This document shows, piece after piece, positions 1-64,000 of a DNA stretch of 64,000 nucleotides (positions are counted from its first letter, which is position 1; the number at the start of each line of letters is the position of its first letter). Under the pieces are notes generated by a model. The model did no database searches, was not told where the DNA came from, and was given only the letters and a program-made list of their open reading frames with translations. The stretch covers positions 1 to 64,000 of the forward strand of contig CAMHQP010000002.1 in NCBI GenBank assembly GCA_946187555.1, written 5' to 3'. The DNA is from an uncultured Bacteroidales bacterium (lineage in GTDB: Bacteria; Bacteroidota; Bacteroidia; Bacteroidales; Paludibacteraceae). Made by a program: the position numbers and the translations under genes.

Positions 1-977
1 CATACGCGCCGCTGCAGACACGGTCGTTCTATAAGCAAGCCATATCCGGTTATGAGTCGCTTGATCCTATGCAACTCTACCGACAAGCGGCTGACTGGGC
101 GGAAGCCGTATTGGACGGAACATATGGCACATACGAATTACTGACATACGATCGCCTTTGGACAAGAGCGGCCGCTACGGAATCGGAGTTCCTCTTCTCC
201 ATCGGTACGGTCAGCGGAGATGCTAAATACAAAGTCACGGTGCATTCGTGGTATGAGGGATATGTCATGGCAGACAATAGCGATTTTATCCAATCCGGAC
301 AATGGGTTGGCTGCACACGCCATTGGTACGATCTCTTTGACCATGACGACTATCGTATCACCAAGGGTGTCAAGCATCGCTGGCGCGTTGCCTACCAAAG
401 GGAAGACAACTCCGGCTTCTACTACCCTTATACACCCGAGTATCAGCAGATGGCGGAGGTGGACCACTCCGGTATCTATGCCGATGGAGTCAAATATCGC
501 TACTCCATGTCCGATGAGTGCCTTGCGTTCACAACCAAGTATGCCGATGTGTCCAATCCTGCTACTGACAATGCGGATGCCAACTGGCCATTCCTTCGCC
601 TGGCTGATGTTATACTCATCTACGCAGAAGCACTCAATGAGCTCGACAAACCCGGTGATGCACTCATCCAACTCAATAAGATCCGCGAACGCTCCAATGC
701 CGACCGTGCTTCCATGGGAGGCAGCAAGGCTTTGTCATCCAAAGAACTACGCCGTTCTGCGATCCTTGAAGAACGCGCCAAAGAGTTGGCGTGTGAAGCA
801 GACAGACGATGGGACCTCATTCGCTGGGGTATATACCTCGATGCGATGAATGCCGTCGGACTGGATGACTGCGGCGTGTCCAAGACACGCACTGCGCGTA
901 ATCTCCTATTCCCGATTCCGCAACAGGAATTAAACACCAACGCCGCTATCAATAGCAACAATCCCGGTTGGAACTAA
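1..977 (+). CDS. SusD/RagB-type glycan-binding lipoprotein, C-terminal part
   Basis: This is the C-terminal part (about 325 residues) of a SusD-family outer-membrane lipoprotein; the frame is open from base 3, so the lipobox and N-terminal TPR region lie upstream of the window. The family's closing segment is visible: FLRLADVILIYAEALNEL, then a helix with LNKIRERSNA, then RWDLIRWGIYLDAM. SusD proteins cap a SusC TonB-dependent transporter and capture oligosaccharides at the cell surface; the SusC partner should be just upstream. The genes that follow on the same strand are mannan-degrading, so a mannan oligosaccharide is the likely ligand (inference from context). The next gene starts 38 bases downstream with no terminator seen between. 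Confidence 0.93.
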   Translation, partial: YAPLQTRSFYKQAISGYESLDPMQLYRQAADWAEAVLDGTYGTYELLTYDRLWTRAAATESEFLFSIGTVSGDAKYKVTVHSWYEGYVMADNSDFIQSGQWVGCTRHWYDLFDHDDYRITKGVKHRWRVAYQREDNSGFYYPYTPEYQQMAEVDHSGIYADGVKYRYSMSDECLAFTTKYADVSNPATDNADANWPFLRLADVILIYAEALNELDKPGDALIQLNKIRERSNADRASMGGSKALSSKELRRSAILEERAKELACEADRRWDLIRWGIYLDAMNAVGLDDCGVSKTRTARNLLFPIPQQELNTNAAINSNNPGWN

Positions 978-1014
978 TCTATCTATTATACTAACAATAA
1001 AAAAAACTACTACA

Positions 1015-1923
1015 ATGAAAAAGATTTTTACATTTTTCGCTGCATGTATGGTCTCTGCAGCCCTTTTTGCAACTCAAACAACAGTATGGACAGGTAATGA
1101 ACCCATCTCGTGGAATCCTGAAGTTTATCAAGGAACCCAGTTTGAGACACCTGCTAACACTTTCGCCGGTCTCGCCGCAGGTCATACCATCAAAGTAACC
1201 GTGGTTGCTATGATCGATGAACCCCAGTATGTCATGACCTATAAAGCTGGAACTGGCTGGGACTGGACTGACCTTTCAACTTCCGTAGCTGACGGTGTCA
1301 TGTCCTACACCGTGGAATCCGCACAGATTGCTACGGAGATAGCTGACCGTGGACTCATCTTCCGTGGACAAGGCTATAACATCACGGCTATCGTTGTCGA
1401 TGATAACCAAGGCGACGATCCGGAACCCCAACCGCAACCGGGAGAAGAGTACGACTTCACGGCGGTATGGACAGGTGACAAAGCCATCTCGTGGAATACC
1501 GAGGTCTATGCCGGAGAGCAGTTCGACACCTATACCCAACAACAAGATATGTTCGCCGGTATTGCCAAAGGGGACAGCATCAAAGTCTTCTATGCAGACG
1601 CTGTCGAAGGTGCTGAATTCGCTGCTTCCTACAAAGCCGGTGACGATTGGACATGGACCGATCTTGCTATCACGCAGCACGACGGCTTCTATGCATACCG
1701 TGTAGCAAGCGAAGAAATGGCACAATGGATTGCAGACCGCGGTATTGTGCTCCGTGGACAAGCATACCATGCTATCCGCATCGAAATCGGTAAACCGAAG
1801 AGTTCTACGGGCATTGTAACGGTGAACGGTGAGCGGTTATCGGTTAAAGTTATCTGCAACGGTCAAGTACTGATTCTCCGCGAAGGCAAGACATACAACA
1901 TGTTTGGACAAAAAATTCAATAA
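1015..1923 (+). CDS. secreted two-repeat surface protein, probable glycan-binding
   Basis: 302 residues with a signal peptide (residues 1-19, ending SAALFA). Two tandem copies of a roughly 110-residue module follow, each opening with VWTGN/DxxISWNxEVY and containing a FAG(L/I)A(A/K)G segment, a KAGxxWxWTDL strand and a closing RG(L/I)xxRGQxY strand; they start near residues 22 and 148, joined by a Pro/Glu-rich linker. The C-terminus carries the tail NGQVLILREGKTYNMFGQ also seen on four other secreted proteins here. The position right after susD is where surface glycan-binding proteins usually sit. Related repeats occur in the next gene and in the CE7 esterase, so the module may bind mannan; this is inference and no known CBM family was recognised. 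Confidence 0.8.
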   Translation: MKKIFTFFAACMVSAALFATQTTVWTGNEPISWNPEVYQGTQFETPANTFAGLAAGHTIKVTVVAMIDEPQYVMTYKAGTGWDWTDLSTSVADGVMSYTVESAQIATEIADRGLIFRGQGYNITAIVVDDNQGDDPEPQPQPGEEYDFTAVWTGDKAISWNTEVYAGEQFDTYTQQQDMFAGIAKGDSIKVFYADAVEGAEFAASYKAGDDWTWTDLAITQHDGFYAYRVASEEMAQWIADRGIVLRGQAYHAIRIEIGKPKSSTGIVTVNGERLSVKVICNGQVLILREGKTYNMFGQKIQ

Positions 1924-1927
1924 TACT

Positions 1928-3721
1928 ATGAAAAACGTAGTTAATCGTGCCTGTATGGCTAAGAAAAAATTATTTAGTCTTTTCAGCGCAGTGCTGGTCT
2001 CACTGGCATTGCAGGCAGCACAAGTGACCCAAAATGTATGGGGAGGTTCTTTAGAATTGACCAATGACGAATTCCAACCGCATAATGAAACTTTGTTTGC
2101 TGCCGGACAGACATTGCGTCTGACATTTGTGAACAATAGCGGATGGATGCAGGTGTTCCATAAAGATGGTGTGAACGGCTGGAGTTCTACCGACCTCGTT
2201 AGTGGTCTTGACCTCAGTGCAGGTTCTATAGAGGTGGTGCTCAGTTCTACTGCTGCAAGTGAAATACAAAGCTTTGGAGGTTTGTATATCAAAGGCGAAA
2301 ACATAACGCTTAAATCTATTGATCTGATTTATGACAACGGTGTGGCTCCGGAAATGACTCCGACCACAATTTGGACGGGTTCGGTAACTTCGGAACACGA
2401 GGCTATTTCTGCAGAAACCAATATAGATGCATCTAATTTCGCTTCTGCAAAAGTGGGAGATAAGGTTCGTTTTCATTTCTCTAATAATGATGGAGAGGAA
2501 TATTTCCAAATGTGTGCAATTACCAAAGATGGAGATTGGAATACTTCGCATGAATATATGTATTACACCGGGGTAACGGCTCCGACTGCAGATATTACGA
2601 TTGTTGCTGAAGGATTGGAGGACCTAAAGGCTCGTGGTTTGTATTTCCAAGGCAAGCATATTACGATAACAAAAGCAGAATTGCTTCAGCCGACATGGAT
2701 TGCAGAATCTACGTGGACCGGTAGTATTGGTTCTTCCGAAACAGAGGTAAATGCATCTTACTTCTCTTCAGCAGTCGCAGGAAACAAACTCCGTTTCCAT
2801 TTTACGAAGGATATCGAAGATTCTTATTATCAATTGACGGTAGTAGTTAAAGATGGAAGTTGGAATTACCACCATTACATGAACTATGAGGCTGTTGTAG
2901 CCCCCACCCATGATATTGAATTGGAGGCAGGTGATAATTTGGATAATCTGGTTGCTCGTGGATTATATGTAATCGGCACGAATATCACAGTCAATAAGAT
3001 AGAACTCTTACGTGAAAAAGTTTCTTCGGACGATCTGGCAGCCATTGTTGCAGATTCCAATGATCCTACATCTCTATTGTCCGGTTTGAATGGCGAAACA
3101 GTAGACTTCACGCTCAACCGTACCCTCTATTGCGACGGGTATTTCAATACGCTTTGTTTACCGTTCTCGCTCGCTTCATTGGCAGGCACTCCGCTGGAGG
3201 GCGCTACAGTCATGACATTAGTGGATGCTGAAATATCCGGAACGAAAGCAGGCGGAGACATGGCGCTGGATGTAACCATCGACGAAGTATCGGCTATCGA
3301 AGCCGGTAAACCGTATCTGGTTTCCTTCCCCTCGGCAAGCGATATTACGAGCATGACCTTTAAAGGAGTTACTATCACGGCTACTACTCCCCAGACTGTA
3401 AGCACTACCTTATTGGATATGAAAGGTATCTTTGCTCCGCAAAATATGGCGGCCGACACAGACAATCAACTCTTCTTAGGAGATAACAATACGCTCTATT
3501 GGTCAGATGGTACAGAGCCGCTCAAAGGCTTCCGTGCGTACTTCCAAACGAAGAGCCCTATAGCCGGAATTCCGGCACGTTTTGCACGACCGAAAAATAA
3601 TCCTACTGGTACGGAACAAGTTCAGAGCAACAGCAACGTGCAGAAAGTGTTCCGTAACGGACAACTGATTATTATTCGTGACGGAAAACAGTATAACGTA
3701 TCCGGTGCAATCGTCAAATAA
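1928..3721 (+). CDS. secreted multi-repeat surface protein, probable glycan-binding
   Basis: About 597 residues from the ATG at 1928; an ATG at 1955 (MAKKKLFSLFSAVLVSLALQ) gives a cleaner signal peptide and may be the true start. A TTG further upstream overlaps the previous gene and is not needed. Three copies of the WxG module are visible: one opening NVWGGSLELTNDEF, one TIWTGSVTSEHEAISAETNI and one STWTGSIGSSETEVNASYF. Copies two and three share KVGDKVRFHF-like and KDGxWNxxHxYMxY strands. A further beta-rich domain lies after residue 390, and the C-terminus is RNGQLIIIRDGKQYNVSG, the shared tail. Likely a cell-surface glycan-binding protein of the mannan operon. The gene starts 4 bases after the previous stop. 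Confidence 0.78.
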   Translation: MKNVVNRACMAKKKLFSLFSAVLVSLALQAAQVTQNVWGGSLELTNDEFQPHNETLFAAGQTLRLTFVNNSGWMQVFHKDGVNGWSSTDLVSGLDLSAGSIEVVLSSTAASEIQSFGGLYIKGENITLKSIDLIYDNGVAPEMTPTTIWTGSVTSEHEAISAETNIDASNFASAKVGDKVRFHFSNNDGEEYFQMCAITKDGDWNTSHEYMYYTGVTAPTADITIVAEGLEDLKARGLYFQGKHITITKAELLQPTWIAESTWTGSIGSSETEVNASYFSSAVAGNKLRFHFTKDIEDSYYQLTVVVKDGSWNYHHYMNYEAVVAPTHDIELEAGDNLDNLVARGLYVIGTNITVNKIELLREKVSSDDLAAIVADSNDPTSLLSGLNGETVDFTLNRTLYCDGYFNTLCLPFSLASLAGTPLEGATVMTLVDAEISGTKAGGDMALDVTIDEVSAIEAGKPYLVSFPSASDITSMTFKGVTITATTPQTVSTTLLDMKGIFAPQNMAADTDNQLFLGDNNTLYWSDGTEPLKGFRAYFQTKSPIAGIPARFARPKNNPTGTEQVQSNSNVQKVFRNGQLIIIRDGKQYNVSGAIVK

Positions 3722-3747
3722 GTATCCACCTCATAAACAGTTATCTT

Positions 3748-3876
3748 ATGAAAAGAACATATATTCGTCCGCAGGTTGATGCACTCTCATATGCTCCTGC
3801 ATGCACATTGTGCGCCAGTGGTGACCGTCATCATTTCGGTACAGGTGGTATGGGCAATCCCGGTGGTGGACGTTAA
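3748..3876 (+). CDS. 42-residue Cys/Gly-rich peptide
   Basis: A complete short reading frame, ATG at 3748 and TAA at 3874, fits exactly in the gap between the surface protein (stop 3721) and the alpha-galactosidase (start 3889). It begins MKRTYIRPQVDALSYAP, continues with a CTLC pair and ends in a glycine-rich stretch (GTGGMGNPGGGR). The opening K-x-Y-x-x-P-x-x-x-x-x pattern resembles a class of short Bacteroidales peptides of unknown role; that likeness is from memory and not tested. There is no signal peptide and no membrane segment. It may be a signalling peptide, a modified-peptide precursor, or a small regulator of the operon; the function is unknown. Confidence 0.6.
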   Translation: MKRTYIRPQVDALSYAPACTLCASGDRHHFGTGGMGNPGGGR

Positions 3877-3888
3877 ATAGTGATTTCT

Positions 3889-5985
3889 ATGAAACGAACA
3901 GGTTTATTCTTCCTTGCCATGTGTGCCTGCCTGATGGTGGGTACACCGGTGCGGGCTATAGACATGTTGCCTACCTTCGGTGACATCGACCATATCCATC
4001 TGCCTGCCCTCATTGTGCAGCATGCGGATGGCGACCAAAGTTTGCAACTTAGGGCGCAGGATACCACTTATGTGGACAATGCCCAATACAAGGAAACGGT
4101 CATCGCTACCAAGGATTTGGTGCAACCCTTCTATGTTACCATCCATGTGCGTCAATGGAAAGCCGTACCTATCACCGAGACCTGGTACGAGATCTCGCAC
4201 GCCGAGAAGAAGCCTGTTCGTCTCCAACGTTTCGACAGCGGTTACCTGCCGCTGGAGAACGGTGACCTGTACCTCGTGCACCTGCATGGAAACTGGGCAG
4301 GCGAAGCTGTACCGACCGTCGAACGTCTCACGCGTGGTATCAAAACCATCCGTAACTCTGACGGCGCACGTAATGCCCACCTTGATGCACCCGAAGTGAT
4401 GATCTCGCTCGATGGTCAACCGCAAGAGAACAGCGGGCGTGTACTCGGTGCTGCCCTCTGTTGGAGTGGTAACTTCGAGATACGGGTGGCTGCTACCGAC
4501 GAGAAAGGATTCCATTTCTATGCCGGTATCGATCCCATGGCATCGGAATATATCCTATCTCCCAAAGAGGTCTTCACCACACCACATCTCGCTTATACCT
4601 GTTCGAACGAAGGAATGGGCGGTGTCTCCCGTGCGTTCCATCGTTGGGCACGCACTTGCGGCATGCTCCATAATGGCAATGCCACGCGTTCTATCCTCCT
4701 TAATTCTTGGGAAGGTATCTATTTCGATATCACCGAAGAACGTATCCTCGCTATGATGAACGATATCGCAGCCTTTGGTGGTGAACTGTTCGTCATGGAT
4801 GACGGGTGGTTTGGGGGTAAGTACCAACGCAACTCCGACGATGCTGCCCTCGGGGACTGGGTAGTGGACACTCGCAAACTTCCGAACGGTCTGGATGCAC
4901 TCACTGCTGCGGCTAAAGATCGCCATATCCAATTTGGTATATGGATCGAACCCGAAGCGGTCAATACCCGCTCCGAACTGTTCGAAAAGCATCCCGAATG
5001 GGCACTTCAAGAACGAAATCGTGAACTTAAACTCGGGCGAGGTGGCACCCAACTCGTGCTCGATATGACTAATCCCAAGGTACAGGACTTCGTCTTCAAC
5101 CTTGTCGATGACCTCCTAACCAAACATCCCGAGATAGCCTATATCAAATGGGATGCCAACGCCTCTATCCAGAACTGCGGATCTACTTATTTACCACGCG
5201 ACAAACAGTCAAACCTCTATATCGACTATCACCTGGGTTTGGTCAAGACCCTCGAACGGATTCGTGCCAAATATCCGAATGTGGTCATCCAGAACTGCGC
5301 ATCGGGTGGGGGACGCGCGAACTATGGACTGATGCCCTATTTCGATGAGTTCTGGGTAAGTGACAACAACGATGCCCTGCAGCGTGTCTATATCCAATGG
5401 GGCACGTCTTATTTCTTCCCCTCTAACGCGATGGCGCAGCATATCGGTGGCTCGCCCTATCTCATGACCGGTCGTACGACGCCGATCAAGTTCCGTTGTG
5501 ATGTCGCCATGTCCGGTCGACTCGGTATGGAACTCCAACCCGCGCACATGACCGAAACGGAACGGGCGCAGTGTACTACGGCCTTTCAGGATTACAAAGA
5601 ACTGCGCGAACTGATCCAACTCGGAAACCTCTACCGTCTTGTATCGCCGTATAATGACCAATATCCAATGTCCAATGTCAAATTGCCGGAAACGCAAAGC
5701 GTTGCGGCATTGATGTATGTATCCGACACCAAAGATCATGCAGTGCTTTTTGCATACGGTCTCTCGTCCTTCATGAAGCAGGCTTCCCGTCGTATCCGTC
5801 TGGCCGGACTCGATCCGGAGCGCACTTATACGCTCACGGAACGCAATGTTCGTCATGGGGAACAACCCTGTGCTCTAGACGGGAAGTCTTTCACCGGTGC
5901 ACACCTCATGTCTGTCGGTCTCGACATCCCCTTGAGCACCGAATATGCTATCGATTATCCTTCACGAATCTTTGAGTTGAAATGA
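3889..5985 (+). CDS. GH36 alpha-galactosidase, secreted
   Basis: 698 residues from ATG 3889; a GTG at 3880 adds three residues but the ATG gives the clean signal peptide MKRTGLFFLAMCACLMVGTPVRA. GH36 enzymes remove alpha-1,6-linked galactose from galactomannan and raffinose-type sugars with retention. Visible landmarks are WVVDTRKLPNGLDAL, the nucleophile motif YIKWDANAS (Asp about residue 422), CASGGGRANYG, and the acid/base motif FWVSDNNDALQR (Asp about 492). Length matches bacterial GH36. The released galactose can be handled by galactokinase encoded downstream. The stop overlaps the next start by 4 bases (ATGA). A short STRR-like stretch (CCAATATCCAATGTCCAATG) lies inside the gene near 5660. 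Confidence 0.93.
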   Translation: MKRTGLFFLAMCACLMVGTPVRAIDMLPTFGDIDHIHLPALIVQHADGDQSLQLRAQDTTYVDNAQYKETVIATKDLVQPFYVTIHVRQWKAVPITETWYEISHAEKKPVRLQRFDSGYLPLENGDLYLVHLHGNWAGEAVPTVERLTRGIKTIRNSDGARNAHLDAPEVMISLDGQPQENSGRVLGAALCWSGNFEIRVAATDEKGFHFYAGIDPMASEYILSPKEVFTTPHLAYTCSNEGMGGVSRAFHRWARTCGMLHNGNATRSILLNSWEGIYFDITEERILAMMNDIAAFGGELFVMDDGWFGGKYQRNSDDAALGDWVVDTRKLPNGLDALTAAAKDRHIQFGIWIEPEAVNTRSELFEKHPEWALQERNRELKLGRGGTQLVLDMTNPKVQDFVFNLVDDLLTKHPEIAYIKWDANASIQNCGSTYLPRDKQSNLYIDYHLGLVKTLERIRAKYPNVVIQNCASGGGRANYGLMPYFDEFWVSDNNDALQRVYIQWGTSYFFPSNAMAQHIGGSPYLMTGRTTPIKFRCDVAMSGRLGMELQPAHMTETERAQCTTAFQDYKELRELIQLGNLYRLVSPYNDQYPMSNVKLPETQSVAALMYVSDTKDHAVLFAYGLSSFMKQASRRIRLAGLDPERTYTLTERNVRHGEQPCALDGKSFTGAHLMSVGLDIPLSTEYAIDYPSRIFELK

Positions 5986-8237
5986 GAAAAGGAATCTTTT
6001 TAGGATGCATGGTTTTGGCTTTATGGGCTTGTACAAATCATAAATCTGAAATCATAAATCAAAAATCGCAGTTGATGCAGCGTCTTCAGGACTTGCAGCA
6101 ACAAGGCACCATGTTCGGTCACCAGGATGACCCCATGTATGGCGTTCACTGGCAATACGAAGCCGGACGAAGTGACGTACTGGAGTCCTGCGGCGATTAC
6201 CCTGCCGTCATGGGTTTTGACCTCGGCGGCATCGAGATGGGAGACACCAAAAACCTCGACAGCGTACCCTTTGACTGCATCCGTGAAGAGATCCGTGCCC
6301 ACCACCGCCGTGGTGGAATCATCACCGTCAGTTGGCACCCGCGTAACCCCGTAACCGATGGTACGGCGTGGGATGCTACCGACGGAGTCGTCACCGCTAT
6401 CTTGGCTGATGGTCCGACCCATGATCTGTTCCTCAATTGGCTCGAGCGCGTACGTACGTTCCTTATCACTCTTACCGATGATAATGGCAACGCTATCCCC
6501 CTCATCTTCCGTCCGTGGCATGAGAACAACGGTTCGTGGTTCTGGTGGGGTGACCGCCATTGTACACCCGAAGAGTTCAAAGCCCTCTGGAACTTGACGC
6601 AGGACTATCTGAAGGCAGATAATATCTTATGGTCATATTCTCCGAATCTTCAAGGTGGATTCACCGATGAATTGTTTGTACCTCGTTATCCGGGTGATGA
6701 CCGTGTGGATATGATTGGGCTCGATGCCTACCAATGGGGCACGGAAGAAGACTACGTCAACCAAGCCGGTGCGGACCTTGATTACCTCTGTGCCTTCGGT
6801 GCAGCGCATAACAAACTCGTAGCCCTCACCGAATGTGGTTGGCGGTCCATGCCGGATCCGACATGGTGGGGACGTGTGTTACTGCCGGTTATCAAGAGTC
6901 ATCCGCTCTCCTATGTCCTTATCTGGCGGAACAGCGATCTCAAGGAACATTTCGGACCCGTGCCGAACACGCCGAACGGAGACGAGTTCATGACTCTCTA
7001 TAACGACTCTTCCGTTCTTTTCCTGAACGACATTGCGCCCTCGTCTTTCGTCCGTCAGCAAGCAGGACAATTCTGGCTGAACGGTCATCCCTATCGGTAT
7101 ATCGGAACGAACTTTTGGTATGGTGCTATCCTTGCTTCCAAGGGACAAGGCGGCAACCGCAAACGGCTCATTGCCGAATTGGACAGCCTACACGCCTTGG
7201 GGTTGGATAACCTTCGTATTCTGGTGGGTAGTGACGGCGAACGCGGAGTGAAAACGAAGGTGGAACCCACGCTTCAGATAGCCCCCGGTGTCTATAACGA
7301 TACCATCCTCGACGGACTCGATTACCTCCTTCCCGAGATGGCGAAGCGTGACATGAAAGCCGTGCTCTATCTCAATAACTCCTGGGAGTGGTCCGGTGGT
7401 TACGGTTTCTACCTCGAACATGCCGGTTATGGTGTGGCTCCCCGACCCGAAGAAGCCGGCTACCAAGCCTTCATGAACCATGTGGCGCAGTTCGCCGACG
7501 CACCCGAGGCACAGGCCCTCTTCTACGACTATGTCCGTTTCATTGTCTCCCGCACCAACCGTTACACCCAACAAGCCTATACCGCCGACCCCACCATCAT
7601 GGCTTGGCAGATAGGGAACGAACCCCGTGCGTTCGGTGAGGCACAGAAAGTTGGTTTTGCCAACTGGCTTGCCCGAACATCCGCACTCATCCGTTCGCTC
7701 GATCGAAACCATCTCATCTCCATCGGTTCCGAAGGAATATGGGGATGCGAGATGGACGAGACACTATACCGTACTATCTGTGCGGATCCCAACATCGACT
7801 ACCTTAACGCCCATATCTGGCCTTACAACTGGTCTTGGGTACATGCCGATCGTCTGCCGGAGGACATCCCTGCAGCCATCGCGAATACAACCGATTACCT
7901 CAAACCACACGTAGCTATCGCACGTGACCTGCGCAAACCGCTCGTTATCGAGGAGTTCGGTTTTCCGCGGGATAACATGTCCTATACCGCCGGTTCTCCT
8001 ACCGTCGGACGCGATGCGTACTATGCCCATATCTTCTCCCTCGTTGTCAACGAACCTCTTATCGCCGGAGCGAACTTCTGGGCTTGGGGCGGGTATGCTC
8101 AACCGCAACACCCGCAATGGCAAGTAGGAGACGACTACACCGGTGACCCCGCCCAAGAGCCGCAAGGACTCAACTCCGTCTTTATCACAGATACAACCAC
8201 TCTGACACTGATCCGTCAATGCGTAAATTCATTGTAA
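5982..8237 (+). CDS. GH26-GH5_7 two-domain beta-mannanase lipoprotein
   Basis: 751 residues with a lipoprotein signal (LALWAC, Cys17), so it is probably anchored in the outer membrane. The N-terminal half (about 40-330) is GH26: MFGHQDDPMYG, the acid/base in RPWHENNGSWFWW (Glu181) and the nucleophile in LTECGW (Glu284). The C-terminal half (about 355-751) looks like GH5 subfamily 7: FWLNGHPYRYIGTNFWYG, acid/base in QIGNEPRAFGE (Glu547) and nucleophile in VIEEFGFP (Glu658). All four catalytic carboxylates are present, so both halves should be active. GH26 in such loci often yields mannobiose; GH5_7 is endo-acting. The linker after the lipobox contains an AATCATAAATC-type repeat (6036-6070). 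It overlaps the GH3 gene by 19 bases. Confidence 0.92.
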   Translation: MRKGIFLGCMVLALWACTNHKSEIINQKSQLMQRLQDLQQQGTMFGHQDDPMYGVHWQYEAGRSDVLESCGDYPAVMGFDLGGIEMGDTKNLDSVPFDCIREEIRAHHRRGGIITVSWHPRNPVTDGTAWDATDGVVTAILADGPTHDLFLNWLERVRTFLITLTDDNGNAIPLIFRPWHENNGSWFWWGDRHCTPEEFKALWNLTQDYLKADNILWSYSPNLQGGFTDELFVPRYPGDDRVDMIGLDAYQWGTEEDYVNQAGADLDYLCAFGAAHNKLVALTECGWRSMPDPTWWGRVLLPVIKSHPLSYVLIWRNSDLKEHFGPVPNTPNGDEFMTLYNDSSVLFLNDIAPSSFVRQQAGQFWLNGHPYRYIGTNFWYGAILASKGQGGNRKRLIAELDSLHALGLDNLRILVGSDGERGVKTKVEPTLQIAPGVYNDTILDGLDYLLPEMAKRDMKAVLYLNNSWEWSGGYGFYLEHAGYGVAPRPEEAGYQAFMNHVAQFADAPEAQALFYDYVRFIVSRTNRYTQQAYTADPTIMAWQIGNEPRAFGEAQKVGFANWLARTSALIRSLDRNHLISIGSEGIWGCEMDETLYRTICADPNIDYLNAHIWPYNWSWVHADRLPEDIPAAIANTTDYLKPHVAIARDLRKPLVIEEFGFPRDNMSYTAGSPTVGRDAYYAHIFSLVVNEPLIAGANFWAWGGYAQPQHPQWQVGDDYTGDPAQEPQGLNSVFITDTTTLTLIRQCVNSL

Positions 8238-10510
8238 TATTATTTTGTAGTTCCATTATTCCCATGCAGGCACAGTTGCTCAATACGGAAAATATAGAGA
8301 CCATTCTCTCTGCTATGACCTTGGAGGAAAAAGCCCAACTGCTTGTTGGCGGCGGCAACGACGGCTTTGCCGGAAGCGGTGCTATGATGGGCAATCAGAA
8401 AAAACTGGTAGCCGGTGCCGCCGGCATCACGGTAGAGATACCACGTCTCGGTATCCCGTCTGTTGTACTGACCGACGGACCGGCGGGCGTACATATCGAC
8501 CCCACACGGGAGGGAACCGAAGAGACTTTCTACGCTACTGGTTTCCCTATCGGCACTGCGCTCGCCTCTACCTGGAACACCGAACTGGTAGAACAAGTGG
8601 GACAGGCTATCGGAAACGAGACGCGCGAATACGGTTGCGATATTATTCTCGGTCCGGGAATGAACCTGCACCGCAATCCTCTTTGCGGACGCAATTTCGA
8701 ATACTACTCCGAAGACCCGCTGCTCTCCGGCAAGATAGCAGCAGCTATGGTACGCGGGATACAGAGCCAGGGGGTAGGCGCCTGCCCGAAACATTTTGCC
8801 GTCAATTCCCAGGAGTCGGACCGCACCAAGGTGGACGAACGCCTCTCCGTGCAAGCGCTGCGCGAACTCTATCTGCGTGGGTTTGAGATCATGGTGCGGG
8901 AGTCGCAACCCTGGTCTGTCATGTCGTCCTACAACCGGATCAACGGCGAGTTTACCCAGCAGAGCTATGCGCTGCTCACTACCATCCTTCGCCGGGAATG
9001 GGGATTTGACGGGGTGGTGCTGACCGACTGGACCGGAGTACGGAATACCGCTATGCAGGTCTCAGCCGGCAACGACCTCATGATGCCCGGCTATCCACGG
9101 CAGGTCGAAGATATTATCGCTGCCGTCCGCAACGGCACCCTGCCTATTGCGGATGTGGACACCTGTGTGCGGAGAATGTTACAACTGATTGTCCGTACTC
9201 CGAGGTGTAAGAAATATCCCTATTCCAATCACCCGGATCTTGCCGCGCACGCCGCTGTTACACGGCAGAATGCTGCAGAAGGAATGGTGTTGCTCAAAAA
9301 CGACGGAGACACCCTTCCGCTCCGGCCGGAGATACGTACCATAGCTCTCTTCGGGGTGAATAGTTATGATTTCTTCTCCGGCGGTCTCGGCTCCGGCTGC
9401 GTCCATACGCCTTATGTGGTGGATTTGCTCACTGGGCTGACCGATGCCGGTATAGCTGCTACGCCGGCTTTGACCGCACTCTATCAGGCATATATCCCCT
9501 TTGCTACCCTCAAACTGCGGGCGGACAAAGATCCGCTGATGTGGTTCTTGGATCAAGGGCAACCCAAACTGCCGGAGATGGAGGTGTCCGAACAGATGAT
9601 CAACAGCGAGGTGCAGCACGCCGATGCCGCAATCATCACACTCGGCAGACAAGCCGGCGAAGGACTCGATCGTACAATAGAGGACGATTTTAATCTTACC
9701 GCGGAGGAACACAGGCTCCTTTCGCGCGTCAGCGAGGTCTTCCGGCGTGAACGCAAACCCGTTATTGTGGTTGTCAACTCCGGCTCGGTCATCGAGACTG
9801 CATCGTGGCAGGCATACGCGGATGCTATCCTGGTGGCATGGCAGCCTGGTGAAGAAGGAGGCAACAGCGTCGCAGATATTCTTACCGGAAAAATCAGCCC
9901 GTCCGGCAAACTGACAATGACCTGGCCCGTAGCGTGCTCGGACCACCCGTCCACACGCAATTTCCCCAAACCGATGTCGCTCTATGACTACAAGGAGCGG
10001 GAGAACTGGGGAACGCCTATCGAGTTTGTGCATTATACCGACCATGCCGAGGGAATGGATGTCGGTTACCGCTATTTCAATACATGCAAACGTCCCGTTG
10101 CCTATCCATTCGGCTTCGGACTGAGTTATACCACCTTCGAATACAGCCGTCCGTCTGCTAAGAGGCAGGGCGACGAAGTGCTCCTCTCTGTTACCATCCG
10201 CAATACCGGTGCAAGAAGCGGCAAAGAGGTGGTGCAGGTCTATATGCAATCCGGCTATTCTCCGCTCGTGGCGTTCGCTAAAACACGTGATTTGCAACCG
10301 GGAGAAAACGAGACACTCACCATGCGTGTTCCGCTGCGTTACCTTGCATCTTTGGATGAGGCAAACAGTCAGTGGCTACTGCCGTCCGGCGAATATACGT
10401 TCGCTTTTGCCGCCTCGTCAAGAGACATACGGCAAACAGCGAAAACGAAACTGCCTGCATTCACCGAACCGGTCCATGCTGTGCTATTACCCAATCAAAC
10501 CAACAAATAA
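8219..10510 (+). CDS. GH3 beta-glycosidase, secreted
   Basis: 763 residues with a signal peptide (MRKFIVILFCSSIIPMQAQ). Family GH3 is clear: VVLTDGPAGVH, GPGMNLHRNPLCGRNFEYYS, KHFAVNSQE, and nucleophile Asp270 in GVVLTDWTGV. The C-terminal (alpha/beta)6 sandwich holds GEGLDR, and a fibronectin-III-like domain (GFGLSYTTFEY onward) closes the protein. Retaining exo-acting beta-glucosidases or beta-mannosidases fit; in a mannan operon it may remove terminal glucose from glucomannan oligosaccharides. Substrate cannot be settled from sequence. The start lies inside the end of the GH26-GH5 gene, arguing for translational coupling. A large antisense frame over 9179-10297 is a shadow. Confidence 0.92.
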   Translation: MRKFIVILFCSSIIPMQAQLLNTENIETILSAMTLEEKAQLLVGGGNDGFAGSGAMMGNQKKLVAGAAGITVEIPRLGIPSVVLTDGPAGVHIDPTREGTEETFYATGFPIGTALASTWNTELVEQVGQAIGNETREYGCDIILGPGMNLHRNPLCGRNFEYYSEDPLLSGKIAAAMVRGIQSQGVGACPKHFAVNSQESDRTKVDERLSVQALRELYLRGFEIMVRESQPWSVMSSYNRINGEFTQQSYALLTTILRREWGFDGVVLTDWTGVRNTAMQVSAGNDLMMPGYPRQVEDIIAAVRNGTLPIADVDTCVRRMLQLIVRTPRCKKYPYSNHPDLAAHAAVTRQNAAEGMVLLKNDGDTLPLRPEIRTIALFGVNSYDFFSGGLGSGCVHTPYVVDLLTGLTDAGIAATPALTALYQAYIPFATLKLRADKDPLMWFLDQGQPKLPEMEVSEQMINSEVQHADAAIITLGRQAGEGLDRTIEDDFNLTAEEHRLLSRVSEVFRRERKPVIVVVNSGSVIETASWQAYADAILVAWQPGEEGGNSVADILTGKISPSGKLTMTWPVACSDHPSTRNFPKPMSLYDYKERENWGTPIEFVHYTDHAEGMDVGYRYFNTCKRPVAYPFGFGLSYTTFEYSRPSAKRQGDEVLLSVTIRNTGARSGKEVVQVYMQSGYSPLVAFAKTRDLQPGENETLTMRVPLRYLASLDEANSQWLLPSGEYTFAFAASSRDIRQTAKTKLPAFTEPVHAVLLPNQTNK

Positions 10511-10517
10511 TTCTAAT

Positions 10518-12665
10518 ATGAAAAAAATCCTTTGTACTTTGTACTTTGTCGCCTTGTCCCTTTGCCTGGCTTCGGCGACGGAGACAACCTTGTATTCCGA
10601 AGAGTTTACCTGTACGGACGATTGGTCCGGTTTTGCACAGATCGAGAAAGCTGCCCTCTCGGGTGCCACTGCAGGTGACCAAATCAATGTCTATGTCACC
10701 GCTATCAGTGCCGGAACAGAATGGCCGCAAGTCGCACTGCAGTATGTCGATGCAGCATGGGAATGGCATGATTTTGCAGATCCACACTCTTATGGCTTAT
10801 GGGATCAGACTGCTCCTGTTAAAGCGTCTATTGAACTGACGCAAGCCATGCTGGACAATGTAGAGGATGGACTTTATCTTATTGTTAAGGGTGCCGGCTT
10901 TACTGCTAACCTGATCACCCTCACCCACACGCCTTCGGAAGCCGGTAGCACCCAATCCATCTGGAGCGGTTCCAAAGATTTCGGTAACGCATGGGGCGAA
11001 TGGGAGACGCTCTCCGCATCGCTCTTCGCCAATGCCGTAGAAGGTCAACTGCTGCGTTTCCGCTTCACCGACCTCCGTGCCGGTGCACAACTCAAAGTAG
11101 GACGTTCCGATTGGGAAGTGATGGACGACACGGAGATCGTCAACCTCAGCGGTCGCTACCAGGACTTCACCGTCACTGCCACCATGCTGGCTAAACTCAA
11201 AGCCAACGGTACTATCATCAGCGGTTTAGGATTCACTCTGACCGAAGTGCTGCTCATTAACCCGGCTGACCTCCGAACGCTCAACCTTTTCGTACCGGTT
11301 ACCGACAACTGGACATATGCCGCACGTCCGTCCTTTACTATCCACGTAGAAAACCCCTATGACGAAGCGGTTACTGCCAATGCAGAGATAGAGATAGCTA
11401 CCGATAAGATGGCACCGGTGGATACATTGCACGCGGTGGTGAATATCCCGGCTAACGGTTCAGACAATATCGTCTTTACGACCGAAAACGACCTCGAAGC
11501 AGGTTTCTATAAAGCCACCTGCATCGTCAACGATGATCTGGCACGCGCTTTTGTTTTTGCTATCAACCCGACTGCAGCCGTTTCCGCTCCGGACGCGCAA
11601 GCTGACTTCGCTTCATTTTGGGCTGCGGCTAAGACCCAACTCGAAGCCATCGAGATGAACCCTGTCCTCACCGAGATAACCGCCAAATCGACGGCAGCAC
11701 GTAAAGTTTATCTCGTGGAGTTCAACTCCATCCCCGATGGCCTCACCGGTGACCCGGTAGTTGTTCGCGGATACTACTGCGAGCCCCAAGACGGACAACC
11801 GCACCCCGTCATCATGCACTATCTCGGTTATGACTCCGGTTATCGTCCGGGTGGTCAGGATGTCAAACCTTACTGCCCCTCCGGTGATGCGGAACCGACC
11901 TATGCCGAGTTCTATCTCTCTACCCGTGGACAGAGTATCAATAACCGTGCGGCCGAAGAACGCGAAGCAGACGGTAAGGGTGATTTCGTGAACACTTACG
12001 GAGACTGGTTTGCCTTCCACTTCGGCGACAAGGACAGTTACTACTACCGCGGTGCGTTCATGGATTGCGTGCAGGCCATCCGTTTCATGGCAACCCGCCC
12101 GACTTCGGATATGAACAACCTCTTCGGTGAAGGTCAGAGTCAAGGAGGAGCATTCACCTATGCGGCAGCTGCACTGAGTGATCATCCATTCCGTGCGATC
12201 GCACCGGGTATCGCTTTCCTCGGTGACTTCCCCGACTATTTCGATATTGTCAACTGGCCGGCATACGTGGCTCGTGAGAACCAAGGCACCATGACCGATG
12301 CCGAGATGTTCGCCTTCCTCTCGTATTTCGATACCAAGAACCTCGCACCGTCCATCACGGCGGCTACGTACGCATGCCTCGGTCTCCAAGACAATGTCTG
12401 CCCGCCGCATACGAATATCGCACCCTATAACAACCTCACCGTCACCGATAAACAACTCGTCATCAACCCCGAACTGATGCATCAGGTTTCCGGTACGTGG
12501 TACAACGAGATGATGGCTTTCTTTGCCGCTCATATGGACAATACCCCCACAGGAGTGGAGAGTATTCAGCATTCAGTTGTCAGCAATCAGAAATACTTTC
12601 GCAACGGACAAATGATCATTGTTCGTGATAACAAAATCTATAACGCATTAGGTCAACAATTATGA
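10518..12665 (+). CDS. CE7-type acetyl esterase with N-terminal repeat modules
   Basis: 715 residues from ATG 10518, eight bases after the GH3 stop; upstream in-frame codons lie inside GH3 and are rejected. Order of parts: signal peptide (1-22), two WxG modules (about 25-138 and 141-255; the second opens SIWSGSKDFGNAWGEWETL), a beta-sandwich (about 258-350), then an AXE1/CE7 esterase domain. The nucleophile is Ser541 in GEGQSQGGAF; the acid is probably in CLGLQDNVCPPHT and the His in the following ELMHQVSG region. The C-terminus RNGQMIIVRDNKIYNALGQ is the shared secretion-like tail. It probably removes acetyl groups from acetylated mannan. The stop overlaps the GH130 start by 4 bases. Confidence 0.87.
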   Translation: MKKILCTLYFVALSLCLASATETTLYSEEFTCTDDWSGFAQIEKAALSGATAGDQINVYVTAISAGTEWPQVALQYVDAAWEWHDFADPHSYGLWDQTAPVKASIELTQAMLDNVEDGLYLIVKGAGFTANLITLTHTPSEAGSTQSIWSGSKDFGNAWGEWETLSASLFANAVEGQLLRFRFTDLRAGAQLKVGRSDWEVMDDTEIVNLSGRYQDFTVTATMLAKLKANGTIISGLGFTLTEVLLINPADLRTLNLFVPVTDNWTYAARPSFTIHVENPYDEAVTANAEIEIATDKMAPVDTLHAVVNIPANGSDNIVFTTENDLEAGFYKATCIVNDDLARAFVFAINPTAAVSAPDAQADFASFWAAAKTQLEAIEMNPVLTEITAKSTAARKVYLVEFNSIPDGLTGDPVVVRGYYCEPQDGQPHPVIMHYLGYDSGYRPGGQDVKPYCPSGDAEPTYAEFYLSTRGQSINNRAAEEREADGKGDFVNTYGDWFAFHFGDKDSYYYRGAFMDCVQAIRFMATRPTSDMNNLFGEGQSQGGAFTYAAAALSDHPFRAIAPGIAFLGDFPDYFDIVNWPAYVARENQGTMTDAEMFAFLSYFDTKNLAPSITAATYACLGLQDNVCPPHTNIAPYNNLTVTDKQLVINPELMHQVSGTWYNEMMAFFAAHMDNTPTGVESIQHSVVSNQKYFRNGQMIIVRDNKIYNALGQQL

Positions 12666-13825
12666 AATACGCAGATAAAGTAAAAGCGCTTCGCGAAGCG
12701 CATGAATCGTTCTTGGCACTCAAGAACGAACCCGTAGAGTTCAGTAACGGTATTTATCAGAAATACCAGTATCCCATCCTCACCGCGGAACACACACCGC
12801 TCGAATGGCGATATGACTTCAATGAGAAAGACAACCCCTTCCTCATGCAGCGCATCATGATGAATGCGGTCCTCAATGCCGGAGCCATCAAGTTCAACGG
12901 CAAATACACCGTTGTAGCTCGCGTGGAAGGAGCAGATCGCAAGTCTTTCTTCGCCGTAGCGCAGTCCGACAACGGTATCGACGGTTGGCGGTTCTGGGAT
13001 GAACCGATCACCATGCCCGATGGCGAGAACGCACCTGCGACCAACGTCTATGACATGCGTCTCACGCAGCACGAAGATGGCTTTATCTATGGCATCTTCT
13101 GCGTCGAGCGTCACGACGAGACCAAACCCTTCGACACCTCTGCCGCTACCGCTGCGGCCGGTATAGCGCGCACCAAAGACCTCATTCATTGGGAGCGTCT
13201 CAAAGACCTCTCGTCCCTCTGCCAGCAGCGTAACGTCGTCCTCCATCCGGAGTTTGTAGATGGCAAATACGCCCTCTATACCCGTCCCCAAGACGGCTTT
13301 ATCGACACCGGAAAGGGTGGCGGCATCGGTTGGACGCTCACGGAGGACATCTGCCATGCGGAGGTACGCAACGAACGTATCATCTTCGGTCGTAATTACC
13401 ATACCATCTATGAGGTCAAGAACGGCGAAGGACCGGCTCCTATCAAGACCGCCCAAGGCTGGCTTCATCTTGCACACGGTGTACGCAACACTGCTGACGG
13501 TCTGCGTTATGTGCTCTATATGTACATGACTGCACTTGATGACCCGACCCGCATCATTGCCAAACCCGGCGGTTGGTTCCTCATCCCCGAAGGATACGAA
13601 TACATCGGTGATGTGATGAACGTCGCCTTCGCCAACGGTTGGATAGCGGACGAAGATGGCAAAGTCTTCATCTACTACGCTTCGGCAGACACCCGCCTCC
13701 ATGTAGCCACCACTACTGTGGAGCAGCTTCTTGACTACTGCCTTCATACCCCCGAAGACGGTCTTACCACCGGAGCTTCCGTCGAGACCATCAAAGCCCT
13801 CATCGCAAAAAATCATAAATCATAA
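12662..13825 (+). CDS. GH130 4-O-beta-D-mannosyl-D-glucose phosphorylase
   Basis: 387 residues, no signal peptide, so cytoplasmic. The sequence matches GH130 subfamily 1: EPVEFSNGIYQKYQYPILTAEHTP, NAVLNAGAIKFNGKY, VARVEGADRKSFFAVA and the MRLTQHEDG stretch. GH130_1 phosphorylases split beta-1,4-mannosylglucose with inorganic phosphate into alpha-mannose 1-phosphate and glucose. The adjacent epimerase gene supplies that substrate from mannobiose, the pathway described in Bacteroides fragilis. It overlaps the esterase gene by 4 bases. The 14-base gap to the transporter gene contains an AAATCATAAATTTG-type repeat. A full-length antisense frame exists over the same bases and is a coding shadow. 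Confidence 0.92.
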   Translation: MKYADKVKALREAHESFLALKNEPVEFSNGIYQKYQYPILTAEHTPLEWRYDFNEKDNPFLMQRIMMNAVLNAGAIKFNGKYTVVARVEGADRKSFFAVAQSDNGIDGWRFWDEPITMPDGENAPATNVYDMRLTQHEDGFIYGIFCVERHDETKPFDTSAATAAAGIARTKDLIHWERLKDLSSLCQQRNVVLHPEFVDGKYALYTRPQDGFIDTGKGGGIGWTLTEDICHAEVRNERIIFGRNYHTIYEVKNGEGPAPIKTAQGWLHLAHGVRNTADGLRYVLYMYMTALDDPTRIIAKPGGWFLIPEGYEYIGDVMNVAFANGWIADEDGKVFIYYASADTRLHVATTTVEQLLDYCLHTPEDGLTTGASVETIKALIAKNHKS

Positions 13826-13842
13826 ATTTGAAATCCTAAATG
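13806..13842. repeat. AAATCATAAAT-type short tandem repeat between GH130 and transporter
   Basis: The end of the GH130 gene and the gap to the next start read as a run of AAATCATAAAT units with variant AAATTTGAAATC. The same repeat family recurs at 6036-6070 and 25711-25755. It covers the stop of one gene and the start region of the next. Confidence 0.6.
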
Positions 13843-15231
13843 CGTAAGCTCCTCCGTCATATAGGTTACGGTTTCGGCGATATGTCCTCGTCGATGTTCT
13901 GGAAAGTGTTTTCCTATTATCTGCCGTTCTTTTACAGCAATATCTTCGGTCTCTCGCTCAAAGATGCCGGGGTCATCCTGCTCGTCACCCGTATCTGGGA
14001 TGCCGTGTCTGACCCGATGATGGGTATCCTGGCTGACCGAACGAACACACGATGGGGCAAATACCGTCCGTACCTGCTCTTTGTGGCTCCGCTGTTCTCC
14101 ATCGCCGGCATCCTGCTCTTTACTACACCCGACTGGTCGTATGGCGCAAAGCTCGTTTGGGCATACGTCACCTACATCCTCATGATGACCGTCTATACCG
14201 GTATCAACGTGCCCTACGGAGCTATGCTCGGCGTCATGACTGATGACTCCAACGAGAAGACCGTCTATTCGTCTTTCCGTATGTTCTTTGCCTACGGCGG
14301 GTCGTTCCTCGCGCTCTTCCTGTGGGAGCCCCTGTGTAATGCCCTCGGCGGGTACAACAGCCCCCAAGGATGGTTCTGGGCAATGGTCGTCATAGCCTCC
14401 GCATGCTTCCTCCTCTTCCTCTGCTGTTTCTCGCTGACTAAGGAAGAGCTCAAAACGGTCTCTACCGTCTCTATCGGTAAAGATTTCAAGTCCCTCCTGT
14501 CGAACAAACCATGGTGGATACTCATCGGCGCAGCACTCTGTTTCAACCTCTTCTGTACTGTCCGCGGGGCTACTGTCGCGTATTATTTCGCGGATATCAT
14601 CCCTGCCGGAGCACGACTGGCTATCGGGCCGTGGTCGTTTCTCTTTTATGCCGGACTCTTCCTCGCCGTCGGCGAAGTGAGCAACATGATAGGTGTAGCA
14701 GTCTGCGTACCCCTCGCAGCGCGGTTCGGTAAGAAATCGACCTTCATCGCGGTCAACATCGGGCTCTGCATCCTGTCCGTCCTGTTCTTCTTTATCCCGA
14801 TGTCGCAGACAGGTTTCTGGCTCATGCTCATCGCGCAGGTACTCATCTCTATCCTCACCGGTGTCATGTCACCCCTCGTATGGTCCATGTATGCCGATGT
14901 GAGCGACTATGCGGAGCAACGCTTCAAAACAGCCTCCACAGGTCTCATCTTCTCCTCTTCGTCCATGGCGCAGAAATTCGGTGGCGCTATCGGCGGTTCG
15001 GCCGCCTTATGGCTGCTCGCCGGCTTCGGCTATATAACCGACCCTGCACTCACCTCCGCTGCCACCTTTGCCGGACAACCCGAGGATGCCCTCACTTGTC
15101 TGAAGTGCCTCATGTCATTCATACCGGCGCTTGTCAGCCTCATCGCCGTGCTCGTCGTGTCATTCTATCCACTCACGACGGCACGCATGAAAGAAATAGA
15201 TGCTCAACTTCAAATACAACGCGCACAATGA
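13840..15231 (+). CDS. GPH-family sugar:cation symporter
   Basis: 463 residues, twelve predicted membrane segments, no cleavable signal. The first part matches glycoside-pentoside-hexuronide symporters: GYGFGDMSSSMFW, then the conserved DAVSDPMMGILADRT and RWGKYRPYLL loop between segments 2 and 3, and a second-half YADVSDYAE motif. Located between the mannosylglucose phosphorylase and the epimerase, it most likely imports mannobiose or short manno-oligosaccharides across the inner membrane. The exact coupling ion is not known. The stop overlaps the epimerase start by 4 bases. Confidence 0.9.
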   Translation: MRKLLRHIGYGFGDMSSSMFWKVFSYYLPFFYSNIFGLSLKDAGVILLVTRIWDAVSDPMMGILADRTNTRWGKYRPYLLFVAPLFSIAGILLFTTPDWSYGAKLVWAYVTYILMMTVYTGINVPYGAMLGVMTDDSNEKTVYSSFRMFFAYGGSFLALFLWEPLCNALGGYNSPQGWFWAMVVIASACFLLFLCCFSLTKEELKTVSTVSIGKDFKSLLSNKPWWILIGAALCFNLFCTVRGATVAYYFADIIPAGARLAIGPWSFLFYAGLFLAVGEVSNMIGVAVCVPLAARFGKKSTFIAVNIGLCILSVLFFFIPMSQTGFWLMLIAQVLISILTGVMSPLVWSMYADVSDYAEQRFKTASTGLIFSSSSMAQKFGGAIGGSAALWLLAGFGYITDPALTSAATFAGQPEDALTCLKCLMSFIPALVSLIAVLVVSFYPLTTARMKEIDAQLQIQRAQ

Positions 15232-16385
15232 CCCCTTCTGAATTAAAACAGTCTGCGCAGCAGATATTGGAGAATAACATCCTCCGCTTCTGGTCGGAAC
15301 ACATGGTCGATAACGAACATGGAGGGTTCTATGGTCGCATGGACGGAAACAACATCCTCCATCCCGAAGCCGAGAAAGGAGCCGTGCTTAACGCCCGTAT
15401 CTTGTGGACGTTCGCTTCCGCGACGCGCATCCTCCATCGTATGCCTTATCGCATCCTTGCCGCACGAGCCAAAGACTCCCTTATCACGCATTTCATGGAT
15501 CCCCAATATGGAGGGGTTTATTGGTCACTTAATGCCGATGGTTCACCCCTTGACACCAAGAAACAAACCTATGCCATTGCCTTTGCAATCTACGGTCTGG
15601 TAGAGTACCATCGCGCTACCGGAGATAAAGAAGCCCTCGATACGGCGATTCGACTCTTCGAAGATATCGAAGCACACGCTTTCGATGCCGTGAACGTAGG
15701 CTACATCGAAGCCCTCACACGCGACTGGCAACCCATCGCCGATATGCGACTCTCCGAATCGGATGAGAACGGTTCGCGCACCATGAACACCCATCTCCAT
15801 GTGCTCGAAGCATACACTAACCTCTATCGTGTGTACAAAGACCCCCGCGTAGCGCAACAACTGCGCGTACTCATCTCCATCTTCGTCAACCGACTCTTCA
15901 ACCCTGCTAACGGACACCTAGGCTTGTTCTTTGACGATGAATGGAAACCCCTCACCGGTAACCCGTCACCCGTAACCCGTCACCTTTATAGCCCCGGACA
16001 TGATATCGAGGCCGCATGGCTCCTTCGTGAAGCACTCATCGTACTCGGAGACCAAGAACTCCTGCAACAGACCCTTCCCGTCTGCCGACGACTCGCAGTG
16101 GCAGCACGAGATGGTATTCTCAAAGAAACACAATGGTGGTGCTACGCAGAAGCCGTGGTCGGATATGTCGATCAATACCAGGACATCCGTGACCCGCATC
16201 AATGGCTGATGGCTCTCAAAGCCTTCGATTTCATCCAATCGCATCTCCTTGACCGCGAACACGGTGAGTGGTTCTGGTCCATCCTTCCCGATGGCACACC
16301 CGACCGATCCAACGACAAAGCCGGGTTCTGGAAATGTCCCTACCATAATTCCCGCATGTGTTACGAGTTAATAGAAAGATTATAA
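15228..16385 (+). CDS. cellobiose/mannobiose 2-epimerase (AGE family)
   Basis: 385 residues from ATG 15228 (ATGA overlap with the transporter stop); upstream in-frame codons lie inside that gene. It is an (alpha/alpha)6-barrel N-acylglucosamine 2-epimerase-type protein with features of cellobiose 2-epimerase: NENNILRFW-like opening, EHGGFYGRMDG, NARILWTFA, TMNTHLHVLEAYT and the C-terminal KCPYHNSRMCYE. In mannan pathways it converts beta-1,4-mannobiose to mannosylglucose, the substrate of the GH130 enzyme two genes upstream. Cytoplasmic. A GTAACCC/GTCACCC repeat (15951-15987) is inserted in frame and encodes GNPSPVTRH in what is probably a surface loop. Confidence 0.91.
   Translation: MTPSELKQSAQQILENNILRFWSEHMVDNEHGGFYGRMDGNNILHPEAEKGAVLNARILWTFASATRILHRMPYRILAARAKDSLITHFMDPQYGGVYWSLNADGSPLDTKKQTYAIAFAIYGLVEYHRATGDKEALDTAIRLFEDIEAHAFDAVNVGYIEALTRDWQPIADMRLSESDENGSRTMNTHLHVLEAYTNLYRVYKDPRVAQQLRVLISIFVNRLFNPANGHLGLFFDDEWKPLTGNPSPVTRHLYSPGHDIEAAWLLREALIVLGDQELLQQTLPVCRRLAVAARDGILKETQWWCYAEAVVGYVDQYQDIRDPHQWLMALKAFDFIQSHLLDREHGEWFWSILPDGTPDRSNDKAGFWKCPYHNSRMCYELIERL
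15951..15987. repeat. in-frame GTAACCCGTCACCC heptamer repeat inside the epimerase gene
   Basis: The coding sequence contains consecutive seven-base units alternating GTAACCC and GTCACCC. They keep the frame and add residues GNPSPVT. The same unit appears in manA, murE, mazG and the C_GCAxxG gene. Confidence 0.75.
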
Positions 16386-16386
16386 T

Positions 16387-17373
16387 ATGAAACCATATAA
16401 ATTCGATCCGTATCTAAAAACCACCATCTGGGGTGGTTACCAAATAGCCCCGTTCAAGGGCATCTTCACGGCCCAACCCAATATCGGAGAATCATGGGAG
16501 ATATCCGGCGTGCCCGGTCATGAGTCCGTGGCTATTGAGCGAGGCATCATCGGCGATGTCGATCTCGGTCTCAACCTCACCCAACTCATCGACAAATACA
16601 AAGGACTCCTCGTCGGTGACCGCGTATATAAGAAGTTCGGAAACAAATTCCCGCTCCTTGTCAAATTCATCGACTCCCGACAAGACCTCTCCGTCCAAGT
16701 GCATCCCGATGACAAGCTCGCTCAGAAGCGTCACGGCTGCGCCGGAAAAACCGAGATGTGGTACGTCATCAAAGCCGATGTGGGCTCCAAGATTTACGCA
16801 GGTCTTAAGAAACCCATCACGCCCGAAGAGTACGAACGTCTTGTTGCGCCCGTAGCCGGTAACCCCTCACCCGTAACCCCTAACCCCTTCCTGGACGTTA
16901 TCGCTACGCACGAGGCGCACCAGGGAGACCTTTATTTCCTGCCTGCCGGTCGTCTTCATGCCATCGGTGCGGGTAACTTCCTTGCCGAGATACAGCAGAC
17001 CTCGGATATCACCTATCGCGTCTATGACTTCGGTCGCGTCGATGCAGCCGGCAAACCACGCGAGCTGCATATTGAGCAAGCCAAGGAAGCCATTGACTAC
17101 CAGGTTTGGCCCGAGTACCGTACCTCCTACGACTCCACAAAACCCAACTCCGAACTCATTCACTGTCCGTACTTCACCGTCAACCGCGTCGTCGTACAGG
17201 TTGCCGCAGAAGTCGATCTTCATACCGACTCCTTCGTGGTCGTTGTATGTCTCTGGGGCGAAGCAAACATCAACGGCATTCGTGTCAAACAAGGAGAAAC
17301 ACTCCTCGTTCCCGCCTCCGAGAATGTCCTCTACATCTTCGGTAATGCTACTTTCCTTACCGCTACGATGTAA
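16387..17373 (+). CDS. manA: mannose-6-phosphate isomerase, class I
   Basis: 328 residues, the short bacterial type I form. It interconverts mannose 6-phosphate and fructose 6-phosphate using zinc. Visible are KTTIWGGYQIAPFKG near the N-terminus, the metal-site segment SVQVHPDD with GKTEMWYVI, and the catalytic region LPAGRLHAIGAGNFLAEIQQ. Mannose 1-phosphate from GH130 would need a phosphomannomutase, which is not in this window. The gene starts one base after the epimerase stop. A heptamer repeat (16855-16889) is inserted in frame, encoding VAGNPSPVTPNP. Confidence 0.93.
   Translation: MKPYKFDPYLKTTIWGGYQIAPFKGIFTAQPNIGESWEISGVPGHESVAIERGIIGDVDLGLNLTQLIDKYKGLLVGDRVYKKFGNKFPLLVKFIDSRQDLSVQVHPDDKLAQKRHGCAGKTEMWYVIKADVGSKIYAGLKKPITPEEYERLVAPVAGNPSPVTPNPFLDVIATHEAHQGDLYFLPAGRLHAIGAGNFLAEIQQTSDITYRVYDFGRVDAAGKPRELHIEQAKEAIDYQVWPEYRTSYDSTKPNSELIHCPYFTVNRVVVQVAAEVDLHTDSFVVVVCLWGEANINGIRVKQGETLLVPASENVLYIFGNATFLTATM
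16855..16889. repeat. in-frame GTAACCC-type heptamer repeat inside manA
   Basis: Units GTAACCC, CTCACCC, GTAACCC and CTAACCC follow each other within manA and keep the frame. The resulting GNPSPVTPNP peptide lies in a loop between the two cupin parts and resembles the insert in the neighbouring epimerase. Confidence 0.75.
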
Positions 17374-17385
17374 AAACAAATACCT

Positions 17386-18543
17386 ATGAACAAACAATTA
17401 CTCCTCAATGCTTTTGCCGACAAATTCGCTGGAGCGAATGGCAATGTTTATGCCTCTCCGGGACGTATCAACCTCATTGGAGAACATACCGACTACAACG
17501 GCGGTTTCGTCTTTCCGGGTGCCGTAGAACAAGGTATCATGGCGGTTATCCGTCCCAACGACACCGATACCATCCGCGCCCTCTCGCTGGACCTCAACGA
17601 ATATGGCGAATGGCCGGTCAATGATTCGAATGGACCGAAAGAGACCTGTCTCCGTTTTGTCTATGGTGTAGCGCGTGAACTGATCGAACGAGGTGTAGCC
17701 GTTCGCGGTTTTGATACCGTCTTCGCCGGTGATGTTCCTCTCGGTGCAGGTATGTCTTCGTCTGCAGCACTGGAGAGCTGTTTCGCTTTCGGTCTCAATG
17801 ACCTCTTCCACGGCTCCATCTCCAAATGGGATATGGTACTGGCCGGACAGGCAACCGAACACAAGTATATCGGCTGCAACTGCGGTATCATGGATCAGTT
17901 CGCTTCCGTCTTCGGTCAGGCAGGCAAACTCATACGCCTCGACTGCCGCAGTCGTGAGTTCGAGTATTTCCCGTTCGACCCCAAAGGCTACAAACTGGTG
18001 CTCGTCAACTCCTGCGTCAAACATGAACTCGCCGGTTCGCCCTATAACGACCGTCGCCGTTCCTGCGAAACTGTCACCAAAGCCATCCATGCCCTCCATC
18101 CCGACCGTAAGATAGAGACCCTGCGCGACTGCTCTTGGGAGGATTTAGAGGCTGTTAAAGATATCTGTTCTGCCGAAGATATCCAACGTGCTACCTTCGT
18201 TCTCGGAGAAAAAGACCGTGTCCTCGCTGTCTGCGATGCACTCCTCAAGGGAGACTATAATGAGGTAGGTCGTCAGATGTACCGCACGCACGAGGGTTTG
18301 AGCAAGGAATACGAAGTAAGCTGCGAGGAGTTGGATTTTCTCAACGAACTCGCCAAAGAGTGCGGCGTCACCGGTTCACGTATCATGGGTGGCGGTTTCG
18401 GAGGATGCACGATCAACCTGGTCAAAGACGATCTGTATGAATCGTTCACGAAGCGTGCCGTAGAGGCTTTTGAGGCCAAATATGGACATAAACCCGTTAT
18501 TATTGATGTGGTTATCGGTGATGGCAGCCGTAAAATCGAATAA
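17386..18543 (+). CDS. galK: galactokinase
   Basis: 385 residues, GHMP kinase family. The galactokinase signature GRINLIGEHTDYNGG is at residues 26-40, the ATP-binding motif GDVPLGAGMSSSAALE near 115-130, and the third GHMP motif GSRIMGGGFGGCT near 331. It phosphorylates galactose to galactose 1-phosphate in the cytoplasm. Its presence in this operon fits with galactose released by the GH36 enzyme. It lies 12 bases after manA and 3 bases before the transporter gene. Epimerase (GalM) and GalT/GalE functions are not encoded here. Confidence 0.95.
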   Translation: MNKQLLLNAFADKFAGANGNVYASPGRINLIGEHTDYNGGFVFPGAVEQGIMAVIRPNDTDTIRALSLDLNEYGEWPVNDSNGPKETCLRFVYGVARELIERGVAVRGFDTVFAGDVPLGAGMSSSAALESCFAFGLNDLFHGSISKWDMVLAGQATEHKYIGCNCGIMDQFASVFGQAGKLIRLDCRSREFEYFPFDPKGYKLVLVNSCVKHELAGSPYNDRRRSCETVTKAIHALHPDRKIETLRDCSWEDLEAVKDICSAEDIQRATFVLGEKDRVLAVCDALLKGDYNEVGRQMYRTHEGLSKEYEVSCEELDFLNELAKECGVTGSRIMGGGFGGCTINLVKDDLYESFTKRAVEAFEAKYGHKPVIIDVVIGDGSRKIE

Positions 18544-18546
18544 GCT

Positions 18547-19794
18547 ATGAAACACTCCAATTCATTACGTATCATCACCATCATCGCGATGATGTTTCTC
18601 TACGCGATGATCTCGTTTGTAACGAACCTGGCTGCTCCTGTAGGTAAGATATGGGGAGCATCTTTTGACGACCCTGCTCAGGCCGAGCGGATGGGTATGC
18701 TAGGCAACCTGTTCAATTTTCTGGCCTACCTGATCATGGGTATACCGGCGGGTAATTTCCTGGCTAAACACGGCTATAAGAAAACGGCGCTGACGGCTAT
18801 CTTCCTCGGCTTCATCGGTATTGCTATCCAGTGGATGAGCGGTATCTTTGACAGTTTTGCTGTCTATCTGGGCGGCGCGCTGATATGCGGTTTCTGCGTG
18901 TGTATGCTGAATACCGTGGTGAACCCGATGCTGAACCTCTTAGGCGGTGGCGGTAACCGTGGTAACCAGTTGAATCTCATTGGCGGTACGCTGAACTCGC
19001 TGTCGGGCGCGCTGACGCCGATGCTGGTGGGCGCTATTATAGGAGAGAGCCTGGCCGGCAAGGAGATCGATGATGTCAATGTCGTGCTGTATATCGCGAT
19101 GGCTGTCTTTGCTTTGGTATATCTGATCATTCGTCTGACACCTATTGCGGAGCCTTCGAAGACAGGAGAGGACGTAGTTTATGAGCGCAGTCCGTGGTCC
19201 TTCCGGCACCTGACACTGGGCGTGATTGCAATCTTCTTCTATGTCGGTGTCGAGATCGGTATCCCCGCTACGCTCATCAGTTATCTGACGCCGAAAGTGG
19301 GATTTGCAGTAGCCGGTATGATAGCAGGACGGTATTGGGTGATGATGCTCATCGGCCGTTTTATCGGTTCGGCTATCGGCGGTAAGGTCAGCAGCCGTAT
19401 AATGGTCATCTGTGTGGCGAGCGTAGCGATAGCCTTGATGGTTGCGGCTATGCTGATTGGAGACAGTATAATGACGAAGACTTTTGTGCAGGGCTCTGTG
19501 ATGGATATACCGCTGGCTTCGACGCTGCTGGTGCTCTGCGGCCTCTGTACATCGGTCATGTGGGGCTCTATATTCAATATGGCCACTGAAGGGCTTGGCA
19601 AATATACGGCCAAGGCTTCGGGTATTTTTATGATGATGGTTCTCGGCGGTGGTGTGGTACCGTATATCCAGAGTATTATAGCAGGGCATGACTGCCTGCT
19701 CAGCTATATGGTACCGGTTATCGGTGTGGCTTATATCCTGTTTTACGCGCTTTGGGGCAGTAAGAATGTAAATAAGGACATCAAAGTGGATTAA
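18547..19794 (+). CDS. FucP/GluP-type MFS sugar transporter
   Basis: 415 residues with about twelve membrane segments. The sequence resembles the fucose/glucose/galactose permease branch of the major facilitator superfamily: MISFVTNLAAPVGKIW, MGMLGNLFNFLAYLIMGIPA, CVCMLNTVVNPMLNLLGGGG and the RFIGSAIGGK loop. Its place after galK suggests monosaccharide import, probably galactose or glucose (inference). It is the last clear gene of the mannan operon; a terminator follows at 19904. Codon usage is somewhat different from the upstream genes, with more GCG and CTG. Confidence 0.87.
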   Translation: MKHSNSLRIITIIAMMFLYAMISFVTNLAAPVGKIWGASFDDPAQAERMGMLGNLFNFLAYLIMGIPAGNFLAKHGYKKTALTAIFLGFIGIAIQWMSGIFDSFAVYLGGALICGFCVCMLNTVVNPMLNLLGGGGNRGNQLNLIGGTLNSLSGALTPMLVGAIIGESLAGKEIDDVNVVLYIAMAVFALVYLIIRLTPIAEPSKTGEDVVYERSPWSFRHLTLGVIAIFFYVGVEIGIPATLISYLTPKVGFAVAGMIAGRYWVMMLIGRFIGSAIGGKVSSRIMVICVASVAIALMVAAMLIGDSIMTKTFVQGSVMDIPLASTLLVLCGLCTSVMWGSIFNMATEGLGKYTAKASGIFMMMVLGGGVVPYIQSIIAGHDCLLSYMVPVIGVAYILFYALWGSKNVNKDIKVD

Positions 19795-19861
19795 ACTCTC
19801 CATCTTCCCCCATTACATCACCGCCTCCAACGGCAACTTCTGGAATAACTACGGCTACTAA
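19795..19861 (+). pseudogene. possible remnant of a gene 3' end
   Basis: Directly after the transporter stop, in another frame, the sequence reads SIFPHYITASNGNFWNNYGY and then TAA (19859-19861). The codons (ATC, ACC, GCC, AAC, GGC, TAC) are those preferred by genes in this genome, unlike random spacer. There is no start of its own. It may be the tail of a gene removed by deletion, or the result of a frameshift near the end of the transporter gene. Confidence 0.35.
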
Positions 19862-19903
19862 ATACCGTACCTTACAACAATCATAATACTATTTTGTCGA
19901 AAG

Positions 19904-19934
19904 GCGATCCACTTCGGTGGGTCGCTTTTTTTTT
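19904..19934 (+). terminator. rho-independent terminator of the mannan operon
   Basis: Nine-base-pair stem (GCGATCCAC with GTGGGTCGC, one G-U pair) around a TTCG loop, followed by nine T. It ends the operon about 110 bases after the last transporter gene. Confidence 0.93.
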
Positions 19935-19959
19935 GTCTAATTTTTAAAATTTTCACAAC

Positions 19960-20175
19960 ATGTTTTACCAATTGGAATCAACGACCGAGCGTCGTAACAG
20001 AAAACATCAAAACATCAAAAACCTCTTCATGCAACTCACCATCAATGAAGGCATGTCCTTCATGGAAGCCTACGAAGCTGTTGGCTATGTGTTCTACGAA
20101 CAAGCCGATGCTATTCGCAAGATTTTAGCCTCCATCAACAAAAGTGGGAAAAATTCCCACAACCAATCCAAATAA
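19960..20175 (+). CDS. hypothetical small protein, possible HTH-like
   Basis: 71 residues, Lys/Arg/Asn-rich at both ends, no signal or membrane segment. The middle reads TINEGMSFMEAYEAVGYVFY followed by EQADAIRKILAS, which has the rhythm of two helices joined by a turn, as in small helix-turn-helix proteins; this is an impression and not a family match. It opens the small-gene island 25 bases after the operon terminator. The last codons contain a perfect hairpin (GTGGGAA-AAA-TTCCCAC, 20144-20160). No function is known. Confidence 0.6.
   Translation: MFYQLESTTERRNRKHQNIKNLFMQLTINEGMSFMEAYEAVGYVFYEQADAIRKILASINKSGKNSHNQSK
20144..20160. repeat. perfect 7-bp inverted repeat at the 3' end of the first island gene
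   Basis: GTGGGAA, AAA loop, TTCCCAC. It is inside the coding end of the 19960 gene and 22 bases before the TACCTTTG element at 20182. It may be an RNA hairpin or an operator. Confidence 0.5.
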
Positions 20176-20181
20176 AACCAC

Positions 20182-20189
20182 TACCTTTG
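20182..20189 (+). promoter_or_regulatory. Bacteroidetes -7-like element TACCTTTG
   Basis: An exact TAnnTTTG -7 box, the same form (TACCTTTG) as the boxes at 23887, 54069 and 60501. No TTTG is found 20 bases upstream, so the promoter is weak or needs an activator. A hairpin with T-run follows immediately at 20208. Confidence 0.4.
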
Positions 20190-20207
20190 CACCGGATTTC
20201 CAAATAA

Positions 20208-20231
20208 GGCTGGCGCCAGCCATAATTTTTT
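20208..20231 (+). terminator. palindrome with T-run, terminator or attenuator
   Basis: A perfect 14-bp palindrome GGCTGGCGCCAGCC is followed by ATAATTTTTT. As RNA it makes a five-pair stem with a GCGC loop and then a U-run. It can end transcription from the 19960 gene, or stop transcripts starting at the nearby -7 box after about 35 bases. Confidence 0.6.
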
Positions 20232-20238
20232 AACCCGT

Positions 20239-20274
20239 CCTAGTTCGACCTAGTTCTACCTGGGACTACCTATT
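20239..20274. repeat. 10-bp direct repeats upstream of the HNH gene
   Basis: Three and a half consecutive ten-base units: TAGTTCGACC, TAGTTCTACC, TGGGACTACC, TATT. A ten-base period places each unit on the same face of the helix, as in iteron-like or repressor-binding arrays. The array ends ten bases before the HNH start. Confidence 0.55.
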
Positions 20275-20283
20275 AAAAATATT

Positions 20284-20772
20284 ATGGCTAAACATGTCGA
20301 TTTAAAACCCGTTCTGCCGATCTCAAGAACCGGCGGACACCCCCTCTTTGCCTCTTCCGAAGGAATTCTCTACTCCTTCCATCATGGCGCTTACCACCAA
20401 CTCCGACCCCAACACACTTCCGGGCCGAAGAGTAAAAAAAACGGTCGGCGAAAGCAGATCTATTACAAGATGTCTGACCGCTACGGCAACATCCTCGTCC
20501 ATCATGCCGTCGCCCTCGCTTTTATCGGACCTCGACCCGTCGAAAGGCTACCGCCATCCCCTAAGTTCCCCGCCGGACGACTGCATGCCTACGATTGTCA
20601 TCATCTCAACGGCATCACGACGGACAACCGTCCATCCAACCTCATCTGGCTCTCCGAAGCCGAGCATCGCCGTTTCGATGCCGCCCTCGCCAAAGGCCTC
20701 ATCCTCACCCGCGATCCCCGTCCCACCGACGACCTCATGCAATCCGACATGTCCCACCACATGGAGTGCTAA
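20284..20772 (+). CDS. HNH-type endonuclease-like protein
   Basis: 162 residues. The C-terminal half carries an HNH_3-like signature: YDCHHLNGITTDNRPSNLIW followed by LSEAEHRRFDAA, with the His pair and Asn spaced as in homing and phage HNH nucleases; an upstream HHAVALAFIGPRP strand also fits. The N-terminal part (FASSEGILYSFHHG) resembles the strand that precedes HNH in phage NUMOD-type proteins. No signal peptide. It is the one protein in the island with a clear nucleic-acid link and suggests phage or mobile origin. The ATG is preceded by the 10-bp repeat array. Confidence 0.78.
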   Translation: MAKHVDLKPVLPISRTGGHPLFASSEGILYSFHHGAYHQLRPQHTSGPKSKKNGRRKQIYYKMSDRYGNILVHHAVALAFIGPRPVERLPPSPKFPAGRLHAYDCHHLNGITTDNRPSNLIWLSEAEHRRFDAALAKGLILTRDPRPTDDLMQSDMSHHMEC

Positions 20773-20829
20773 AAAGATTCTTCGTTAATTTCGTCCAAAT
20801 TGTATTTGGACACCCAAATTTTTATCATT

Positions 20830-21216
20830 ATGAAAACTGAAAACTTAAAACTCCTGCGTGAATTGCGCACCCAAGAGAAAGCCCTCAAGGCTCGTATTGA
20901 CTCTATCTCCGACGCGGCTACCACCGAAGCCGTCGCCATTCTTGCCGCCGAAGGTAAAGACCGAGGCGAGTTCACCATCCCCGGAGTAGGCACTTTCCAA
21001 CTCCAGCGCACCGATGTCATTGACATGACCAACTACAACCGCTACAAAGGCGAGGATGCCATCCGCTGGCGGCAGAAGAACGAGCAGAAAGAGCAGAGCC
21101 GCAAGTACCAAGCCGCCCTGACGCGTGAGATGAAAGGTATCACCGACGGCTTCGTTGCCACGCACCCCGATTGGACTCCTGACGACATCAAACTCACGGT
21201 GAAGGTTATCGACTAA
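20830..21216 (+). CDS. hypothetical protein with N-terminal coiled coil
   Basis: 128 residues from ATG 20830; the TTG 30 bases upstream is unlikely. The first 30 residues (NLKLLRELRTQEKALKARID) are a likely coiled coil. Then follow GEFTIPGVGTFQLQRTDVID, a strand pair, and a charged helix (RWRQKNEQKEQSRKYQ). No signal, membrane segment or catalytic motif is visible. Same strand as the rest of the island. Not recognised; a structural or nucleic-acid-binding role is only a guess. Confidence 0.6.
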   Translation: MKTENLKLLRELRTQEKALKARIDSISDAATTEAVAILAAEGKDRGEFTIPGVGTFQLQRTDVIDMTNYNRYKGEDAIRWRQKNEQKEQSRKYQAALTREMKGITDGFVATHPDWTPDDIKLTVKVID

Positions 21217-21305
21217 AAGAGAAAGAACCAAAGAGAAAAATAAAAATTGTTGTTTCTAGAACGTTATACTATGGTGTTTGAACAACAACAACTTTTTATA
21301 GATCT

Positions 21306-21620
21306 ATGTTTTTTGAAGATCTCATAAGAATGTTAAACACCCGACCGATCGTGCCGGGAAAAACAGCGGAGTGTCTGCGCCTTTGGAAGACACTTACTGC
21401 GCGGCAACAGCAACAAATCTACAACACAATACGCGACAAGTTGCAAGCCGGTAAGTTCGTTCACTATGACCCCGTCAAGGCCATTCAGGACAACATCCCC
21501 AAGGTGCAGATCATCTCTGCTGATGAGTACTACCGCCGCTATCATACGCAGACAAACCATGACGGTTGGGTGCGCACATTCCTTCCTGAAAAACAAAAAA
21601 CCATTTACGTAAAACAATAA
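21306..21620 (+). CDS. hypothetical small protein
   Basis: 104 residues: a helical N-terminal part (ECLRLWKTLTARQQQQIYNT) and a basic C-terminal part (HDGWVRTFLPEKQKTIYVKQ). The middle reads KFVHYDPVKAIQDNIPK. No signal or membrane segment. The upstream gap (21217-21305) contains an imperfect inverted repeat (TTGTTGTT with AACAACAA, 21247-21288). Not recognised. Confidence 0.6.
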   Translation: MFFEDLIRMLNTRPIVPGKTAECLRLWKTLTARQQQQIYNTIRDKLQAGKFVHYDPVKAIQDNIPKVQIISADEYYRRYHTQTNHDGWVRTFLPEKQKTIYVKQ

Positions 21621-21633
21621 AACTACAATCACT

Positions 21634-21831
21634 ATGACCTTCGAAGTAAAATCCAAAGATGGAGTTATCTCCTCATTAAGCGGACGCTTCGGCGACTTTA
21701 TCTTCCGCACCTTCAAGTCCGGTAAGATCTTCGCTACCTACGCCCCGCGTCAACCCCGACCCATTCCCGAGTCATTATCGGTCCATCTTCGGGAGCAAAT
21801 TGAACTCCTCAACCTCGAAATTGTTGAATAA
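21634..21831 (+). CDS. hypothetical small basic protein
   Basis: 65 residues. The core SSLSGRFGDFIFRTFKSGKI followed by FATYAPRQPRP looks like a small beta-sheet with a basic surface; short Bacteroidales proteins with a similar SG-x-x-G-x-x-x-F-(K/R)-T-x-x-SGK pattern are familiar but have no known function. The C-terminus is a helix. It starts 13 bases after the previous gene and ends one base before the next. Confidence 0.6.
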   Translation: MTFEVKSKDGVISSLSGRFGDFIFRTFKSGKIFATYAPRQPRPIPESLSVHLREQIELLNLEIVE

Positions 21832-21832
21832 T

Positions 21833-21997
21833 ATGGAAACAGAAATCATTATCTCCACCCAAGAAGTCCACGATCGACTCAACCACCGAGCTGGGCGCAA
21901 CATCCCCCTCAAGCACCTTGCCATCCTTATGGAATGTTTCGGACAACCCATCACAGAAGCCAACATCGAAGTCTTCCTTCGCTACGCTTGGGCATAA
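21833..21997 (+). CDS. hypothetical 54-residue protein
   Basis: 54 residues from ATG 21833, one base after the previous stop; a longer frame from 21800 would overlap that gene. The sequence is helical: IISTQEVHDRLNHRAGRNIP, then LKHLAILMECFGQPITEANI and EVFLRYAWA. This arrangement of two or three helices could be a small DNA-binding fold. No match recognised. Confidence 0.55.
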   Translation: METEIIISTQEVHDRLNHRAGRNIPLKHLAILMECFGQPITEANIEVFLRYAWA

Positions 21998-22080
21998 TCT
22001 GGAGGACTTTTTGGAGAAAAATTTGCAAAACCGCCAAAATTGTGGGCATATTTGCATCGGATTTCAAAATTCACACAACT

Positions 22081-22269
22081 ATGCGACTCGATTTACAACT
22101 CATCGCCGCCTTTGTGCTCTCTATCGGCGGACTCATATTGCTCTTCTGCGGCATCTTCATCGACCCGCAAGGCCAGATCCACGAAACACTCCTCGTTGCC
22201 TTCGGCGAGACTGCCACCTTCGCAGGCGCGCTCTTCGGTATAGACTATGTTTACAAAAAACGCTCGTGA
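22081..22269 (+). CDS. small two-TM membrane protein
   Basis: 62 residues from ATG 22081. One hydrophobic segment (LQLIAAFVLSIGGLILLFCG, about residues 5-24) is followed by FIDPQGQIHETLLVAFGETA and a second segment (ATFAGALFGIDYVY), ending in KKRS. Size and layout resemble phage holins and small Bacteroidetes membrane proteins that lie beside lysis-type genes. The next gene starts 3 bases later, so the two are co-translated. Role not proven. Confidence 0.65.
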   Translation: MRLDLQLIAAFVLSIGGLILLFCGIFIDPQGQIHETLLVAFGETATFAGALFGIDYVYKKRS

Positions 22270-22272
22270 CCT

Positions 22273-22689
22273 ATGTATTATAAGCTTATAAGAGAGATGC
22301 CCGAAGACAATGCAGTCCACGGCAAACTCTATCGCACCTCGCACTACGTCAACAAACGCACCGGGCTCCTCGTCGAGCGTCTGCACTACATCTGCGACAC
22401 CCTCGAAAACGCCGACTACCTCATCCCTGCACTCATCTACAAAGTGCAAGTCACGCAGTCCCCGCGTTTCAAACGCCTGCTGCCCATCCTCATCCAAGTC
22501 CCCGGTCGTTCCGGCATACGATTCCACCGCGGCTCTCTACCTGAGCACAGTAAAGGCTGTATCCTTATCTCTGCCAGCATGGAGCAATCTCTCACCGCTC
22601 GCTGGCTCGCAGAACAAACCGCTCACGAGGAGACCCGCCTCGAGATCTGTAACAACATTAACTATTACCGCAATGAAAACAGAATCTGA
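22273..22689 (+). CDS. DUF5675-like protein
   Basis: 138 residues. The pattern LHYICDTLENADYLIPALIY, then PILIQVPGRSGIRFHRGSLP and EHSKGCILIS, matches the DUF5675 family, common in phage and prophage-like regions of Bacteroidetes; the family's His in the IRFH strand and the Cys of GCILIS are present. The biochemical activity is not established; a cell-wall or lysis role is often suspected from gene context. It follows the two-TM protein directly and overlaps the next small gene by 17 bases. Confidence 0.72.
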   Translation: MYYKLIREMPEDNAVHGKLYRTSHYVNKRTGLLVERLHYICDTLENADYLIPALIYKVQVTQSPRFKRLLPILIQVPGRSGIRFHRGSLPEHSKGCILISASMEQSLTARWLAEQTAHEETRLEICNNINYYRNENRI

Positions 22690-22780
22690 AGAACAATCTT
22701 GGACCAAAGTCCTCTTAGAGGTAATCATCAAAATCCTCACCCTTGGCTTCTACCACATCGAGAAGCACAAAAAGAACTAA
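22673..22780 (+). CDS. 35-residue small amphipathic/membrane peptide
   Basis: ATG at 22673 overlaps the end of the DUF5675 gene; stop at 22780. It begins MKTESEEQSWTKVLLEVIIK and continues ILTLGFYHIEKHKKN: a charged start, one hydrophobic helix and a basic tail. Size and layout resemble the very short smalltalk-type peptides of Bacteroidales found beside DUF5675-like or amidase genes, but the sequence is not a clear match. Confidence 0.5.
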   Translation: MKTESEEQSWTKVLLEVIIKILTLGFYHIEKHKKN

Positions 22781-22806
22781 TGTTTAACCCTTAAAACCAA
22801 CGCGAA

Positions 22807-23196
22807 ATGGCGAAAGCAACCTATGCCCCGATGTTTGAGACCGTCTCTGGCGCTCTGAACAAGATCGACAAGAAGTCTCCGCACGCGGCAGACCAAAAGA
22901 TGGTGTTGGCTACCCACCGTAAAGCACCCACCACCTCGCCTGATTGCTCTCGTGTCTATCTCCGCGGACTTAGCTCCGTTACTCGCTCCACGCCCGTAAC
23001 GGCTAAGGAAACCGGAATCCGCACCAAGTTTGCAGCGGTCTCAACCGCAGTAAGCGCACGTCTGCAAGACCCGACCAAGCAAGCAGCCGACCTCGCAGCC
23101 TTCAAGGCGCAAAAGGATGCAGCGAACGGCAAAAAGACCATGCGCTCCTATATCTGGAGCCTCGAGTCCGCCGCTTATGACCAAGCCAACGGCTAA
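22807..23196 (+). CDS. hypothetical protein, paralogue of the 23368 gene
   Basis: 129 residues, basic and alanine-rich, no signal or membrane segment. It shares its layout with the protein at 23368: a start with YxPxxExVxGxLxK, then (L/I)(A/G)THRxAPTxxPxCxRxYxR near residues 37-53, AVSTAVxxRxxDxTKxAADxAAF near 79-100, and KTM(R/K)xY(I/L)W, ending AYDQ. Many Lys/Arg residues suggest DNA or RNA binding (inference). The two paralogues enclose the structured element at 23261-23360. Confidence 0.65.
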   Translation: MAKATYAPMFETVSGALNKIDKKSPHAADQKMVLATHRKAPTTSPDCSRVYLRGLSSVTRSTPVTAKETGIRTKFAAVSTAVSARLQDPTKQAADLAAFKAQKDAANGKKTMRSYIWSLESAAYDQANG

Positions 23197-23260
23197 CAAT
23201 CATCAACCAACTAACTAACCCTATTTACTCACTTATTAACACCTCTCAAGTGGCTTAGAG

Positions 23261-23360
23261 GGCATCCTCCTAGCGAGGACTTCGTGAGTCCGAGCTAAGA
23301 GCGGGTGCATCCGAGTAGTCCCTACTAAAACAAAGTTTTAGTACATCTACGAGGATAGCC
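23261..23360 (+). ncRNA. structured leader RNA, copy 1 of a repeated element
   Basis: The gap before the 23368 gene folds well. An outer helix pairs ATCCTC (23264-23269) with GAGGAT (23351-23356). Inside, TAGC/GCTA (23271-74 with 23294-97), a tandem GA/GA internal loop, and GGACT-TCGTG-AGTCC form a hairpin. Then AGAGCG leads into GGG/CCC (23303-05 with 23320-22), whose loop base run GTAG (23315-18) can pair with CTAC (23347-50), a pseudoknot. A hairpin ACTAAAAC-AAA-GTTTTAGT sits between. The same hairpin, with compensatory changes, occurs upstream of tRNA-Leu at 61873. It ends 7 bases before the start codon, so it is likely a cis element or a processed RNA. No known RNA family was recognised. 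Confidence 0.65.
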
Positions 23361-23367
23361 ACACGCG

Positions 23368-23754
23368 ATGGGAAAAGTATCTTATTCGCCGGGTATTGAG
23401 TACGTACAAGGCTCCCTGGCAAAACCGAAGAAACAGGACGGTCACAATCACGGTGATTACCTCATCGGTACGCACCGCACCGCGCCGACCGAGAACCCCA
23501 ACTGCACCCGCATCTACATCCGTAAGGGTAACACCTACGGTCAGAACGTCAGCAAGTCGCAGGAAAGCATCGCAGCCCGTCTGCGTTTCAGTGCCGTCTC
23601 GACTGCGGTTAACACCCGCTCCAAAGACCTCACGAAGATCGCAGCCGACCGCGCAGCGTTCCTCGAGCAGAAGGATCTGCCGGGTGGCCGCAAGACCATG
23701 AAAGGTTACCTCTGGAAAGTAGAGGGTCAAGCCTACGACCAGCAACACGGTTAA
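23368..23754 (+). CDS. hypothetical protein, paralogue of the 22807 gene
   Basis: 128 residues: GKVSYSPGIEYVQGSLAKP, then HNHGDYLIGTHRTAPTENPN with CTRIYIRKG, FSAVSTAVNTRSKDLTKIAA, and KTMKGYLWKVEGQAYDQQ. It is basic, soluble and similar over its whole length to the 22807 protein. The YLIGTHR...NPNC...YIR core is probably the conserved part of a Bacteroidales family of unknown function. Its start is 7 bases after the structured leader, so the leader could control its translation. A terminator follows at once. Confidence 0.68.
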   Translation: MGKVSYSPGIEYVQGSLAKPKKQDGHNHGDYLIGTHRTAPTENPNCTRIYIRKGNTYGQNVSKSQESIAARLRFSAVSTAVNTRSKDLTKIAADRAAFLEQKDLPGGRKTMKGYLWKVEGQAYDQQHG

Positions 23755-23760
23755 TCTTCG

Positions 23761-23791
23761 AAAGGACACCTCCAGGAGGTGTTCTTTTTTT
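23761..23791 (+). terminator. rho-independent terminator of the small-gene island
   Basis: Stem AAGGACACCTC with GAGGTGTTCTT around a CAG loop, followed by a T-run. It begins six bases after the last island stop. Confidence 0.92.
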
Positions 23792-23862
23792 ATGCGGTGT
23801 TCGTTTCACTCACGGCTGTTTTTATCCCCCGAAAAGAAAATATTGCATTTTTTTGCAAAATA

Positions 23863-23894
23863 TTTGCTCAGAGCAAAATAATTTCGTACCTTTG
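23863..23894 (+). promoter_or_regulatory. Bacteroidetes promoter at the left edge of the inverted repeat
   Basis: TTTG at 23863-23866, exactly 20 bases, TACCTTTG at 23887-23894: a full -33/-7 consensus. Transcription would start near 23901 and run rightward into the 176-bp repeat. Confidence 0.8.
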
Positions 23895-23908
23895 CAGCAA
23901 ATTTTGAA

Positions 23909-24084
23909 AATAAGTTTATGGAACGGGAGTTTATCGGTGTATCCGCTCTGCTCCCTCCGCTCCGCCTCTCTCGGCTCTCTCCGCCTTTCTTTGTATGCTC
24001 TCCGCTCGGCCTCCGCGCGCGGCAGCGCACATCTCCGCGCCACACTCCAGCCCGCACCGTCCCATCCCATATAGGGTCTCTCTC
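23909..24084 (+). repeat. inverted repeat arm 1 (176 bp)
   Basis: This arm and its near-perfect reverse complement at 24686-24861 enclose about 600 bases. One strand is pyrimidine-rich and high in GC. Similarity between the two flanks continues outward through the -7 boxes. The ATGGAACGGGAG near the outer end is present in both arms, but the frame it opens is low complexity and not a convincing protein. Confidence 0.9.
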
Positions 24085-24685
24085 TTTCATAAGGTCTTCT
24101 CTCCGTTCAGGGGCTGTGTTTAACTTGTATTGTACTGCCCACTTGGCGCCTACTTGTATTGTCAGCTTAGTCCTTTTCACTCAACCTGTATCCTATTTAT
24201 ACCCTGCTTGTACCTTACTTGCACCCCGCTTGTACCCTAACAGCTTGTTCCTTTTAGTTTGTGTCTTTTTCTTTCTTCTTTGTTAAATACTGCGTATTTT
24301 TATCACCCGTCCTCTGGCAGGGCAAGTACCTGCGGTGCTGAAACGAATTTTGTTGTTTAAGAGGTATACCGGCGAGCCGGTTTTTTATATGCTGCGAAGA
24401 GAATACTATCAGCATTTTATCTGCTCAGATGCGAATTTTACACAACTATCACCTCAAATACCCACAACTACCAACCCAATATATGCGAATGCACAGCCCA
24501 CGCACACTCTGCGCGCACCTCACACATCCAATGCCATCCCGCGCATACCCGCGCACACCCTTACATAATATATCAGCGCACACCTGCGCACACAAGGTGC
24601 ACATTCCGCACATCCTTCGCACATAATAACTACTCGCGCGCCCTGCGGTCGCTCGAAAAAAAAAAGAGAGACCCTCTATTCCTTT
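24085..24685. other. interior of the inverted-repeat element, no gene seen
   Basis: About 600 bases between the arms. The left half is rich in CTTGTA/CTTGCAC-type words (CCTGCTTGTACCTTACTTGC), the right half in CGCACAC-type words. A terminator-like hairpin lies at 24368. No frame looks like a protein, and no transposase or integrase trace is present. Confidence 0.6.
24368..24386 (+). terminator. small hairpin with T-run inside the inverted-repeat element
   Basis: ACCGG, CGAG loop, CCGGT, then T-run. It would stop the rightward transcript that starts at 23901 after about 485 bases. Confidence 0.65.
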
Positions 24686-24861
24686 GAGAGAGACCCTATA
24701 TGGGATGGGACGGTGCGGGCTGGAGTGTGGCGCGGAGATGTGCGCTGCCGCGCGCGGAGGCCGAGCGGAGAGCATACAAAGAAAGGCGGAGAGAGCCGAG
24801 AGAGGCGGAGCGGAGGGAGCAGAGCGGATACACCGATAAACTCCCGTTCCATATACTTATT
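24686..24861 (-). repeat. inverted repeat arm 2 (176 bp)
   Basis: Reverse complement of 23909-24084, from GAGAGAGACCCTATA to the CCATATACTTATT end. Its own promoter lies just outside at 24879-24910 and points inward on the minus strand. Both arms therefore give the same 5' RNA sequence. Confidence 0.9.
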
Positions 24862-24878
24862 GTTTCAATTTTGCACTG

Positions 24879-24910
24879 CAAAATTACAACAAAAAAATGA
24901 CATATGCAAA
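24879..24910 (-). promoter_or_regulatory. Bacteroidetes promoter at the right edge of the inverted repeat (minus strand)
   Basis: On the minus strand: TTTG (24910-24907), exactly 20 bases, TAATTTTG (24886-24879). The sequence around it, GCATATGTCATTTTTTTGTTG, is closely similar to the promoter of the C_GCAxxG gene at 25176. A mirror TAATTTTG on the plus strand at 24920 forms an 11-bp inverted repeat with it. Confidence 0.78.
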
Positions 24911-24959
24911 TTTTAAGTGTAATTTTGCAGCCAACAGCAACTTTTTGACGGGTAGCCGT

Positions 24960-25020
24960 GAGCCCCCTTAGTAGAGTAGTCTATACCCTATGTAATAGGG
25001 ATAGACCTACTAAGAGGCTC
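24960..25020 (+). ncRNA. long imperfect hairpin, possible small RNA
   Basis: GAGCC pairs with GGCTC (24960-64 with 25016-20), CTTAGTAG with CTACTAAG (24967-74 with 25007-14), GTCTAT with ATAGAC (24979-84 with 25001-06) and CCCTA with TAGGG (24986-90 with 24996-25000), loop TGTAA. That is 24 base pairs with small bulges. No T-run follows on either strand, so it is not a terminator. A -7-like TAATTTTG lies at 24920-24927. A second hairpin (GCGGAAT-CGG-ATTCCGC, 25037-25053) follows. Role unknown. Confidence 0.55.
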
Positions 25021-25175
25021 CGCAACCCAGTCAACCGCGGAATCGGATTCCGCAGAACACAAAGAAAGAAAAGTGGATAGAAACGTACCGTACATGTCCG
25101 TAATGCGAACGAGATGCGAATGAGACAAATAGGTAAAAGAAAGGAAAGAAAAATGAAAAAAAAGAATGGCATATG

Positions 25176-25207
25176 CTTGCGTATGTCATTTTTTTTTTGT
25201 AATTTTG
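25176..25207 (+). promoter_or_regulatory. Bacteroidetes promoter of the C_GCAxxG gene
   Basis: CTTG at 25176-25179, 20 bases including a long T-run, TAATTTTG at 25200-25207. The start codon of the next gene is 20 bases downstream. About 40 bases match the minus-strand promoter at 24879-24910. Confidence 0.75.
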
Positions 25208-25227
25208 CAGCGCAAAAGTGTGTGACC

Positions 25228-25725
25228 ATGACAGAACAAGAGATCGAGGCTCGGGCACAACGGGCGGTGGAGTTATTCAAAAACGGTTTTAACTGTGCGC
25301 AGGCGGTGTTTGCCTCGTGCGCGGATATATATGGAATAAAGGACGAACAATTAGCGCTGCGTCTGTCTGCTTCGTTTGGCGGGGGTATGGGACGTATGCG
25401 GTTGGTATGCGGTGCTGCCTCCGGCATGTTCATGCTCGCGGGACTGCAGAACGGTTCCTGCACGCCTCACGATAACGAAGGCAAGATGGCGAATTATGCC
25501 TTTGTGCAACAACTTGCCGGTGATTTCAAAGGCAAGTACGGCAGTTTGATTTGTGCAGAGTTGTTAGGGTTGGCGCCCAAAGGCGCGGTTACGGGTTACG
25601 GGTTACAGGTTACGGGGGATGACCCCAAGCCGGCAGATCGCACGCCCGAGTATTACGAGAAACGTCCCTGCCCGGAGATGATCGCGGAGGCCGTACGAAT
25701 TTATCTGCGAAATATCAAATCATAA
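25228..25725 (+). CDS. C_GCAxxG_C_C family protein
   Basis: 165 residues from ATG 25228, placed 20 bases after a good promoter; a longer frame from 25114 would cover that promoter and is rejected. The family motif is clear: FKNGFNCAQAVFASCADIYG near residue 16, then FGGGMGRMRLVCGAASGMFM, and a late CPEMI. The spaced cysteines suggest a metal or redox role; the family is often near sulfur or selenium genes and its activity is not established. Here it precedes cysK-cysE. A GTTACGG heptamer repeat (25588-25617) is inserted in frame, encoding VTGYGLQVTGD. Confidence 0.87.
   Translation: MTEQEIEARAQRAVELFKNGFNCAQAVFASCADIYGIKDEQLALRLSASFGGGMGRMRLVCGAASGMFMLAGLQNGSCTPHDNEGKMANYAFVQQLAGDFKGKYGSLICAELLGLAPKGAVTGYGLQVTGDDPKPADRTPEYYEKRPCPEMIAEAVRIYLRNIKS
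25588..25617. repeat. in-frame GTTACGG heptamer repeat inside the C_GCAxxG gene
   Basis: Four units GTTACGG, GTTACGG, GTTACAG, GTTACGG in a row within the coding sequence, giving TGYGLQVTG. It is the complement-strand form of the GTAACCC repeat seen in other genes. Confidence 0.75.
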
Positions 25726-25755
25726 ATTTGAAATCATAAATTTGAAATCATAAAT
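25711..25755. repeat. 13-bp AAATTTGAAATCAT repeat before cysK
   Basis: Three units of about 13 bases (AAATCATAAATTTG and variants) run from the end of the C_GCAxxG gene to the cysK start codon. They fill almost the whole gap. Confidence 0.7.
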
Positions 25756-26641
25756 GATCTATAAATCCCTTATAGAACTCATCGGGCACACGCCTATGTT
25801 AGCGATTCAGCCCGGCTTGCTGCTCAAACTTGAGCGCTTCAACCCCGGCGGATCTGTCAAAGACAGAACGGCACTCGCGATGATCGAGGATGCCGAGAAG
25901 AATGGAAAATTAGTACCGGGTTCTACCATCATCGAGCCTACGTCCGGTAACACGGGTGTGGGGCTGGCGTGGATCGGTCGGCTCAAGGGCTATCGCGTGA
26001 TCCTTACCATGCCCGAGACCATGTCCGTCGAGCGGCGAAACCTACTGGCGGCATATGGCGCTGAACTCATCCTCACGCCCGGATCGGAAGGGATGAAAGG
26101 CGCTATTGCAAAAGCAGAACAGCTATGCGCCCAGACGCCGAACGCCATCATATTAGGCCAGTTCACCAACCCCGCCAACCCTGCTGTCCATTACGCTACC
26201 ACGGGGCAGGAGATATGGGAAGATACCGCCGGACAGGTGGATGTGTTCATCGCCGGAGTAGGTACCGGCGGTACGATCAGTGGAGTAGGGCGAGCCCTCA
26301 AAGAGAAGAATATGCTCGTGGAGATCATCGCTGTTGAACCCGCTTCGTCACCCGTTCTCTCGGGCGGCAATCCCGGTCCGCATAAGATACAGGGTATCGG
26401 CGCAGGTTTCCAACCTCAGACCTACCAGCCGGGATATATCGACCGCGTCATAACGGTCACCAACGAAGATGCGTTCGAGGCCGCACGCAGCCTCGCCAAA
26501 GACCACGGGCTGCTCGTCGGCATCTCTTCCGGAGCCGCCTACGCCGCCGCGCTCCAACTGACCAAGCTACCCGAATACAAAGACAAAACGATCGTCGTTC
26601 TCCTGCCCGATACCGGCGAACGATACCTCTCTGTCTTTTAA
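25754..26641 (+). CDS. cysK: cysteine synthase A (O-acetylserine sulfhydrylase)
   Basis: 295 residues, PLP-dependent fold type II. The PLP-lysine segment ERFNPGGSVKDR, the substrate loop EPTSGNTGVGLAW and the phosphate-binding GVGTGGTISGVGRAL are all visible, and the C-terminal ISSGAAYAAAL fits. It makes cysteine from O-acetylserine and sulfide in the cytoplasm. It sits directly before cysE, which makes O-acetylserine. The start follows a repeat-filled gap. Confidence 0.95.
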   Translation: MIYKSLIELIGHTPMLAIQPGLLLKLERFNPGGSVKDRTALAMIEDAEKNGKLVPGSTIIEPTSGNTGVGLAWIGRLKGYRVILTMPETMSVERRNLLAAYGAELILTPGSEGMKGAIAKAEQLCAQTPNAIILGQFTNPANPAVHYATTGQEIWEDTAGQVDVFIAGVGTGGTISGVGRALKEKNMLVEIIAVEPASSPVLSGGNPGPHKIQGIGAGFQPQTYQPGYIDRVITVTNEDAFEAARSLAKDHGLLVGISSGAAYAAALQLTKLPEYKDKTIVVLLPDTGERYLSVF

Positions 26642-26665
26642 CCCATAACCCGTAACCCGTAACCC
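26641..26665. repeat. GTAACCC heptamer repeat filling the cysK-cysE gap
   Basis: The whole 24-base gap between the two genes is ATAACCC, GTAACCC, GTAACCC units, ending at the cysE ATG. Confidence 0.75.
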
Positions 26666-27352
26666 ATGTCCCAGATACCCAATATAGCGCATCTCAAGCA
26701 ACTCGTCCTGCATCTGCAGGGAGAGATCTTCCCGGAGTATTATCCGGCGGTGGAGCGACCCAAGAGTCTTTGTCTGCCGGACGAGTTCTGGGCGCAGATA
26801 CCCGAAATAAAACGGCTCATCAACACCGATGTGGACGCGGTGCTGCATAACGACCCTGCGGTCACCGACAGAGGCGAAGTCATCCTCTCGTATCCCCTGC
26901 AGTATGCGATGATTCACTACCGCGCGGCGCATGTGCTCTACCAACTGGGCGTACCGCGTATTCCCCGTATGTTAACCGAACTCGCACATAGCCGCACAGG
27001 AATAGATATACACCCCGCGGCGCAGATAGGAGACCATTTCTGCATCGACCACGGTACCGGTGTCGTCATCGGAGAAACGGCCGTCATCGGTTCGCATGTC
27101 GTGCTCTATCAGGGTGTGACGCTCGGCGCAAAGAACTTTGAATACGACGAACAGGGGCGACCCATAGACATACCGCGTCACCCCATCCTGGAGGATCATG
27201 TCACCGTCTATTCCAATACCTCCATTCTCGGACGCGTAACCATCGGACATGACACGGTTGTGGGCGGTAACATATGGCTCACCCAAGATGTCCCGGCTAA
27301 CTCCATCGTCCTCCAATCCAATCCGGAAATCAGAATAAAGAATAAAATATGA
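26666..27352 (+). CDS. cysE: serine O-acetyltransferase
   Basis: 228 residues. An N-terminal helical part is followed by a left-handed beta-helix with hexapeptide repeats: GIDIHPAAQIGDHFCIDHGT, then VVIGETAVIGSHVVLYQGVT and TVYSNTSILGRVTIG. The catalytic His in IDHGTGVVIGE is present. It acetylates serine for cysK, next to which it lies. The stop overlaps the lpd start by 4 bases, so cysK-cysE-lpd are one transcript. Confidence 0.93.
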   Translation: MSQIPNIAHLKQLVLHLQGEIFPEYYPAVERPKSLCLPDEFWAQIPEIKRLINTDVDAVLHNDPAVTDRGEVILSYPLQYAMIHYRAAHVLYQLGVPRIPRMLTELAHSRTGIDIHPAAQIGDHFCIDHGTGVVIGETAVIGSHVVLYQGVTLGAKNFEYDEQGRPIDIPRHPILEDHVTVYSNTSILGRVTIGHDTVVGGNIWLTQDVPANSIVLQSNPEIRIKNKI

Positions 27353-28686
27353 GATATTTTTTGGCAATCATAGGCGGTGGACCTGCGGGGTATACCGCGG
27401 CAGAGAAGGCTTCCAAAGCCGGTAAGGATGTGGTGCTCTTTGAGCAAAACGCCGTAGGCGGTACCTGCCTCAATGTAGGTTGTATTCCGACGAAATCGCT
27501 CTTGTACGGTGCGAAGCAGTATTATAACGCGACCCATGCGCAGAAATACGGCGTGACGGCAGAGAACGTGAGCTTCGACTTTGCCGCCATGCAGAAACGC
27601 AAGACCATCGTGGTGCGCAAACTCGTAGCCGGCATCAAGCAGCGCCTTAATAACGAACATTGTACGCTCGTGACGGGCTTTGCGAAGGTGGAGAGCCGCA
27701 CGGACGAACTCGTGACGATCGAATGCAACGGCGAGACGTACGAGGCAGAGAACCTGATGATTTGTACGGGTTCGACGAACTTCGTTCCGCCCATCCCGGG
27801 CATTAAGGAAAACCCCGCTGTATGGGACAGCACGGACGCGCTGGCTGCGACCGAACTGCCGAAGTCGATCATCATCGTCGGCGGCGGCGTCATCGGTATG
27901 GAGTTCGCTACACTCTATCATGAACTCGGCATCCCCGTGACGGTCATCGAAGCCCTGCCGACGATCCTGCCGAACCTCGATCCGGAGGTGGTTTCTGTGC
28001 TGGCAGACAAATACAAGAAAGCAGGCATGACTCTCCTCACCTCTTCGAGGGTGGAGGAGATTAATGGTGAACGGTTAATGGTGAATGGTGAATGGTTAGA
28101 AGCGGAGCGGATCTTGGTTTCGGTAGGGCGCCGTGCAAACCTGAACGGCCTCGAAGCGCTCAACGATATCGAACTGAACCGCGGGGCGATTGTGATCGAT
28201 GATTTCTGCAAGACCAATCTGCCGAACGTCTATGCCTGCGGTGACGTGACGGGAAAGATCATGCTCGCGCATGTGGCAGCTCGTCAAGCCGAGGTAGCGG
28301 TGGGGCGTATGCTCAAGCAGATCCCGCTCCAGCGCATCGCCTACAACGCCATTCCGTCGGTCGTTTATACGAATCCCGAGATAGCCTCTGTCGGTGTCAC
28401 GGAAGCCCAAGCGGCAGAACTGAATATCGAGACCGAAGTGCGCAAACTCCCTATGACCTTCAGCGGTCGGTTCATGGCGGAGAACGAAGGCGAGACGGGG
28501 CTCTGCAAGATGATTATTGATGCGAAGAAAAAGAGTGTATTGGGTGTTCACATGATCGGTAATCCCTGCTCGGAGTTCGTGGCGGCAGCCTCCTTCGCTG
28601 TGCGTATGGGATACACCACCGCCGAGTTCGAGCAAGTAGTCTTCCCGCACCCGACTGTCAGCGAGATTTTGCACGAGATATTATAG
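27349..28686 (+). CDS. lpd: dihydrolipoyl dehydrogenase
   Basis: 445 residues. FAD-binding GGGPAGYTAAEKASKAGK, redox disulfide GGTCLNVGCIPTKS (two Cys five apart), NAD-binding IIVGGGVIGMEFATLYHELG, second FAD motif YACGDVTGKIMLAHVAARQ and the C-terminal active-site VFPHPTVSEILHE are all intact. It reoxidises lipoamide in 2-oxoacid dehydrogenase or glycine cleavage complexes; those partners are not nearby, so its complex here is uncertain. An NGERLMVNGEWLE insertion (28061-28100) is coded by a GGTGAATGGTTAAT-type repeat. Confidence 0.94.
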   Translation: MRYFLAIIGGGPAGYTAAEKASKAGKDVVLFEQNAVGGTCLNVGCIPTKSLLYGAKQYYNATHAQKYGVTAENVSFDFAAMQKRKTIVVRKLVAGIKQRLNNEHCTLVTGFAKVESRTDELVTIECNGETYEAENLMICTGSTNFVPPIPGIKENPAVWDSTDALAATELPKSIIIVGGGVIGMEFATLYHELGIPVTVIEALPTILPNLDPEVVSVLADKYKKAGMTLLTSSRVEEINGERLMVNGEWLEAERILVSVGRRANLNGLEALNDIELNRGAIVIDDFCKTNLPNVYACGDVTGKIMLAHVAARQAEVAVGRMLKQIPLQRIAYNAIPSVVYTNPEIASVGVTEAQAAELNIETEVRKLPMTFSGRFMAENEGETGLCKMIIDAKKKSVLGVHMIGNPCSEFVAAASFAVRMGYTTAEFEQVVFPHPTVSEILHEIL

Positions 28687-28690
28687 GGGA

Positions 28691-30355
28691 ATGATGAAGA
28701 GATATCTGTACACGGCACTCTGTGTGCTGTACTCCGTTAGCCTATTTGCTAACGTGGTAGAAGGTGTAGCCGCCATTCCGGACGGGTACTATGATGATGT
28801 AGATGGTAAGGCAACTCCGGCTTCCATCCTTACGGCCTTGCAGACCTGTATATCGCGCAACTACAACGAGATCTCCTATAAAGGTCTCGAACCCCATTAT
28901 CTCAATACCGACTTCTATGCCGATACGCTCTGGGATGTATACTCGACTTGTCATTTCACCTACGAGATGGCGAATATTCCGCAGAGTTATGTGTGCGACG
29001 GTTGGAACAAAGAGCACGTCTGCTGTCAATCCTGGCTCGGCGGTGGTCCTATGGTCTCGGATATGTTCAACGTCTATCCTACGGACGCACGAATCAATAA
29101 CCTGCGCTCGAACTACCCGTATGGCGTGGTCAGTTCCTTCTCCGGGTTCAGCAAAGACCCGGATCATCACGGACTCGGCAAACTCGGTTCCTCGGTTACT
29201 TCCGGTGTAGGTACGTGTTACGAGCCGGATGACCGCTATAAGGGAGATCTGGCACGCACGTTCTTTTATATGGTTGCCCGCTATCGTGATTATGTGCTCA
29301 ACTCCGGTAATGGTTCGAAGATGTTCACGTCTAATCCTACGGATCTCACGGCTTATAGTCTCAATTTTCTCCTTGCTTGGCACCGCAACGACCCTGTATC
29401 GCAAAAGGAGATCGACCGTAACCAGGGCGTTTACGGGGAACAAAATAACCGAAATCCGTTCATTGACTATCCCGATTTGGTGGAGTATATATGGGGCAAC
29501 AAAATGGGTCAGACGGTGGATCTGTCTACGATGACGCCTACCTGCGAGAACCAGACCGTGCCCTCCAATACGAAGTACGGCGTCTCGTGGTCGATAAACG
29601 GCGCTGTTCAGACGGTGGACTCTGTGCTGGAGACCAAGAAGATCCGGACGCTGCCGGACGCACCCGAGTCGTGCTCTGCAACGAGCAATACCTTCGTAGG
29701 CTGGAGTAGTACTCCTGTCGCTACCCCTACTGACCTTGAGCCGGTTCTCTTTACCGCCGCTTCGCAGTTCCCTGCCGTCACGTCGGATGTGACGTATTAT
29801 GCCGTCTTTGCGCATGCGGAACAAGAGCAAGGACAAGGAGCTGTCACGGCTTCTACGAACTTCAGTTCGTATAGCCGAGGCAATGCCGTCACGTCTGAAC
29901 AGATAGGGAATATAACCGTTACGTTCAATAAGGCAGCAGCCGGTACCGCGACTACGTATTACTCCGAGGTGCGCTGCTATAAAGGTTCAACGCTCACCTT
30001 CACCGGCGCGCAGATGAGTCGCATCGAGTTCTCTCCGGGCACCAACGATAAAGGCAATGCGCTCACGCCGAACACCGGCACGATGGCTTCCGGCAATGTG
30101 TGGACAGGCGATGCTTCGTCGGTTACCTTCACGGTAGGCGGAGATAAGGGGTATAGAGGTATAGGAGGCATCAGCGTGACCTATGAAGATAATACTACCG
30201 TCTTTACCTATTCCGATTACCTCACGCATTGCGGAGCAACGGGTATAGAAAATCAACCATCGGGCACCTCCAATCGCAAGCTGCTGATCGATGGTCGGTT
30301 GTATATCCTTGTGGGCGAAACGCTGTATGATATAACCGGTCAACGGGTGCAATAA
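28691..30355 (+). CDS. secreted endonuclease I-like protein
   Basis: 554 residues with a signal peptide (YLYTALCVLYSVSLFA). The endonuclease I domain is at about 30-265: CDGWNKEHVCCQSWLGGG carries the catalytic His, followed by DMFNVYPTDARINNLRSNYP and GDLARTFFYMVARY. The usual HVWPQS reads HVCCQS here. A beta-rich part (about 290-370, with a GWSSTP strand), a second beta-sandwich and a C-terminal tail LLIDGRLYILVGETLYDITG follow. The tail resembles that of four other secreted proteins in this window. It may degrade extracellular DNA for nutrient or biofilm use. It starts 4 bases after lpd. Confidence 0.85.
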   Translation: MMKRYLYTALCVLYSVSLFANVVEGVAAIPDGYYDDVDGKATPASILTALQTCISRNYNEISYKGLEPHYLNTDFYADTLWDVYSTCHFTYEMANIPQSYVCDGWNKEHVCCQSWLGGGPMVSDMFNVYPTDARINNLRSNYPYGVVSSFSGFSKDPDHHGLGKLGSSVTSGVGTCYEPDDRYKGDLARTFFYMVARYRDYVLNSGNGSKMFTSNPTDLTAYSLNFLLAWHRNDPVSQKEIDRNQGVYGEQNNRNPFIDYPDLVEYIWGNKMGQTVDLSTMTPTCENQTVPSNTKYGVSWSINGAVQTVDSVLETKKIRTLPDAPESCSATSNTFVGWSSTPVATPTDLEPVLFTAASQFPAVTSDVTYYAVFAHAEQEQGQGAVTASTNFSSYSRGNAVTSEQIGNITVTFNKAAAGTATTYYSEVRCYKGSTLTFTGAQMSRIEFSPGTNDKGNALTPNTGTMASGNVWTGDASSVTFTVGGDKGYRGIGGISVTYEDNTTVFTYSDYLTHCGATGIENQPSGTSNRKLLIDGRLYILVGETLYDITGQRVQ

Positions 30356-30405
30356 CGCCAATATTCCGAAAAAAAGAACTTTTTTTTGCTTTTTCTTTAG
30401 AAAAA

Positions 30406-30437
30406 TTTGCTCAATTCAAAAAAAAGCAGTACCTTTA
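30406..30437 (+). promoter_or_regulatory. Bacteroidetes promoter of the giant surface protein gene
   Basis: TTTG at 30406-30409, 20 bases, TACCTTTA at 30430-30437 (last base A instead of G). The start codon lies 32 bases downstream. Confidence 0.68.
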
Positions 30438-30469
30438 CAGTTCGAAATGAAAATTTGTGAGGTACAAAG

Positions 30470-33400
30470 ATGAATGGAATTACCCAAAAAGGTATGTTTT
30501 TTGTGTGTGCACGTATGGGACGTGCCGCGCTTGTTTTGATGTGTTTATGGATGTCGGTTTGCGCCTATGCGGTAGGTTGGACGCCGACGGATGGTGGTCT
30601 GGTAGTGGAGCTGGAGCAAGGTGACCGGTTCTTGCTGTCTATTTGGCTGGATTTGGACAAAGATGGTGTGGAGGATCCGGGAGAGGAGTTCTTTGTAAAT
30701 AACTACAACCGCTACACCGGCGGACATTTTAACTATACGAACGGTTTGTATCTGAAGCTTATCCCTCAAGCTGGTGATGCGACGGAGCCTTCGGAGATGT
30801 CCATCTGGTCGGTAGGTGCACCATTGACACATGTGATTGGAGGTAAGGATTATTCGTTGGGCGCGAATGCCGGCCATGTGTATACGATCTGGAATGATGG
30901 TAAGACGCTGAGAATGAAGGACAATAATAGCTTTCAGTTCTTTGGCGATCTGACGGATGATTACAACTACAAAGATGCTGCAGATGTGGTATTTGTCATT
31001 CCGACAAATCATACCGGTATCACTTCTTTTGACCCGAACAAGACTTTAAAGAACGTGTATGGTCGTGACGACCAAGCATCGGACGGTAAGATCAACGGTA
31101 AGATCGGAAAGGGTTTCTTGGGTATGACGTATCGCGAGGTGTATATGTTGGACATTCCGCGTCAGAATAGTCCGATTTCGTACACGAACGCGGCGTTGGT
31201 GACCTTCAATACGACGAATGAGACGCAGAAATGGTCACAAAATCAAATCACCTGTCTTCCGGGTCATGCGGCGTATGCTTATGCGGATGATAAACACAAG
31301 CCGACGCATCGTACGCTCTTCCGTCTGTATATGCTGGACAAACCCTTCCCGTATTGCGACACGTATTACTTCGCAACGGACAAGCAGGATGTGAAGAGAT
31401 ATCGTAAGTCGAAGGAAGTTCCGGGGGATAGTACGGCGGCAAAGAAGATCTACACCATCGATTGGATGAGCCCGATGAAGCGCGTTGGTACTTCCGATAC
31501 CTTCAAAACGGACTTTATGACGGTGCCTACGGATGATAGTACGTACTACTATGTCGGATACAAAAACGATTTCCGTAACACGGGAGAGTCTTTAGGCTCG
31601 GGATCCGCCACGTCTGCGTTCGCGAATATCCGCAACTTGCCGCTGACGAATCTGCCTACTTTCAAGGCTCCGGCGGGTGCGTACGGACAAATGGTGGTGG
31701 ATACGAGTTCGTCAGATCCCAACTTGGGGGTTAAGTTCGAACCGGCAGGTTATTTCCTGAAGGTAATCACCGGTACCAACGTGCGTATGCACCAAGTCAA
31801 CGACAGTGTCTGGATCACCGAAGAGATGTGGACAATCTCCGGTGAGTATAAGGAAATGTCTATTAAAACGATGCTGATGACGGGGCCTGAGTTCAGTGCT
31901 ACTGACCCGGGTGCCGCGGTAGAAGGCTGGACGAAGTTTATAAAAGGTAAGGATGTGCCGGTAAGCACAGGTGGAGATATTGAAGGCTTGTCCGGTTACG
32001 CGCAGATCACTGTCAATAGGACCGATTCAAACGGTCATATGGTGTTTATTACCGCGGATAAAGACAAATGGATTCGCTATGACAACAACGGCTTCATGGG
32101 GCTGGAGATGCCGCTACAGTATCCTTTGAATGACGGCACAAACAAGGTCACGATTATGGAGCCGCGAATTAAGCCCGAATATACGTTCTTGGGTTGGGAT
32201 ACGCGGGCAGATGGTAAGGGTACGCGCTATCATGAAGGCGATGAGTTTACGTTTGGGGGAGATGGCGAAGTAAAACTCTATGCTCAAGCAGAGTATCGGG
32301 GTACCTTGCAGATGGCGATCTCGTTCATTCATCCTACGGATGGCAAGCGTTATTTCTTGACGCACCCGAACAGAGAGTCCCCTCGTTTTGCCCGTGCTCG
32401 TCATTTTGATAGTTGGGAGAACACCTGGCAAGGTATGGAGGATGCAGATAATGCGGATCCGAACTACCTGAGTACGTTTGAATTGCGTCGTCCGATCAAT
32501 GAGATTAAGAAGAAAGATGCAGGAATTACGGAAGACCTGAGACTTCAGGAGCATATCTTAGCTCCGCGGAGTTATACCATGAAGGGCTATACGGACTCGT
32601 TGACGTTCTACGAGTTCTTCCACCCGGCTGATGATGAGTACATCGGTTTGTATTATGATGAATCGTTCAATACCATCCTGGCGAATAATACGTGGGCGGG
32701 TTTGTTTACAACAAATAGTGATGCCACCGAACTCAGTTGGCCGAATTACAAAGTGCCGTATATCCACAATGCGAAGATCCAATCTACACGGTACGTAGAA
32801 GAGTACGATCCGGAGAATAAGAAAGACTCGTTGATCCTAAAGGCTCGCTTAAACGCGTTAAGGAATGATACTATAGCGTCCTACGTCAAGTATATCCCGG
32901 CGACGAATCAGTTCGACGGTTGTGTCTCCCCGGATACAGCGACGGCTTTTGACATCTCGGCGGTGATTGTAGCGGATGAGCACTATATCATCCTGCCGGA
33001 TACCGCGTACGAATGGAAAGATACAATCGATTTCGGTTATCATAAAGGGGAACAACTGAGCGAAGATGTATGGTCGGCGCTGATCGGTAAACAACTGATG
33101 GCGGTGATGATAGTCGATGGGGATACCACGTATTTCCACCCGAACCGCAAGAAGGTCATCAGCGACCCGAATAACCTGTATCTGTCGCCGGACTTCCGTG
33201 TGACGCAGGTATTGGAACTCATCCATGATAGCCGTGTGAGCGGGGCGTTGCCTGAAGGCGACAGCGTAAAGCACGAGACAACGGGCTACCACTGGCATAA
33301 CAATATCGTCAGCGGTCTCAACAGCCCGATGAACGTGAAGGATGCCGGCGGTAATTATATCAATATCGTCGATACCTTCCGTATCACCGTCAGCCATGAT

Positions 33401-36400
33401 GCGGTCAGCAAGATCAAGGAGTACCGCGGGTATTGGAATAAAGACGCAGCGGGTCTGAAGGTGGATAACGCCAACGGTTCTGTGCGTCACCGCGATATCA
33501 TCGTGCGCACCAAGACCTATCACTACGGCGATGAGCTGAAGACGCGCTACACACTCAAGCCGGAGCATGACAGTTATTCCTTCAGTCCGTTGGCCGGTCA
33601 AACCAAGCCGATCAAGTTCGCACTCTACAGCGAGACCTATCGTGAGATATTGGATACGGCGAATAATGTAATTAGCGAGAAGATAGAAAGTGTCGATACC
33701 CTGACCACGCAATTGACGATGCGCACGGATGGGTGCAGTTTTAACAAGGACGCCAATTATGCCGTCAGTGCCGTCACAGACAGTATCGTGACGCTGCGCG
33801 TAAAAGAGGAGAATACGGTCAATACCAACTACGATACCCTCAAGATATTCCGTATAAACGTAGATGGTGTCGCAAAGGACATTGATACCGTCCGTGTGCC
33901 GCTGGTACAAGCAGCTTTGACAACGAATGAGTTGGTATGGTCGGCTGTGCATAATGGCAAACGCTATTTCATTATGGCGGTCGGAAGCGGAGGCAGTTAT
34001 ACCTTGCAATTCCGCGAGTTCACGCAAGCCAAGTCGATGCTCTATGAGCAGGGCACAAAGAACCAATTGGTGAAAGGATCCGACGAAGGTGATAATACCG
34101 ATGGTAAGTACATCACGCCGTGGAGATTCGATTATGACGAGGGTGACAAAAATAAACTCACGCTTAAGACCGAATATAAAATTAATAAGTTCTTTGCCAT
34201 CAGCGGCTCGACCGGAACATTAAATGATGCTCCGACGCTATTTACCTGCCGTATTGCGGAAGAGAATACGAATGATAACTCTAACTACGAGGAAAAGGTA
34301 CGTATCAAATATTCGGATGGTCAGTGGTTGAAGTTCAATGGTACTAACATCGTATTGCAATCTGACTCTGCATCGGCTACTGAGTTCTCTTGGACGTATC
34401 TGATCAGAGAATATAATATACTCAACAACGGCAACTATCCGAGTGTGAACAGTGCGGAATTTATATACAATGTTTCTACCCCGAAGACGATTCAGACGCG
34501 TTATAAAGCCTATCGCGAGTATTCGATGCTGCTGGATAATGAATTGACGTATCTGTGTCACAAAGAAGAGTTACGTATCGATAGCCTGCAAGACGCTGCA
34601 CGCGAATGGAAGACCACCTGTACGATCGACACCATCCGTGATCGTCGTACAGCTACGCCCAGCGGACTAACCCGTACTATCAATACCGAGACACTCACCA
34701 CCACGGTGAATGCTGCAGGCACCAGCCCGACGGATGTGACCTACGGAGGTAAGTACATCGATATCGTGGATACACTGCGTGTGACCTTCTCGCTCAAAGA
34801 CGGCGCACCGACATATCGTTTCAAAGGCGATTGGAGTGATTTCAAGTCCATCAGCGATGCGAACCTCAAGATTCCTTTGGTGCGTAAGACCTATCATGAA
34901 GAGTCGTTCAGCACGCTGAACTGTGCCGTAGATGGCGATGATGAGAACTTCACCTTCCCGGCTAGCCTTGCTGCAAAAGATAGCCTCCACGAGTACGTCC
35001 TACATACAATACTACATGAGGGAACGCAGATGTTGGATGTGGACGGTAATGTGGTAGCGATTACCAGCGAGCGATTTATCGATGTGACCGAAGACCGAAC
35101 GGATACCACCGGTATGCACCTGGATGAAAAACAGTTGGCAGAGGTGCGCCTGATGGATGTCAACGGTAATGCACCGGATTGGTGCGAGATAGCCAGCGTA
35201 TCCGCTAGTTCCGTTACGATCAAGTGTAAGAAAAAGGGTGTGCGTTCACCCCGCACGGCGAACCTCTACCTCGCCTATATCGTGACCATTAATGGTAAAG
35301 CGCGATTTGTTAACTACCGTTTGACGGTGTCGCAGCTCAGCTATTTCGAGTACGCCAATAACCAGACCCTGATTCACAGTCACGGTGCTTCAGGTGACGA
35401 CATGATGGAGAACGGTATGCAGCAAGTGCATACCAACAAACGTGTCCTCTATTACTATCCGAAGCAGGAAATCGAGTTACCGGTTCGTGAACGTGCTTTC
35501 TACGGCTGGTGGCGTTGGTACCGTGAGGGAGTGGACGTGGATAGCGTCGATGTATCCGACTCGGATGTACCCGATTCGTTATGGTGTAGCCCTCCGCGTA
35601 ACACCGGTAGATACAACTTCCCGTTCCGTATCATCGGTGACTCGGTGATGTTAAAGAAAACAGACGGTACGGACTCTGTCAAAGTATTGGTAACGATGGG
35701 GCGTTGGACGGTATTCCATTACAAATCGAAAGACTATAACAACAAACAGGATCCGCCGGCTAAGAACCCGCGTGTGGCTTCGCCTGATACGATGCGTAGA
35801 GGAACCACCAGAGGCCAGTACCCTGTCTTGACCTATGCGGTCGATATCAGTAACTACTACGACAACCTGCCGATGTCCTTGAAGGATAAGAACCAGGTGG
35901 ACGCAGCGCTGATGGATACGATGCCGCAGATTACCGAACCGACCCTGTCGCTGCGTGAGGTATTTGAGCTGCACCCGTGGACAGAAATGGCGGAGCGCTT
36001 GGAGCACTACAAAGATACGGTTGCCCAACCGTGCAGTAACCTCAAGTACATGGAGGATCATGTGATGATGGCGCCGACGGGTGCTCCCTTGCTGCTGCAA
36101 ACCGAGCAGCGCTATAACTACGACCACCTGAAAAAGTTCAACCATGCGGAGTCCTTGTTAGGCTACTACATGCGCGATGATAACTGGAGTTCGATGAGTG
36201 CCACCCGGGATGCCAAAGGTTGGAGCCGTCAGGACTCGATGGTTTGGTGCGGAGGTTGGGATGCCGATTGTAAGTGGTATATCTACAACCCGAAAGCTGA
36301 TCCGGCTGAACGCTATACGGAATGTTCCCATCCTGTATCCGAAGAAGAGGACTTCCTTAAAGTGCCGGCCAAGGGAGCGGGTGCAACCGATACCGTTTAT

Positions 36401-39400
36401 TACTGCTTGCGTGCACGGAGTAAGTCCACTACAGTAGACGAAAAAACAAAAGAAGATGTAACCGTTGACGGCGACTATTGGTTCAACATATGCCGGTATG
36501 CGATCATTTATAATAGTCCGGAGAAGTACGGTCCGAAGAAAGAGGTGACCAAAAGCGGTGTAACCAAAGCGTTGATCACCAAGGAAGAGATCGAACAGCG
36601 GTATGATGTGCTGGAGCGTTTGGACTTCGATTATATCCAACCGGGTCCCGACTACCATATCTATCCGCATCCGCTGCCTTGGGCTGATGCATCGTACGGT
36701 TATACCTATCCGGAGACCTCCGATCTGCCGCATAACCGTTACCACAACGAGTCGGATTTCCCGAACCACGGTGAGTACGGCTTGATCAACCGCATCCCGT
36801 ATGGCGCTTATTGGCGTAAGGTGGAGCAACACGGTGGTGCCGCGAACGGCTATATGATCTACTGCGACGGTATGGCATCCGCAGGACAGGTGGCAGCACT
36901 TACGCTGAATACCACGCTTTGCGCCGGACAGAAGATGTTCTTCTCCGGCTATGTAGGCAACCCCAGTAGCCAGACCGGTAAGTCTAACCCGAACTTCATC
37001 TTCTCTGTACAGGGTTCAACGGATGGTGTAGCATGGAAGGATATCACCTCTTACATGACGGGCGATATACCGCCTGCCAATGAGTGGTATCAGATTTACT
37101 TCCCGATTCTGCACAACGAAGAGGGAGACGACTACACGTACTTCCGCGTACGTATCTATAATGTGGCAGCGGACTTTGACGGAAATGACTTCATCATCGA
37201 CGATATGTGTATCTTCGCTACCAAGCCGCCGTTGATCGCTTATCAGGCGCAGACGACCTGTAATGACTATGGTCATTCGGATGAAGAGACGCATGTGTTG
37301 CTGCGTGTGGATTACCAGGGTATCACCGGTGAGGGCTATAACGATACGACCGTTTGCTATACCGTGCGCCAGAAGACCCCGGCGGGTGAGTATTCGTTCG
37401 TTCACCTGAGCGATCACTACATTAGCGAGGGTAGTACGGGTACGGGCGCATTAGCCACCGATACGCTGTACGGACGCATCTATATCCCGGCCAAAGACTA
37501 TGAACCGAAGACGAAAGACTCGATCTATAAGAACATGAACGACCTGCTCGATCGTTTCGATACCACGTTTGCACGGCATAAGGAAGATGGTGTAACGCCT
37601 ATCGTTCGAGAGGGGTATATCTACGAGATCCTGGAAGGCGATATCCGTCCGGTGAAATATATCGTACATTGCGCGAAGATGATGGCCAAGAATGACTACA
37701 CGGTGCATATGTCCGGTGTGCCTAAGGAGCTGCTGAGCAGTATATGCGGTATGACGAGTCATCTGAAGATCAGCAACCGTATGGTGCTGGAACTCAATGG
37801 TGAGGAGCAACCGGAGACCGAGCAGTTAGGTCTGTGCGCCAATGCAACCTATGATATCAGCTTGCGCGTCAAAGGGTCGATGTATCTGGATAGCGTGGCA
37901 CCGATCGATGTATCCGGTTCGTGTGTCAATGATTGGTTGCTCTACGGCGATACAGCGCGCGAGTCCAGTAAGAATCGGTATGGCTATTACTTCTCCGATA
38001 TCGAGAAAGTGGTGACGAATATTCTGCGTCAAGAATCCCTACCGAGTTGTGAGAATAAGAACCAGTTTGTGTCCAGCCTCGCATCGGTGGACAGTGCGGT
38101 GATGCGTACGGTGCAGGAACACTATAGAGTGACCTTAGAGACTCCTGCGCACCCCTATACAGTCCTCGAGGATCTGGTGAACAATGGATTCTTAACGCTC
38201 TATCAGCAGAATCTCACTGCTTCCGTCATGTCCGGAGACTCCTTGCAGTATGTGATCTTCCCGATCGTCGGTTCTGGTTCCAAAGAGATGGAGGATGCAC
38301 GCGTGGAGGTATGTCCGAATCCGATCCAGATCAAACTCAAACCTTCTAAGGGAGGCAATGTACCGATGATGATCGGTGGTCTGAATCGTGACTCGACCGA
38401 GGCGGCGTTGCCGATCGAAGTGCTCGCCAGTGCAGCCAGTGCTAACAGCGAGATCAAAATACGTTTGGATTCGATCATGACCGCCGTAGGTATCTACACC
38501 GTTGAACTGCGTTCGACGGATGACCCGGACTTCCGTGAAGGCTTGCATATCTTACGTTTGGAGCCGGATAAACACTATCCTGCCGAATCCTATTATCATA
38601 ACGGAGACAGTATCCGATTGCACCCTGCTTCATCCAATAACTATACCATGCGGCCGGGTTATCGCTATACCTTCAACATCGTCATGCAAACCTTGTTCGG
38701 GCAGCTGAAGACCGATGACGGATGCGATGTGGGAATCGTGCCGTTCACGGTATCTGTTGTGCCGGACTATGTACGCTGGAATCCGCAGTCCGCATCGAAT
38801 AACAGTTGGAATGATGCTGCTAACTGGCTCGGTATCGATGAGCATAACGTACCTATCCACGAGGAGGCGCACTTTGTGCCGATGGGGAATACGATGGTGA
38901 TCATCCCGGAGGTAGAAGAAGGCAAACCTTATCCTGTCGTACAACCGATGCCGGAGGAGTGGAAAGACTCTGTCCAGAAGGTGAACTTCCAGTACAACGA
39001 ATGTAATACCATCCGCTTCTTGCCGGGTGCTGCAATCGGACAACAGCAGTATCTCAACAATACCGATGTGGTCATTGACATGGAACTGCCGAATAAAAAA
39101 TGGGCATTCCGTGCGGCGCCGGTAAAGGGTATGATCAGCGGTGACCTGTTTATGGCGAATGCCGATCTGAATAACGAGACACCGCTGTGGGAAGTAGGAG
39201 CGTTCGATGCAGCCGGACGTGCTTACCAGACCGGTAATGCTTCATTCTGGTTGTCCGTCTATAACACTGAGACTCATAAAGTCAACCCGACCGGCGATGA
39301 CTCCACGCGTACCGCTTCGGCAGATTGGTCGAAAGTGACGAATGCACTCACCTTGCCGTTGCGCGAAGGACAAGGTCTGGCAATCTATTCCCGCACCGCG

Positions 39401-40558
39401 TCCGACGAAGATGCCGTCATCCGTCTGCCTAAAACTGATGATATCTATTATTACTACGGTACATATGGCGAACGGGTAGATAGTAAGTTTGAAGGAGATC
39501 TGAACAATTATCGCGGCACATTGGTAAGTTCCGGTGCGCCCGGAGATCTGATTTATCATCCGGCCGATGACTCGCAGGCATTCACGCTTGAGAATGGTGA
39601 AGAGTCAGAATTATTCGTCTTCGGTAACCCGACCATGGGATATATCGACATCTGGGGCTTTATTGACGATAACTGCCTGGAGCAAGAATTTGATTACATG
39701 GATGAGAGTAACCCGAAAGCCAGCCTCTATACGACAGTAAGTAGAGCTTCTGTGGTGGCAACGGATAATAAAATGACGACGAGGGAGCGTTACTTACCGC
39801 CGTTGCATGCGATTGTGCTGAAGGCTCACGAGGATGCTACTTCGCTGCCGGTAACGCTGTACACCAACCGTGTTGTAACGGATACGAATCAGGTGGCACC
39901 GCACATACGTGCGTGCGGAGATGGAGGCGGAGCTAACGCACCGCAGCGGCGTACCATCAACCCGGTTAGCAAGGGTATCATGACCGTTACAGCCAAGAAC
40001 CCCTGCTCGCCACGTTGTACATCGCGTCTGCTGCTCGGTCAAGGATACCACGACGGCATACGCGAAGGAGAAGATGCGGTATTGACTACCATCAATATCG
40101 ATAACTACTCCAACACCAACGCGCCTGCTACGCCGTTTAATATCTATGCGGCGGAGGGTAATGCCGGTTTGAGTATTGACCTGAGGAACGAAGTGATCAA
40201 TATCCCGATTTCGTTCTACATGTCGAATCTCCCGTATGCCGCTACGACGCAATTATGGTTCACGGGCGTGAATAATATCGATGGACAACTGGTGCTTTAC
40301 GATGAGTGGACGAATACCGAGCGCCGAATCATCGACGGTATCTGTCTGACGATCGAGACACCGGATCAGAGTCATCAGAAGCGCTATTATATCCGCCGTG
40401 AGGGCTATACGCAGGACGACGAACAAACGCCGGTACCAACGGAGATAGAATATTATGAGACGGACGGAGAACAAGCCGTCAAGATCATTCGGAACGACCA
40501 AGTATTGATCATCCGTAACGGTCATGTTTATACCATGTTTGGACAAAAAGTGAAGTAA
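30470..40558 (+). CDS. giant secreted repeat protein, 3,362 residues
   Basis: About 370 kDa, with an N-terminal signal peptide (CLWMSVCAYA, near residues 23-36; an ATG at 30506 is an alternative start). Parts seen: an N-terminal beta-rich region; an InlB-type repeat (PEYTFLGWDTRADGKGTRY) near 565; two similar units of about 500 residues opening DGKRYFLTHP near 620 and NGKRYFIMAV near 1155; a GWWRWYREG region near 1680; a jelly-roll-like domain near 2105-2260 (GAYWRKVEQHGGAANGYMIY); a WNPQSASNNSWNDAANWLG region near 2765; and the tail IIRNDQVLIIRNGHVYTMFG. Probably an adhesin or matrix protein exported by the type IX system. Function not known. Confidence 0.85.
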   Translation: MNGITQKGMFFVCARMGRAALVLMCLWMSVCAYAVGWTPTDGGLVVELEQGDRFLLSIWLDLDKDGVEDPGEEFFVNNYNRYTGGHFNYTNGLYLKLIPQAGDATEPSEMSIWSVGAPLTHVIGGKDYSLGANAGHVYTIWNDGKTLRMKDNNSFQFFGDLTDDYNYKDAADVVFVIPTNHTGITSFDPNKTLKNVYGRDDQASDGKINGKIGKGFLGMTYREVYMLDIPRQNSPISYTNAALVTFNTTNETQKWSQNQITCLPGHAAYAYADDKHKPTHRTLFRLYMLDKPFPYCDTYYFATDKQDVKRYRKSKEVPGDSTAAKKIYTIDWMSPMKRVGTSDTFKTDFMTVPTDDSTYYYVGYKNDFRNTGESLGSGSATSAFANIRNLPLTNLPTFKAPAGAYGQMVVDTSSSDPNLGVKFEPAGYFLKVITGTNVRMHQVNDSVWITEEMWTISGEYKEMSIKTMLMTGPEFSATDPGAAVEGWTKFIKGKDVPVSTGGDIEGLSGYAQITVNRTDSNGHMVFITADKDKWIRYDNNGFMGLEMPLQYPLNDGTNKVTIMEPRIKPEYTFLGWDTRADGKGTRYHEGDEFTFGGDGEVKLYAQAEYRGTLQMAISFIHPTDGKRYFLTHPNRESPRFARARHFDSWENTWQGMEDADNADPNYLSTFELRRPINEIKKKDAGITEDLRLQEHILAPRSYTMKGYTDSLTFYEFFHPADDEYIGLYYDESFNTILANNTWAGLFTTNSDATELSWPNYKVPYIHNAKIQSTRYVEEYDPENKKDSLILKARLNALRNDTIASYVKYIPATNQFDGCVSPDTATAFDISAVIVADEHYIILPDTAYEWKDTIDFGYHKGEQLSEDVWSALIGKQLMAVMIVDGDTTYFHPNRKKVISDPNNLYLSPDFRVTQVLELIHDSRVSGALPEGDSVKHETTGYHWHNNIVSGLNSPMNVKDAGGNYINIVDTFRITVSHDAVSKIKEYRGYWNKDAAGLKVDNANGSVRHRDIIVRTKTYHYGDELKTRYTLKPEHDSYSFSPLAGQTKPIKFALYSETYREILDTANNVISEKIESVDTLTTQLTMRTDGCSFNKDANYAVSAVTDSIVTLRVKEENTVNTNYDTLKIFRINVDGVAKDIDTVRVPLVQAALTTNELVWSAVHNGKRYFIMAVGSGGSYTLQFREFTQAKSMLYEQGTKNQLVKGSDEGDNTDGKYITPWRFDYDEGDKNKLTLKTEYKINKFFAISGSTGTLNDAPTLFTCRIAEENTNDNSNYEEKVRIKYSDGQWLKFNGTNIVLQSDSASATEFSWTYLIREYNILNNGNYPSVNSAEFIYNVSTPKTIQTRYKAYREYSMLLDNELTYLCHKEELRIDSLQDAAREWKTTCTIDTIRDRRTATPSGLTRTINTETLTTTVNAAGTSPTDVTYGGKYIDIVDTLRVTFSLKDGAPTYRFKGDWSDFKSISDANLKIPLVRKTYHEESFSTLNCAVDGDDENFTFPASLAAKDSLHEYVLHTILHEGTQMLDVDGNVVAITSERFIDVTEDRTDTTGMHLDEKQLAEVRLMDVNGNAPDWCEIASVSASSVTIKCKKKGVRSPRTANLYLAYIVTINGKARFVNYRLTVSQLSYFEYANNQTLIHSHGASGDDMMENGMQQVHTNKRVLYYYPKQEIELPVRERAFYGWWRWYREGVDVDSVDVSDSDVPDSLWCSPPRNTGRYNFPFRIIGDSVMLKKTDGTDSVKVLVTMGRWTVFHYKSKDYNNKQDPPAKNPRVASPDTMRRGTTRGQYPVLTYAVDISNYYDNLPMSLKDKNQVDAALMDTMPQITEPTLSLREVFELHPWTEMAERLEHYKDTVAQPCSNLKYMEDHVMMAPTGAPLLLQTEQRYNYDHLKKFNHAESLLGYYMRDDNWSSMSATRDAKGWSRQDSMVWCGGWDADCKWYIYNPKADPAERYTECSHPVSEEEDFLKVPAKGAGATDTVYYCLRARSKSTTVDEKTKEDVTVDGDYWFNICRYAIIYNSPEKYGPKKEVTKSGVTKALITKEEIEQRYDVLERLDFDYIQPGPDYHIYPHPLPWADASYGYTYPETSDLPHNRYHNESDFPNHGEYGLINRIPYGAYWRKVEQHGGAANGYMIYCDGMASAGQVAALTLNTTLCAGQKMFFSGYVGNPSSQTGKSNPNFIFSVQGSTDGVAWKDITSYMTGDIPPANEWYQIYFPILHNEEGDDYTYFRVRIYNVAADFDGNDFIIDDMCIFATKPPLIAYQAQTTCNDYGHSDEETHVLLRVDYQGITGEGYNDTTVCYTVRQKTPAGEYSFVHLSDHYISEGSTGTGALATDTLYGRIYIPAKDYEPKTKDSIYKNMNDLLDRFDTTFARHKEDGVTPIVREGYIYEILEGDIRPVKYIVHCAKMMAKNDYTVHMSGVPKELLSSICGMTSHLKISNRMVLELNGEEQPETEQLGLCANATYDISLRVKGSMYLDSVAPIDVSGSCVNDWLLYGDTARESSKNRYGYYFSDIEKVVTNILRQESLPSCENKNQFVSSLASVDSAVMRTVQEHYRVTLETPAHPYTVLEDLVNNGFLTLYQQNLTASVMSGDSLQYVIFPIVGSGSKEMEDARVEVCPNPIQIKLKPSKGGNVPMMIGGLNRDSTEAALPIEVLASAASANSEIKIRLDSIMTAVGIYTVELRSTDDPDFREGLHILRLEPDKHYPAESYYHNGDSIRLHPASSNNYTMRPGYRYTFNIVMQTLFGQLKTDDGCDVGIVPFTVSVVPDYVRWNPQSASNNSWNDAANWLGIDEHNVPIHEEAHFVPMGNTMVIIPEVEEGKPYPVVQPMPEEWKDSVQKVNFQYNECNTIRFLPGAAIGQQQYLNNTDVVIDMELPNKKWAFRAAPVKGMISGDLFMANADLNNETPLWEVGAFDAAGRAYQTGNASFWLSVYNTETHKVNPTGDDSTRTASADWSKVTNALTLPLREGQGLAIYSRTASDEDAVIRLPKTDDIYYYYGTYGERVDSKFEGDLNNYRGTLVSSGAPGDLIYHPADDSQAFTLENGEESELFVFGNPTMGYIDIWGFIDDNCLEQEFDYMDESNPKASLYTTVSRASVVATDNKMTTRERYLPPLHAIVLKAHEDATSLPVTLYTNRVVTDTNQVAPHIRACGDGGGANAPQRRTINPVSKGIMTVTAKNPCSPRCTSRLLLGQGYHDGIREGEDAVLTTINIDNYSNTNAPATPFNIYAAEGNAGLSIDLRNEVINIPISFYMSNLPYAATTQLWFTGVNNIDGQLVLYDEWTNTERRIIDGICLTIETPDQSHQKRYYIRREGYTQDDEQTPVPTEIEYYETDGEQAVKIIRNDQVLIIRNGHVYTMFGQKVK

Positions 40559-40560
40559 GA

Positions 40561-41019
40561 ATGAGAAAGGGAATGAAAATGAGAAGAAACAAAGTATATA
40601 GATGGCTGTTAGCCTTGTGGTTACTATTGATTCCGGGTGAGTATGCCTTGTGCGCTTACCGACCGGCTATGTTGCCTTCAGCGTGGCGTACAAAACCTGT
40701 ACTCAGTTCGGACATACAGACGGAATATCAGTTCCGTTCTACATCGACCTATCCGCTCATAGTAGGAAGCACTTCCTATACCGGAACCTATACAGGAACC
40801 TATACCGCGACCAATAACCCAACGGCCGGCTCTTCGCCCCGTGTGCGCAAAGGCCATTGGGATGAAGATGGCAATTATGTAGAGGATGAACTCCCGATAG
40901 GTGTACTCGATACTCCTATCGGCGAACCCTGGATCCTGATCCTGCTGGTAGAAATCTACCTGTTCGTTTCCATACGAAACAAACGTTCGGTATATAGCAT
41001 AAAAAAAGGAGCGCATTAA
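40561..41019 (+). CDS. small companion protein with C-terminal membrane anchor
   Basis: 152 residues, starting 2 bases after the giant gene. It has an N-terminal hydrophobic segment (WLLALWLLLIPGEYALCAYR), a tandem YTGTYTGTYTATN stretch, a charged part with GHWDEDGNYVED, and a C-terminal membrane segment (EPWILILLVEIYLFVSIRNK). Such small proteins with a PIGEPWxLxLL anchor commonly follow large surface proteins in Bacteroidales; the role is not known. The stop codon lies in the loop of a bidirectional terminator and overlaps the murG stop on the other strand. Confidence 0.7.
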   Translation: MRKGMKMRRNKVYRWLLALWLLLIPGEYALCAYRPAMLPSAWRTKPVLSSDIQTEYQFRSTSTYPLIVGSTSYTGTYTGTYTATNNPTAGSSPRVRKGHWDEDGNYVEDELPIGVLDTPIGEPWILILLVEIYLFVSIRNKRSVYSIKKGAH

Positions 41020-41031
41020 CGCTCCTTTTTT
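41001..41031. terminator. bidirectional terminator with both stop codons in the loop
   Basis: A-run, GGAGCG, CATTAA loop, CGCTCC, T-run: terminator on both strands. The plus-strand stop TAA is 41017-41019 and the minus-strand murG stop is 41018-41016, so the two genes overlap inside the loop. Confidence 0.93.
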
Positions 41032-42110
41032 GCTAATTGAATCACCTCTTCGGCGATACGTTTGGCTGAGTCGGTTTGGGCTAATTTCAGTACATTGGTA
41101 TGCAGTTGCTCAAGCCGATTCTTATCGTTAATCAACTCGAGCGCCGTAGGCACGAGTTGTGCAGCGGCATCGGCATCCCGAACGAGGACAGCGGCGTCTT
41201 TATTGACAAGCGCCAAGGCATTATGCGTCTGATGGTCTTCGGCTACATTCGGCGAAGGCACAAGGATAGCGGGTTTACCCAGCAGGCATAGTTCGCTGAT
41301 CGAAGAGGCTCCGGCACGGCTGATAACCAAATCCGCATTCGCGTATCTGTCCGGCATATCGCTCAGGAAATCGAAACAGCCGCCCCCCTCGTTCCCCCCA
41401 TGGAGGGGGGATGCATCGTAGATGGCTTTGCATTTCTCGTAATAGGTCTTTCCTGTCTGCCAGACGACAGTGATACCTGCTGCCGCCAGTTGATCCAGAC
41501 CGGCTGCGATGGCTTCGTTAATCGTGCGGGCACCAAGACTACCGCCTATAATGAGGAGCGATTTTCGATTATCGATTTTCGATTTTCGACCACTCAGCAG
41601 GTTCTGTCGTACGGGATTACCGGTGAGAATGATCTTGTCGGCGGGGAAGAAGCGCTCCATACCTTCGTACGCCACGCAGATCTTCGATGCTTTATCCTTG
41701 AGGATCTTATTGGTGACCCCTGCAAAACCGTTCTGCTCTTGGAGCAGGATAGGGATACCCATGTTCGCTGCTGCCCACATGGCTGCACCGGATGCGTAAC
41801 CGCCAACACCCACACCGACGTCCGGACGGAAGTCTCGGATGATCTTTTTCACCTGACGAATCGACTTATACAGGTCAATGAGCACGGACACGTTCTTCCA
41901 TGGCTGGGAACGGTTGAAACCCCGAACGGGCAGTCCGATGATCTTATACCCCGCCTGGGGTACGCGCTCCATCTCCATACGCCCGAGGGCACCGATGAAG
42001 AGGATGTCCGCTTCGGGATCAAGTTCTTTTAATGCGTTAGCAATGCTGACTGCGGGGAAGATGTGTCCACCGGTTCCACCGCCGGAAATTAAATATCTCA
42101 TATCATTCAA
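41016..42110 (-). CDS. murG: UDP-GlcNAc:lipid I GlcNAc transferase
   Basis: 364 residues, GT28. The N-terminal GGGTGGHIFPAVSIANAL, the GVGGYASGAAMWAAANMGIP loop, QEQNGFAGVTNKIL and the C-terminal domain ISRAGASSISELCLLGKPAI with HQTHNALALV are all present. It makes lipid II at the inner face of the membrane. It is the last gene of the dcw cluster here and overlaps ftsW by 8 bases. A GATTTTCGATTATCGATTTTCG repeat lies inside (41562-41590), coding RKSKIDNRKS. Confidence 0.95.
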   Translation of the reverse strand: MNDMRYLISGGGTGGHIFPAVSIANALKELDPEADILFIGALGRMEMERVPQAGYKIIGLPVRGFNRSQPWKNVSVLIDLYKSIRQVKKIIRDFRPDVGVGVGGYASGAAMWAAANMGIPILLQEQNGFAGVTNKILKDKASKICVAYEGMERFFPADKIILTGNPVRQNLLSGRKSKIDNRKSLLIIGGSLGARTINEAIAAGLDQLAAAGITVVWQTGKTYYEKCKAIYDASPLHGGNEGGGCFDFLSDMPDRYANADLVISRAGASSISELCLLGKPAILVPSPNVAEDHQTHNALALVNKDAAVLVRDADAAAQLVPTALELINDKNRLEQLHTNVLKLAQTDSAKRIAEEVIQLAKKER

Positions 42111-43335
42111 GTGTTACAATCGGTGCATCTTCGAGGCTCTCTTCGATGGTCTCGTTCACTTTCTCGCGGAGGGCTGTTTGTTCGCGGCTGACACCCATCA
42201 TGATACCGAAATAGATCGATGTGATGAGTACCGATGTGCCGCCTCGCGAGATAAGAGGTAGGGGCTGACCGGTTACAGGTCCGAGTCCTACAGCCACGAG
42301 CATGGAGATAAGTGCCTGGCAAGTGATCATGAGCGCGAGTCCCATGGTCATAAGCATAGCGGGCATGTCGCTGTACCGGCTCGAGACATTGCTGGCACGG
42401 AAGAGAATAGCAAGGTAGATGAAGATCAGGAATGCTGCGCCGAGGATACCGGACTCTTCAACGATGATGGCGAAGATATAATCGGCAAAAGCAAGGGGCA
42501 GGTAGTCCCGTTCTTTCGAGTTACCGGGCAGTACACCGAGCGGCGAAGCACCGCCACGGGCGATCGCCACAGAGGCATAGACCTCTTGGATATTGTCATC
42601 CGTGAGGGTGTATTTATTCGCTCCGTCATCCGCAAAATGCCGGTCGATACGGCTCACCCATGTGGTGGCTCGTTTGAAAGGTCCGTGCATGGCTCTACCC
42701 GGGCGCACAAAACCAAACTCCACGATGGCGTACCCGAGTCCGAGCACAAGCACCGCGATACCCACTACGGACAGCGTGTATTTCCACGGGATACGGGCGA
42801 GGATCCAGAGACAGAAGATAATCAGCCCGATCAGCACCGCCGTAGAGAGGTTAGACGCCATGATAGGCAGCATGACCGCCGCGGAGATGATGAGCGTGCG
42901 GTAGAAATACTTGCTCTTATCCGCTTCGGTGCGAATACGCGCCAGTTGGTCGGCTACCACGATGATAAGCGACAGCTTGGCTAACTCCGAGGGCTGGAAC
43001 GTGATGCCGCCGATCCGTACCCACCGCGCAGCGCCGTTGATCGTCACCACCAGCGGGTTACCGGGTATCATGGTCGAATAGACGAGTAGCACACTGATTG
43101 CCAGCAGCGCGTAACCGCCGAAACGAACCCAATAGGTCGGGATGAACTGAATCAGATATGCCGCGGCGATGCCGAGCACGATAAAGAACATCTGTGAACC
43201 GATGGGACCGAGTACCGAACCGCGCGAATAGACCAGCGTCGAGGATGCCGAGAATAGCGCGATGATGGCTACTGCAATCAGGATCAGAAACAGCGCCCAG
43301 AAGGTCTTGTCAATATTGTCTAATTTTAGTTTCAA
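42103..43335 (-). CDS. ftsW: FtsW lipid II polymerase / division protein
   Basis: 410 residues, SEDS family with about ten membrane segments. Conserved stretches: FIPTYWVRFGGYALLAIS, GAARWVRIGGITFQPSELAK, and the C-terminal PLISRGGTSVLITSIYFGIM. It polymerises glycan strands together with the FtsI transpeptidase encoded in the same cluster. Position between murD and murG is standard. An ATTACAGGTTATGGGTTACAGG repeat lies between this gene and murD. Confidence 0.94.
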   Translation of the reverse strand: MKLKLDNIDKTFWALFLILIAVAIIALFSASSTLVYSRGSVLGPIGSQMFFIVLGIAAAYLIQFIPTYWVRFGGYALLAISVLLVYSTMIPGNPLVVTINGAARWVRIGGITFQPSELAKLSLIIVVADQLARIRTEADKSKYFYRTLIISAAVMLPIMASNLSTAVLIGLIIFCLWILARIPWKYTLSVVGIAVLVLGLGYAIVEFGFVRPGRAMHGPFKRATTWVSRIDRHFADDGANKYTLTDDNIQEVYASVAIARGGASPLGVLPGNSKERDYLPLAFADYIFAIIVEESGILGAAFLIFIYLAILFRASNVSSRYSDMPAMLMTMGLALMITCQALISMLVAVGLGPVTGQPLPLISRGGTSVLITSIYFGIMMGVSREQTALREKVNETIEESLEDAPIVTLE

Positions 43336-43337
43336 AG

Positions 43338-43370
43338 GGTTATTACAGGTTATGGGTTACAGGTTACGGA
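43338..43370. repeat. GTTACAG/GGTTATG heptamer repeat between ftsW and murD
   Basis: Units TATTACAGG, TTATGGG, TTACAGG, TTACGG run across the ftsW-murD gap into the last codons of murD. Confidence 0.65.
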
Positions 43371-44661
43371 CAGCAGCCATGAATTGTTCGCCGCGATCTT
43401 CGTAACTCTTAAACAAATCGAAGGATGCGCAGCAAGGAGAGAGCAGCACCGTGTCGCCTTCGTGCGCAGCCTTATACGCGCCCTGAACGGCATCGTGCAA
43501 ATTATCCACATCGATAATTTGCAATTTGTCATTTGTGATTTGTGATTGGAAATTGGCGAAATGCTCACGCAGTTTTTCATTATGAAGACCCATGAAGACG
43601 AGCGTGTGACATTTCTGGCGCACCAGTTCATCGATCTCGGAGTAGTCATTGCCTTTGTCCTTACCGCCGAGGATGAGCACGACGGGCGTCTTCATACTCT
43701 CCAGCGCGTACCAGCAGCTGTTGACGTTGGTGGCCTTCGAGTCGTTGATATACTGCACGCCTTTAACGGTCGCCACATACTGGAGCCGGTGCTCCACGCC
43801 CTGGAAGGTCATCAGGCTCTCGCGGATGACATCTTTCTTGATCTTGAGCACATTCGCTGCAATCGTTGCCGCCATCGAGTTGAGCACGTTATGCCGTCCC
43901 TTCAGCGCTAACTCCTCTTCACTGACGGGCAGCGGGTTGGGGCAGGTGAAGCCGTAAGGCAACAGCGTCGCATTAAGACGGAGTGTCCGGAGACACCGAT
44001 CGATGACGGGATCTTCCGCCCAATAGATGAACGAGTCCTCTTTGGTCTGGTTGCGCGTGATACGGAACTTGGCGTCGATATAGTTCTGGAACTTATAATC
44101 GTAGCGGTCGAGGTGATCGGGCGTGATGTTCAGCAATATGGCGATATCCGCCTTGAAATCGTACATGTTATCGAGTTGGAACGAACTCAGTTCGATGACG
44201 TAATAGTCATGATGCTCGCGCGCTACCTGAAGGGCGAGCGAGTTACCGATATTACCTGCCAAACCCACGTTCAGACCTGCCTGACGCAGGATATAATAGA
44301 TGAGCGAAGTGGTCGTTGTCTTACCGTTAGAACCGGTGATGCAGATCATCTTGGCGTTCGTATACCGCGCCGCGAACTCGATCTCTGAGATGATCGGTGT
44401 ACCTTGTGCCTGCAGTTTTTGAATCAGGGGTGCTGTCAAAGGAATACCCGGCGATTTGATGACCTCGTCGGCATTGAGGATGAGGTCTTCGGTATGTTGA
44501 CCGTTTTCCCACGTGATACCGTTCTGGTTGAGTAACGCGCGGTAAGGCTCGGTGATCGTTCCGCAATCGGACACAAAGACATCAAAACCTTTCTCTTTGG
44601 CCAAAATGGCTGCTCCTGAACCACTTTCGCCTGCTCCCAATACAACAATTCTCTTGCTCAT
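43357..44661 (-). CDS. murD: UDP-MurNAc-L-alanine:D-glutamate ligase
   Basis: 434 residues. The N-terminal Rossmann-like part has VLGAGESGSGAAILAKEKGF, the ATP motif ICITGSNGKTTTTSLIYYIL is intact, and the central domain has NITPDHLDRYDYKFQNY. The C-terminal domain contains YINDSKATNVNSCWYALES and the LILGGKDKGNDY strand. It adds D-glutamate in peptidoglycan precursor synthesis. A CAATTTGTCATTTGTGATTTG repeat inside (43503-43557) codes FQSQITNDKLQI. It is separated from mraY by 2 bases. Confidence 0.95.
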   Translation of the reverse strand: MSKRIVVLGAGESGSGAAILAKEKGFDVFVSDCGTITEPYRALLNQNGITWENGQHTEDLILNADEVIKSPGIPLTAPLIQKLQAQGTPIISEIEFAARYTNAKMICITGSNGKTTTTSLIYYILRQAGLNVGLAGNIGNSLALQVAREHHDYYVIELSSFQLDNMYDFKADIAILLNITPDHLDRYDYKFQNYIDAKFRITRNQTKEDSFIYWAEDPVIDRCLRTLRLNATLLPYGFTCPNPLPVSEEELALKGRHNVLNSMAATIAANVLKIKKDVIRESLMTFQGVEHRLQYVATVKGVQYINDSKATNVNSCWYALESMKTPVVLILGGKDKGNDYSEIDELVRQKCHTLVFMGLHNEKLREHFANFQSQITNDKLQIIDVDNLHDAVQGAYKAAHEGDTVLLSPCCASFDLFKSYEDRGEQFMAAVRNL

Positions 44662-44663
44662 AA

Positions 44664-45944
44664 TTAACGAATTTTAAGGGTTAGGATCGTGATGGCGGCA
44701 AGGATAAGCGTCACGATGCAGAAACGGAGTACGATCTTGGACTCGTGATGCAGGTTCTTGCTGCCTTTGAAGAGGATGGAGCAGGTAGGGTCATTCTTGA
44801 GCACCTGCTCTACCGACGTGCGGAAATGGTCATGCAGCGGCGTACGTTTCCATACGCGTACATGCTGTCCGCGTTTCTTATAGAATTTATATACCTGTGT
44901 CTGCAAAATGACGCTCACGCTCTCCATGAGGAAAACGCCGCAGAGCACCGGCACGAGCAGCTCCTTATGGATGATCATGGCGCAGACGCCGATGATACCG
45001 CCGACCGTAAGGCTACCGGTGTCACCCAAGAACACCTGTGCGGGGAAACCGTTGAACCAGAGGTAACCGACCAACGCACCCACGAAGGATGCGAGGAAGA
45101 CTACCAACTCTTCGGAACCCGGGATGTACATCACGTCGAAATACTCCGCCCACACGACGCTACCGGAGGTGTATGCCAATATCAGTAGGGCGATCGCCAT
45201 AATAGCCGAGTTACCGGCACACATGCCGTCCATGCCGTCGTTGAGGTTCGCACCGTTGCTCACTGCGGCTACCACGAAAACCGTCAGCAGCACGAAGAAG
45301 ATCCAACCGAAGCGGTATTTATTGTTCTCGCCTGTCCAACTGAACAGATCGGCGTAGTTGAAGTTATGATGCTTGACGAAGGGAATGGTGGTCTGCGTCG
45401 ATTTGATCTCCGGACTCTTCTCTACCACTACCACATTGTTCTCGATATGACTCGATACTACCTCGTTCATGCTCACCGCCGGGCAGAAACGGAGCGTCAG
45501 ACCCACAATCAGACCGAGGGTGATCTGACCGGCTATCTTCACCCAACCGTTCAGACCGTCTTTGTTCTTGCGGAAGGTCTTGATATAGTCGTCCGCGAAG
45601 CCCAGCGCACCCATGAGAAGGGTCGTGACGAGCATCAAAATCATATAGACGTTGGTCAACTTACCGAGCAGCAGACACGGCAGCAAAATGGCTGCAATGA
45701 CGATGAGGCCGCCCATGGTAGGCACACCTTTCTTGCCCACATTGAAGGGGTCTGTTTTCTCATCACGCTGCGTCTCGGAGATGTTGTGACGCTTCATGTA
45801 ATTGATGAACCAGTTGCCGAACCAGATACTCGTGACGAGCGCAATGATGCCCGCCGTGATGGCGCGGAAAGAGATGTAGGTGAACAAACGTGCACCTAAA
45901 ATGTCACTGAAATAAGTAAAGAACGAATATAGCATAGTTAACAA
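44664..45944 (-). CDS. mraY: phospho-MurNAc-pentapeptide transferase
   Basis: 426 residues, about ten membrane segments, longer than the 360-residue enterobacterial type as is typical of Bacteroidetes because of an extra loop near residues 180-230 (VEKSPEIKSTQTTIPFVKHH). The Asp-rich motifs DEKTDPFNVGKKGVPTMGG, FADDYIKTFRKNKDG and NLNDGMDGMCAG are present. It makes lipid I at the inner membrane. It overlaps murE by 7 bases. Confidence 0.94.
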   Translation of the reverse strand: MLTMLYSFFTYFSDILGARLFTYISFRAITAGIIALVTSIWFGNWFINYMKRHNISETQRDEKTDPFNVGKKGVPTMGGLIVIAAILLPCLLLGKLTNVYMILMLVTTLLMGALGFADDYIKTFRKNKDGLNGWVKIAGQITLGLIVGLTLRFCPAVSMNEVVSSHIENNVVVVEKSPEIKSTQTTIPFVKHHNFNYADLFSWTGENNKYRFGWIFFVLLTVFVVAAVSNGANLNDGMDGMCAGNSAIMAIALLILAYTSGSVVWAEYFDVMYIPGSEELVVFLASFVGALVGYLWFNGFPAQVFLGDTGSLTVGGIIGVCAMIIHKELLVPVLCGVFLMESVSVILQTQVYKFYKKRGQHVRVWKRTPLHDHFRTSVEQVLKNDPTCSILFKGSKNLHHESKIVLRFCIVTLILAAITILTLKIR

Positions 45945-47395
45945 TATTTACGTACTTGTTCGTGATCGTCAAAATGATGTTTGACGCCCTTGATGATCTG
46001 GTAGTCTTCGTGTCCCTTACCGGCCACGAGGATGACGTCATCTTTCTGCGCGAGCGTACAAGCCGTTTGAATAGCAGCCGCGCGATCCTCGATAACCAAA
46101 GTGCTACGTAACTCCTCTTCCGTCAACCCGGCTTTCATGTCATTGAGGATGTCGGCGGGCTCTTCGTCGCGGGGGTTATCACTCGTCAAGATCAGTTGCT
46201 CACTGCCCTGTTTGGCGATCTTCGCCATCATGGGGCGTTTGCCCTTGTCCCGATTACCTCCGCAACCTACGACCGTGATCAGTTTGGCGCCTTCTTTCTT
46301 GATCTCTCGAATGGTCTGGATGACGTTATCCACGGCATCCGGAGTATGGGCATAATCCACGATAGCCGTCCAACCCTTGGGGCTGTGAATGGTCTCAAAA
46401 CGACCGTTCACCGGCTTCAATGTGCTCAGCACACGCAGCACATCCAGCTCCTCAAAACCCAGGTTGAGCGCCGCACCGTAGATACAGAGCAGGTTGCTTA
46501 CGTTAAAGCGTCCTACGAGGGGTACGAACACCTCTTTGCCGTTGATAGCCAGCATCATGCCGTCGAAACCTTCTTCCAATATCTGTGCCTTGTAGTCGGC
46601 CAGCGAACGGGTGGAGTAGGTCTTGACCTCTGCCTTGCAGTTCTGCGTCATCACAAGCCCGTTCTTGTCATCTTTATTGGTCACAGCGAAGGCGGTTTTC
46701 TTGAGGTTGTCAAAGAGCCGTTTCTTCGTGTCGCGGTAGTTATCAAACGTCTTATGATAGTCGATATGATCGCGGGTAAGGTTGGTGAACAACGCCCCGT
46801 CAAAATCAAGTCCGGCAATACGTTCCTGTGCGATCGCGTGGCTGCTCACCTCCATGAAGGCATAGGTACAACCCGCATCAACCATCCTTCTCAGTAACCC
46901 GTTCAATTCGATGGCATCCGGGGTGGTGTGGGTAGCAGGAACGGCTTCGTCCTCGATATAATTGACCACAGTCGAGAGCAGGCCGGCTTTGTGACCCAAC
47001 GCGCGCACGAGTTTATATAATAAGGTCGCGATAGTGGTCTTACCGTTCGTACCGGTGACACCGACGAGGGTCAGTGCTTTGGATGGTTCACCGAACCACT
47101 TGCTTGCCATCAAACCGAGGGCTTTATCCGTATTCTCGACGAGGATAAAGGTTACGGGGGAGGGGTTATCGGTTACGGGGAGATAGGCGCGGTCGGACAA
47201 CACCACCGCGGCAGCCCCTTTGGCGACACAACCATCAATGAACGTATGTCCATCTACTGCTGTGCCTATCTGGGCTACAAACACGTCGCCTGCACCGATC
47301 TTACGGCTATCGAAATGCAGACCGTTGATCTCTTTGTTCACGTCCCCGACTACTTCGATCGGTTTAATCGCGCTTAATAAGTCTTTTAGTATCAT
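45938..47395 (-). CDS. murE: UDP-MurNAc-tripeptide synthetase
   Basis: 485 residues from ATG 47395 (MILKDLLSAIKPIEVVGDVN), which overlaps the ftsI end by 32 bases; the longer frame starting at 47479 is unlikely. It has LHFDSRKIGAGDVFVAQIGT, the ATP motif GVTGTNGKTTIATLLYKLV, and the late SDNPRDEEPADIL motif that points to meso-diaminopimelate as the added amino acid. A heptamer repeat (47150-47180) is inserted in frame, giving VTDNPSPVTF in the N-terminal domain. Confidence 0.95.
   Translation of the reverse strand: MILKDLLSAIKPIEVVGDVNKEINGLHFDSRKIGAGDVFVAQIGTAVDGHTFIDGCVAKGAAAVVLSDRAYLPVTDNPSPVTFILVENTDKALGLMASKWFGEPSKALTLVGVTGTNGKTTIATLLYKLVRALGHKAGLLSTVVNYIEDEAVPATHTTPDAIELNGLLRRMVDAGCTYAFMEVSSHAIAQERIAGLDFDGALFTNLTRDHIDYHKTFDNYRDTKKRLFDNLKKTAFAVTNKDDKNGLVMTQNCKAEVKTYSTRSLADYKAQILEEGFDGMMLAINGKEVFVPLVGRFNVSNLLCIYGAALNLGFEELDVLRVLSTLKPVNGRFETIHSPKGWTAIVDYAHTPDAVDNVIQTIREIKKEGAKLITVVGCGGNRDKGKRPMMAKIAKQGSEQLILTSDNPRDEEPADILNDMKAGLTEEELRSTLVIEDRAAAIQTACTLAQKDDVILVAGKGHEDYQIIKGVKHHFDDHEQVRKYC
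47150..47180. repeat. in-frame GTTACGG heptamer repeat inside murE
   Basis: GTTACGGGGGAGGGGTTATC followed by GGTTACGG: decayed units of the same seven-base repeat, adding DNPSPVT to the protein (minus-strand reading). Confidence 0.65.
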
Positions 47396-49163
47396 TTTCG
47401 TATATATAGCAGCCTGTGTAGGCCATGGTTTTCTCGGCAATGACGCGGACGGCTGAACCGCAGTCCATGCCGGCGTCATAGGGGTATTGCGGGTCTTCGA
47501 TCATGCAGATACAGGTGTACCGCGGGTTCTCTTCGGGGAAATAACCCACGAAGGTCATTCGGTGTCGGCGGGCGGAGTAACCGTGCCCGCGTACGAAAAG
47601 CTGTGCCGTTCCGGTCTTACCGGCGATAGACACTAAGTTCGACTGCGCTTTGCGGCTCCAGAGCTTGGCGGCTGCTGTTCCGAGGTGGTTGTCCCACACG
47701 ACATCGTGCAGCGCCCCTTGGATGTCCTTAAGCGTACGCGATGAGCAGATGGATGACTTGACCGTCTCGGTTTTGAACCGCTTGGTGTCTTCGCCGTTCT
47801 GCTGAATAGACGTCACGAGCATGGGACGTACCATGCGGCCGTTATTGGCGATCGCATTGTAGAACATCAATATCTGCATCGGACTCAGTTCCACCGAATA
47901 ACCATATGACATTTTACTGAGCGTCACAGTGTCTTTAGGCACGTCGATACGCGCTTTGTCTGCACCCGGGATCTCACAATACACGCTGTCCATCAGACCC
48001 ATCTTCTCGATGCGGCGCACGAACTTTTTCGCCGAGCCTTCGTAACTGCGCGTGATCAATTTGGCCAGTGCGATATTGGACGAAACGGCGAGTGCCGAAC
48101 GGACGGTGAGGATAGTGTCCATCGGGTGGGCGTCCGTGTGCTTGACGGTGAAATACTGCCAAGGCTGACGTGTCACTTTGACCGTGTCGTCGATATCGAT
48201 CTTACCATCGTCCAGTGCAGCAACGAGGGCGATCGTCTTGAAGGTCGAACCCGGTTCTACACGCTGAACGGCATGGTTCTGCGCCTCGTAGTATTTGCCG
48301 TCTTCCTTGTCGCGGTCGAGGTTAGCGATCGCGCGTATATAACCCGTCTCGGTCTCCATAAGAATGGCGCATCCCCACGCTGCCTGTTTCTGCTGCAGCT
48401 TCTCCATGAGCGTGTTCTCCACGATGTCCTGGAGGTTGGCATCAATAGTCGTCTTGACATCGAGACCATCCTGCGCCTCCTCTTCGGTGACGGACTCATA
48501 CCGCCCGCCTATCTTCTGGATCGAACTCATGCCGTCGATGCCGCGCAGTTCTTTGTCAAACCGCTTCTCCAGACCCGAGTTACCGCCTCCACCATCACCG
48601 TAGATGCCACCTATCGTGCGGCTGGCAAGGATACCGTAAGGCTTGATTCGACGGTGTTGGTCTTCAAAGAAAACACCGCTCCTGTACTTACCTTTTTGGA
48701 TGAGCGCGTTCTGCTCGAGTGCCTGGCGTTGTAGATAGTTGATACGATGATCGCAGACCTTGAGACGTTTTTCTCCGCGGCGATAGGCATTGACGATGCG
48801 GGCTTTGTATTCGGCTGCAGTCTTGTCCTTGATGACAAGCGCCAGATCGTGTGCCAGCGAGTCGATATGCGTCGTGAAGAGGATACCGTTTTTCTCGTGC
48901 AGCGCGGGCACACGTGTATCCATATACATATAATACTGCGGCATACTGGACGCCAGCAGATAACCGTTACAATCGAGGATATTGCCGCGTGTGGCCTGGA
49001 TAGGCTTGCGCGTCGGCACTTGTTTCTCCGCTACCTTGAGCCACGCTTCCCGCTCCACGGTCTGGACATAGATGATCTTGCCCAACACGGCCACAAAACC
49101 GAGCAGGATGACGATGAAGATCATCGCAAAGCGCCAGACGGTATTTCGTTGTTCGTCACTCAT
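47364..49163 (-). CDS. ftsI: class B penicillin-binding protein (division transpeptidase)
   Basis: 599 residues, with one N-terminal membrane segment (FAMIFIVILLGFVAVLGKII), a dimerisation domain with RGNILDCNGYLLASS, and a transpeptidase domain: active Ser in VEPGSTFKTIALVAAL, SSN in LAVSSNIALAKLI, and the KTG in GKTGTAQLF. The C-terminal PASTA domain found in many relatives is absent; the protein ends shortly after the transpeptidase domain. It cross-links septal peptidoglycan with FtsW. It overlaps the ftsL gene by 4 bases. Confidence 0.94.
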   Translation of the reverse strand: MSDEQRNTVWRFAMIFIVILLGFVAVLGKIIYVQTVEREAWLKVAEKQVPTRKPIQATRGNILDCNGYLLASSMPQYYMYMDTRVPALHEKNGILFTTHIDSLAHDLALVIKDKTAAEYKARIVNAYRRGEKRLKVCDHRINYLQRQALEQNALIQKGKYRSGVFFEDQHRRIKPYGILASRTIGGIYGDGGGGNSGLEKRFDKELRGIDGMSSIQKIGGRYESVTEEEAQDGLDVKTTIDANLQDIVENTLMEKLQQKQAAWGCAILMETETGYIRAIANLDRDKEDGKYYEAQNHAVQRVEPGSTFKTIALVAALDDGKIDIDDTVKVTRQPWQYFTVKHTDAHPMDTILTVRSALAVSSNIALAKLITRSYEGSAKKFVRRIEKMGLMDSVYCEIPGADKARIDVPKDTVTLSKMSYGYSVELSPMQILMFYNAIANNGRMVRPMLVTSIQQNGEDTKRFKTETVKSSICSSRTLKDIQGALHDVVWDNHLGTAAAKLWSRKAQSNLVSIAGKTGTAQLFVRGHGYSARRHRMTFVGYFPEENPRYTCICMIEDPQYPYDAGMDCGSAVRVIAEKTMAYTGCYIYENDTKRLIKRD

Positions 49164-49474
49164 TTGATTTTCGTGGGTGGTATGCGGTTTTCTTGTAATG
49201 GACTTCCGTTCGTATGGAGCACCTCAATGATCTGAGACTGCCGCGTGGTGTTGGTCAGTTGGGCACTGATGGTCATGTAGCGGAACTTAGCGTCCAGCAT
49301 CTCTTTCTTGGTGTCCGTCAGACGGTGTTGTTGCTTGGCGGACTGATAACCCGTGAGAATATAGATAAAGATCAGTGCCGTGATAAGTGCTATCAGCGGG
49401 TACTGATCTCTGAACCGTTTGCTGCGGAGTTGGTCTCCGTTCAACCAGGATTGTATGTCGTGGGTATCAGCCAT
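49160..49474 (-). CDS. FtsL-like division protein
   Basis: 104 residues: cytoplasmic start, one membrane segment (PLIALITALIFIYILTGY), then a coiled-coil-like part (KQQHRLTDTKKEMLDAKFRY). Sequence conservation of FtsL is low; size, topology and position between rsmH and ftsI identify it. It would act as a scaffold for FtsW/FtsI. A tandem repeat fills the gap to rsmH. Confidence 0.8.
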   Translation of the reverse strand: MADTHDIQSWLNGDQLRSKRFRDQYPLIALITALIFIYILTGYQSAKQQHRLTDTKKEMLDAKFRYMTISAQLTNTTRQSQIIEVLHTNGSPLQENRIPPTKIK

Positions 49475-49477
49475 TTC

Positions 49478-49557
49478 CCTAATTCTCTAATTCTCTAATT
49501 CTCTAATTCTCTAATTCTCTAATTCTCTAATTCGCTAACTCCCTAACTCCCTAACTC
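49478..49557. repeat. 8-bp tandem repeat CTAATTCT between rsmH and ftsL
   Basis: Six or seven perfect CTAATTCT units are followed by variants CTAATTCG and CTAACTCC, ending in the rsmH stop region. This is the longest simple tandem array in the window and may vary in copy number. It is not a CRISPR array. Confidence 0.9.
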
Positions 49558-50504
49558 TTTTTCTCCGCTATGCGGAGCTTCGCGCTCCTCGCTCTTGGGT
49601 TCTGTGCTACTTCTTCGGGGCTTGCCTCGCGTCCTTTCTCGATCAACTCAAACGGGCTGAGGTTATTACCGTAGAAGTCTTTCTCTATCGTGCCTTCGAG
49701 GTTCCCGCTGCGCAGGAAATTTTTCACCAGCCGGTCTTCGAGCGAGTGGTAGGTCAGCACAGCTATTCTTCCACCGGGTTTCAACAAATCTCGTGCTGCC
49801 ACCAGCATCTCTCGCAACGCCCCCATCTCATCGTTCACTTCTATTCGCAGAGCCTGAAAGAGACGCGCTAAATCTTTCTTTGCGTTGGTGGGTACCTCTA
49901 TCTCTCCTCCCTCGCTTATGGAGAGGGTCGGGGATAGGCTTTTAACTAACTCTTCCGTGCGTTCAATAGGCTTCTGTGCCCGCGCCCGGCAGATGTTCTT
50001 CGCGATCCCTCGGCCGTTCTTCAACTCACCGTAGAGCCAGAAGATACGTGCCAACTCTTCTTCGCTGTAACTGTTGACGATATCCGCCGCCGTGCGCTTT
50101 GCCGTCTGGTTCATGCGCATGTCGAGCGGCGCACTGAACCGAAAACTGAACCCGCGCTCAGGGCAATCAAAATGGTGAAAACTAACTCCCAAATCTGCCA
50201 ACAGACCATCTATATGTTCCACTCCGTAATAGTCCATCCAGTTGCGCAGATAACGGAAGTTGCTATGCACGAACGTCCAGCGTTCGTCATCTATCGCATT
50301 GGCCAATGCATCGCTGTCCTGATCGAACGAGTACAAATGTCCAATCTCCAATTTACCAATTTCCAATTCGTGCAATTTGTTGAGAATCGCACGACTATGC
50401 CCTCCTCCTCCGAAAGTGACGTCCACATACGTCCCCGCAGGCTTAATCGCTAAGCCCTCGATCGTCTCTTTCAACATTGCCGGTATGTGGTATGCTTCAA
50501 CCAT
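49551..50504 (-). CDS. rsmH: 16S rRNA (cytosine1402-N4)-methyltransferase
   Basis: 317 residues, a little longer than average. SAM-binding and family motifs: HIPAMLKETIEGL, YVDVTFGGGGHSRAIL, LLADLGVSFHHFDCPERGFS, NSYSEEELARIFWLYGE and the C-terminal LTYHSLEDRLVKNFL. A repeat of CCAATTT/CCAATTTCC units near 50340 codes LHELEIGKLEIGHLYS in frame and may be responsible for the extra length. Between mraZ and ftsL as in other bacteria. Confidence 0.94.
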   Translation of the reverse strand: MVEAYHIPAMLKETIEGLAIKPAGTYVDVTFGGGGHSRAILNKLHELEIGKLEIGHLYSFDQDSDALANAIDDERWTFVHSNFRYLRNWMDYYGVEHIDGLLADLGVSFHHFDCPERGFSFRFSAPLDMRMNQTAKRTAADIVNSYSEEELARIFWLYGELKNGRGIAKNICRARAQKPIERTEELVKSLSPTLSISEGGEIEVPTNAKKDLARLFQALRIEVNDEMGALREMLVAARDLLKPGGRIAVLTYHSLEDRLVKNFLRSGNLEGTIEKDFYGNNLSPFELIEKGREASPEEVAQNPRARSAKLRIAEKKS

Positions 50505-50559
50505 AAATCTTGTGCAATCCCCCTAAAATACGTACTTGCATTGGAGGTTTATTGGGTGA

Positions 50560-51036
50560 TTATTGCGTGATTATTGTGTGATTAGTGCGTGATTTGGTCA
50601 TCTTGGCCCGCAGGCGAGCTGCCAATTCGGTCTGGCTGAGACGTTTGCTTGCGAACGTATCCGGTGTCCAAAGTGCAAAACGATTCAACATGCCGACAAA
50701 CAGCACGTCTTGTTGTGCACCGATGGTCTCAAGGTTCTTTTTCTGCAGCAAGATACGACCCTGCGCGTCGAGTTCCATATACTCGGCATCGGCCATGAAC
50801 TGCATAAGAATCAACTGGTCTTCCGGATTCCACTCGTCGAGCGTCTGACGCATCTGCTCCACTTTCTCGTTCCATACCTGCTCGGGGTAGAACATCAGGC
50901 ACTCGTTGTCCGTGTCACGGCGCATCACCATGAATTTCGAACCCGTCTCCGCCAATATCTTACGATAGGCAGCCGGCACGAAGATACGCCCTTTCTCATC
51001 CAAACGAGCTTCTATATTTCCTACAAATGTACCCAT
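50560..51036 (-). CDS. mraZ: transcriptional regulator MraZ
   Basis: 158 residues from ATG 51036 (MGTFVGNIEARLDEKGRIFV); an upstream in-frame ATG at 51075 is inside the promoter region and not chosen. Two SpoVT/AbrB-like repeats: DEKGRIFVPAAYRKIL and DAQGRILLQKKNLETIG. MraZ binds TGGGN repeats upstream of its own operon and represses it; two such repeats lie at 51091-51105. The 3' end is a GTGATTATTGC-type repeat that codes the tail SRTNHTIITQ. Confidence 0.93.
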   Translation of the reverse strand: MGTFVGNIEARLDEKGRIFVPAAYRKILAETGSKFMVMRRDTDNECLMFYPEQVWNEKVEQMRQTLDEWNPEDQLILMQFMADAEYMELDAQGRILLQKKNLETIGAQQDVLFVGMLNRFALWTPDTFASKRLSQTELAARLRAKMTKSRTNHTIITQ

Positions 51037-51064
51037 TTTCACCACTTTGTTTTGAAATCGGGTG

Positions 51065-51105
51065 CAAATATACAAAAAATATTTGAATTAACCCACATTT
51101 CCCCA
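51065..51105 (-). promoter_or_regulatory. mraZ promoter with two MraZ boxes
   Basis: On the minus strand TGGGG (51105-51101), five bases, TGGGT (51095-51091), the TGGGN-N5-TGGGN form of MraZ operators. A -7 element TATATTTG lies at 51072-51065. The boxes occupy the place where the -33 TTTG would be, so repressor binding should block the polymerase. A similar pair, TGGGG-N5-TGGGG, lies at 51216-51230 on the plus strand. Confidence 0.65.
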
Positions 51106-51163
51106 CAAAAAAATTTTTCAATTGTTTTATCAACAAGTTTTCAACAGATTTAGACATAAAACA

Positions 51164-51193
51164 ACCCGCGTAAAATCAGGTGTTTACGCGGGT
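51164..51193 (-). terminator. hairpin after the M6 protease gene
   Basis: Eleven-base-pair stem ACCCGCGTAAA with TTTACGCGGGT, eight-base loop, followed on the minus strand by TGTTTTATG. It lies about 50 bases after the protease stop and separates the SusC/protease block from the mraZ operon. Confidence 0.8.
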
Positions 51194-51241
51194 TATTAAC
51201 AATTTGACGAAAATGTGGGGAAAAATGGGGTAATGTGTTTA

Positions 51242-54040
51242 TTACCTGCTAATAATCTTAATCCACGGGTTCTTACGACCCATTTTGTTGTTCGGCATGT
51301 ATTTGATCATATACATCGTTCCGCGGCGGAAATAGTCATCGTCCAGCGGTACCACATTCTGCGAGGCAGCTACCGGAATACTCTTAACCAACTCTCCTTG
51401 TGGGGAGTATATATTGAGGCAACCGTCGGTGAGCGACTGCGGGATATAGATCACGCGTTTAGCCGGATTATATACAATCGAGTCTACATCATACGTGAGG
51501 TGCTTGGAGTCAGCCGCTTCGCCTTCTTTGGTGAAGACGAACGTTGGCTCGCTCAATGCACTTAAGTGCTCCTCGCAACCTTTATTCTCCGAGCATTGGA
51601 GACGTACGTAATAGGTTGTGTTGGGAGTCAGGTCATACGCATAGAAGGTCGTTCCGTTCTCGGCAGGAATTGTCATCTCGCGACCTTTGTAGGTATAGAC
51701 GGTCTTCTGGTTGAAGGTCGTCGTGAACGCATCGAGACATACACCTTCGCCTCCGAGGGCGGCATACGTCAACTCAAAACGGCGGTATCCCGGATCGGTG
51801 TCAAACGTGCGGGTATAGGTGTATTTCTTCGTGGTCTTGCTTACGCGGATCGTATCGATTACATCGATACTGTTGTCGCTGTAACCGGATAAGATGATCC
51901 ATCCCACTTCGGTGTCCGTCGTAGCCGGTGCACTGATCCACATACTCAATTCCACAACCGGCAACGGGTAGAGCGGAGTGATCATATGCTCGCCGTCCGT
52001 CTTGAACCACATCGACTCTGCGCCGTCGGATTTGGCTTTGGTGGTGGTGCGGTAGAAAGAGGTGTACCAACCCGATTCAAACACCACTGCCTCATCGTCA
52101 AAGCCCTCGAAGCTCTCCATGAGCGACTCGCTTCCTGCTTCCATATGATAGAGGGTGACGTAGTAGTTCTCTGCGTCTTTTTGTGCGTCCCATGCAACCT
52201 TAAACGAGGTCGGTGTCACTTCGGTCAAATCGCTTAACTGCGGTGCCTCGATGGATACGGGACGAGGAGAGGTTCCGTGTACGACGAACGTAGCTGCCGT
52301 CGCATCCTGCGAAGCGGTGATCGTAGCCGACTTGATGTCGCACACCATCTTGCTCGGCGAGTAACGCACGTAGAAAAGCTGCTCCATCGTTGAGTCCGGC
52401 AGCACACTCGTGGTGAGTTCTTTTTTCCACGTGAGGCTATCGAATGAGATGGCAAAACCGCCTCCGGAGATGCTGATCTTAACCTCTTGCTCCGGGTCTA
52501 AGTGGTTAGCCGACAGAATCAACTTGGATGCCGGCGTATAGGACTGCTCGGTGTCCGGATTATAACTGCTCTCTATCGTCGGCAACTCCGTCGGAAGGAA
52601 CATAAAATCACTGGACTTGAAGGTAAAGACAATATTCTTGTTTGCCTCCATAATGCCGGTAATCGGTTGCTCCAGTACTTCGCCGCTATACAGAGTCGGA
52701 GTGAATGACCGCACGTTTCTCGATCCGGGGTAGGGATCGCTGGTGGCAGAGAACCCTTTGTCACCACCGGCTGCATCCAGACAGTAACCGAAAGGCTTGG
52801 AGTTGTTCGGGCGGTTGCTGCCCCAGGCGGACGAGCTGTAGTTAATATGCCAGATCAGCAGACCGGTAGCCGTCAAACAGTTGTCATTGGCATCCCAACC
52901 TACGTGCTGGCGGTTCTCCAGTAACCAGTACTCGTTCTGATTCGGGAGGTCAAAATTCAAGTTATGTTTGTCTTTCGCCAAGAGGTAGATCTTATTGCTG
53001 GTCTCTACCGGCTCAACGGTATACGAGCCTTCGCGATCCAACTGCTCGGGGATCGACCAACCTAACTGAAAACGCTCACCGGCAGTGTAGGAAGGCGGCG
53101 TCTTGCCGTTGCCGTTGTAACTACCGTTACACATGATCGACCAATCGCCGATGGTGTAGTACTGATAGTCGGTGTCGTAGTAATCCGGCAAACCGAGTAC
53201 GTGACCGAACTCATGGCAGAACGTACCGATACCGCACATGCTGGTACCGGAAGCGCCACGGAGCTCTGAGGTACAAGCGTAGTCGTATATCCTCTTACCC
53301 TGTACGCGCTGGTCACCCATGACCTTGCTACGGTGCGGCCAGATCGTGTTCTCGCCTCCGTGCTCGGCCTCGTTATGACCGGCATAGTAAACGAACACGT
53401 TATCCAGACGACCGTCTCCATCGGTGTCGTATTGCGTCAGATCCACACCTGCTTCGGCTGCTTTCTGGCATGCCTCCACAATCATCATAGCCGCATTGGC
53501 ATCGTTGCCGCTGCTGGTGTGTCCGCCGTAGTACTCATAGTCTTGGCTGATGGTATAGGGACCGTAGCAGTCGAATTGCGGTGCGAAGACACTGTCGGAA
53601 CTGGCAATGAAGTAGTCACGCGCAGAACCGATAGCGCCGTTCTCGCTATATCCGGACTCGGTGAGCATCTTCTGGAAGTCCTCTAACTTATACTTGAACT
53701 TCATATTTTGGAAGTTCACAAGAATAACGAGGCTCTTCGGAGAACCGCTCAGCGGGTACGAAGCGACTTTGAGTACCTCTTGGTTGGCTTTGCGTATATT
53801 ACGCGCTGCCGCAGGCATCTCCCTTACGGATGCATCGTCCACCCACATGCCTTTCTTGTTCAAACTGACAGGACTACCGTCCGGACGGGTAAAATAATGA
53901 TAAAACTCATCACCTACCATCTTCAGCTTGATCACACTACCGTCAGCTTGCGTCACCTCAATGAGTTCCGGACTAGCCGGTACTGCCCATAAACCTATGC
54001 TCAACAAACAAGCACTCAAAATACTTACTATCTTTTTCAT
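51242..54040 (-). CDS. secreted M6-family metalloprotease
   Basis: 932 residues from ATG 54040 (MKKIVSILSACLLSIGLWAV); the frame is open further upstream but a promoter lies at 54069. The zinc motif is GTFCHEFGHVLGLPDYYD (His276, Glu277, His280). A propeptide-like part with DGSVIKLKMVGDEFYHYFTR precedes it. After the catalytic domain come a beta domain (about 490-600), a fibronectin-III domain near 605, a jelly-roll-like part, a second fibronectin-type part and a C-terminal domain (LNIYSPQGELVKSIPVAAS, then RRGTMYMIKYMP) that resembles a type A type IX secretion signal. It probably cleaves host or dietary protein outside the cell. Confidence 0.88.
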   Translation of the reverse strand: MKKIVSILSACLLSIGLWAVPASPELIEVTQADGSVIKLKMVGDEFYHYFTRPDGSPVSLNKKGMWVDDASVREMPAAARNIRKANQEVLKVASYPLSGSPKSLVILVNFQNMKFKYKLEDFQKMLTESGYSENGAIGSARDYFIASSDSVFAPQFDCYGPYTISQDYEYYGGHTSSGNDANAAMMIVEACQKAAEAGVDLTQYDTDGDGRLDNVFVYYAGHNEAEHGGENTIWPHRSKVMGDQRVQGKRIYDYACTSELRGASGTSMCGIGTFCHEFGHVLGLPDYYDTDYQYYTIGDWSIMCNGSYNGNGKTPPSYTAGERFQLGWSIPEQLDREGSYTVEPVETSNKIYLLAKDKHNLNFDLPNQNEYWLLENRQHVGWDANDNCLTATGLLIWHINYSSSAWGSNRPNNSKPFGYCLDAAGGDKGFSATSDPYPGSRNVRSFTPTLYSGEVLEQPITGIMEANKNIVFTFKSSDFMFLPTELPTIESSYNPDTEQSYTPASKLILSANHLDPEQEVKISISGGGFAISFDSLTWKKELTTSVLPDSTMEQLFYVRYSPSKMVCDIKSATITASQDATAATFVVHGTSPRPVSIEAPQLSDLTEVTPTSFKVAWDAQKDAENYYVTLYHMEAGSESLMESFEGFDDEAVVFESGWYTSFYRTTTKAKSDGAESMWFKTDGEHMITPLYPLPVVELSMWISAPATTDTEVGWIILSGYSDNSIDVIDTIRVSKTTKKYTYTRTFDTDPGYRRFELTYAALGGEGVCLDAFTTTFNQKTVYTYKGREMTIPAENGTTFYAYDLTPNTTYYVRLQCSENKGCEEHLSALSEPTFVFTKEGEAADSKHLTYDVDSIVYNPAKRVIYIPQSLTDGCLNIYSPQGELVKSIPVAASQNVVPLDDDYFRRGTMYMIKYMPNNKMGRKNPWIKIISR

Positions 54041-54068
54041 AAGCGTATAATTTTCCAAATTTAGCGTG

Positions 54069-54100
54069 CAAAGGTACGAAAAGTTTTGCATATATGCAAA
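54069..54100 (-). promoter_or_regulatory. Bacteroidetes promoter of the M6 protease gene
   Basis: On the minus strand TTTG (54100-54097), exactly 20 bases, TACCTTTG (54076-54069). The start codon is about 30 bases downstream. Confidence 0.85.
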
Positions 54101-54150
54101 TTTTAGGGATGGAATTTACGATTTTTCTGTCTTTTTGCTATTTGGCGCAC

Positions 54151-54180
54151 AAAAAAATCAGGCCACCGAAAGGTAGCCTG
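54151..54180 (-). terminator. terminator after the SusC-SusD-lipoprotein operon
   Basis: CAGGCTACC with GGTGGCCTG, TTTC loop, one G-U pair, then a T-run on the minus strand. It lies 24 bases after the lipoprotein stop. Confidence 0.92.
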
Positions 54181-54203
54181 ACTTTATGTAAGGATCGATT
54201 TCC

Positions 54204-55406
54204 TTATTTCGCTTTCTTTGCGGTTGCATTGTACTGAACCGCACCGGTGAGGATATTGCGTTTCAGCAATTTGGAAGCCTTGCGAGTAGCTCTCTTCGGA
54301 GCAACACCTTCGCCACCTTCGCCTTCACCGCCTTCTTCCTCTTCATCGTCGATGAATTGGCCTTCCTCGTTCTCGATGTCATAGTGAACCATAGCGGATT
54401 CGCACAACTGATACGGTTTAACCAAGAGGTTAGCAAGCGACTCGGTCTCTTCAGCTTTATCCCAATCTGCCAGCAAGCCCCAGAAACCGCTTACAATCCA
54501 TTGGAGCGTGATATCGTAATCCAGATAAGCACCTTCGGTTGTTCTCACAATTTTGATGTAACCTTCTTTCATCAATGCAGCAGGAACATGGGAGTAGCTT
54601 ACGCTTCCGCCTTCGGAGAAGGTAGCCTCTGCTATATAAGCACCTTTAATGGCTTTTTTGCTGAATGTGTCCCAATCCGGTTTTGCACTCTGGTCTTCGG
54701 CATCGATCTTCTCCAGGTAGTCTTGATAGATCTTGCCTGCTTCCTCCGGATCCAAGTCACCTACCAAAGCAGAGAACGGAGTGACTTTCCACTCTTCTTC
54801 GGTTGCAACCAGTTTCAACTCACGATCAACACCTTCTGCGACGTAAGCCTGATCCTCTGCGGAACCCTCGATGGGGAACGGAGCGGCTACCTTAGCAAAG
54901 AGGCAGTAACCCTCACCGGCAGAGTAGTCCTCGTTGAAGTCGTTTGCGTTCGGGTAAATGAAGGAAACCGAGAACAGTTTGCACTTAACACCACCGTACA
55001 CAAAGATAGAGTCGGTCAACGGTTCTGCCGACTTGGTGCTCGGGAAATAGAAGATTTGACCAATGTTCCAGAACAAAGGCTCATAGTTCGCGTGAATCTG
55101 GCACGCACCGCTGAACTGACCTGCAGTTGCTTTCACAACAGCATCACCCGGAAGAGCCGCGGTGATGAGACCGTTCTGGCTTACGATAGCAACCACGTCT
55201 TCGTCAGAAGAAGTCCATACTACCTTTACACCGTCGTCAAATTTTGCGCCGTCAGGACTAACGATAAGACCCAACTTAACGGTATCACCGATGTAGTACT
55301 TCTCGATCTTGTCCGGGTTGATAGCGATACCGCTTACCGCAACGTCTTTCTTACAACCTGCAAATACACATGCCAAGGCTGCAAATACAATCAGATACTT
55401 TTTCAT
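54204..55406 (-). CDS. Big2-like surface lipoprotein of the SusC/D locus
   Basis: 400 residues from ATG 55406 with a lipobox (VFAGC, Cys18). Residues 25-105 look like a bacterial Ig-like (Big2) domain: INPDKIEKYYIGDTVKLGLI and KVVWTSSDEDVVAIVSQNGL. The rest shows no known fold. A Glu/Gly-rich acidic stretch (DDEEEEGGEGEGGEG) near residue 365 precedes a basic end. It follows susD by 60 bases and is likely a surface binding protein of the same transport system. Ligand unknown. Confidence 0.75.
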   Translation of the reverse strand: MKKYLIVFAALACVFAGCKKDVAVSGIAINPDKIEKYYIGDTVKLGLIVSPDGAKFDDGVKVVWTSSDEDVVAIVSQNGLITAALPGDAVVKATAGQFSGACQIHANYEPLFWNIGQIFYFPSTKSAEPLTDSIFVYGGVKCKLFSVSFIYPNANDFNEDYSAGEGYCLFAKVAAPFPIEGSAEDQAYVAEGVDRELKLVATEEEWKVTPFSALVGDLDPEEAGKIYQDYLEKIDAEDQSAKPDWDTFSKKAIKGAYIAEATFSEGGSVSYSHVPAALMKEGYIKIVRTTEGAYLDYDITLQWIVSGFWGLLADWDKAEETESLANLLVKPYQLCESAMVHYDIENEEGQFIDDEEEEGGEGEGGEGVAPKRATRKASKLLKRNILTGAVQYNATAKKAK

Positions 55407-55466
55407 AATGATTGTTGTTTTAAAATTAATACTTAAATAGTTATTTATCAACAGACTAATAGTCTA

Positions 55467-57092
55467 TTATTTCGTGGTTAACTCATTCAACGATTTCACC
55501 AGTTCCGGGTTATACGACGTCTCGGAAGACGGGATTGCGCACTGGTAATGCTCGTAATCGCTGAGGATATTGATCTCTGCCGAAGCACGAGAGATATGAT
55601 TCGTACCCAGGGAAACGGATTTGGTCAGACGACGCAACGTCTGCAAACCGTAACCTTCACCCCACATCTCGACACGCCAGTTGTAAATAAGCGCGTCTTT
55701 TATGCCGGTTGCAGTCAACCATGTAGTGAAATCTGCTACGGTCTTGCCGGTCAGCAGACGCTCCGAGCAGAGATCCGTGAGGTATTTCTCCGCGTTGGTG
55801 TTGTCGTTCAGACGGTATGCGGCTTCTGCAGCAATCAGGTACGCTACCTCAACACGCATAAACACATTGTCATCCAACCAGTTGCGGTCGATCTCGCTGT
55901 TCTTTACTGTGTGACGCGTTTTCGGGCAATAGAACTTGCCGTCTGGAGCGTAACTATAGGTCATCGTAGGCGCACGGAACCAATTGATACGGGCATCCCA
56001 AGCGGGGATTGCATTATACAACTTGCTGTCAATACCTTTAGTAGCACCCGCAGATGCATAGCCGTAACTGTGGATATCCACTTGACCAAAGAACGAAGCC
56101 AGACCCGTAGAGTTCTCTTCCGTCACTTCCTCGCCCCACATCCAGTTAGCAGCATTAATATCCGCAAAACCGGTCTCCGTCAAATCGGCTTGTTTCAAGA
56201 GGGGGAACTTGCCGCCGCTAATCACGTCGGTAGCCAAGTCATAGGCTACTTCATACGCATCCTGACCGTTATAAACTTTACCTCTCTCCGTACCTTGATT
56301 CAGCATAGAGTAGGCGAGCATAATACGTGCTACGTCGGCATTGATCTCCAATTTGGATCCGCGCTCTATTTTCTGCTCGAAGAAATCCATATAGTCGATT
56401 GCATCGAACAGATCCTCGTAGATACGGTCATACACTTCTTCTATGGTAGCCAGCGCCTCACCTTCCGTACCGGCTTTCAGTTCCGTCACCGTGTAGATAG
56501 GTACTGCCAATTCGACGTCCATCGTGCTTGCCAACTGATCCATCGGGTTGCAGAAATAGGTCAGCAGGTTGTCATAAGCCCATCCGCGGATAGCCAGCAG
56601 TTGTGCATAGTAATAACCCATCGTAGCCAATTCCTCGTCGTCCTTCGTAATCGTACCGGAAGCGCGAAGGTTCTGGATATCTTTCTCGTACTTCTCTGCT
56701 ACGAGCAGGCCTCGGTTAGCGAGGTTGATGATGTCATAGTAGTACGACCATAGGTAACTCGGGGTGCCTGCCAATACGTCAGAGTAGAACCAACCGCGCT
56801 CGTAATCTTCGAACCAACCATAACCGGAGATGGCCATGGCCATATCGCCGCACTGCATATCGCCGTACATGTCGATAGAACGCTCACCGAATATACTGTG
56901 GGAACCATACTGGTACAATCTGGAATAGATACCGTAAACACTTCCCGATAATTTCTCCATGTCGGTTAACCTGTTGAATTGTTCTTCCAACATCACTTCT
57001 CCTTCCGGATATTGAGTCAAGAGGCTGTCACCGCAAGAAGTCAAAGCCAATCCCAATACAAGGGTGGTAAACAGATATTGTATCTTTTTCAT
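55467..57092 (-). CDS. SusD/RagB-family lipoprotein
   Basis: 541 residues with a lipobox (LALTSC, Cys20). N-terminal segment YPEGEVMLEEQFNRLTDMEK and TPR-like region AQLLAIRGWAYDNLLTYFCN match the family. The C-terminal part has FMRVEVAYLIAAEAAYRLND and NTNAEKYLTDLCSERLL. It captures substrate for the SusC protein encoded 19 bases upstream. No carbohydrate-active enzyme is adjacent; the downstream M6 protease suggests peptide or glycopeptide uptake (inference). Confidence 0.93.
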   Translation of the reverse strand: MKKIQYLFTTLVLGLALTSCGDSLLTQYPEGEVMLEEQFNRLTDMEKLSGSVYGIYSRLYQYGSHSIFGERSIDMYGDMQCGDMAMAISGYGWFEDYERGWFYSDVLAGTPSYLWSYYYDIINLANRGLLVAEKYEKDIQNLRASGTITKDDEELATMGYYYAQLLAIRGWAYDNLLTYFCNPMDQLASTMDVELAVPIYTVTELKAGTEGEALATIEEVYDRIYEDLFDAIDYMDFFEQKIERGSKLEINADVARIMLAYSMLNQGTERGKVYNGQDAYEVAYDLATDVISGGKFPLLKQADLTETGFADINAANWMWGEEVTEENSTGLASFFGQVDIHSYGYASAGATKGIDSKLYNAIPAWDARINWFRAPTMTYSYAPDGKFYCPKTRHTVKNSEIDRNWLDDNVFMRVEVAYLIAAEAAYRLNDNTNAEKYLTDLCSERLLTGKTVADFTTWLTATGIKDALIYNWRVEMWGEGYGLQTLRRLTKSVSLGTNHISRASAEINILSDYEHYQCAIPSSETSYNPELVKSLNELTTK

Positions 57093-57111
57093 ATTTTTTT
57101 CCTCCTATTTT

Positions 57112-60100
57112 TTAGAATTGAACTTTAATACCGCCCATAATAGTGGACTGAGGACTATAGTCAGCGTAGGAGTTGGTACCGCTGATGGACATCATCGGGT
57201 TGTAACCCTTACGTGCCGTAGCGATAGCCAGGTTGTCTCCTGCTACCCATACCTGCAACATGGTCAACTTGATTTTCTCGATCCATTTCTTCGGGAACTT
57301 GTAACCCAAGTTAATGTTATTCAGACTCAAGTAGCTGTTGCTGGTCAAGAAACGGTCACTGCTGATGTTAGAGTATTGGTCAGCACCGTTGCTCAAACGC
57401 GGGATGTCGGTATTGGTGTTGTTCTCCGTCCAGGAGTTCAACATATCCTTGTGCCAGTTCATCTTACCGATCTTGTCACTATGCATTAACAACATGTAGT
57501 TATTGTCATAGCCGTAACCACCGATACGATAGCTGCAGCTCACGCTCAGCGTGACACCATACGCCTCGAAGTCAAATCCGAAACCACCATCGAGATCCGG
57601 CATATAGCTCTTGCCGTTGTAGTTATAACCTGCATACTCGGATTCCGTACCCGAAACGGAGTGTTTCTGGATATTTGCATCCGGGTGCTTTTGCTGATAC
57701 TCATATACCGAGAGGATGTAGTTGTCGCCGGTCTTGCCGTCTGCAATCAACTCTGCTTTGGTAGTACCGAAACCACCCTTGTTGGCATCGTAGTATGCGG
57801 TATAAACAGCTTGACCTTTCTCGTCCACACCTTCATAATGACGCATATAATAGTCTGCCGTAGAGTGACCTAACGCCATACCGCCGTTCATAACCATACG
57901 TTTCGGAGTACCGTCCTCGTTATAGCCGTCAATAGGCATCAAAAGCATCTTGTTGCGGTAGAAACCACCGTTCAAACGAACATCTAACTTGATATTACGC
58001 ATATCGATGGCGTGTGCTTTGAGGTCAAACTCGAAACCTTGGTTCTCCATCGCTGCATCGTTTACGTAGTAACCGCTATAACCGAGCGAAGGAGCTACAT
58101 AACGCGGACAGAGCATGTTATCCGTCTTCTTGTAGAAATAATCCAACTCTACATCGAGGTACTTGCTGATACTCAACTCCAGACCGAGGTCCAATTGGCT
58201 CGTACGCTCCCAAGTTAGATCCGGATTACCTCTATAGCTCCAAGGATAACCCTTGTCACCGTTGACGTTGAAGATACCGTATTTGTCAGAGAACAACATG
58301 TCTCCCACTTCCTGGTTACCCAGCACACCCCAACTCAGACGCAACTTACCGTTTTTCATCCAATCGGCTGCCTCCGTACCTTCCATGAAGTGCTCGTTGG
58401 TGAAGTTCCATGCACCACCGACAGAACCGAAGTGACCCCAACGGTGACCTTTAGCGAACTTAGACGAACCATCAGCACGATAGTTGGCCGTGATCAGATA
58501 ACGGTTGTCGTACTCATAAGTAGCCGTTGCCAGAGCAGACTCCAGCGTGCTCGTACGGGCATAACCGCCGACACCGCTCATACTAACACCGTTACTCAAC
58601 TCAACGATATTGTCCTCTACGATGTTCTTTGTACTACCGTATTGTACGTTATAGTTGAAATACGTGGTCTCGTGACCGGCCATAACGCGGATCGAGTGCT
58701 CGTTGAACGTCTTCGTGTACTCTAACAACTGGTTGCTCGTAACGGCCAGGTAGTTAACCTGCGTGTTGTGGATACGACCAAGACCGGCTGCATCACCATA
58801 ATACTTGTTCGTCAACTCGTTGGAGCGATCATTCAAGTATTGTGCACCGAGGTTAACGGTGAATTTCAGACCTTCGTAGAGCTTGAACTCTAAGAAAGCA
58901 CTGGCTACCGTCTGGTGACGTTTGGTTATTTTCTTATCAAACTGCAATGCACCGGCAGGGTTGATACCCCAAGAGTACAAACGACCCGTTCCGTCACCCG
59001 GAACACGAGCATCTCCATAGTCATACATATACTTGCCCGTCAACGGATCGATGACAATCGAACCATCGGCATTGTGTACATATACCGGATAGATAGGCGG
59101 AGTCTGCTGGAGGAACAAGAAACCGTTATTAGCGGCTGCATCGTCCTGAACAGGGTCATTAGCCTGAGCATACGCATATTGGATGTTCAAACCACCCTTC
59201 AACCATTTCTTCGCCTGATAGTTCACATTGGCACGCGTGTTGAAACGCTGGAAGTCGGAATTCAGATAATAACCTTCATCCTTCAAATAACCAAAACTGG
59301 TATAGTAGTTCAGTTTTTCGCTACCACCGCTGATCTTAGCCGTTGCTTCAAATTTCAAACCGTTATGGAACAATGCATCTTCCCATTTCTCCATGTTTTG
59401 ATAAGCCGGCAAACGACTTACGTTGGGGTTGAAATACGGACGTACCACACCATTCGTGTACGGCTCAATAAGCGTCTCACCGGTTGCCGGTTTTTCCCAC
59501 AGGTTATAAGTTGCAGGAAGTCCGTCAGAACTGAACAATTTCGAGTGAGCATCGTTGATAGACGTCACCATGGACTTGTTATTGATACGCGATTGGTTGT
59601 ACAAACTCTGCCAGCAGAGTACCAGGTAATCTTCCGGCGTATCGATCACGTCGTACATCGGGAGCAGACGCATGTTGGCACCGGCCTTCACGTCAACGTC
59701 AATTTTTGCATCATCGCCGTTTGAACTACCTTTCTTGGTGGTAATCAAAACGACACCGTTCGCACCACGGCTACCGTACAACGACGTAGCGGTGGCATCT
59801 TTCAAAATAGTGGTCGATGCGATATCGCTCGGGTCAATTGAACTGATCGATGCTGCATCCAATGGAATACCATCTACTACGTAGAGCGGAGCACTGCTTG
59901 CGGAAAGTGAACCGATACCGCGAATACGGATAGCAGCCACAGTACCCGGCTGACCGCTCGAGGTGACAACCTGTACACCGGAAACCTCACCGGCCAAGGC
60001 CTTCGTGATATCCGACGGGTTCTTTTTCTCAATGTCCTCGGCTTTTACTGCCTGGGCTGAACCCGCATAGGCACCCTTCGCAACCGTACCGTAACCGGTA

Positions 60101-60405
60101 ACGACAACGTCTTGGAGCACTTGCGTGTCGTCAGACAGAACAATCCGCAGATTTTTGCCGGCTTCCACCTCACAGGCTTTCATACCGACGAATGTTACGA
60201 CCAGAGTCTTCACAGATTCCGGCACCTCCATCTCGAAATTACCGTCATAATCCGAGATCGTACCCTGTGTGGTTCCTTTCGCCTGGATGCTCGCGCCGAT
60301 AACGGGATCACCCTTCTCATCTACAACCACACCGCTTACTTGCTTCTCTGCGTACAAGCTCAAGCTTAGTACCGTCAGAAACAAAAGTGTAAAAATCTTC
60401 TTCAT
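57112..60405 (-). CDS. SusC/RagA-family TonB-dependent transporter
   Basis: 1,097 residues. Signal peptide (MKKIFTLLFLTVLSLSLYA), a carboxypeptidase-like N-terminal domain (VSGVVVDEKGDPVIGASIQA), the TonB box region DVVVTGYGTVAKGAYAGSA, a plug domain (IRIRGIGSLSASSAPLYVVD, LKDATATSLYGSRGANGVVL) and a 22-strand barrel ending MGGIKVQF. It imports large substrates across the outer membrane with SusD as lid. Promoter at 60501; the leader is about 90 bases. Confidence 0.96.
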   Translation of the reverse strand: MKKIFTLLFLTVLSLSLYAEKQVSGVVVDEKGDPVIGASIQAKGTTQGTISDYDGNFEMEVPESVKTLVVTFVGMKACEVEAGKNLRIVLSDDTQVLQDVVVTGYGTVAKGAYAGSAQAVKAEDIEKKNPSDITKALAGEVSGVQVVTSSGQPGTVAAIRIRGIGSLSASSAPLYVVDGIPLDAASISSIDPSDIASTTILKDATATSLYGSRGANGVVLITTKKGSSNGDDAKIDVDVKAGANMRLLPMYDVIDTPEDYLVLCWQSLYNQSRINNKSMVTSINDAHSKLFSSDGLPATYNLWEKPATGETLIEPYTNGVVRPYFNPNVSRLPAYQNMEKWEDALFHNGLKFEATAKISGGSEKLNYYTSFGYLKDEGYYLNSDFQRFNTRANVNYQAKKWLKGGLNIQYAYAQANDPVQDDAAANNGFLFLQQTPPIYPVYVHNADGSIVIDPLTGKYMYDYGDARVPGDGTGRLYSWGINPAGALQFDKKITKRHQTVASAFLEFKLYEGLKFTVNLGAQYLNDRSNELTNKYYGDAAGLGRIHNTQVNYLAVTSNQLLEYTKTFNEHSIRVMAGHETTYFNYNVQYGSTKNIVEDNIVELSNGVSMSGVGGYARTSTLESALATATYEYDNRYLITANYRADGSSKFAKGHRWGHFGSVGGAWNFTNEHFMEGTEAADWMKNGKLRLSWGVLGNQEVGDMLFSDKYGIFNVNGDKGYPWSYRGNPDLTWERTSQLDLGLELSISKYLDVELDYFYKKTDNMLCPRYVAPSLGYSGYYVNDAAMENQGFEFDLKAHAIDMRNIKLDVRLNGGFYRNKMLLMPIDGYNEDGTPKRMVMNGGMALGHSTADYYMRHYEGVDEKGQAVYTAYYDANKGGFGTTKAELIADGKTGDNYILSVYEYQQKHPDANIQKHSVSGTESEYAGYNYNGKSYMPDLDGGFGFDFEAYGVTLSVSCSYRIGGYGYDNNYMLLMHSDKIGKMNWHKDMLNSWTENNTNTDIPRLSNGADQYSNISSDRFLTSNSYLSLNNINLGYKFPKKWIEKIKLTMLQVWVAGDNLAIATARKGYNPMMSISGTNSYADYSPQSTIMGGIKVQF

Positions 60406-60500
60406 TGTTAATTATGTTTGTTAATAATTTTTGCTCACTCTTCTTTCCGCGCGTATGTATAATAACGGAATACGCACACGCGCATAAACGAAAAATCGTG

Positions 60501-60532
60501 CAAAGGTACGACTTTTTTTTGATATGACCAAA
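60501..60532 (-). promoter_or_regulatory. Bacteroidetes promoter of the susC operon
   Basis: On the minus strand TTTG (60532-60529), exactly 20 bases, TACCTTTG (60508-60501). It lies between the M16 peptidase gene and susC. Confidence 0.88.
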
Positions 60533-60570
60533 TAATTTAGGAAAAAAAACGCAAAAATCTACATTTTGTG

Positions 60571-61833
60571 TCACTCGTATGTCAAAATGCAACAATTTTC
60601 GACATAAAACAAGTCATTTGCTACGTCTAAGAGCTCTTTTGACGACGTTTGTGCAATTTTGGCAAACGTTTCCTGCCATTCCGGGGCGTAACCGCGATAC
60701 AAAACCGACTTGGCCAAGGCCAATGCACTATTCTCCTGATTTTGGGCACTAATGGCCAACTGACCCCGTAATTGTGCCAATGCATTATGCAGCGCTGTGT
60801 CGCTCAATTGAACGTCCATTAACTTGTCCAATTCCTTACGCACCAGCCCGACGCTGCGGCTGTAGTCCTCCGGATCACATGCCCAGTAAACGCACCAATA
60901 CCCCGTGTCACTTAAGGGCGTATAGGTCGATTCGACTGTATAAACGAGTCCTTTCGATTCCCGCAAACTCAGATTCAAACGGCTGTTCAGACTGCCGCCG
61001 CCCAGGATGTTATTGAGCAGAAATAGCGCCAACTGCTTCTCATGTCCCAGCGGGTACGCTCTGCCGCCTAACATGGCATGCACCTGGTGCGTGTGTTTTT
61101 TATAGTGCGCTTCGTGCTCATTTGTGAATGTATGTGGAACGTATGTTTGTCCTATGTTTAACCTATGTTTGTCGTTATTAGAATTTCCAGTAAGTCCGCC
61201 GAATTCCTTCTCTGCAATCTTGAACATTTTCTCCGGTTTCACATTTCCTTGACAGAAAACCACCATCCGCTCCGGCGTATAATGTTCCGCCATCCAACGC
61301 TTGGCAAACTCCGGCTTCGAAGAGATATGCCGCAAAGTCTTCTTGGTGCCTAAGATAGGCTGCGCAAGGCTGCTGCCGGAAAAAACAAGACTCTCAAAAT
61401 CGTCGTAAATCAGTTCACTCGGCTGGTCGTTATAACTCTCTATCTCGTCCAAGATCACCATCCGTTCCTTGTCCGTCTCTTCTTTCTTGAACGCCGGCTC
61501 CAGAATCATCTCCGCAATCAGATGCAAGGTCAACTGCACATGTTCTGCCAAAGTGGCTGCATAGAACGTCGTCTCCTCCTTCGTTGTGTAGGCATTCACC
61601 TCACCGCCGATACCTTCTATCGACTGAATGATCTGCCGTCCCGTATGGTGCGCTGTCCCCTTGAAAACACAATGCTCGATATAGTGCGCCATGCCGTTCT
61701 CTTCCGGCTTCTCATCCCGTGTGCCGGCACCCACCATCACGCCTACGTATGCCACCGGACTCGGCGTCCAGCGGTGCACGATTTTTACACCATTCGGCAA
61801 ATTATGATAAAAAGTTTGACTATTTTCTTGCAT
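60571..61833 (-). CDS. M16-family zinc peptidase
   Basis: 420 residues, one M16 repeat unit pair (about half of pitrilysin length). The inverted zinc motif HYIEH is in GMAHYIEHCVFKGTAHH, and the downstream zinc-ligand Glu region is VNAYTTKEETTFYAATL. The C-terminal non-catalytic half has NILGGGSLNSRLNLSLRESK. No signal peptide; cytoplasmic or periplasmic. A TATGTTTGTCC-type repeat (61137-61165) codes NIGQTYVP in frame. The start overlaps the -33 region of the plus-strand promoter at 61827. Confidence 0.9.
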   Translation of the reverse strand: MQENSQTFYHNLPNGVKIVHRWTPSPVAYVGVMVGAGTRDEKPEENGMAHYIEHCVFKGTAHHTGRQIIQSIEGIGGEVNAYTTKEETTFYAATLAEHVQLTLHLIAEMILEPAFKKEETDKERMVILDEIESYNDQPSELIYDDFESLVFSGSSLAQPILGTKKTLRHISSKPEFAKRWMAEHYTPERMVVFCQGNVKPEKMFKIAEKEFGGLTGNSNNDKHRLNIGQTYVPHTFTNEHEAHYKKHTHQVHAMLGGRAYPLGHEKQLALFLLNNILGGGSLNSRLNLSLRESKGLVYTVESTYTPLSDTGYWCVYWACDPEDYSRSVGLVRKELDKLMDVQLSDTALHNALAQLRGQLAISAQNQENSALALAKSVLYRGYAPEWQETFAKIAQTSSKELLDVANDLFYVENCCILTYE

Positions 61834-61858
61834 AATTCAATTTTTTGTTGTACTTTTG
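61827..61858 (+). promoter_or_regulatory. Bacteroidetes promoter of the leader-tRNA-Leu-lipoprotein unit
   Basis: CTTG at 61827-61830, 20 bases, TACTTTTG at 61851-61858. Transcription would start near 61865, just ahead of the structured leader. No other promoter is seen before the lipoprotein gene. Confidence 0.72.
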
Positions 61859-61872
61859 CAAAAATTTTTAAC

Positions 61873-61942
61873 TCGGGAGGACTTCGTGAGTCCGACCGAA
61901 GAGCGTAGAACACGACGTAGCGCTATTACGAGGGCTGTGCCC
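61873..61942 (+). ncRNA. structured leader RNA, copy 2 of a repeated element, before tRNA-Leu
   Basis: The hairpin of the 23271 element recurs: TCGG/CCGA stem (61873-76 with 61896-99), tandem GA/GA loop, GGACT-TCGTG-AGTCC, then AGAGCG. Compared with copy 1 (TAGC/GCTA) two of four stem pairs have changed on both sides, which keeps the pairing. Next GCG pairs with CGC (61903-05 with 61921-23) and its loop run CGTAG (61916-20) can pair with TTACG (61926-30), again a pseudoknot. A GGGC-TGT-GCCC hairpin follows. An alternative pairing GACTTCG with CGAAGTC (61880-86 with 61942-48) would open the hairpin. It lies between the promoter and tRNA-Leu. Confidence 0.65.
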
Positions 61943-61970
61943 GAAGTCGCGCGAGTCGTAGTTTAAGCGA

Positions 61971-62052
61971 GCGGCATTGGCGGAATTGGTAGACGCGCCA
62001 GACTTAGGATCTGGTTCCTCACGGAGTGAAAGTTCGAGTCTTTTATGCCGCA
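61971..62052 (+). tRNA. tRNA-Leu (anticodon UAG)
   Basis: 82 bases. Acceptor GCGGCAT pairs with ATGCCGC, discriminator A, no encoded CCA. D-arm with AATTGGTAGACGC, anticodon stem CCAGA/TCTGG with loop CTTAGGA (anticodon TAG at 62005-62007), a long variable arm of the leucine type, and T-loop TTCGAGT. It reads CUN codons. The next gene starts 4 bases after the tRNA. Confidence 0.95.
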
Positions 62053-62056
62053 CATT

Positions 62057-62536
62057 ATGAAACGTATTCTCTTATATGCTGTCGTAGCGCTCGCCGCTAT
62101 ATCCCTCACTTCCTGTCTGGAGTCGAATAACCAAGCTACGCCTGTTATTCAGGCCGGCTATCTCACGCGTGTCAACGCCGCCGGCGTTTGCGATACCATC
62201 TCTTTCGCGGATACGCTTCAAGTGGCCGATACCCTGCGCGTACCTCTGGCGCTCTGGGGCGTGTATAATAATCTCACGACCTTCCAGGTCACGGCCGACA
62301 CTTCCGTCATCTCTTATCAACTGCTCAACGATTCCTCCTATCTGCATCTGCTCGATAAGAGTTCCGCTCCGGAGAAAGGCTATCTGCGTTTCCTCACCGG
62401 TTGTTTGCTCTTTGAGACGAACTTGCAGTATATACCCAAGAAAACAGGAGATTATGAGGTGCACTTGACGCTCGCTTCAGATGCCGGCGATAAATACTCA
62501 CCTCTCGAGGCCTATTTCGTGGTGCACATCCGCTAA
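62057..62536 (+). CDS. small lipoprotein of unknown function
   Basis: 159 residues from ATG 62057; a frame start at 62045 lies inside the tRNA and is rejected. Lipobox LTSC (Cys20). The rest looks like a single beta-sandwich: SFADTLQVADTLRVPLALWG, TFQVTADTSVISYQLLNDSS, and TGDYEVHLTLASDAGDKYSP. Not recognised. It follows tRNA-Leu by 4 bases with no room for a promoter, so it is probably on the same transcript as the tRNA, and processing at the tRNA 3' end would leave an almost leaderless message. Confidence 0.72.
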   Translation: MKRILLYAVVALAAISLTSCLESNNQATPVIQAGYLTRVNAAGVCDTISFADTLQVADTLRVPLALWGVYNNLTTFQVTADTSVISYQLLNDSSYLHLLDKSSAPEKGYLRFLTGCLLFETNLQYIPKKTGDYEVHLTLASDAGDKYSPLEAYFVVHIR

Positions 62537-62539
62537 CAC

Positions 62540-63331
62540 TTACAGTTTTTTTGCTTCTTGCCAAAGTGCTTCCATCTCCTCAAGGCTCATATCCTTGAGT
62601 TCTTTGCCTTGCTCCTTGGCCTTCGCCTCCACGTAATTGAAGCGTTTGATGAACTTCAGATTCGTCTGCTCTAACGCGTTGTCCGGTTTTAACTTATACA
62701 ATCGTGCGGCGTTAATCAGCGAAAACAAAATATCTCCGAACTCTTCGGTCATTCGTGCATCCGTAACCTGTAACCCGTCTCCCGTAACCTCTTTTTCAAA
62801 CTCCGCAATCTCCTCTTTCACCTTCGCCCATACATCCTCGCGTTGTTTCCAATCAAAGCCCACATTGGCCACCTTATCCTGTATCCGATAGGCCTTCACT
62901 AAACTCGGCAGACTATCCGGTATACCACCCAACACGGTCTTGTTGCCGCCTTTCTCCTTCAACTTAACCTGCTCCCACAGATGACTCACTTCCTCTGCAT
63001 TCGCGGCTGCCGCTTCGCCATACACATGCGGATGGCGGAAAATCAACTTGTCGCAGATTCGATTGCATACATCGGCAATATCGAAATCTGCCGTTTCGCT
63101 TCCCATCTTGGCGTAAAATACAACATGCAGCAGAACATCTCCGAGCTCTTTGCAGATCTCGTTCATATCGTGCCGACTAATCGCGGTCGCCAACTCGTAC
63201 GTCTCCTCGATCGTGTTCTGACGAAGACTGTCAAAAGTCTGTTTCCGATCCCATGGACATTTCTCCCGCAGGTCGTCCATGATATCCAACAACCGACCGA
63301 AAGCTTTCAGTTGTTCCTCTCTACTGCTCAT
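62540..63331 (-). CDS. mazG: nucleoside triphosphate pyrophosphohydrolase MazG
   Basis: 263 residues, two MazG-type halves. The first has LREKCPWDRKQTFDSLRQNT and IEETYELATAI, the second EEIAEFEKEV and FGDILFSLINAARLYKLKPD. It hydrolyses NTPs and dNTPs to monophosphates, a housecleaning and stress role. A GTAACCTGTAACCCG repeat (62759-62791) is inserted in frame, coding TGDGLQVTDAR between the helices of the second half. It overlaps lpxH by 11 bases. Confidence 0.93.
   Translation of the reverse strand: MSSREEQLKAFGRLLDIMDDLREKCPWDRKQTFDSLRQNTIEETYELATAISRHDMNEICKELGDVLLHVVFYAKMGSETADFDIADVCNRICDKLIFRHPHVYGEAAAANAEEVSHLWEQVKLKEKGGNKTVLGGIPDSLPSLVKAYRIQDKVANVGFDWKQREDVWAKVKEEIAEFEKEVTGDGLQVTDARMTEEFGDILFSLINAARLYKLKPDNALEQTNLKFIKRFNYVEAKAKEQGKELKDMSLEEMEALWQEAKKL
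62759..62791. repeat. in-frame GTAACCTGTAACCCG repeat inside mazG
   Basis: Units CCGTAAC, CTGTAAC, CCGTCTC, CCGTAAC within mazG, coding GDGLQVT on the minus strand, nearly the same peptide as in the C_GCAxxG gene. Confidence 0.72.
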
Positions 63332-64000
63332 AGGTATGCATCGTTAAATTGCCATGATGATCCAGTTTGGCGTATGTCCATTGTTTGAAACAATCGCCTA
63401 AAATCACCACACGACTGCCGCTCGCAATCTGCAGATCCAATTCGATATGCCGGTGACCGAAGATATAGTAGTCGCGGTGGTTCTGCTGTTTCTCCTGATC
63501 CTTGGCAAACAGCACCAACTCTTCCTTGTCCTCGCCTTTGTACGGGCAGGGATGAGCCAATTCCTTCAACCGACTCCGCTTCGCCCATTCATAACCGAAC
63601 TTATTGCCCCAACTCGGCGGCAGACTGCGGAAAAGCAGTTGCAGAGTAGGGTTCCGGAAGATCTCGCGCAGACGCATGAAACGTTTGATTTTCTTCTTCA
63701 CGTCCTTCGGATAGAGCGTCTCCCAGTTGCTCGGTAACAACCCGTCGCCATGCGCCAGATAAATCTGCTTACCATAACGGGAGATTGTGCACGGATCATA
63801 ATGAACCTCTGCACCTGTCAGTTTTTGCAAGCCACCGAACGTCCACAGGTCATGATTGCCGGTGAAGATATGTACGTGAATACCCTTTTTGATTAACTTA
63901 CGAATCTCTCGGCAGAAAGGATGGTATTGCCTTTTGCTCTTGTCACGGATGTAATACTCCATCCAGAAATCGAACATATCGCCCAACATGTAGATAGAGA
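63321..64000 (-). CDS. lpxH: UDP-2,3-diacylglucosamine diphosphatase, partial
   Basis: About 226 residues; the N-terminus, with the first metal motif (DxHL), lies beyond the window end. Calcineurin-type motifs: GDMFDFWMEY, the GNHD of HIFTGNHDLW, AHGDGLLPSNW, and GHRH in YIFGHRHIELDL. It makes lipid X in lipid A synthesis at the inner face of the membrane. Relatives of this Bacteroidetes type are annotated as UDP-2,3-diacylglucosamine hydrolase; a general phosphoesterase is possible. It overlaps mazG by 11 bases. Confidence 0.85.
   Translation of the reverse strand, partial: SIYMLGDMFDFWMEYYIRDKSKRQYHPFCREIRKLIKKGIHVHIFTGNHDLWTFGGLQKLTGAEVHYDPCTISRYGKQIYLAHGDGLLPSNWETLYPKDVKKKIKRFMRLREIFRNPTLQLLFRSLPPSWGNKFGYEWAKRSRLKELAHPCPYKGEDKEELVLFAKDQEKQQNHRDYYIFGHRHIELDLQIASGSRVVILGDCFKQWTYAKLDHHGNLTMHTYEQ

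Follow-up and report, generated by a model that had tools for sequence, protein, structure and literature searches.

A structured leader of tRNA-Leu(UAG) as one copy of a family of small folded repeats in a rumen Paludibacteraceae genus

The window, a stretch of 64,000 nucleotides from an uncultured Bacteroidales bacterium of the Paludibacteraceae, contains close to its end a compact arrangement on the forward strand of a promoter-like sequence, a leader, a tRNA gene and a protein gene. The promoter-like sequence (61828-61858) is formed by TTG at 61828-61830, 20 nt and TACTTTTG at 61851-61858, and is of the -33/-7 type of Bacteroidota; TAnnTTTG boxes are located upstream of most of the tRNAs read in the rumen Paludibacteraceae genus analysed here. 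It is the one promoter visible upstream of the leader (61859-61970, about 110 nt), whose calculated fold has -41.5 kcal/mol and z = -3.4, with 1 of 200 shuffled sequences being equally stable, so that the structured element that a previous sequence-only reading had placed between promoter and tRNA is real. Its first part, predicted by folding, is helix P1 (61873-61899), in which TCGG-GA-GGACT faces AGTCC-GA-CCGA in a hairpin with a tandem G.A internal loop, and the outer stem of this helix varies on both sides among copies (TCGG/CCGA, TAGC/GCTA, TAAC/GTTA, CCCC/GGGG). The second part, derived from covariation among 29 sequences, is the core domain (model R1, 61900-61969), with the linker AGAGCG, the end AAGCG and the forward-strand helices P2a (61908-11/61961-64), P2b (61913-16/61955-58), P3 (61920-23/61949-52) and P4 (61932-35/61939-42). 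The element ends 1 nt upstream of tRNA-Leu(UAG) (61971-62052/53), whose CCA is not encoded. The gene that follows (62057-62536) encodes a lipoprotein of 159 amino acids with the lipobox LTSC, which had no match in Pfam and has homologues in 31 of the 61 sampled genomes of the genus.

The ATG of the lipoprotein gene (62057) is located 4 nt past the tRNA discriminator base (62052), as the sequence-only reading had pointed out, and in 13 species (12 plus that of the window) the start codon lies 2-4 nt past the annotated tRNA end. The gap of 4 nt is too small for a second promoter. Since this spacing is found in 13 species, it is plausible that tRNA 3' processing would give an mRNA with almost no leader. 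From the promoter-leader-tRNA-lipoprotein order proposed by that reading, the tRNA-lipoprotein part is kept in relatives, at 19 of the 20 loci read, but the leader is not. The short spacing is found both with and without the repeat element as leader and, since relatives with other leaders have it too, the junction is by this comparison a separate feature, independent of the element.

Places related to the leader were located by BLAST in the host genome and in 11 of the 61 genomes of the relatives sample. A covariance model detected the element in 31 of these 61 genomes, with 1-14 copies each, and gave nine matches in the host genome, where short forms are also present; the model misses variants, for instance those of G015, G017, G018 and G022, so that a genome without a model match may still carry members of the wider family. 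Of 247 genomes sampled at the level of the order and scanned with stricter filters that could miss distant weak forms, only two gave matches, both from the same rumen genus. The named hits of a pattern scan were all MAGs labelled Paludibacteraceae or Bacteroidales, many of them with rumen or ruminant-gut source names. All the genomes are draft MAGs, and the classes of copies were set by simple sequence rules. The element was not found in the plasmids and phages searched, and viral contigs yielded one copy, of the intergenic type (IMGVR_UViG_3300031998_000199). It was unmatched in Rfam 15 at the gathering threshold, where the only matches were to tRNA, tmRNA, SRP RNA and RNase P RNA, and the relaxed threshold gave tRNA and chance matches only. 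As judged from these comparisons, the leader of tRNA-Leu(UAG) belongs to a family of small folded DNA repeats that had not been described before.

The alignment of 29 core domains showed that 97.3% of the paired cells hold standard pairs and that 15 of the 18 pairs have double-sided changes. Cells with double changes numbered 101, versus 27.0 in shuffles, and because such changes far exceed the shuffled expectation the fold of the element is, on the evidence of covariation, real. The paired share fell to 13-52% in a slid-structure control, which is a lenient one as the structure was drawn from the same 29 sequences. A strand test comparing G-U with A-C mismatches gave 37 versus 2 in the intergenic class, 24 of these being located at one closing pair; without that pair, and with both classes pooled, the values were about 18 and 9.

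The location of the copies follows gene boundaries. From 110 distinct copies, 46 adjoin the 5' end of a stable RNA gene (40 tRNA genes of about 17 kinds, four tmRNA and two SRP RNA), and one copy precedes a tRNA-Gly after which RNase P RNA comes next. All 46 have the same orientation, towards the RNA, with nearly fixed spacing, the spacer being 1 nt in 29 of 43. About 50 of the 110 are intergenic and not placed before stable RNAs; their first helix is of the type GGGGTCCCC...GGGG, and an antisense stop codon lies -12 to +4 nt from the element in 17 of the 31 assessable cases. In a few cases the element stops 0-1 nt short of a start codon; the genes concerned are greA, a gene for an RND pump, a HAD-like gene and those of a small family. 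The terminus ...AAGCG is thereby positioned at, or a few bases from, a stable RNA 5' end, a start codon or an antisense stop codon. Relative to neighbouring genes, copies occur in both orientations. Genome G027 carries five copies with identical model score, near-identical cores and different flanking genes, which suggests recent spread. The element seemed at first to truncate T9SS C-termini, a reading that was rejected because T9SS proteins normally end at that very point.

The claim that the same element recurs in the window was borne out by a second copy (23270-23367, forward strand; 30/34 identity over the first-hairpin stretch only, E = 1e-5). It is a short form with P1 and a different P2, and it ends directly at the ATG (23368) of an open reading frame; a dispersed repeat family explains why the element stands before a protein gene as well as before a tRNA. 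The 5' hairpin of this copy (23242-23261, forward strand) has the loop TGGCT, and the complement AGCCA lies close to where its gene starts. By eye, five of the six copies at start codons show such an extra 5' hairpin whose TGGCT loop is complementary to an AGCCA just upstream of the start codon, and the sixth has a matching change (TTGGGC with GCCCAA). Short related proteins (M-K-...-GIEYVQG...), with no match in Pfam, often adjoin copies of the element and occur in the window at 22807-23754.

Orthologous sites with and without the element were compared. At greA, the flanks of G000 and G003 are 91% and 94% identical while 159 nt and 13 nt, respectively, lie between them, and the element is absent in 13 of 13 readable relatives. 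Between typA and tig, the element form is present only in G027 out of 17 species, directly behind the stop codon; some of the others have unrelated inserts, and G017 contains a variant-like copy further downstream, as judged by eye. In this spacer a different repeat family (...GCTCATGCTTTTGCGGACCCCAACCGCAAAAG... or a variant of it) likewise begins directly behind the typA stop codon. At tRNA-Leu(UAG), flanks 89% identical in G000 and G003 enclose differing leaders of 130 and 52 nt. This slot is occupied by the element of the window in G000, G065 and G031, by a related element in G015, G022, G035 and G018, and by other hairpins in G003, G006, G068, G036 and G004, and there is only a short leader in G084, G071, G033 and G063. 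The tmRNA leaders, mostly short with sporadic inserts, follow a similar pattern, and the tRNAs of G014 and G027 that were read directly have mostly short leaders as well. At some tRNAs, for example tRNA-Leu(CAA), orthologous copies persist in several species. The sites without the element at greA, typA-tig, tRNA-Leu and tmRNA point to insertion or replacement, with loss instead of gain being possible at some loci. The idea of a leader dedicated to processing or elongation at this locus found no support in this comparison, as the orthologous tRNA-Leu leaders in other species are unrelated hairpins or nothing, including that of G003, and the 13 greA relatives do without it; a role of the element in processing or elongation is nevertheless possible.

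Some related observations concern the same slot. Many tRNA transcripts of the genus start with ACCCGCTTTCG...AAAGAGCG, a short 5'-end hairpin seen in leaders of G000, G014 and G027, and several unrelated hairpin cassettes stand directly before tRNA or tmRNA genes (GGGCGCTCGCTACGCTCGCGCC, GAATTC hairpins and CTAGGCGGA...CGCTCCG). A supposed cassette swap between G018 and G083 was rejected: upstream of tRNA-Leu the two are about 75% identical, but from its 5' end on 99.9%, a pattern that marks a breakpoint at the tRNA caused by recombination or by assembly, and it was not used as evidence.

The dispersed copies, the sites without the element, the occurrence in both orientations and the near-identical copies argue that the leader is quite probably a small (about 100 nt) non-coding mobile repeat, conserved in structure and specific to one rumen Paludibacteraceae genus. 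Such a repeat was probably tolerated or reused as a leader, instead of being a dedicated switch for the tRNA or the lipoprotein. Mobility itself we infer from this distribution; no target-site duplication is present, edge repeats in 52 copies being no longer than in shuffled pairs, and no partner transposase was found. The main rival is that the element is a functional module which tRNA, tmRNA and SRP RNA genes acquired as a leader on repeated occasions, and which acts in 5'-end protection, in processing by RNase P or RNase III, or in preventing early termination. It would account for the uniform orientation of the 46 copies and their usual distance of 1 nt from the RNA, for the short hairpin that leaders without the element often have at the same place, and for the first transcribed bases (CGCTTTTTCG) of many stable-RNA copies, which can pair with the linker CGAAAAGCG (mean run of 7.1 versus 3.9 in shuffles, 32 copies). 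However, the copy of the window lacks this pairing, the element is missing from many orthologous tRNA and tmRNA genes of the genus, and most of the roughly 50 copies away from stable RNAs have no visible forward promoter, which make this explanation rather unlikely. The conserved fold, the single orientation and the fixed spacing before stable RNAs imply some constraint beyond plain insertion, whose source would be either boundary recognition at insertion, survival of such insertions only, or usefulness as a leader. A mobile repeat with targeting or selection is favoured, and it does not exclude a functional leader.

A particular form of mobile repeat is a REP-type element whose single-stranded hairpins are moved by a Y1 (RAYT/IS200-like) transposase, and it would fit the GTAG-motif hairpins, the lack of target-site duplication and the intergenic spread. 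Y1_Tnp (PF01797) was nevertheless detected in only 22 of the 61 genomes and was missing from several copy-rich ones (G000, G004, G034, G070), an argument weakened by the low completeness of some MAGs, and this form seems improbable. More speculative in kind, and unlikely though slightly less so, is a mobile element that needs a folded RNA or single-stranded DNA form to propagate and inserts specifically at RNase P sites, start codons and stop codons, being in effect a portable leader with its own processing and translation-start signals. The refolding of GACTTCG with CGAAGTC, noted in the sequence-only reading, can occur in the copy of the window; as a switch it fares poorly, as the partner is present in only one of the three modelled copies with GACTTCG in P1, that of the window, P1 differs in sequence among species at the same locus, and no riboswitch of Rfam matched. 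A riboswitch-like regulator of the tRNA-lipoprotein unit is thus hardly credible.

With the mobile repeat as the preferred reading, the element of the window would have entered the space from the tRNA promoter to tRNA-Leu(UAG), either by insertion or by taking the place of a short leader that was there earlier. Transcription would make it the 5' leader of the tRNA, the RNA would fold as P1 plus P2-P4, and RNase P would remove the folded leader. In many of the stable-RNA copies, not in that of the window, pairing of CGCTTTTTCG with CGAAAAGCG would sequester the 5' end of the RNA. A tRNA leader that is structured, covaries strongly and resembles a regulatory RNA can hence be one copy of a dispersed repeat, a caution that covariation alone is insufficient for calling riboswitches. 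Repeats of this sort do not usually make near-exact contact with the 5' ends of many tRNA, tmRNA and SRP RNA genes and with start and stop codons, and what leads to insertion specifically at boundaries, or to its selection, is a testable question.

REP/REPIN sequences with RAYT transposases are intergenic hairpin repeats that produce no target-site duplication. The Paludibacteraceae element is similar in these respects, but it has a larger two-domain fold, exact contact with tRNA genes and a Y1 transposase that does not track it, the incompleteness of the MAGs being a caveat to this missing co-occurrence; REP/REPIN sequences and RAYT transposases are the subject of PMC3116915. MITEs and the small mobile sequences NEMIS (Correia), ERIC, CIR and RU are non-autonomous intergenic sequences of about 100-200 bp with long stem-loop transcripts (PMC2229807). 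The element differs from them in the absence of the target-site duplication that strictly defines a MITE, and in intergenic copies without clear terminal inverted repeats; the only short inverted ends are the 5-nt CGCTT...AAGCG of some stable-RNA copies. Its contact with stop codons is only suggestive of a likeness to integron attC sites, which are folded, lie behind cassette genes and are recognized by the integrase. Pneumococcal BOX elements are small, dispersed, composite repeats with exchangeable modules that fold as RNA, extend operons at their 5' or 3' ends and vary among strains (PMC3049150). Compared by description only, BOX and the element are alike as small, dispersed, exchangeable folded modules, whereas their hosts are unrelated, kinship in sequence is not to be expected and the element adjoins stable RNA 5' ends and start and stop codons. 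The features by which small mobile repeats are broadly recognized, dispersed copies with unrelated flanks and orthologous sites without the element, were both found. The element is best read as one of the general BOX, MITE and REP kind that is placed at gene boundaries with unusual exactness and whose helices are exchangeable.
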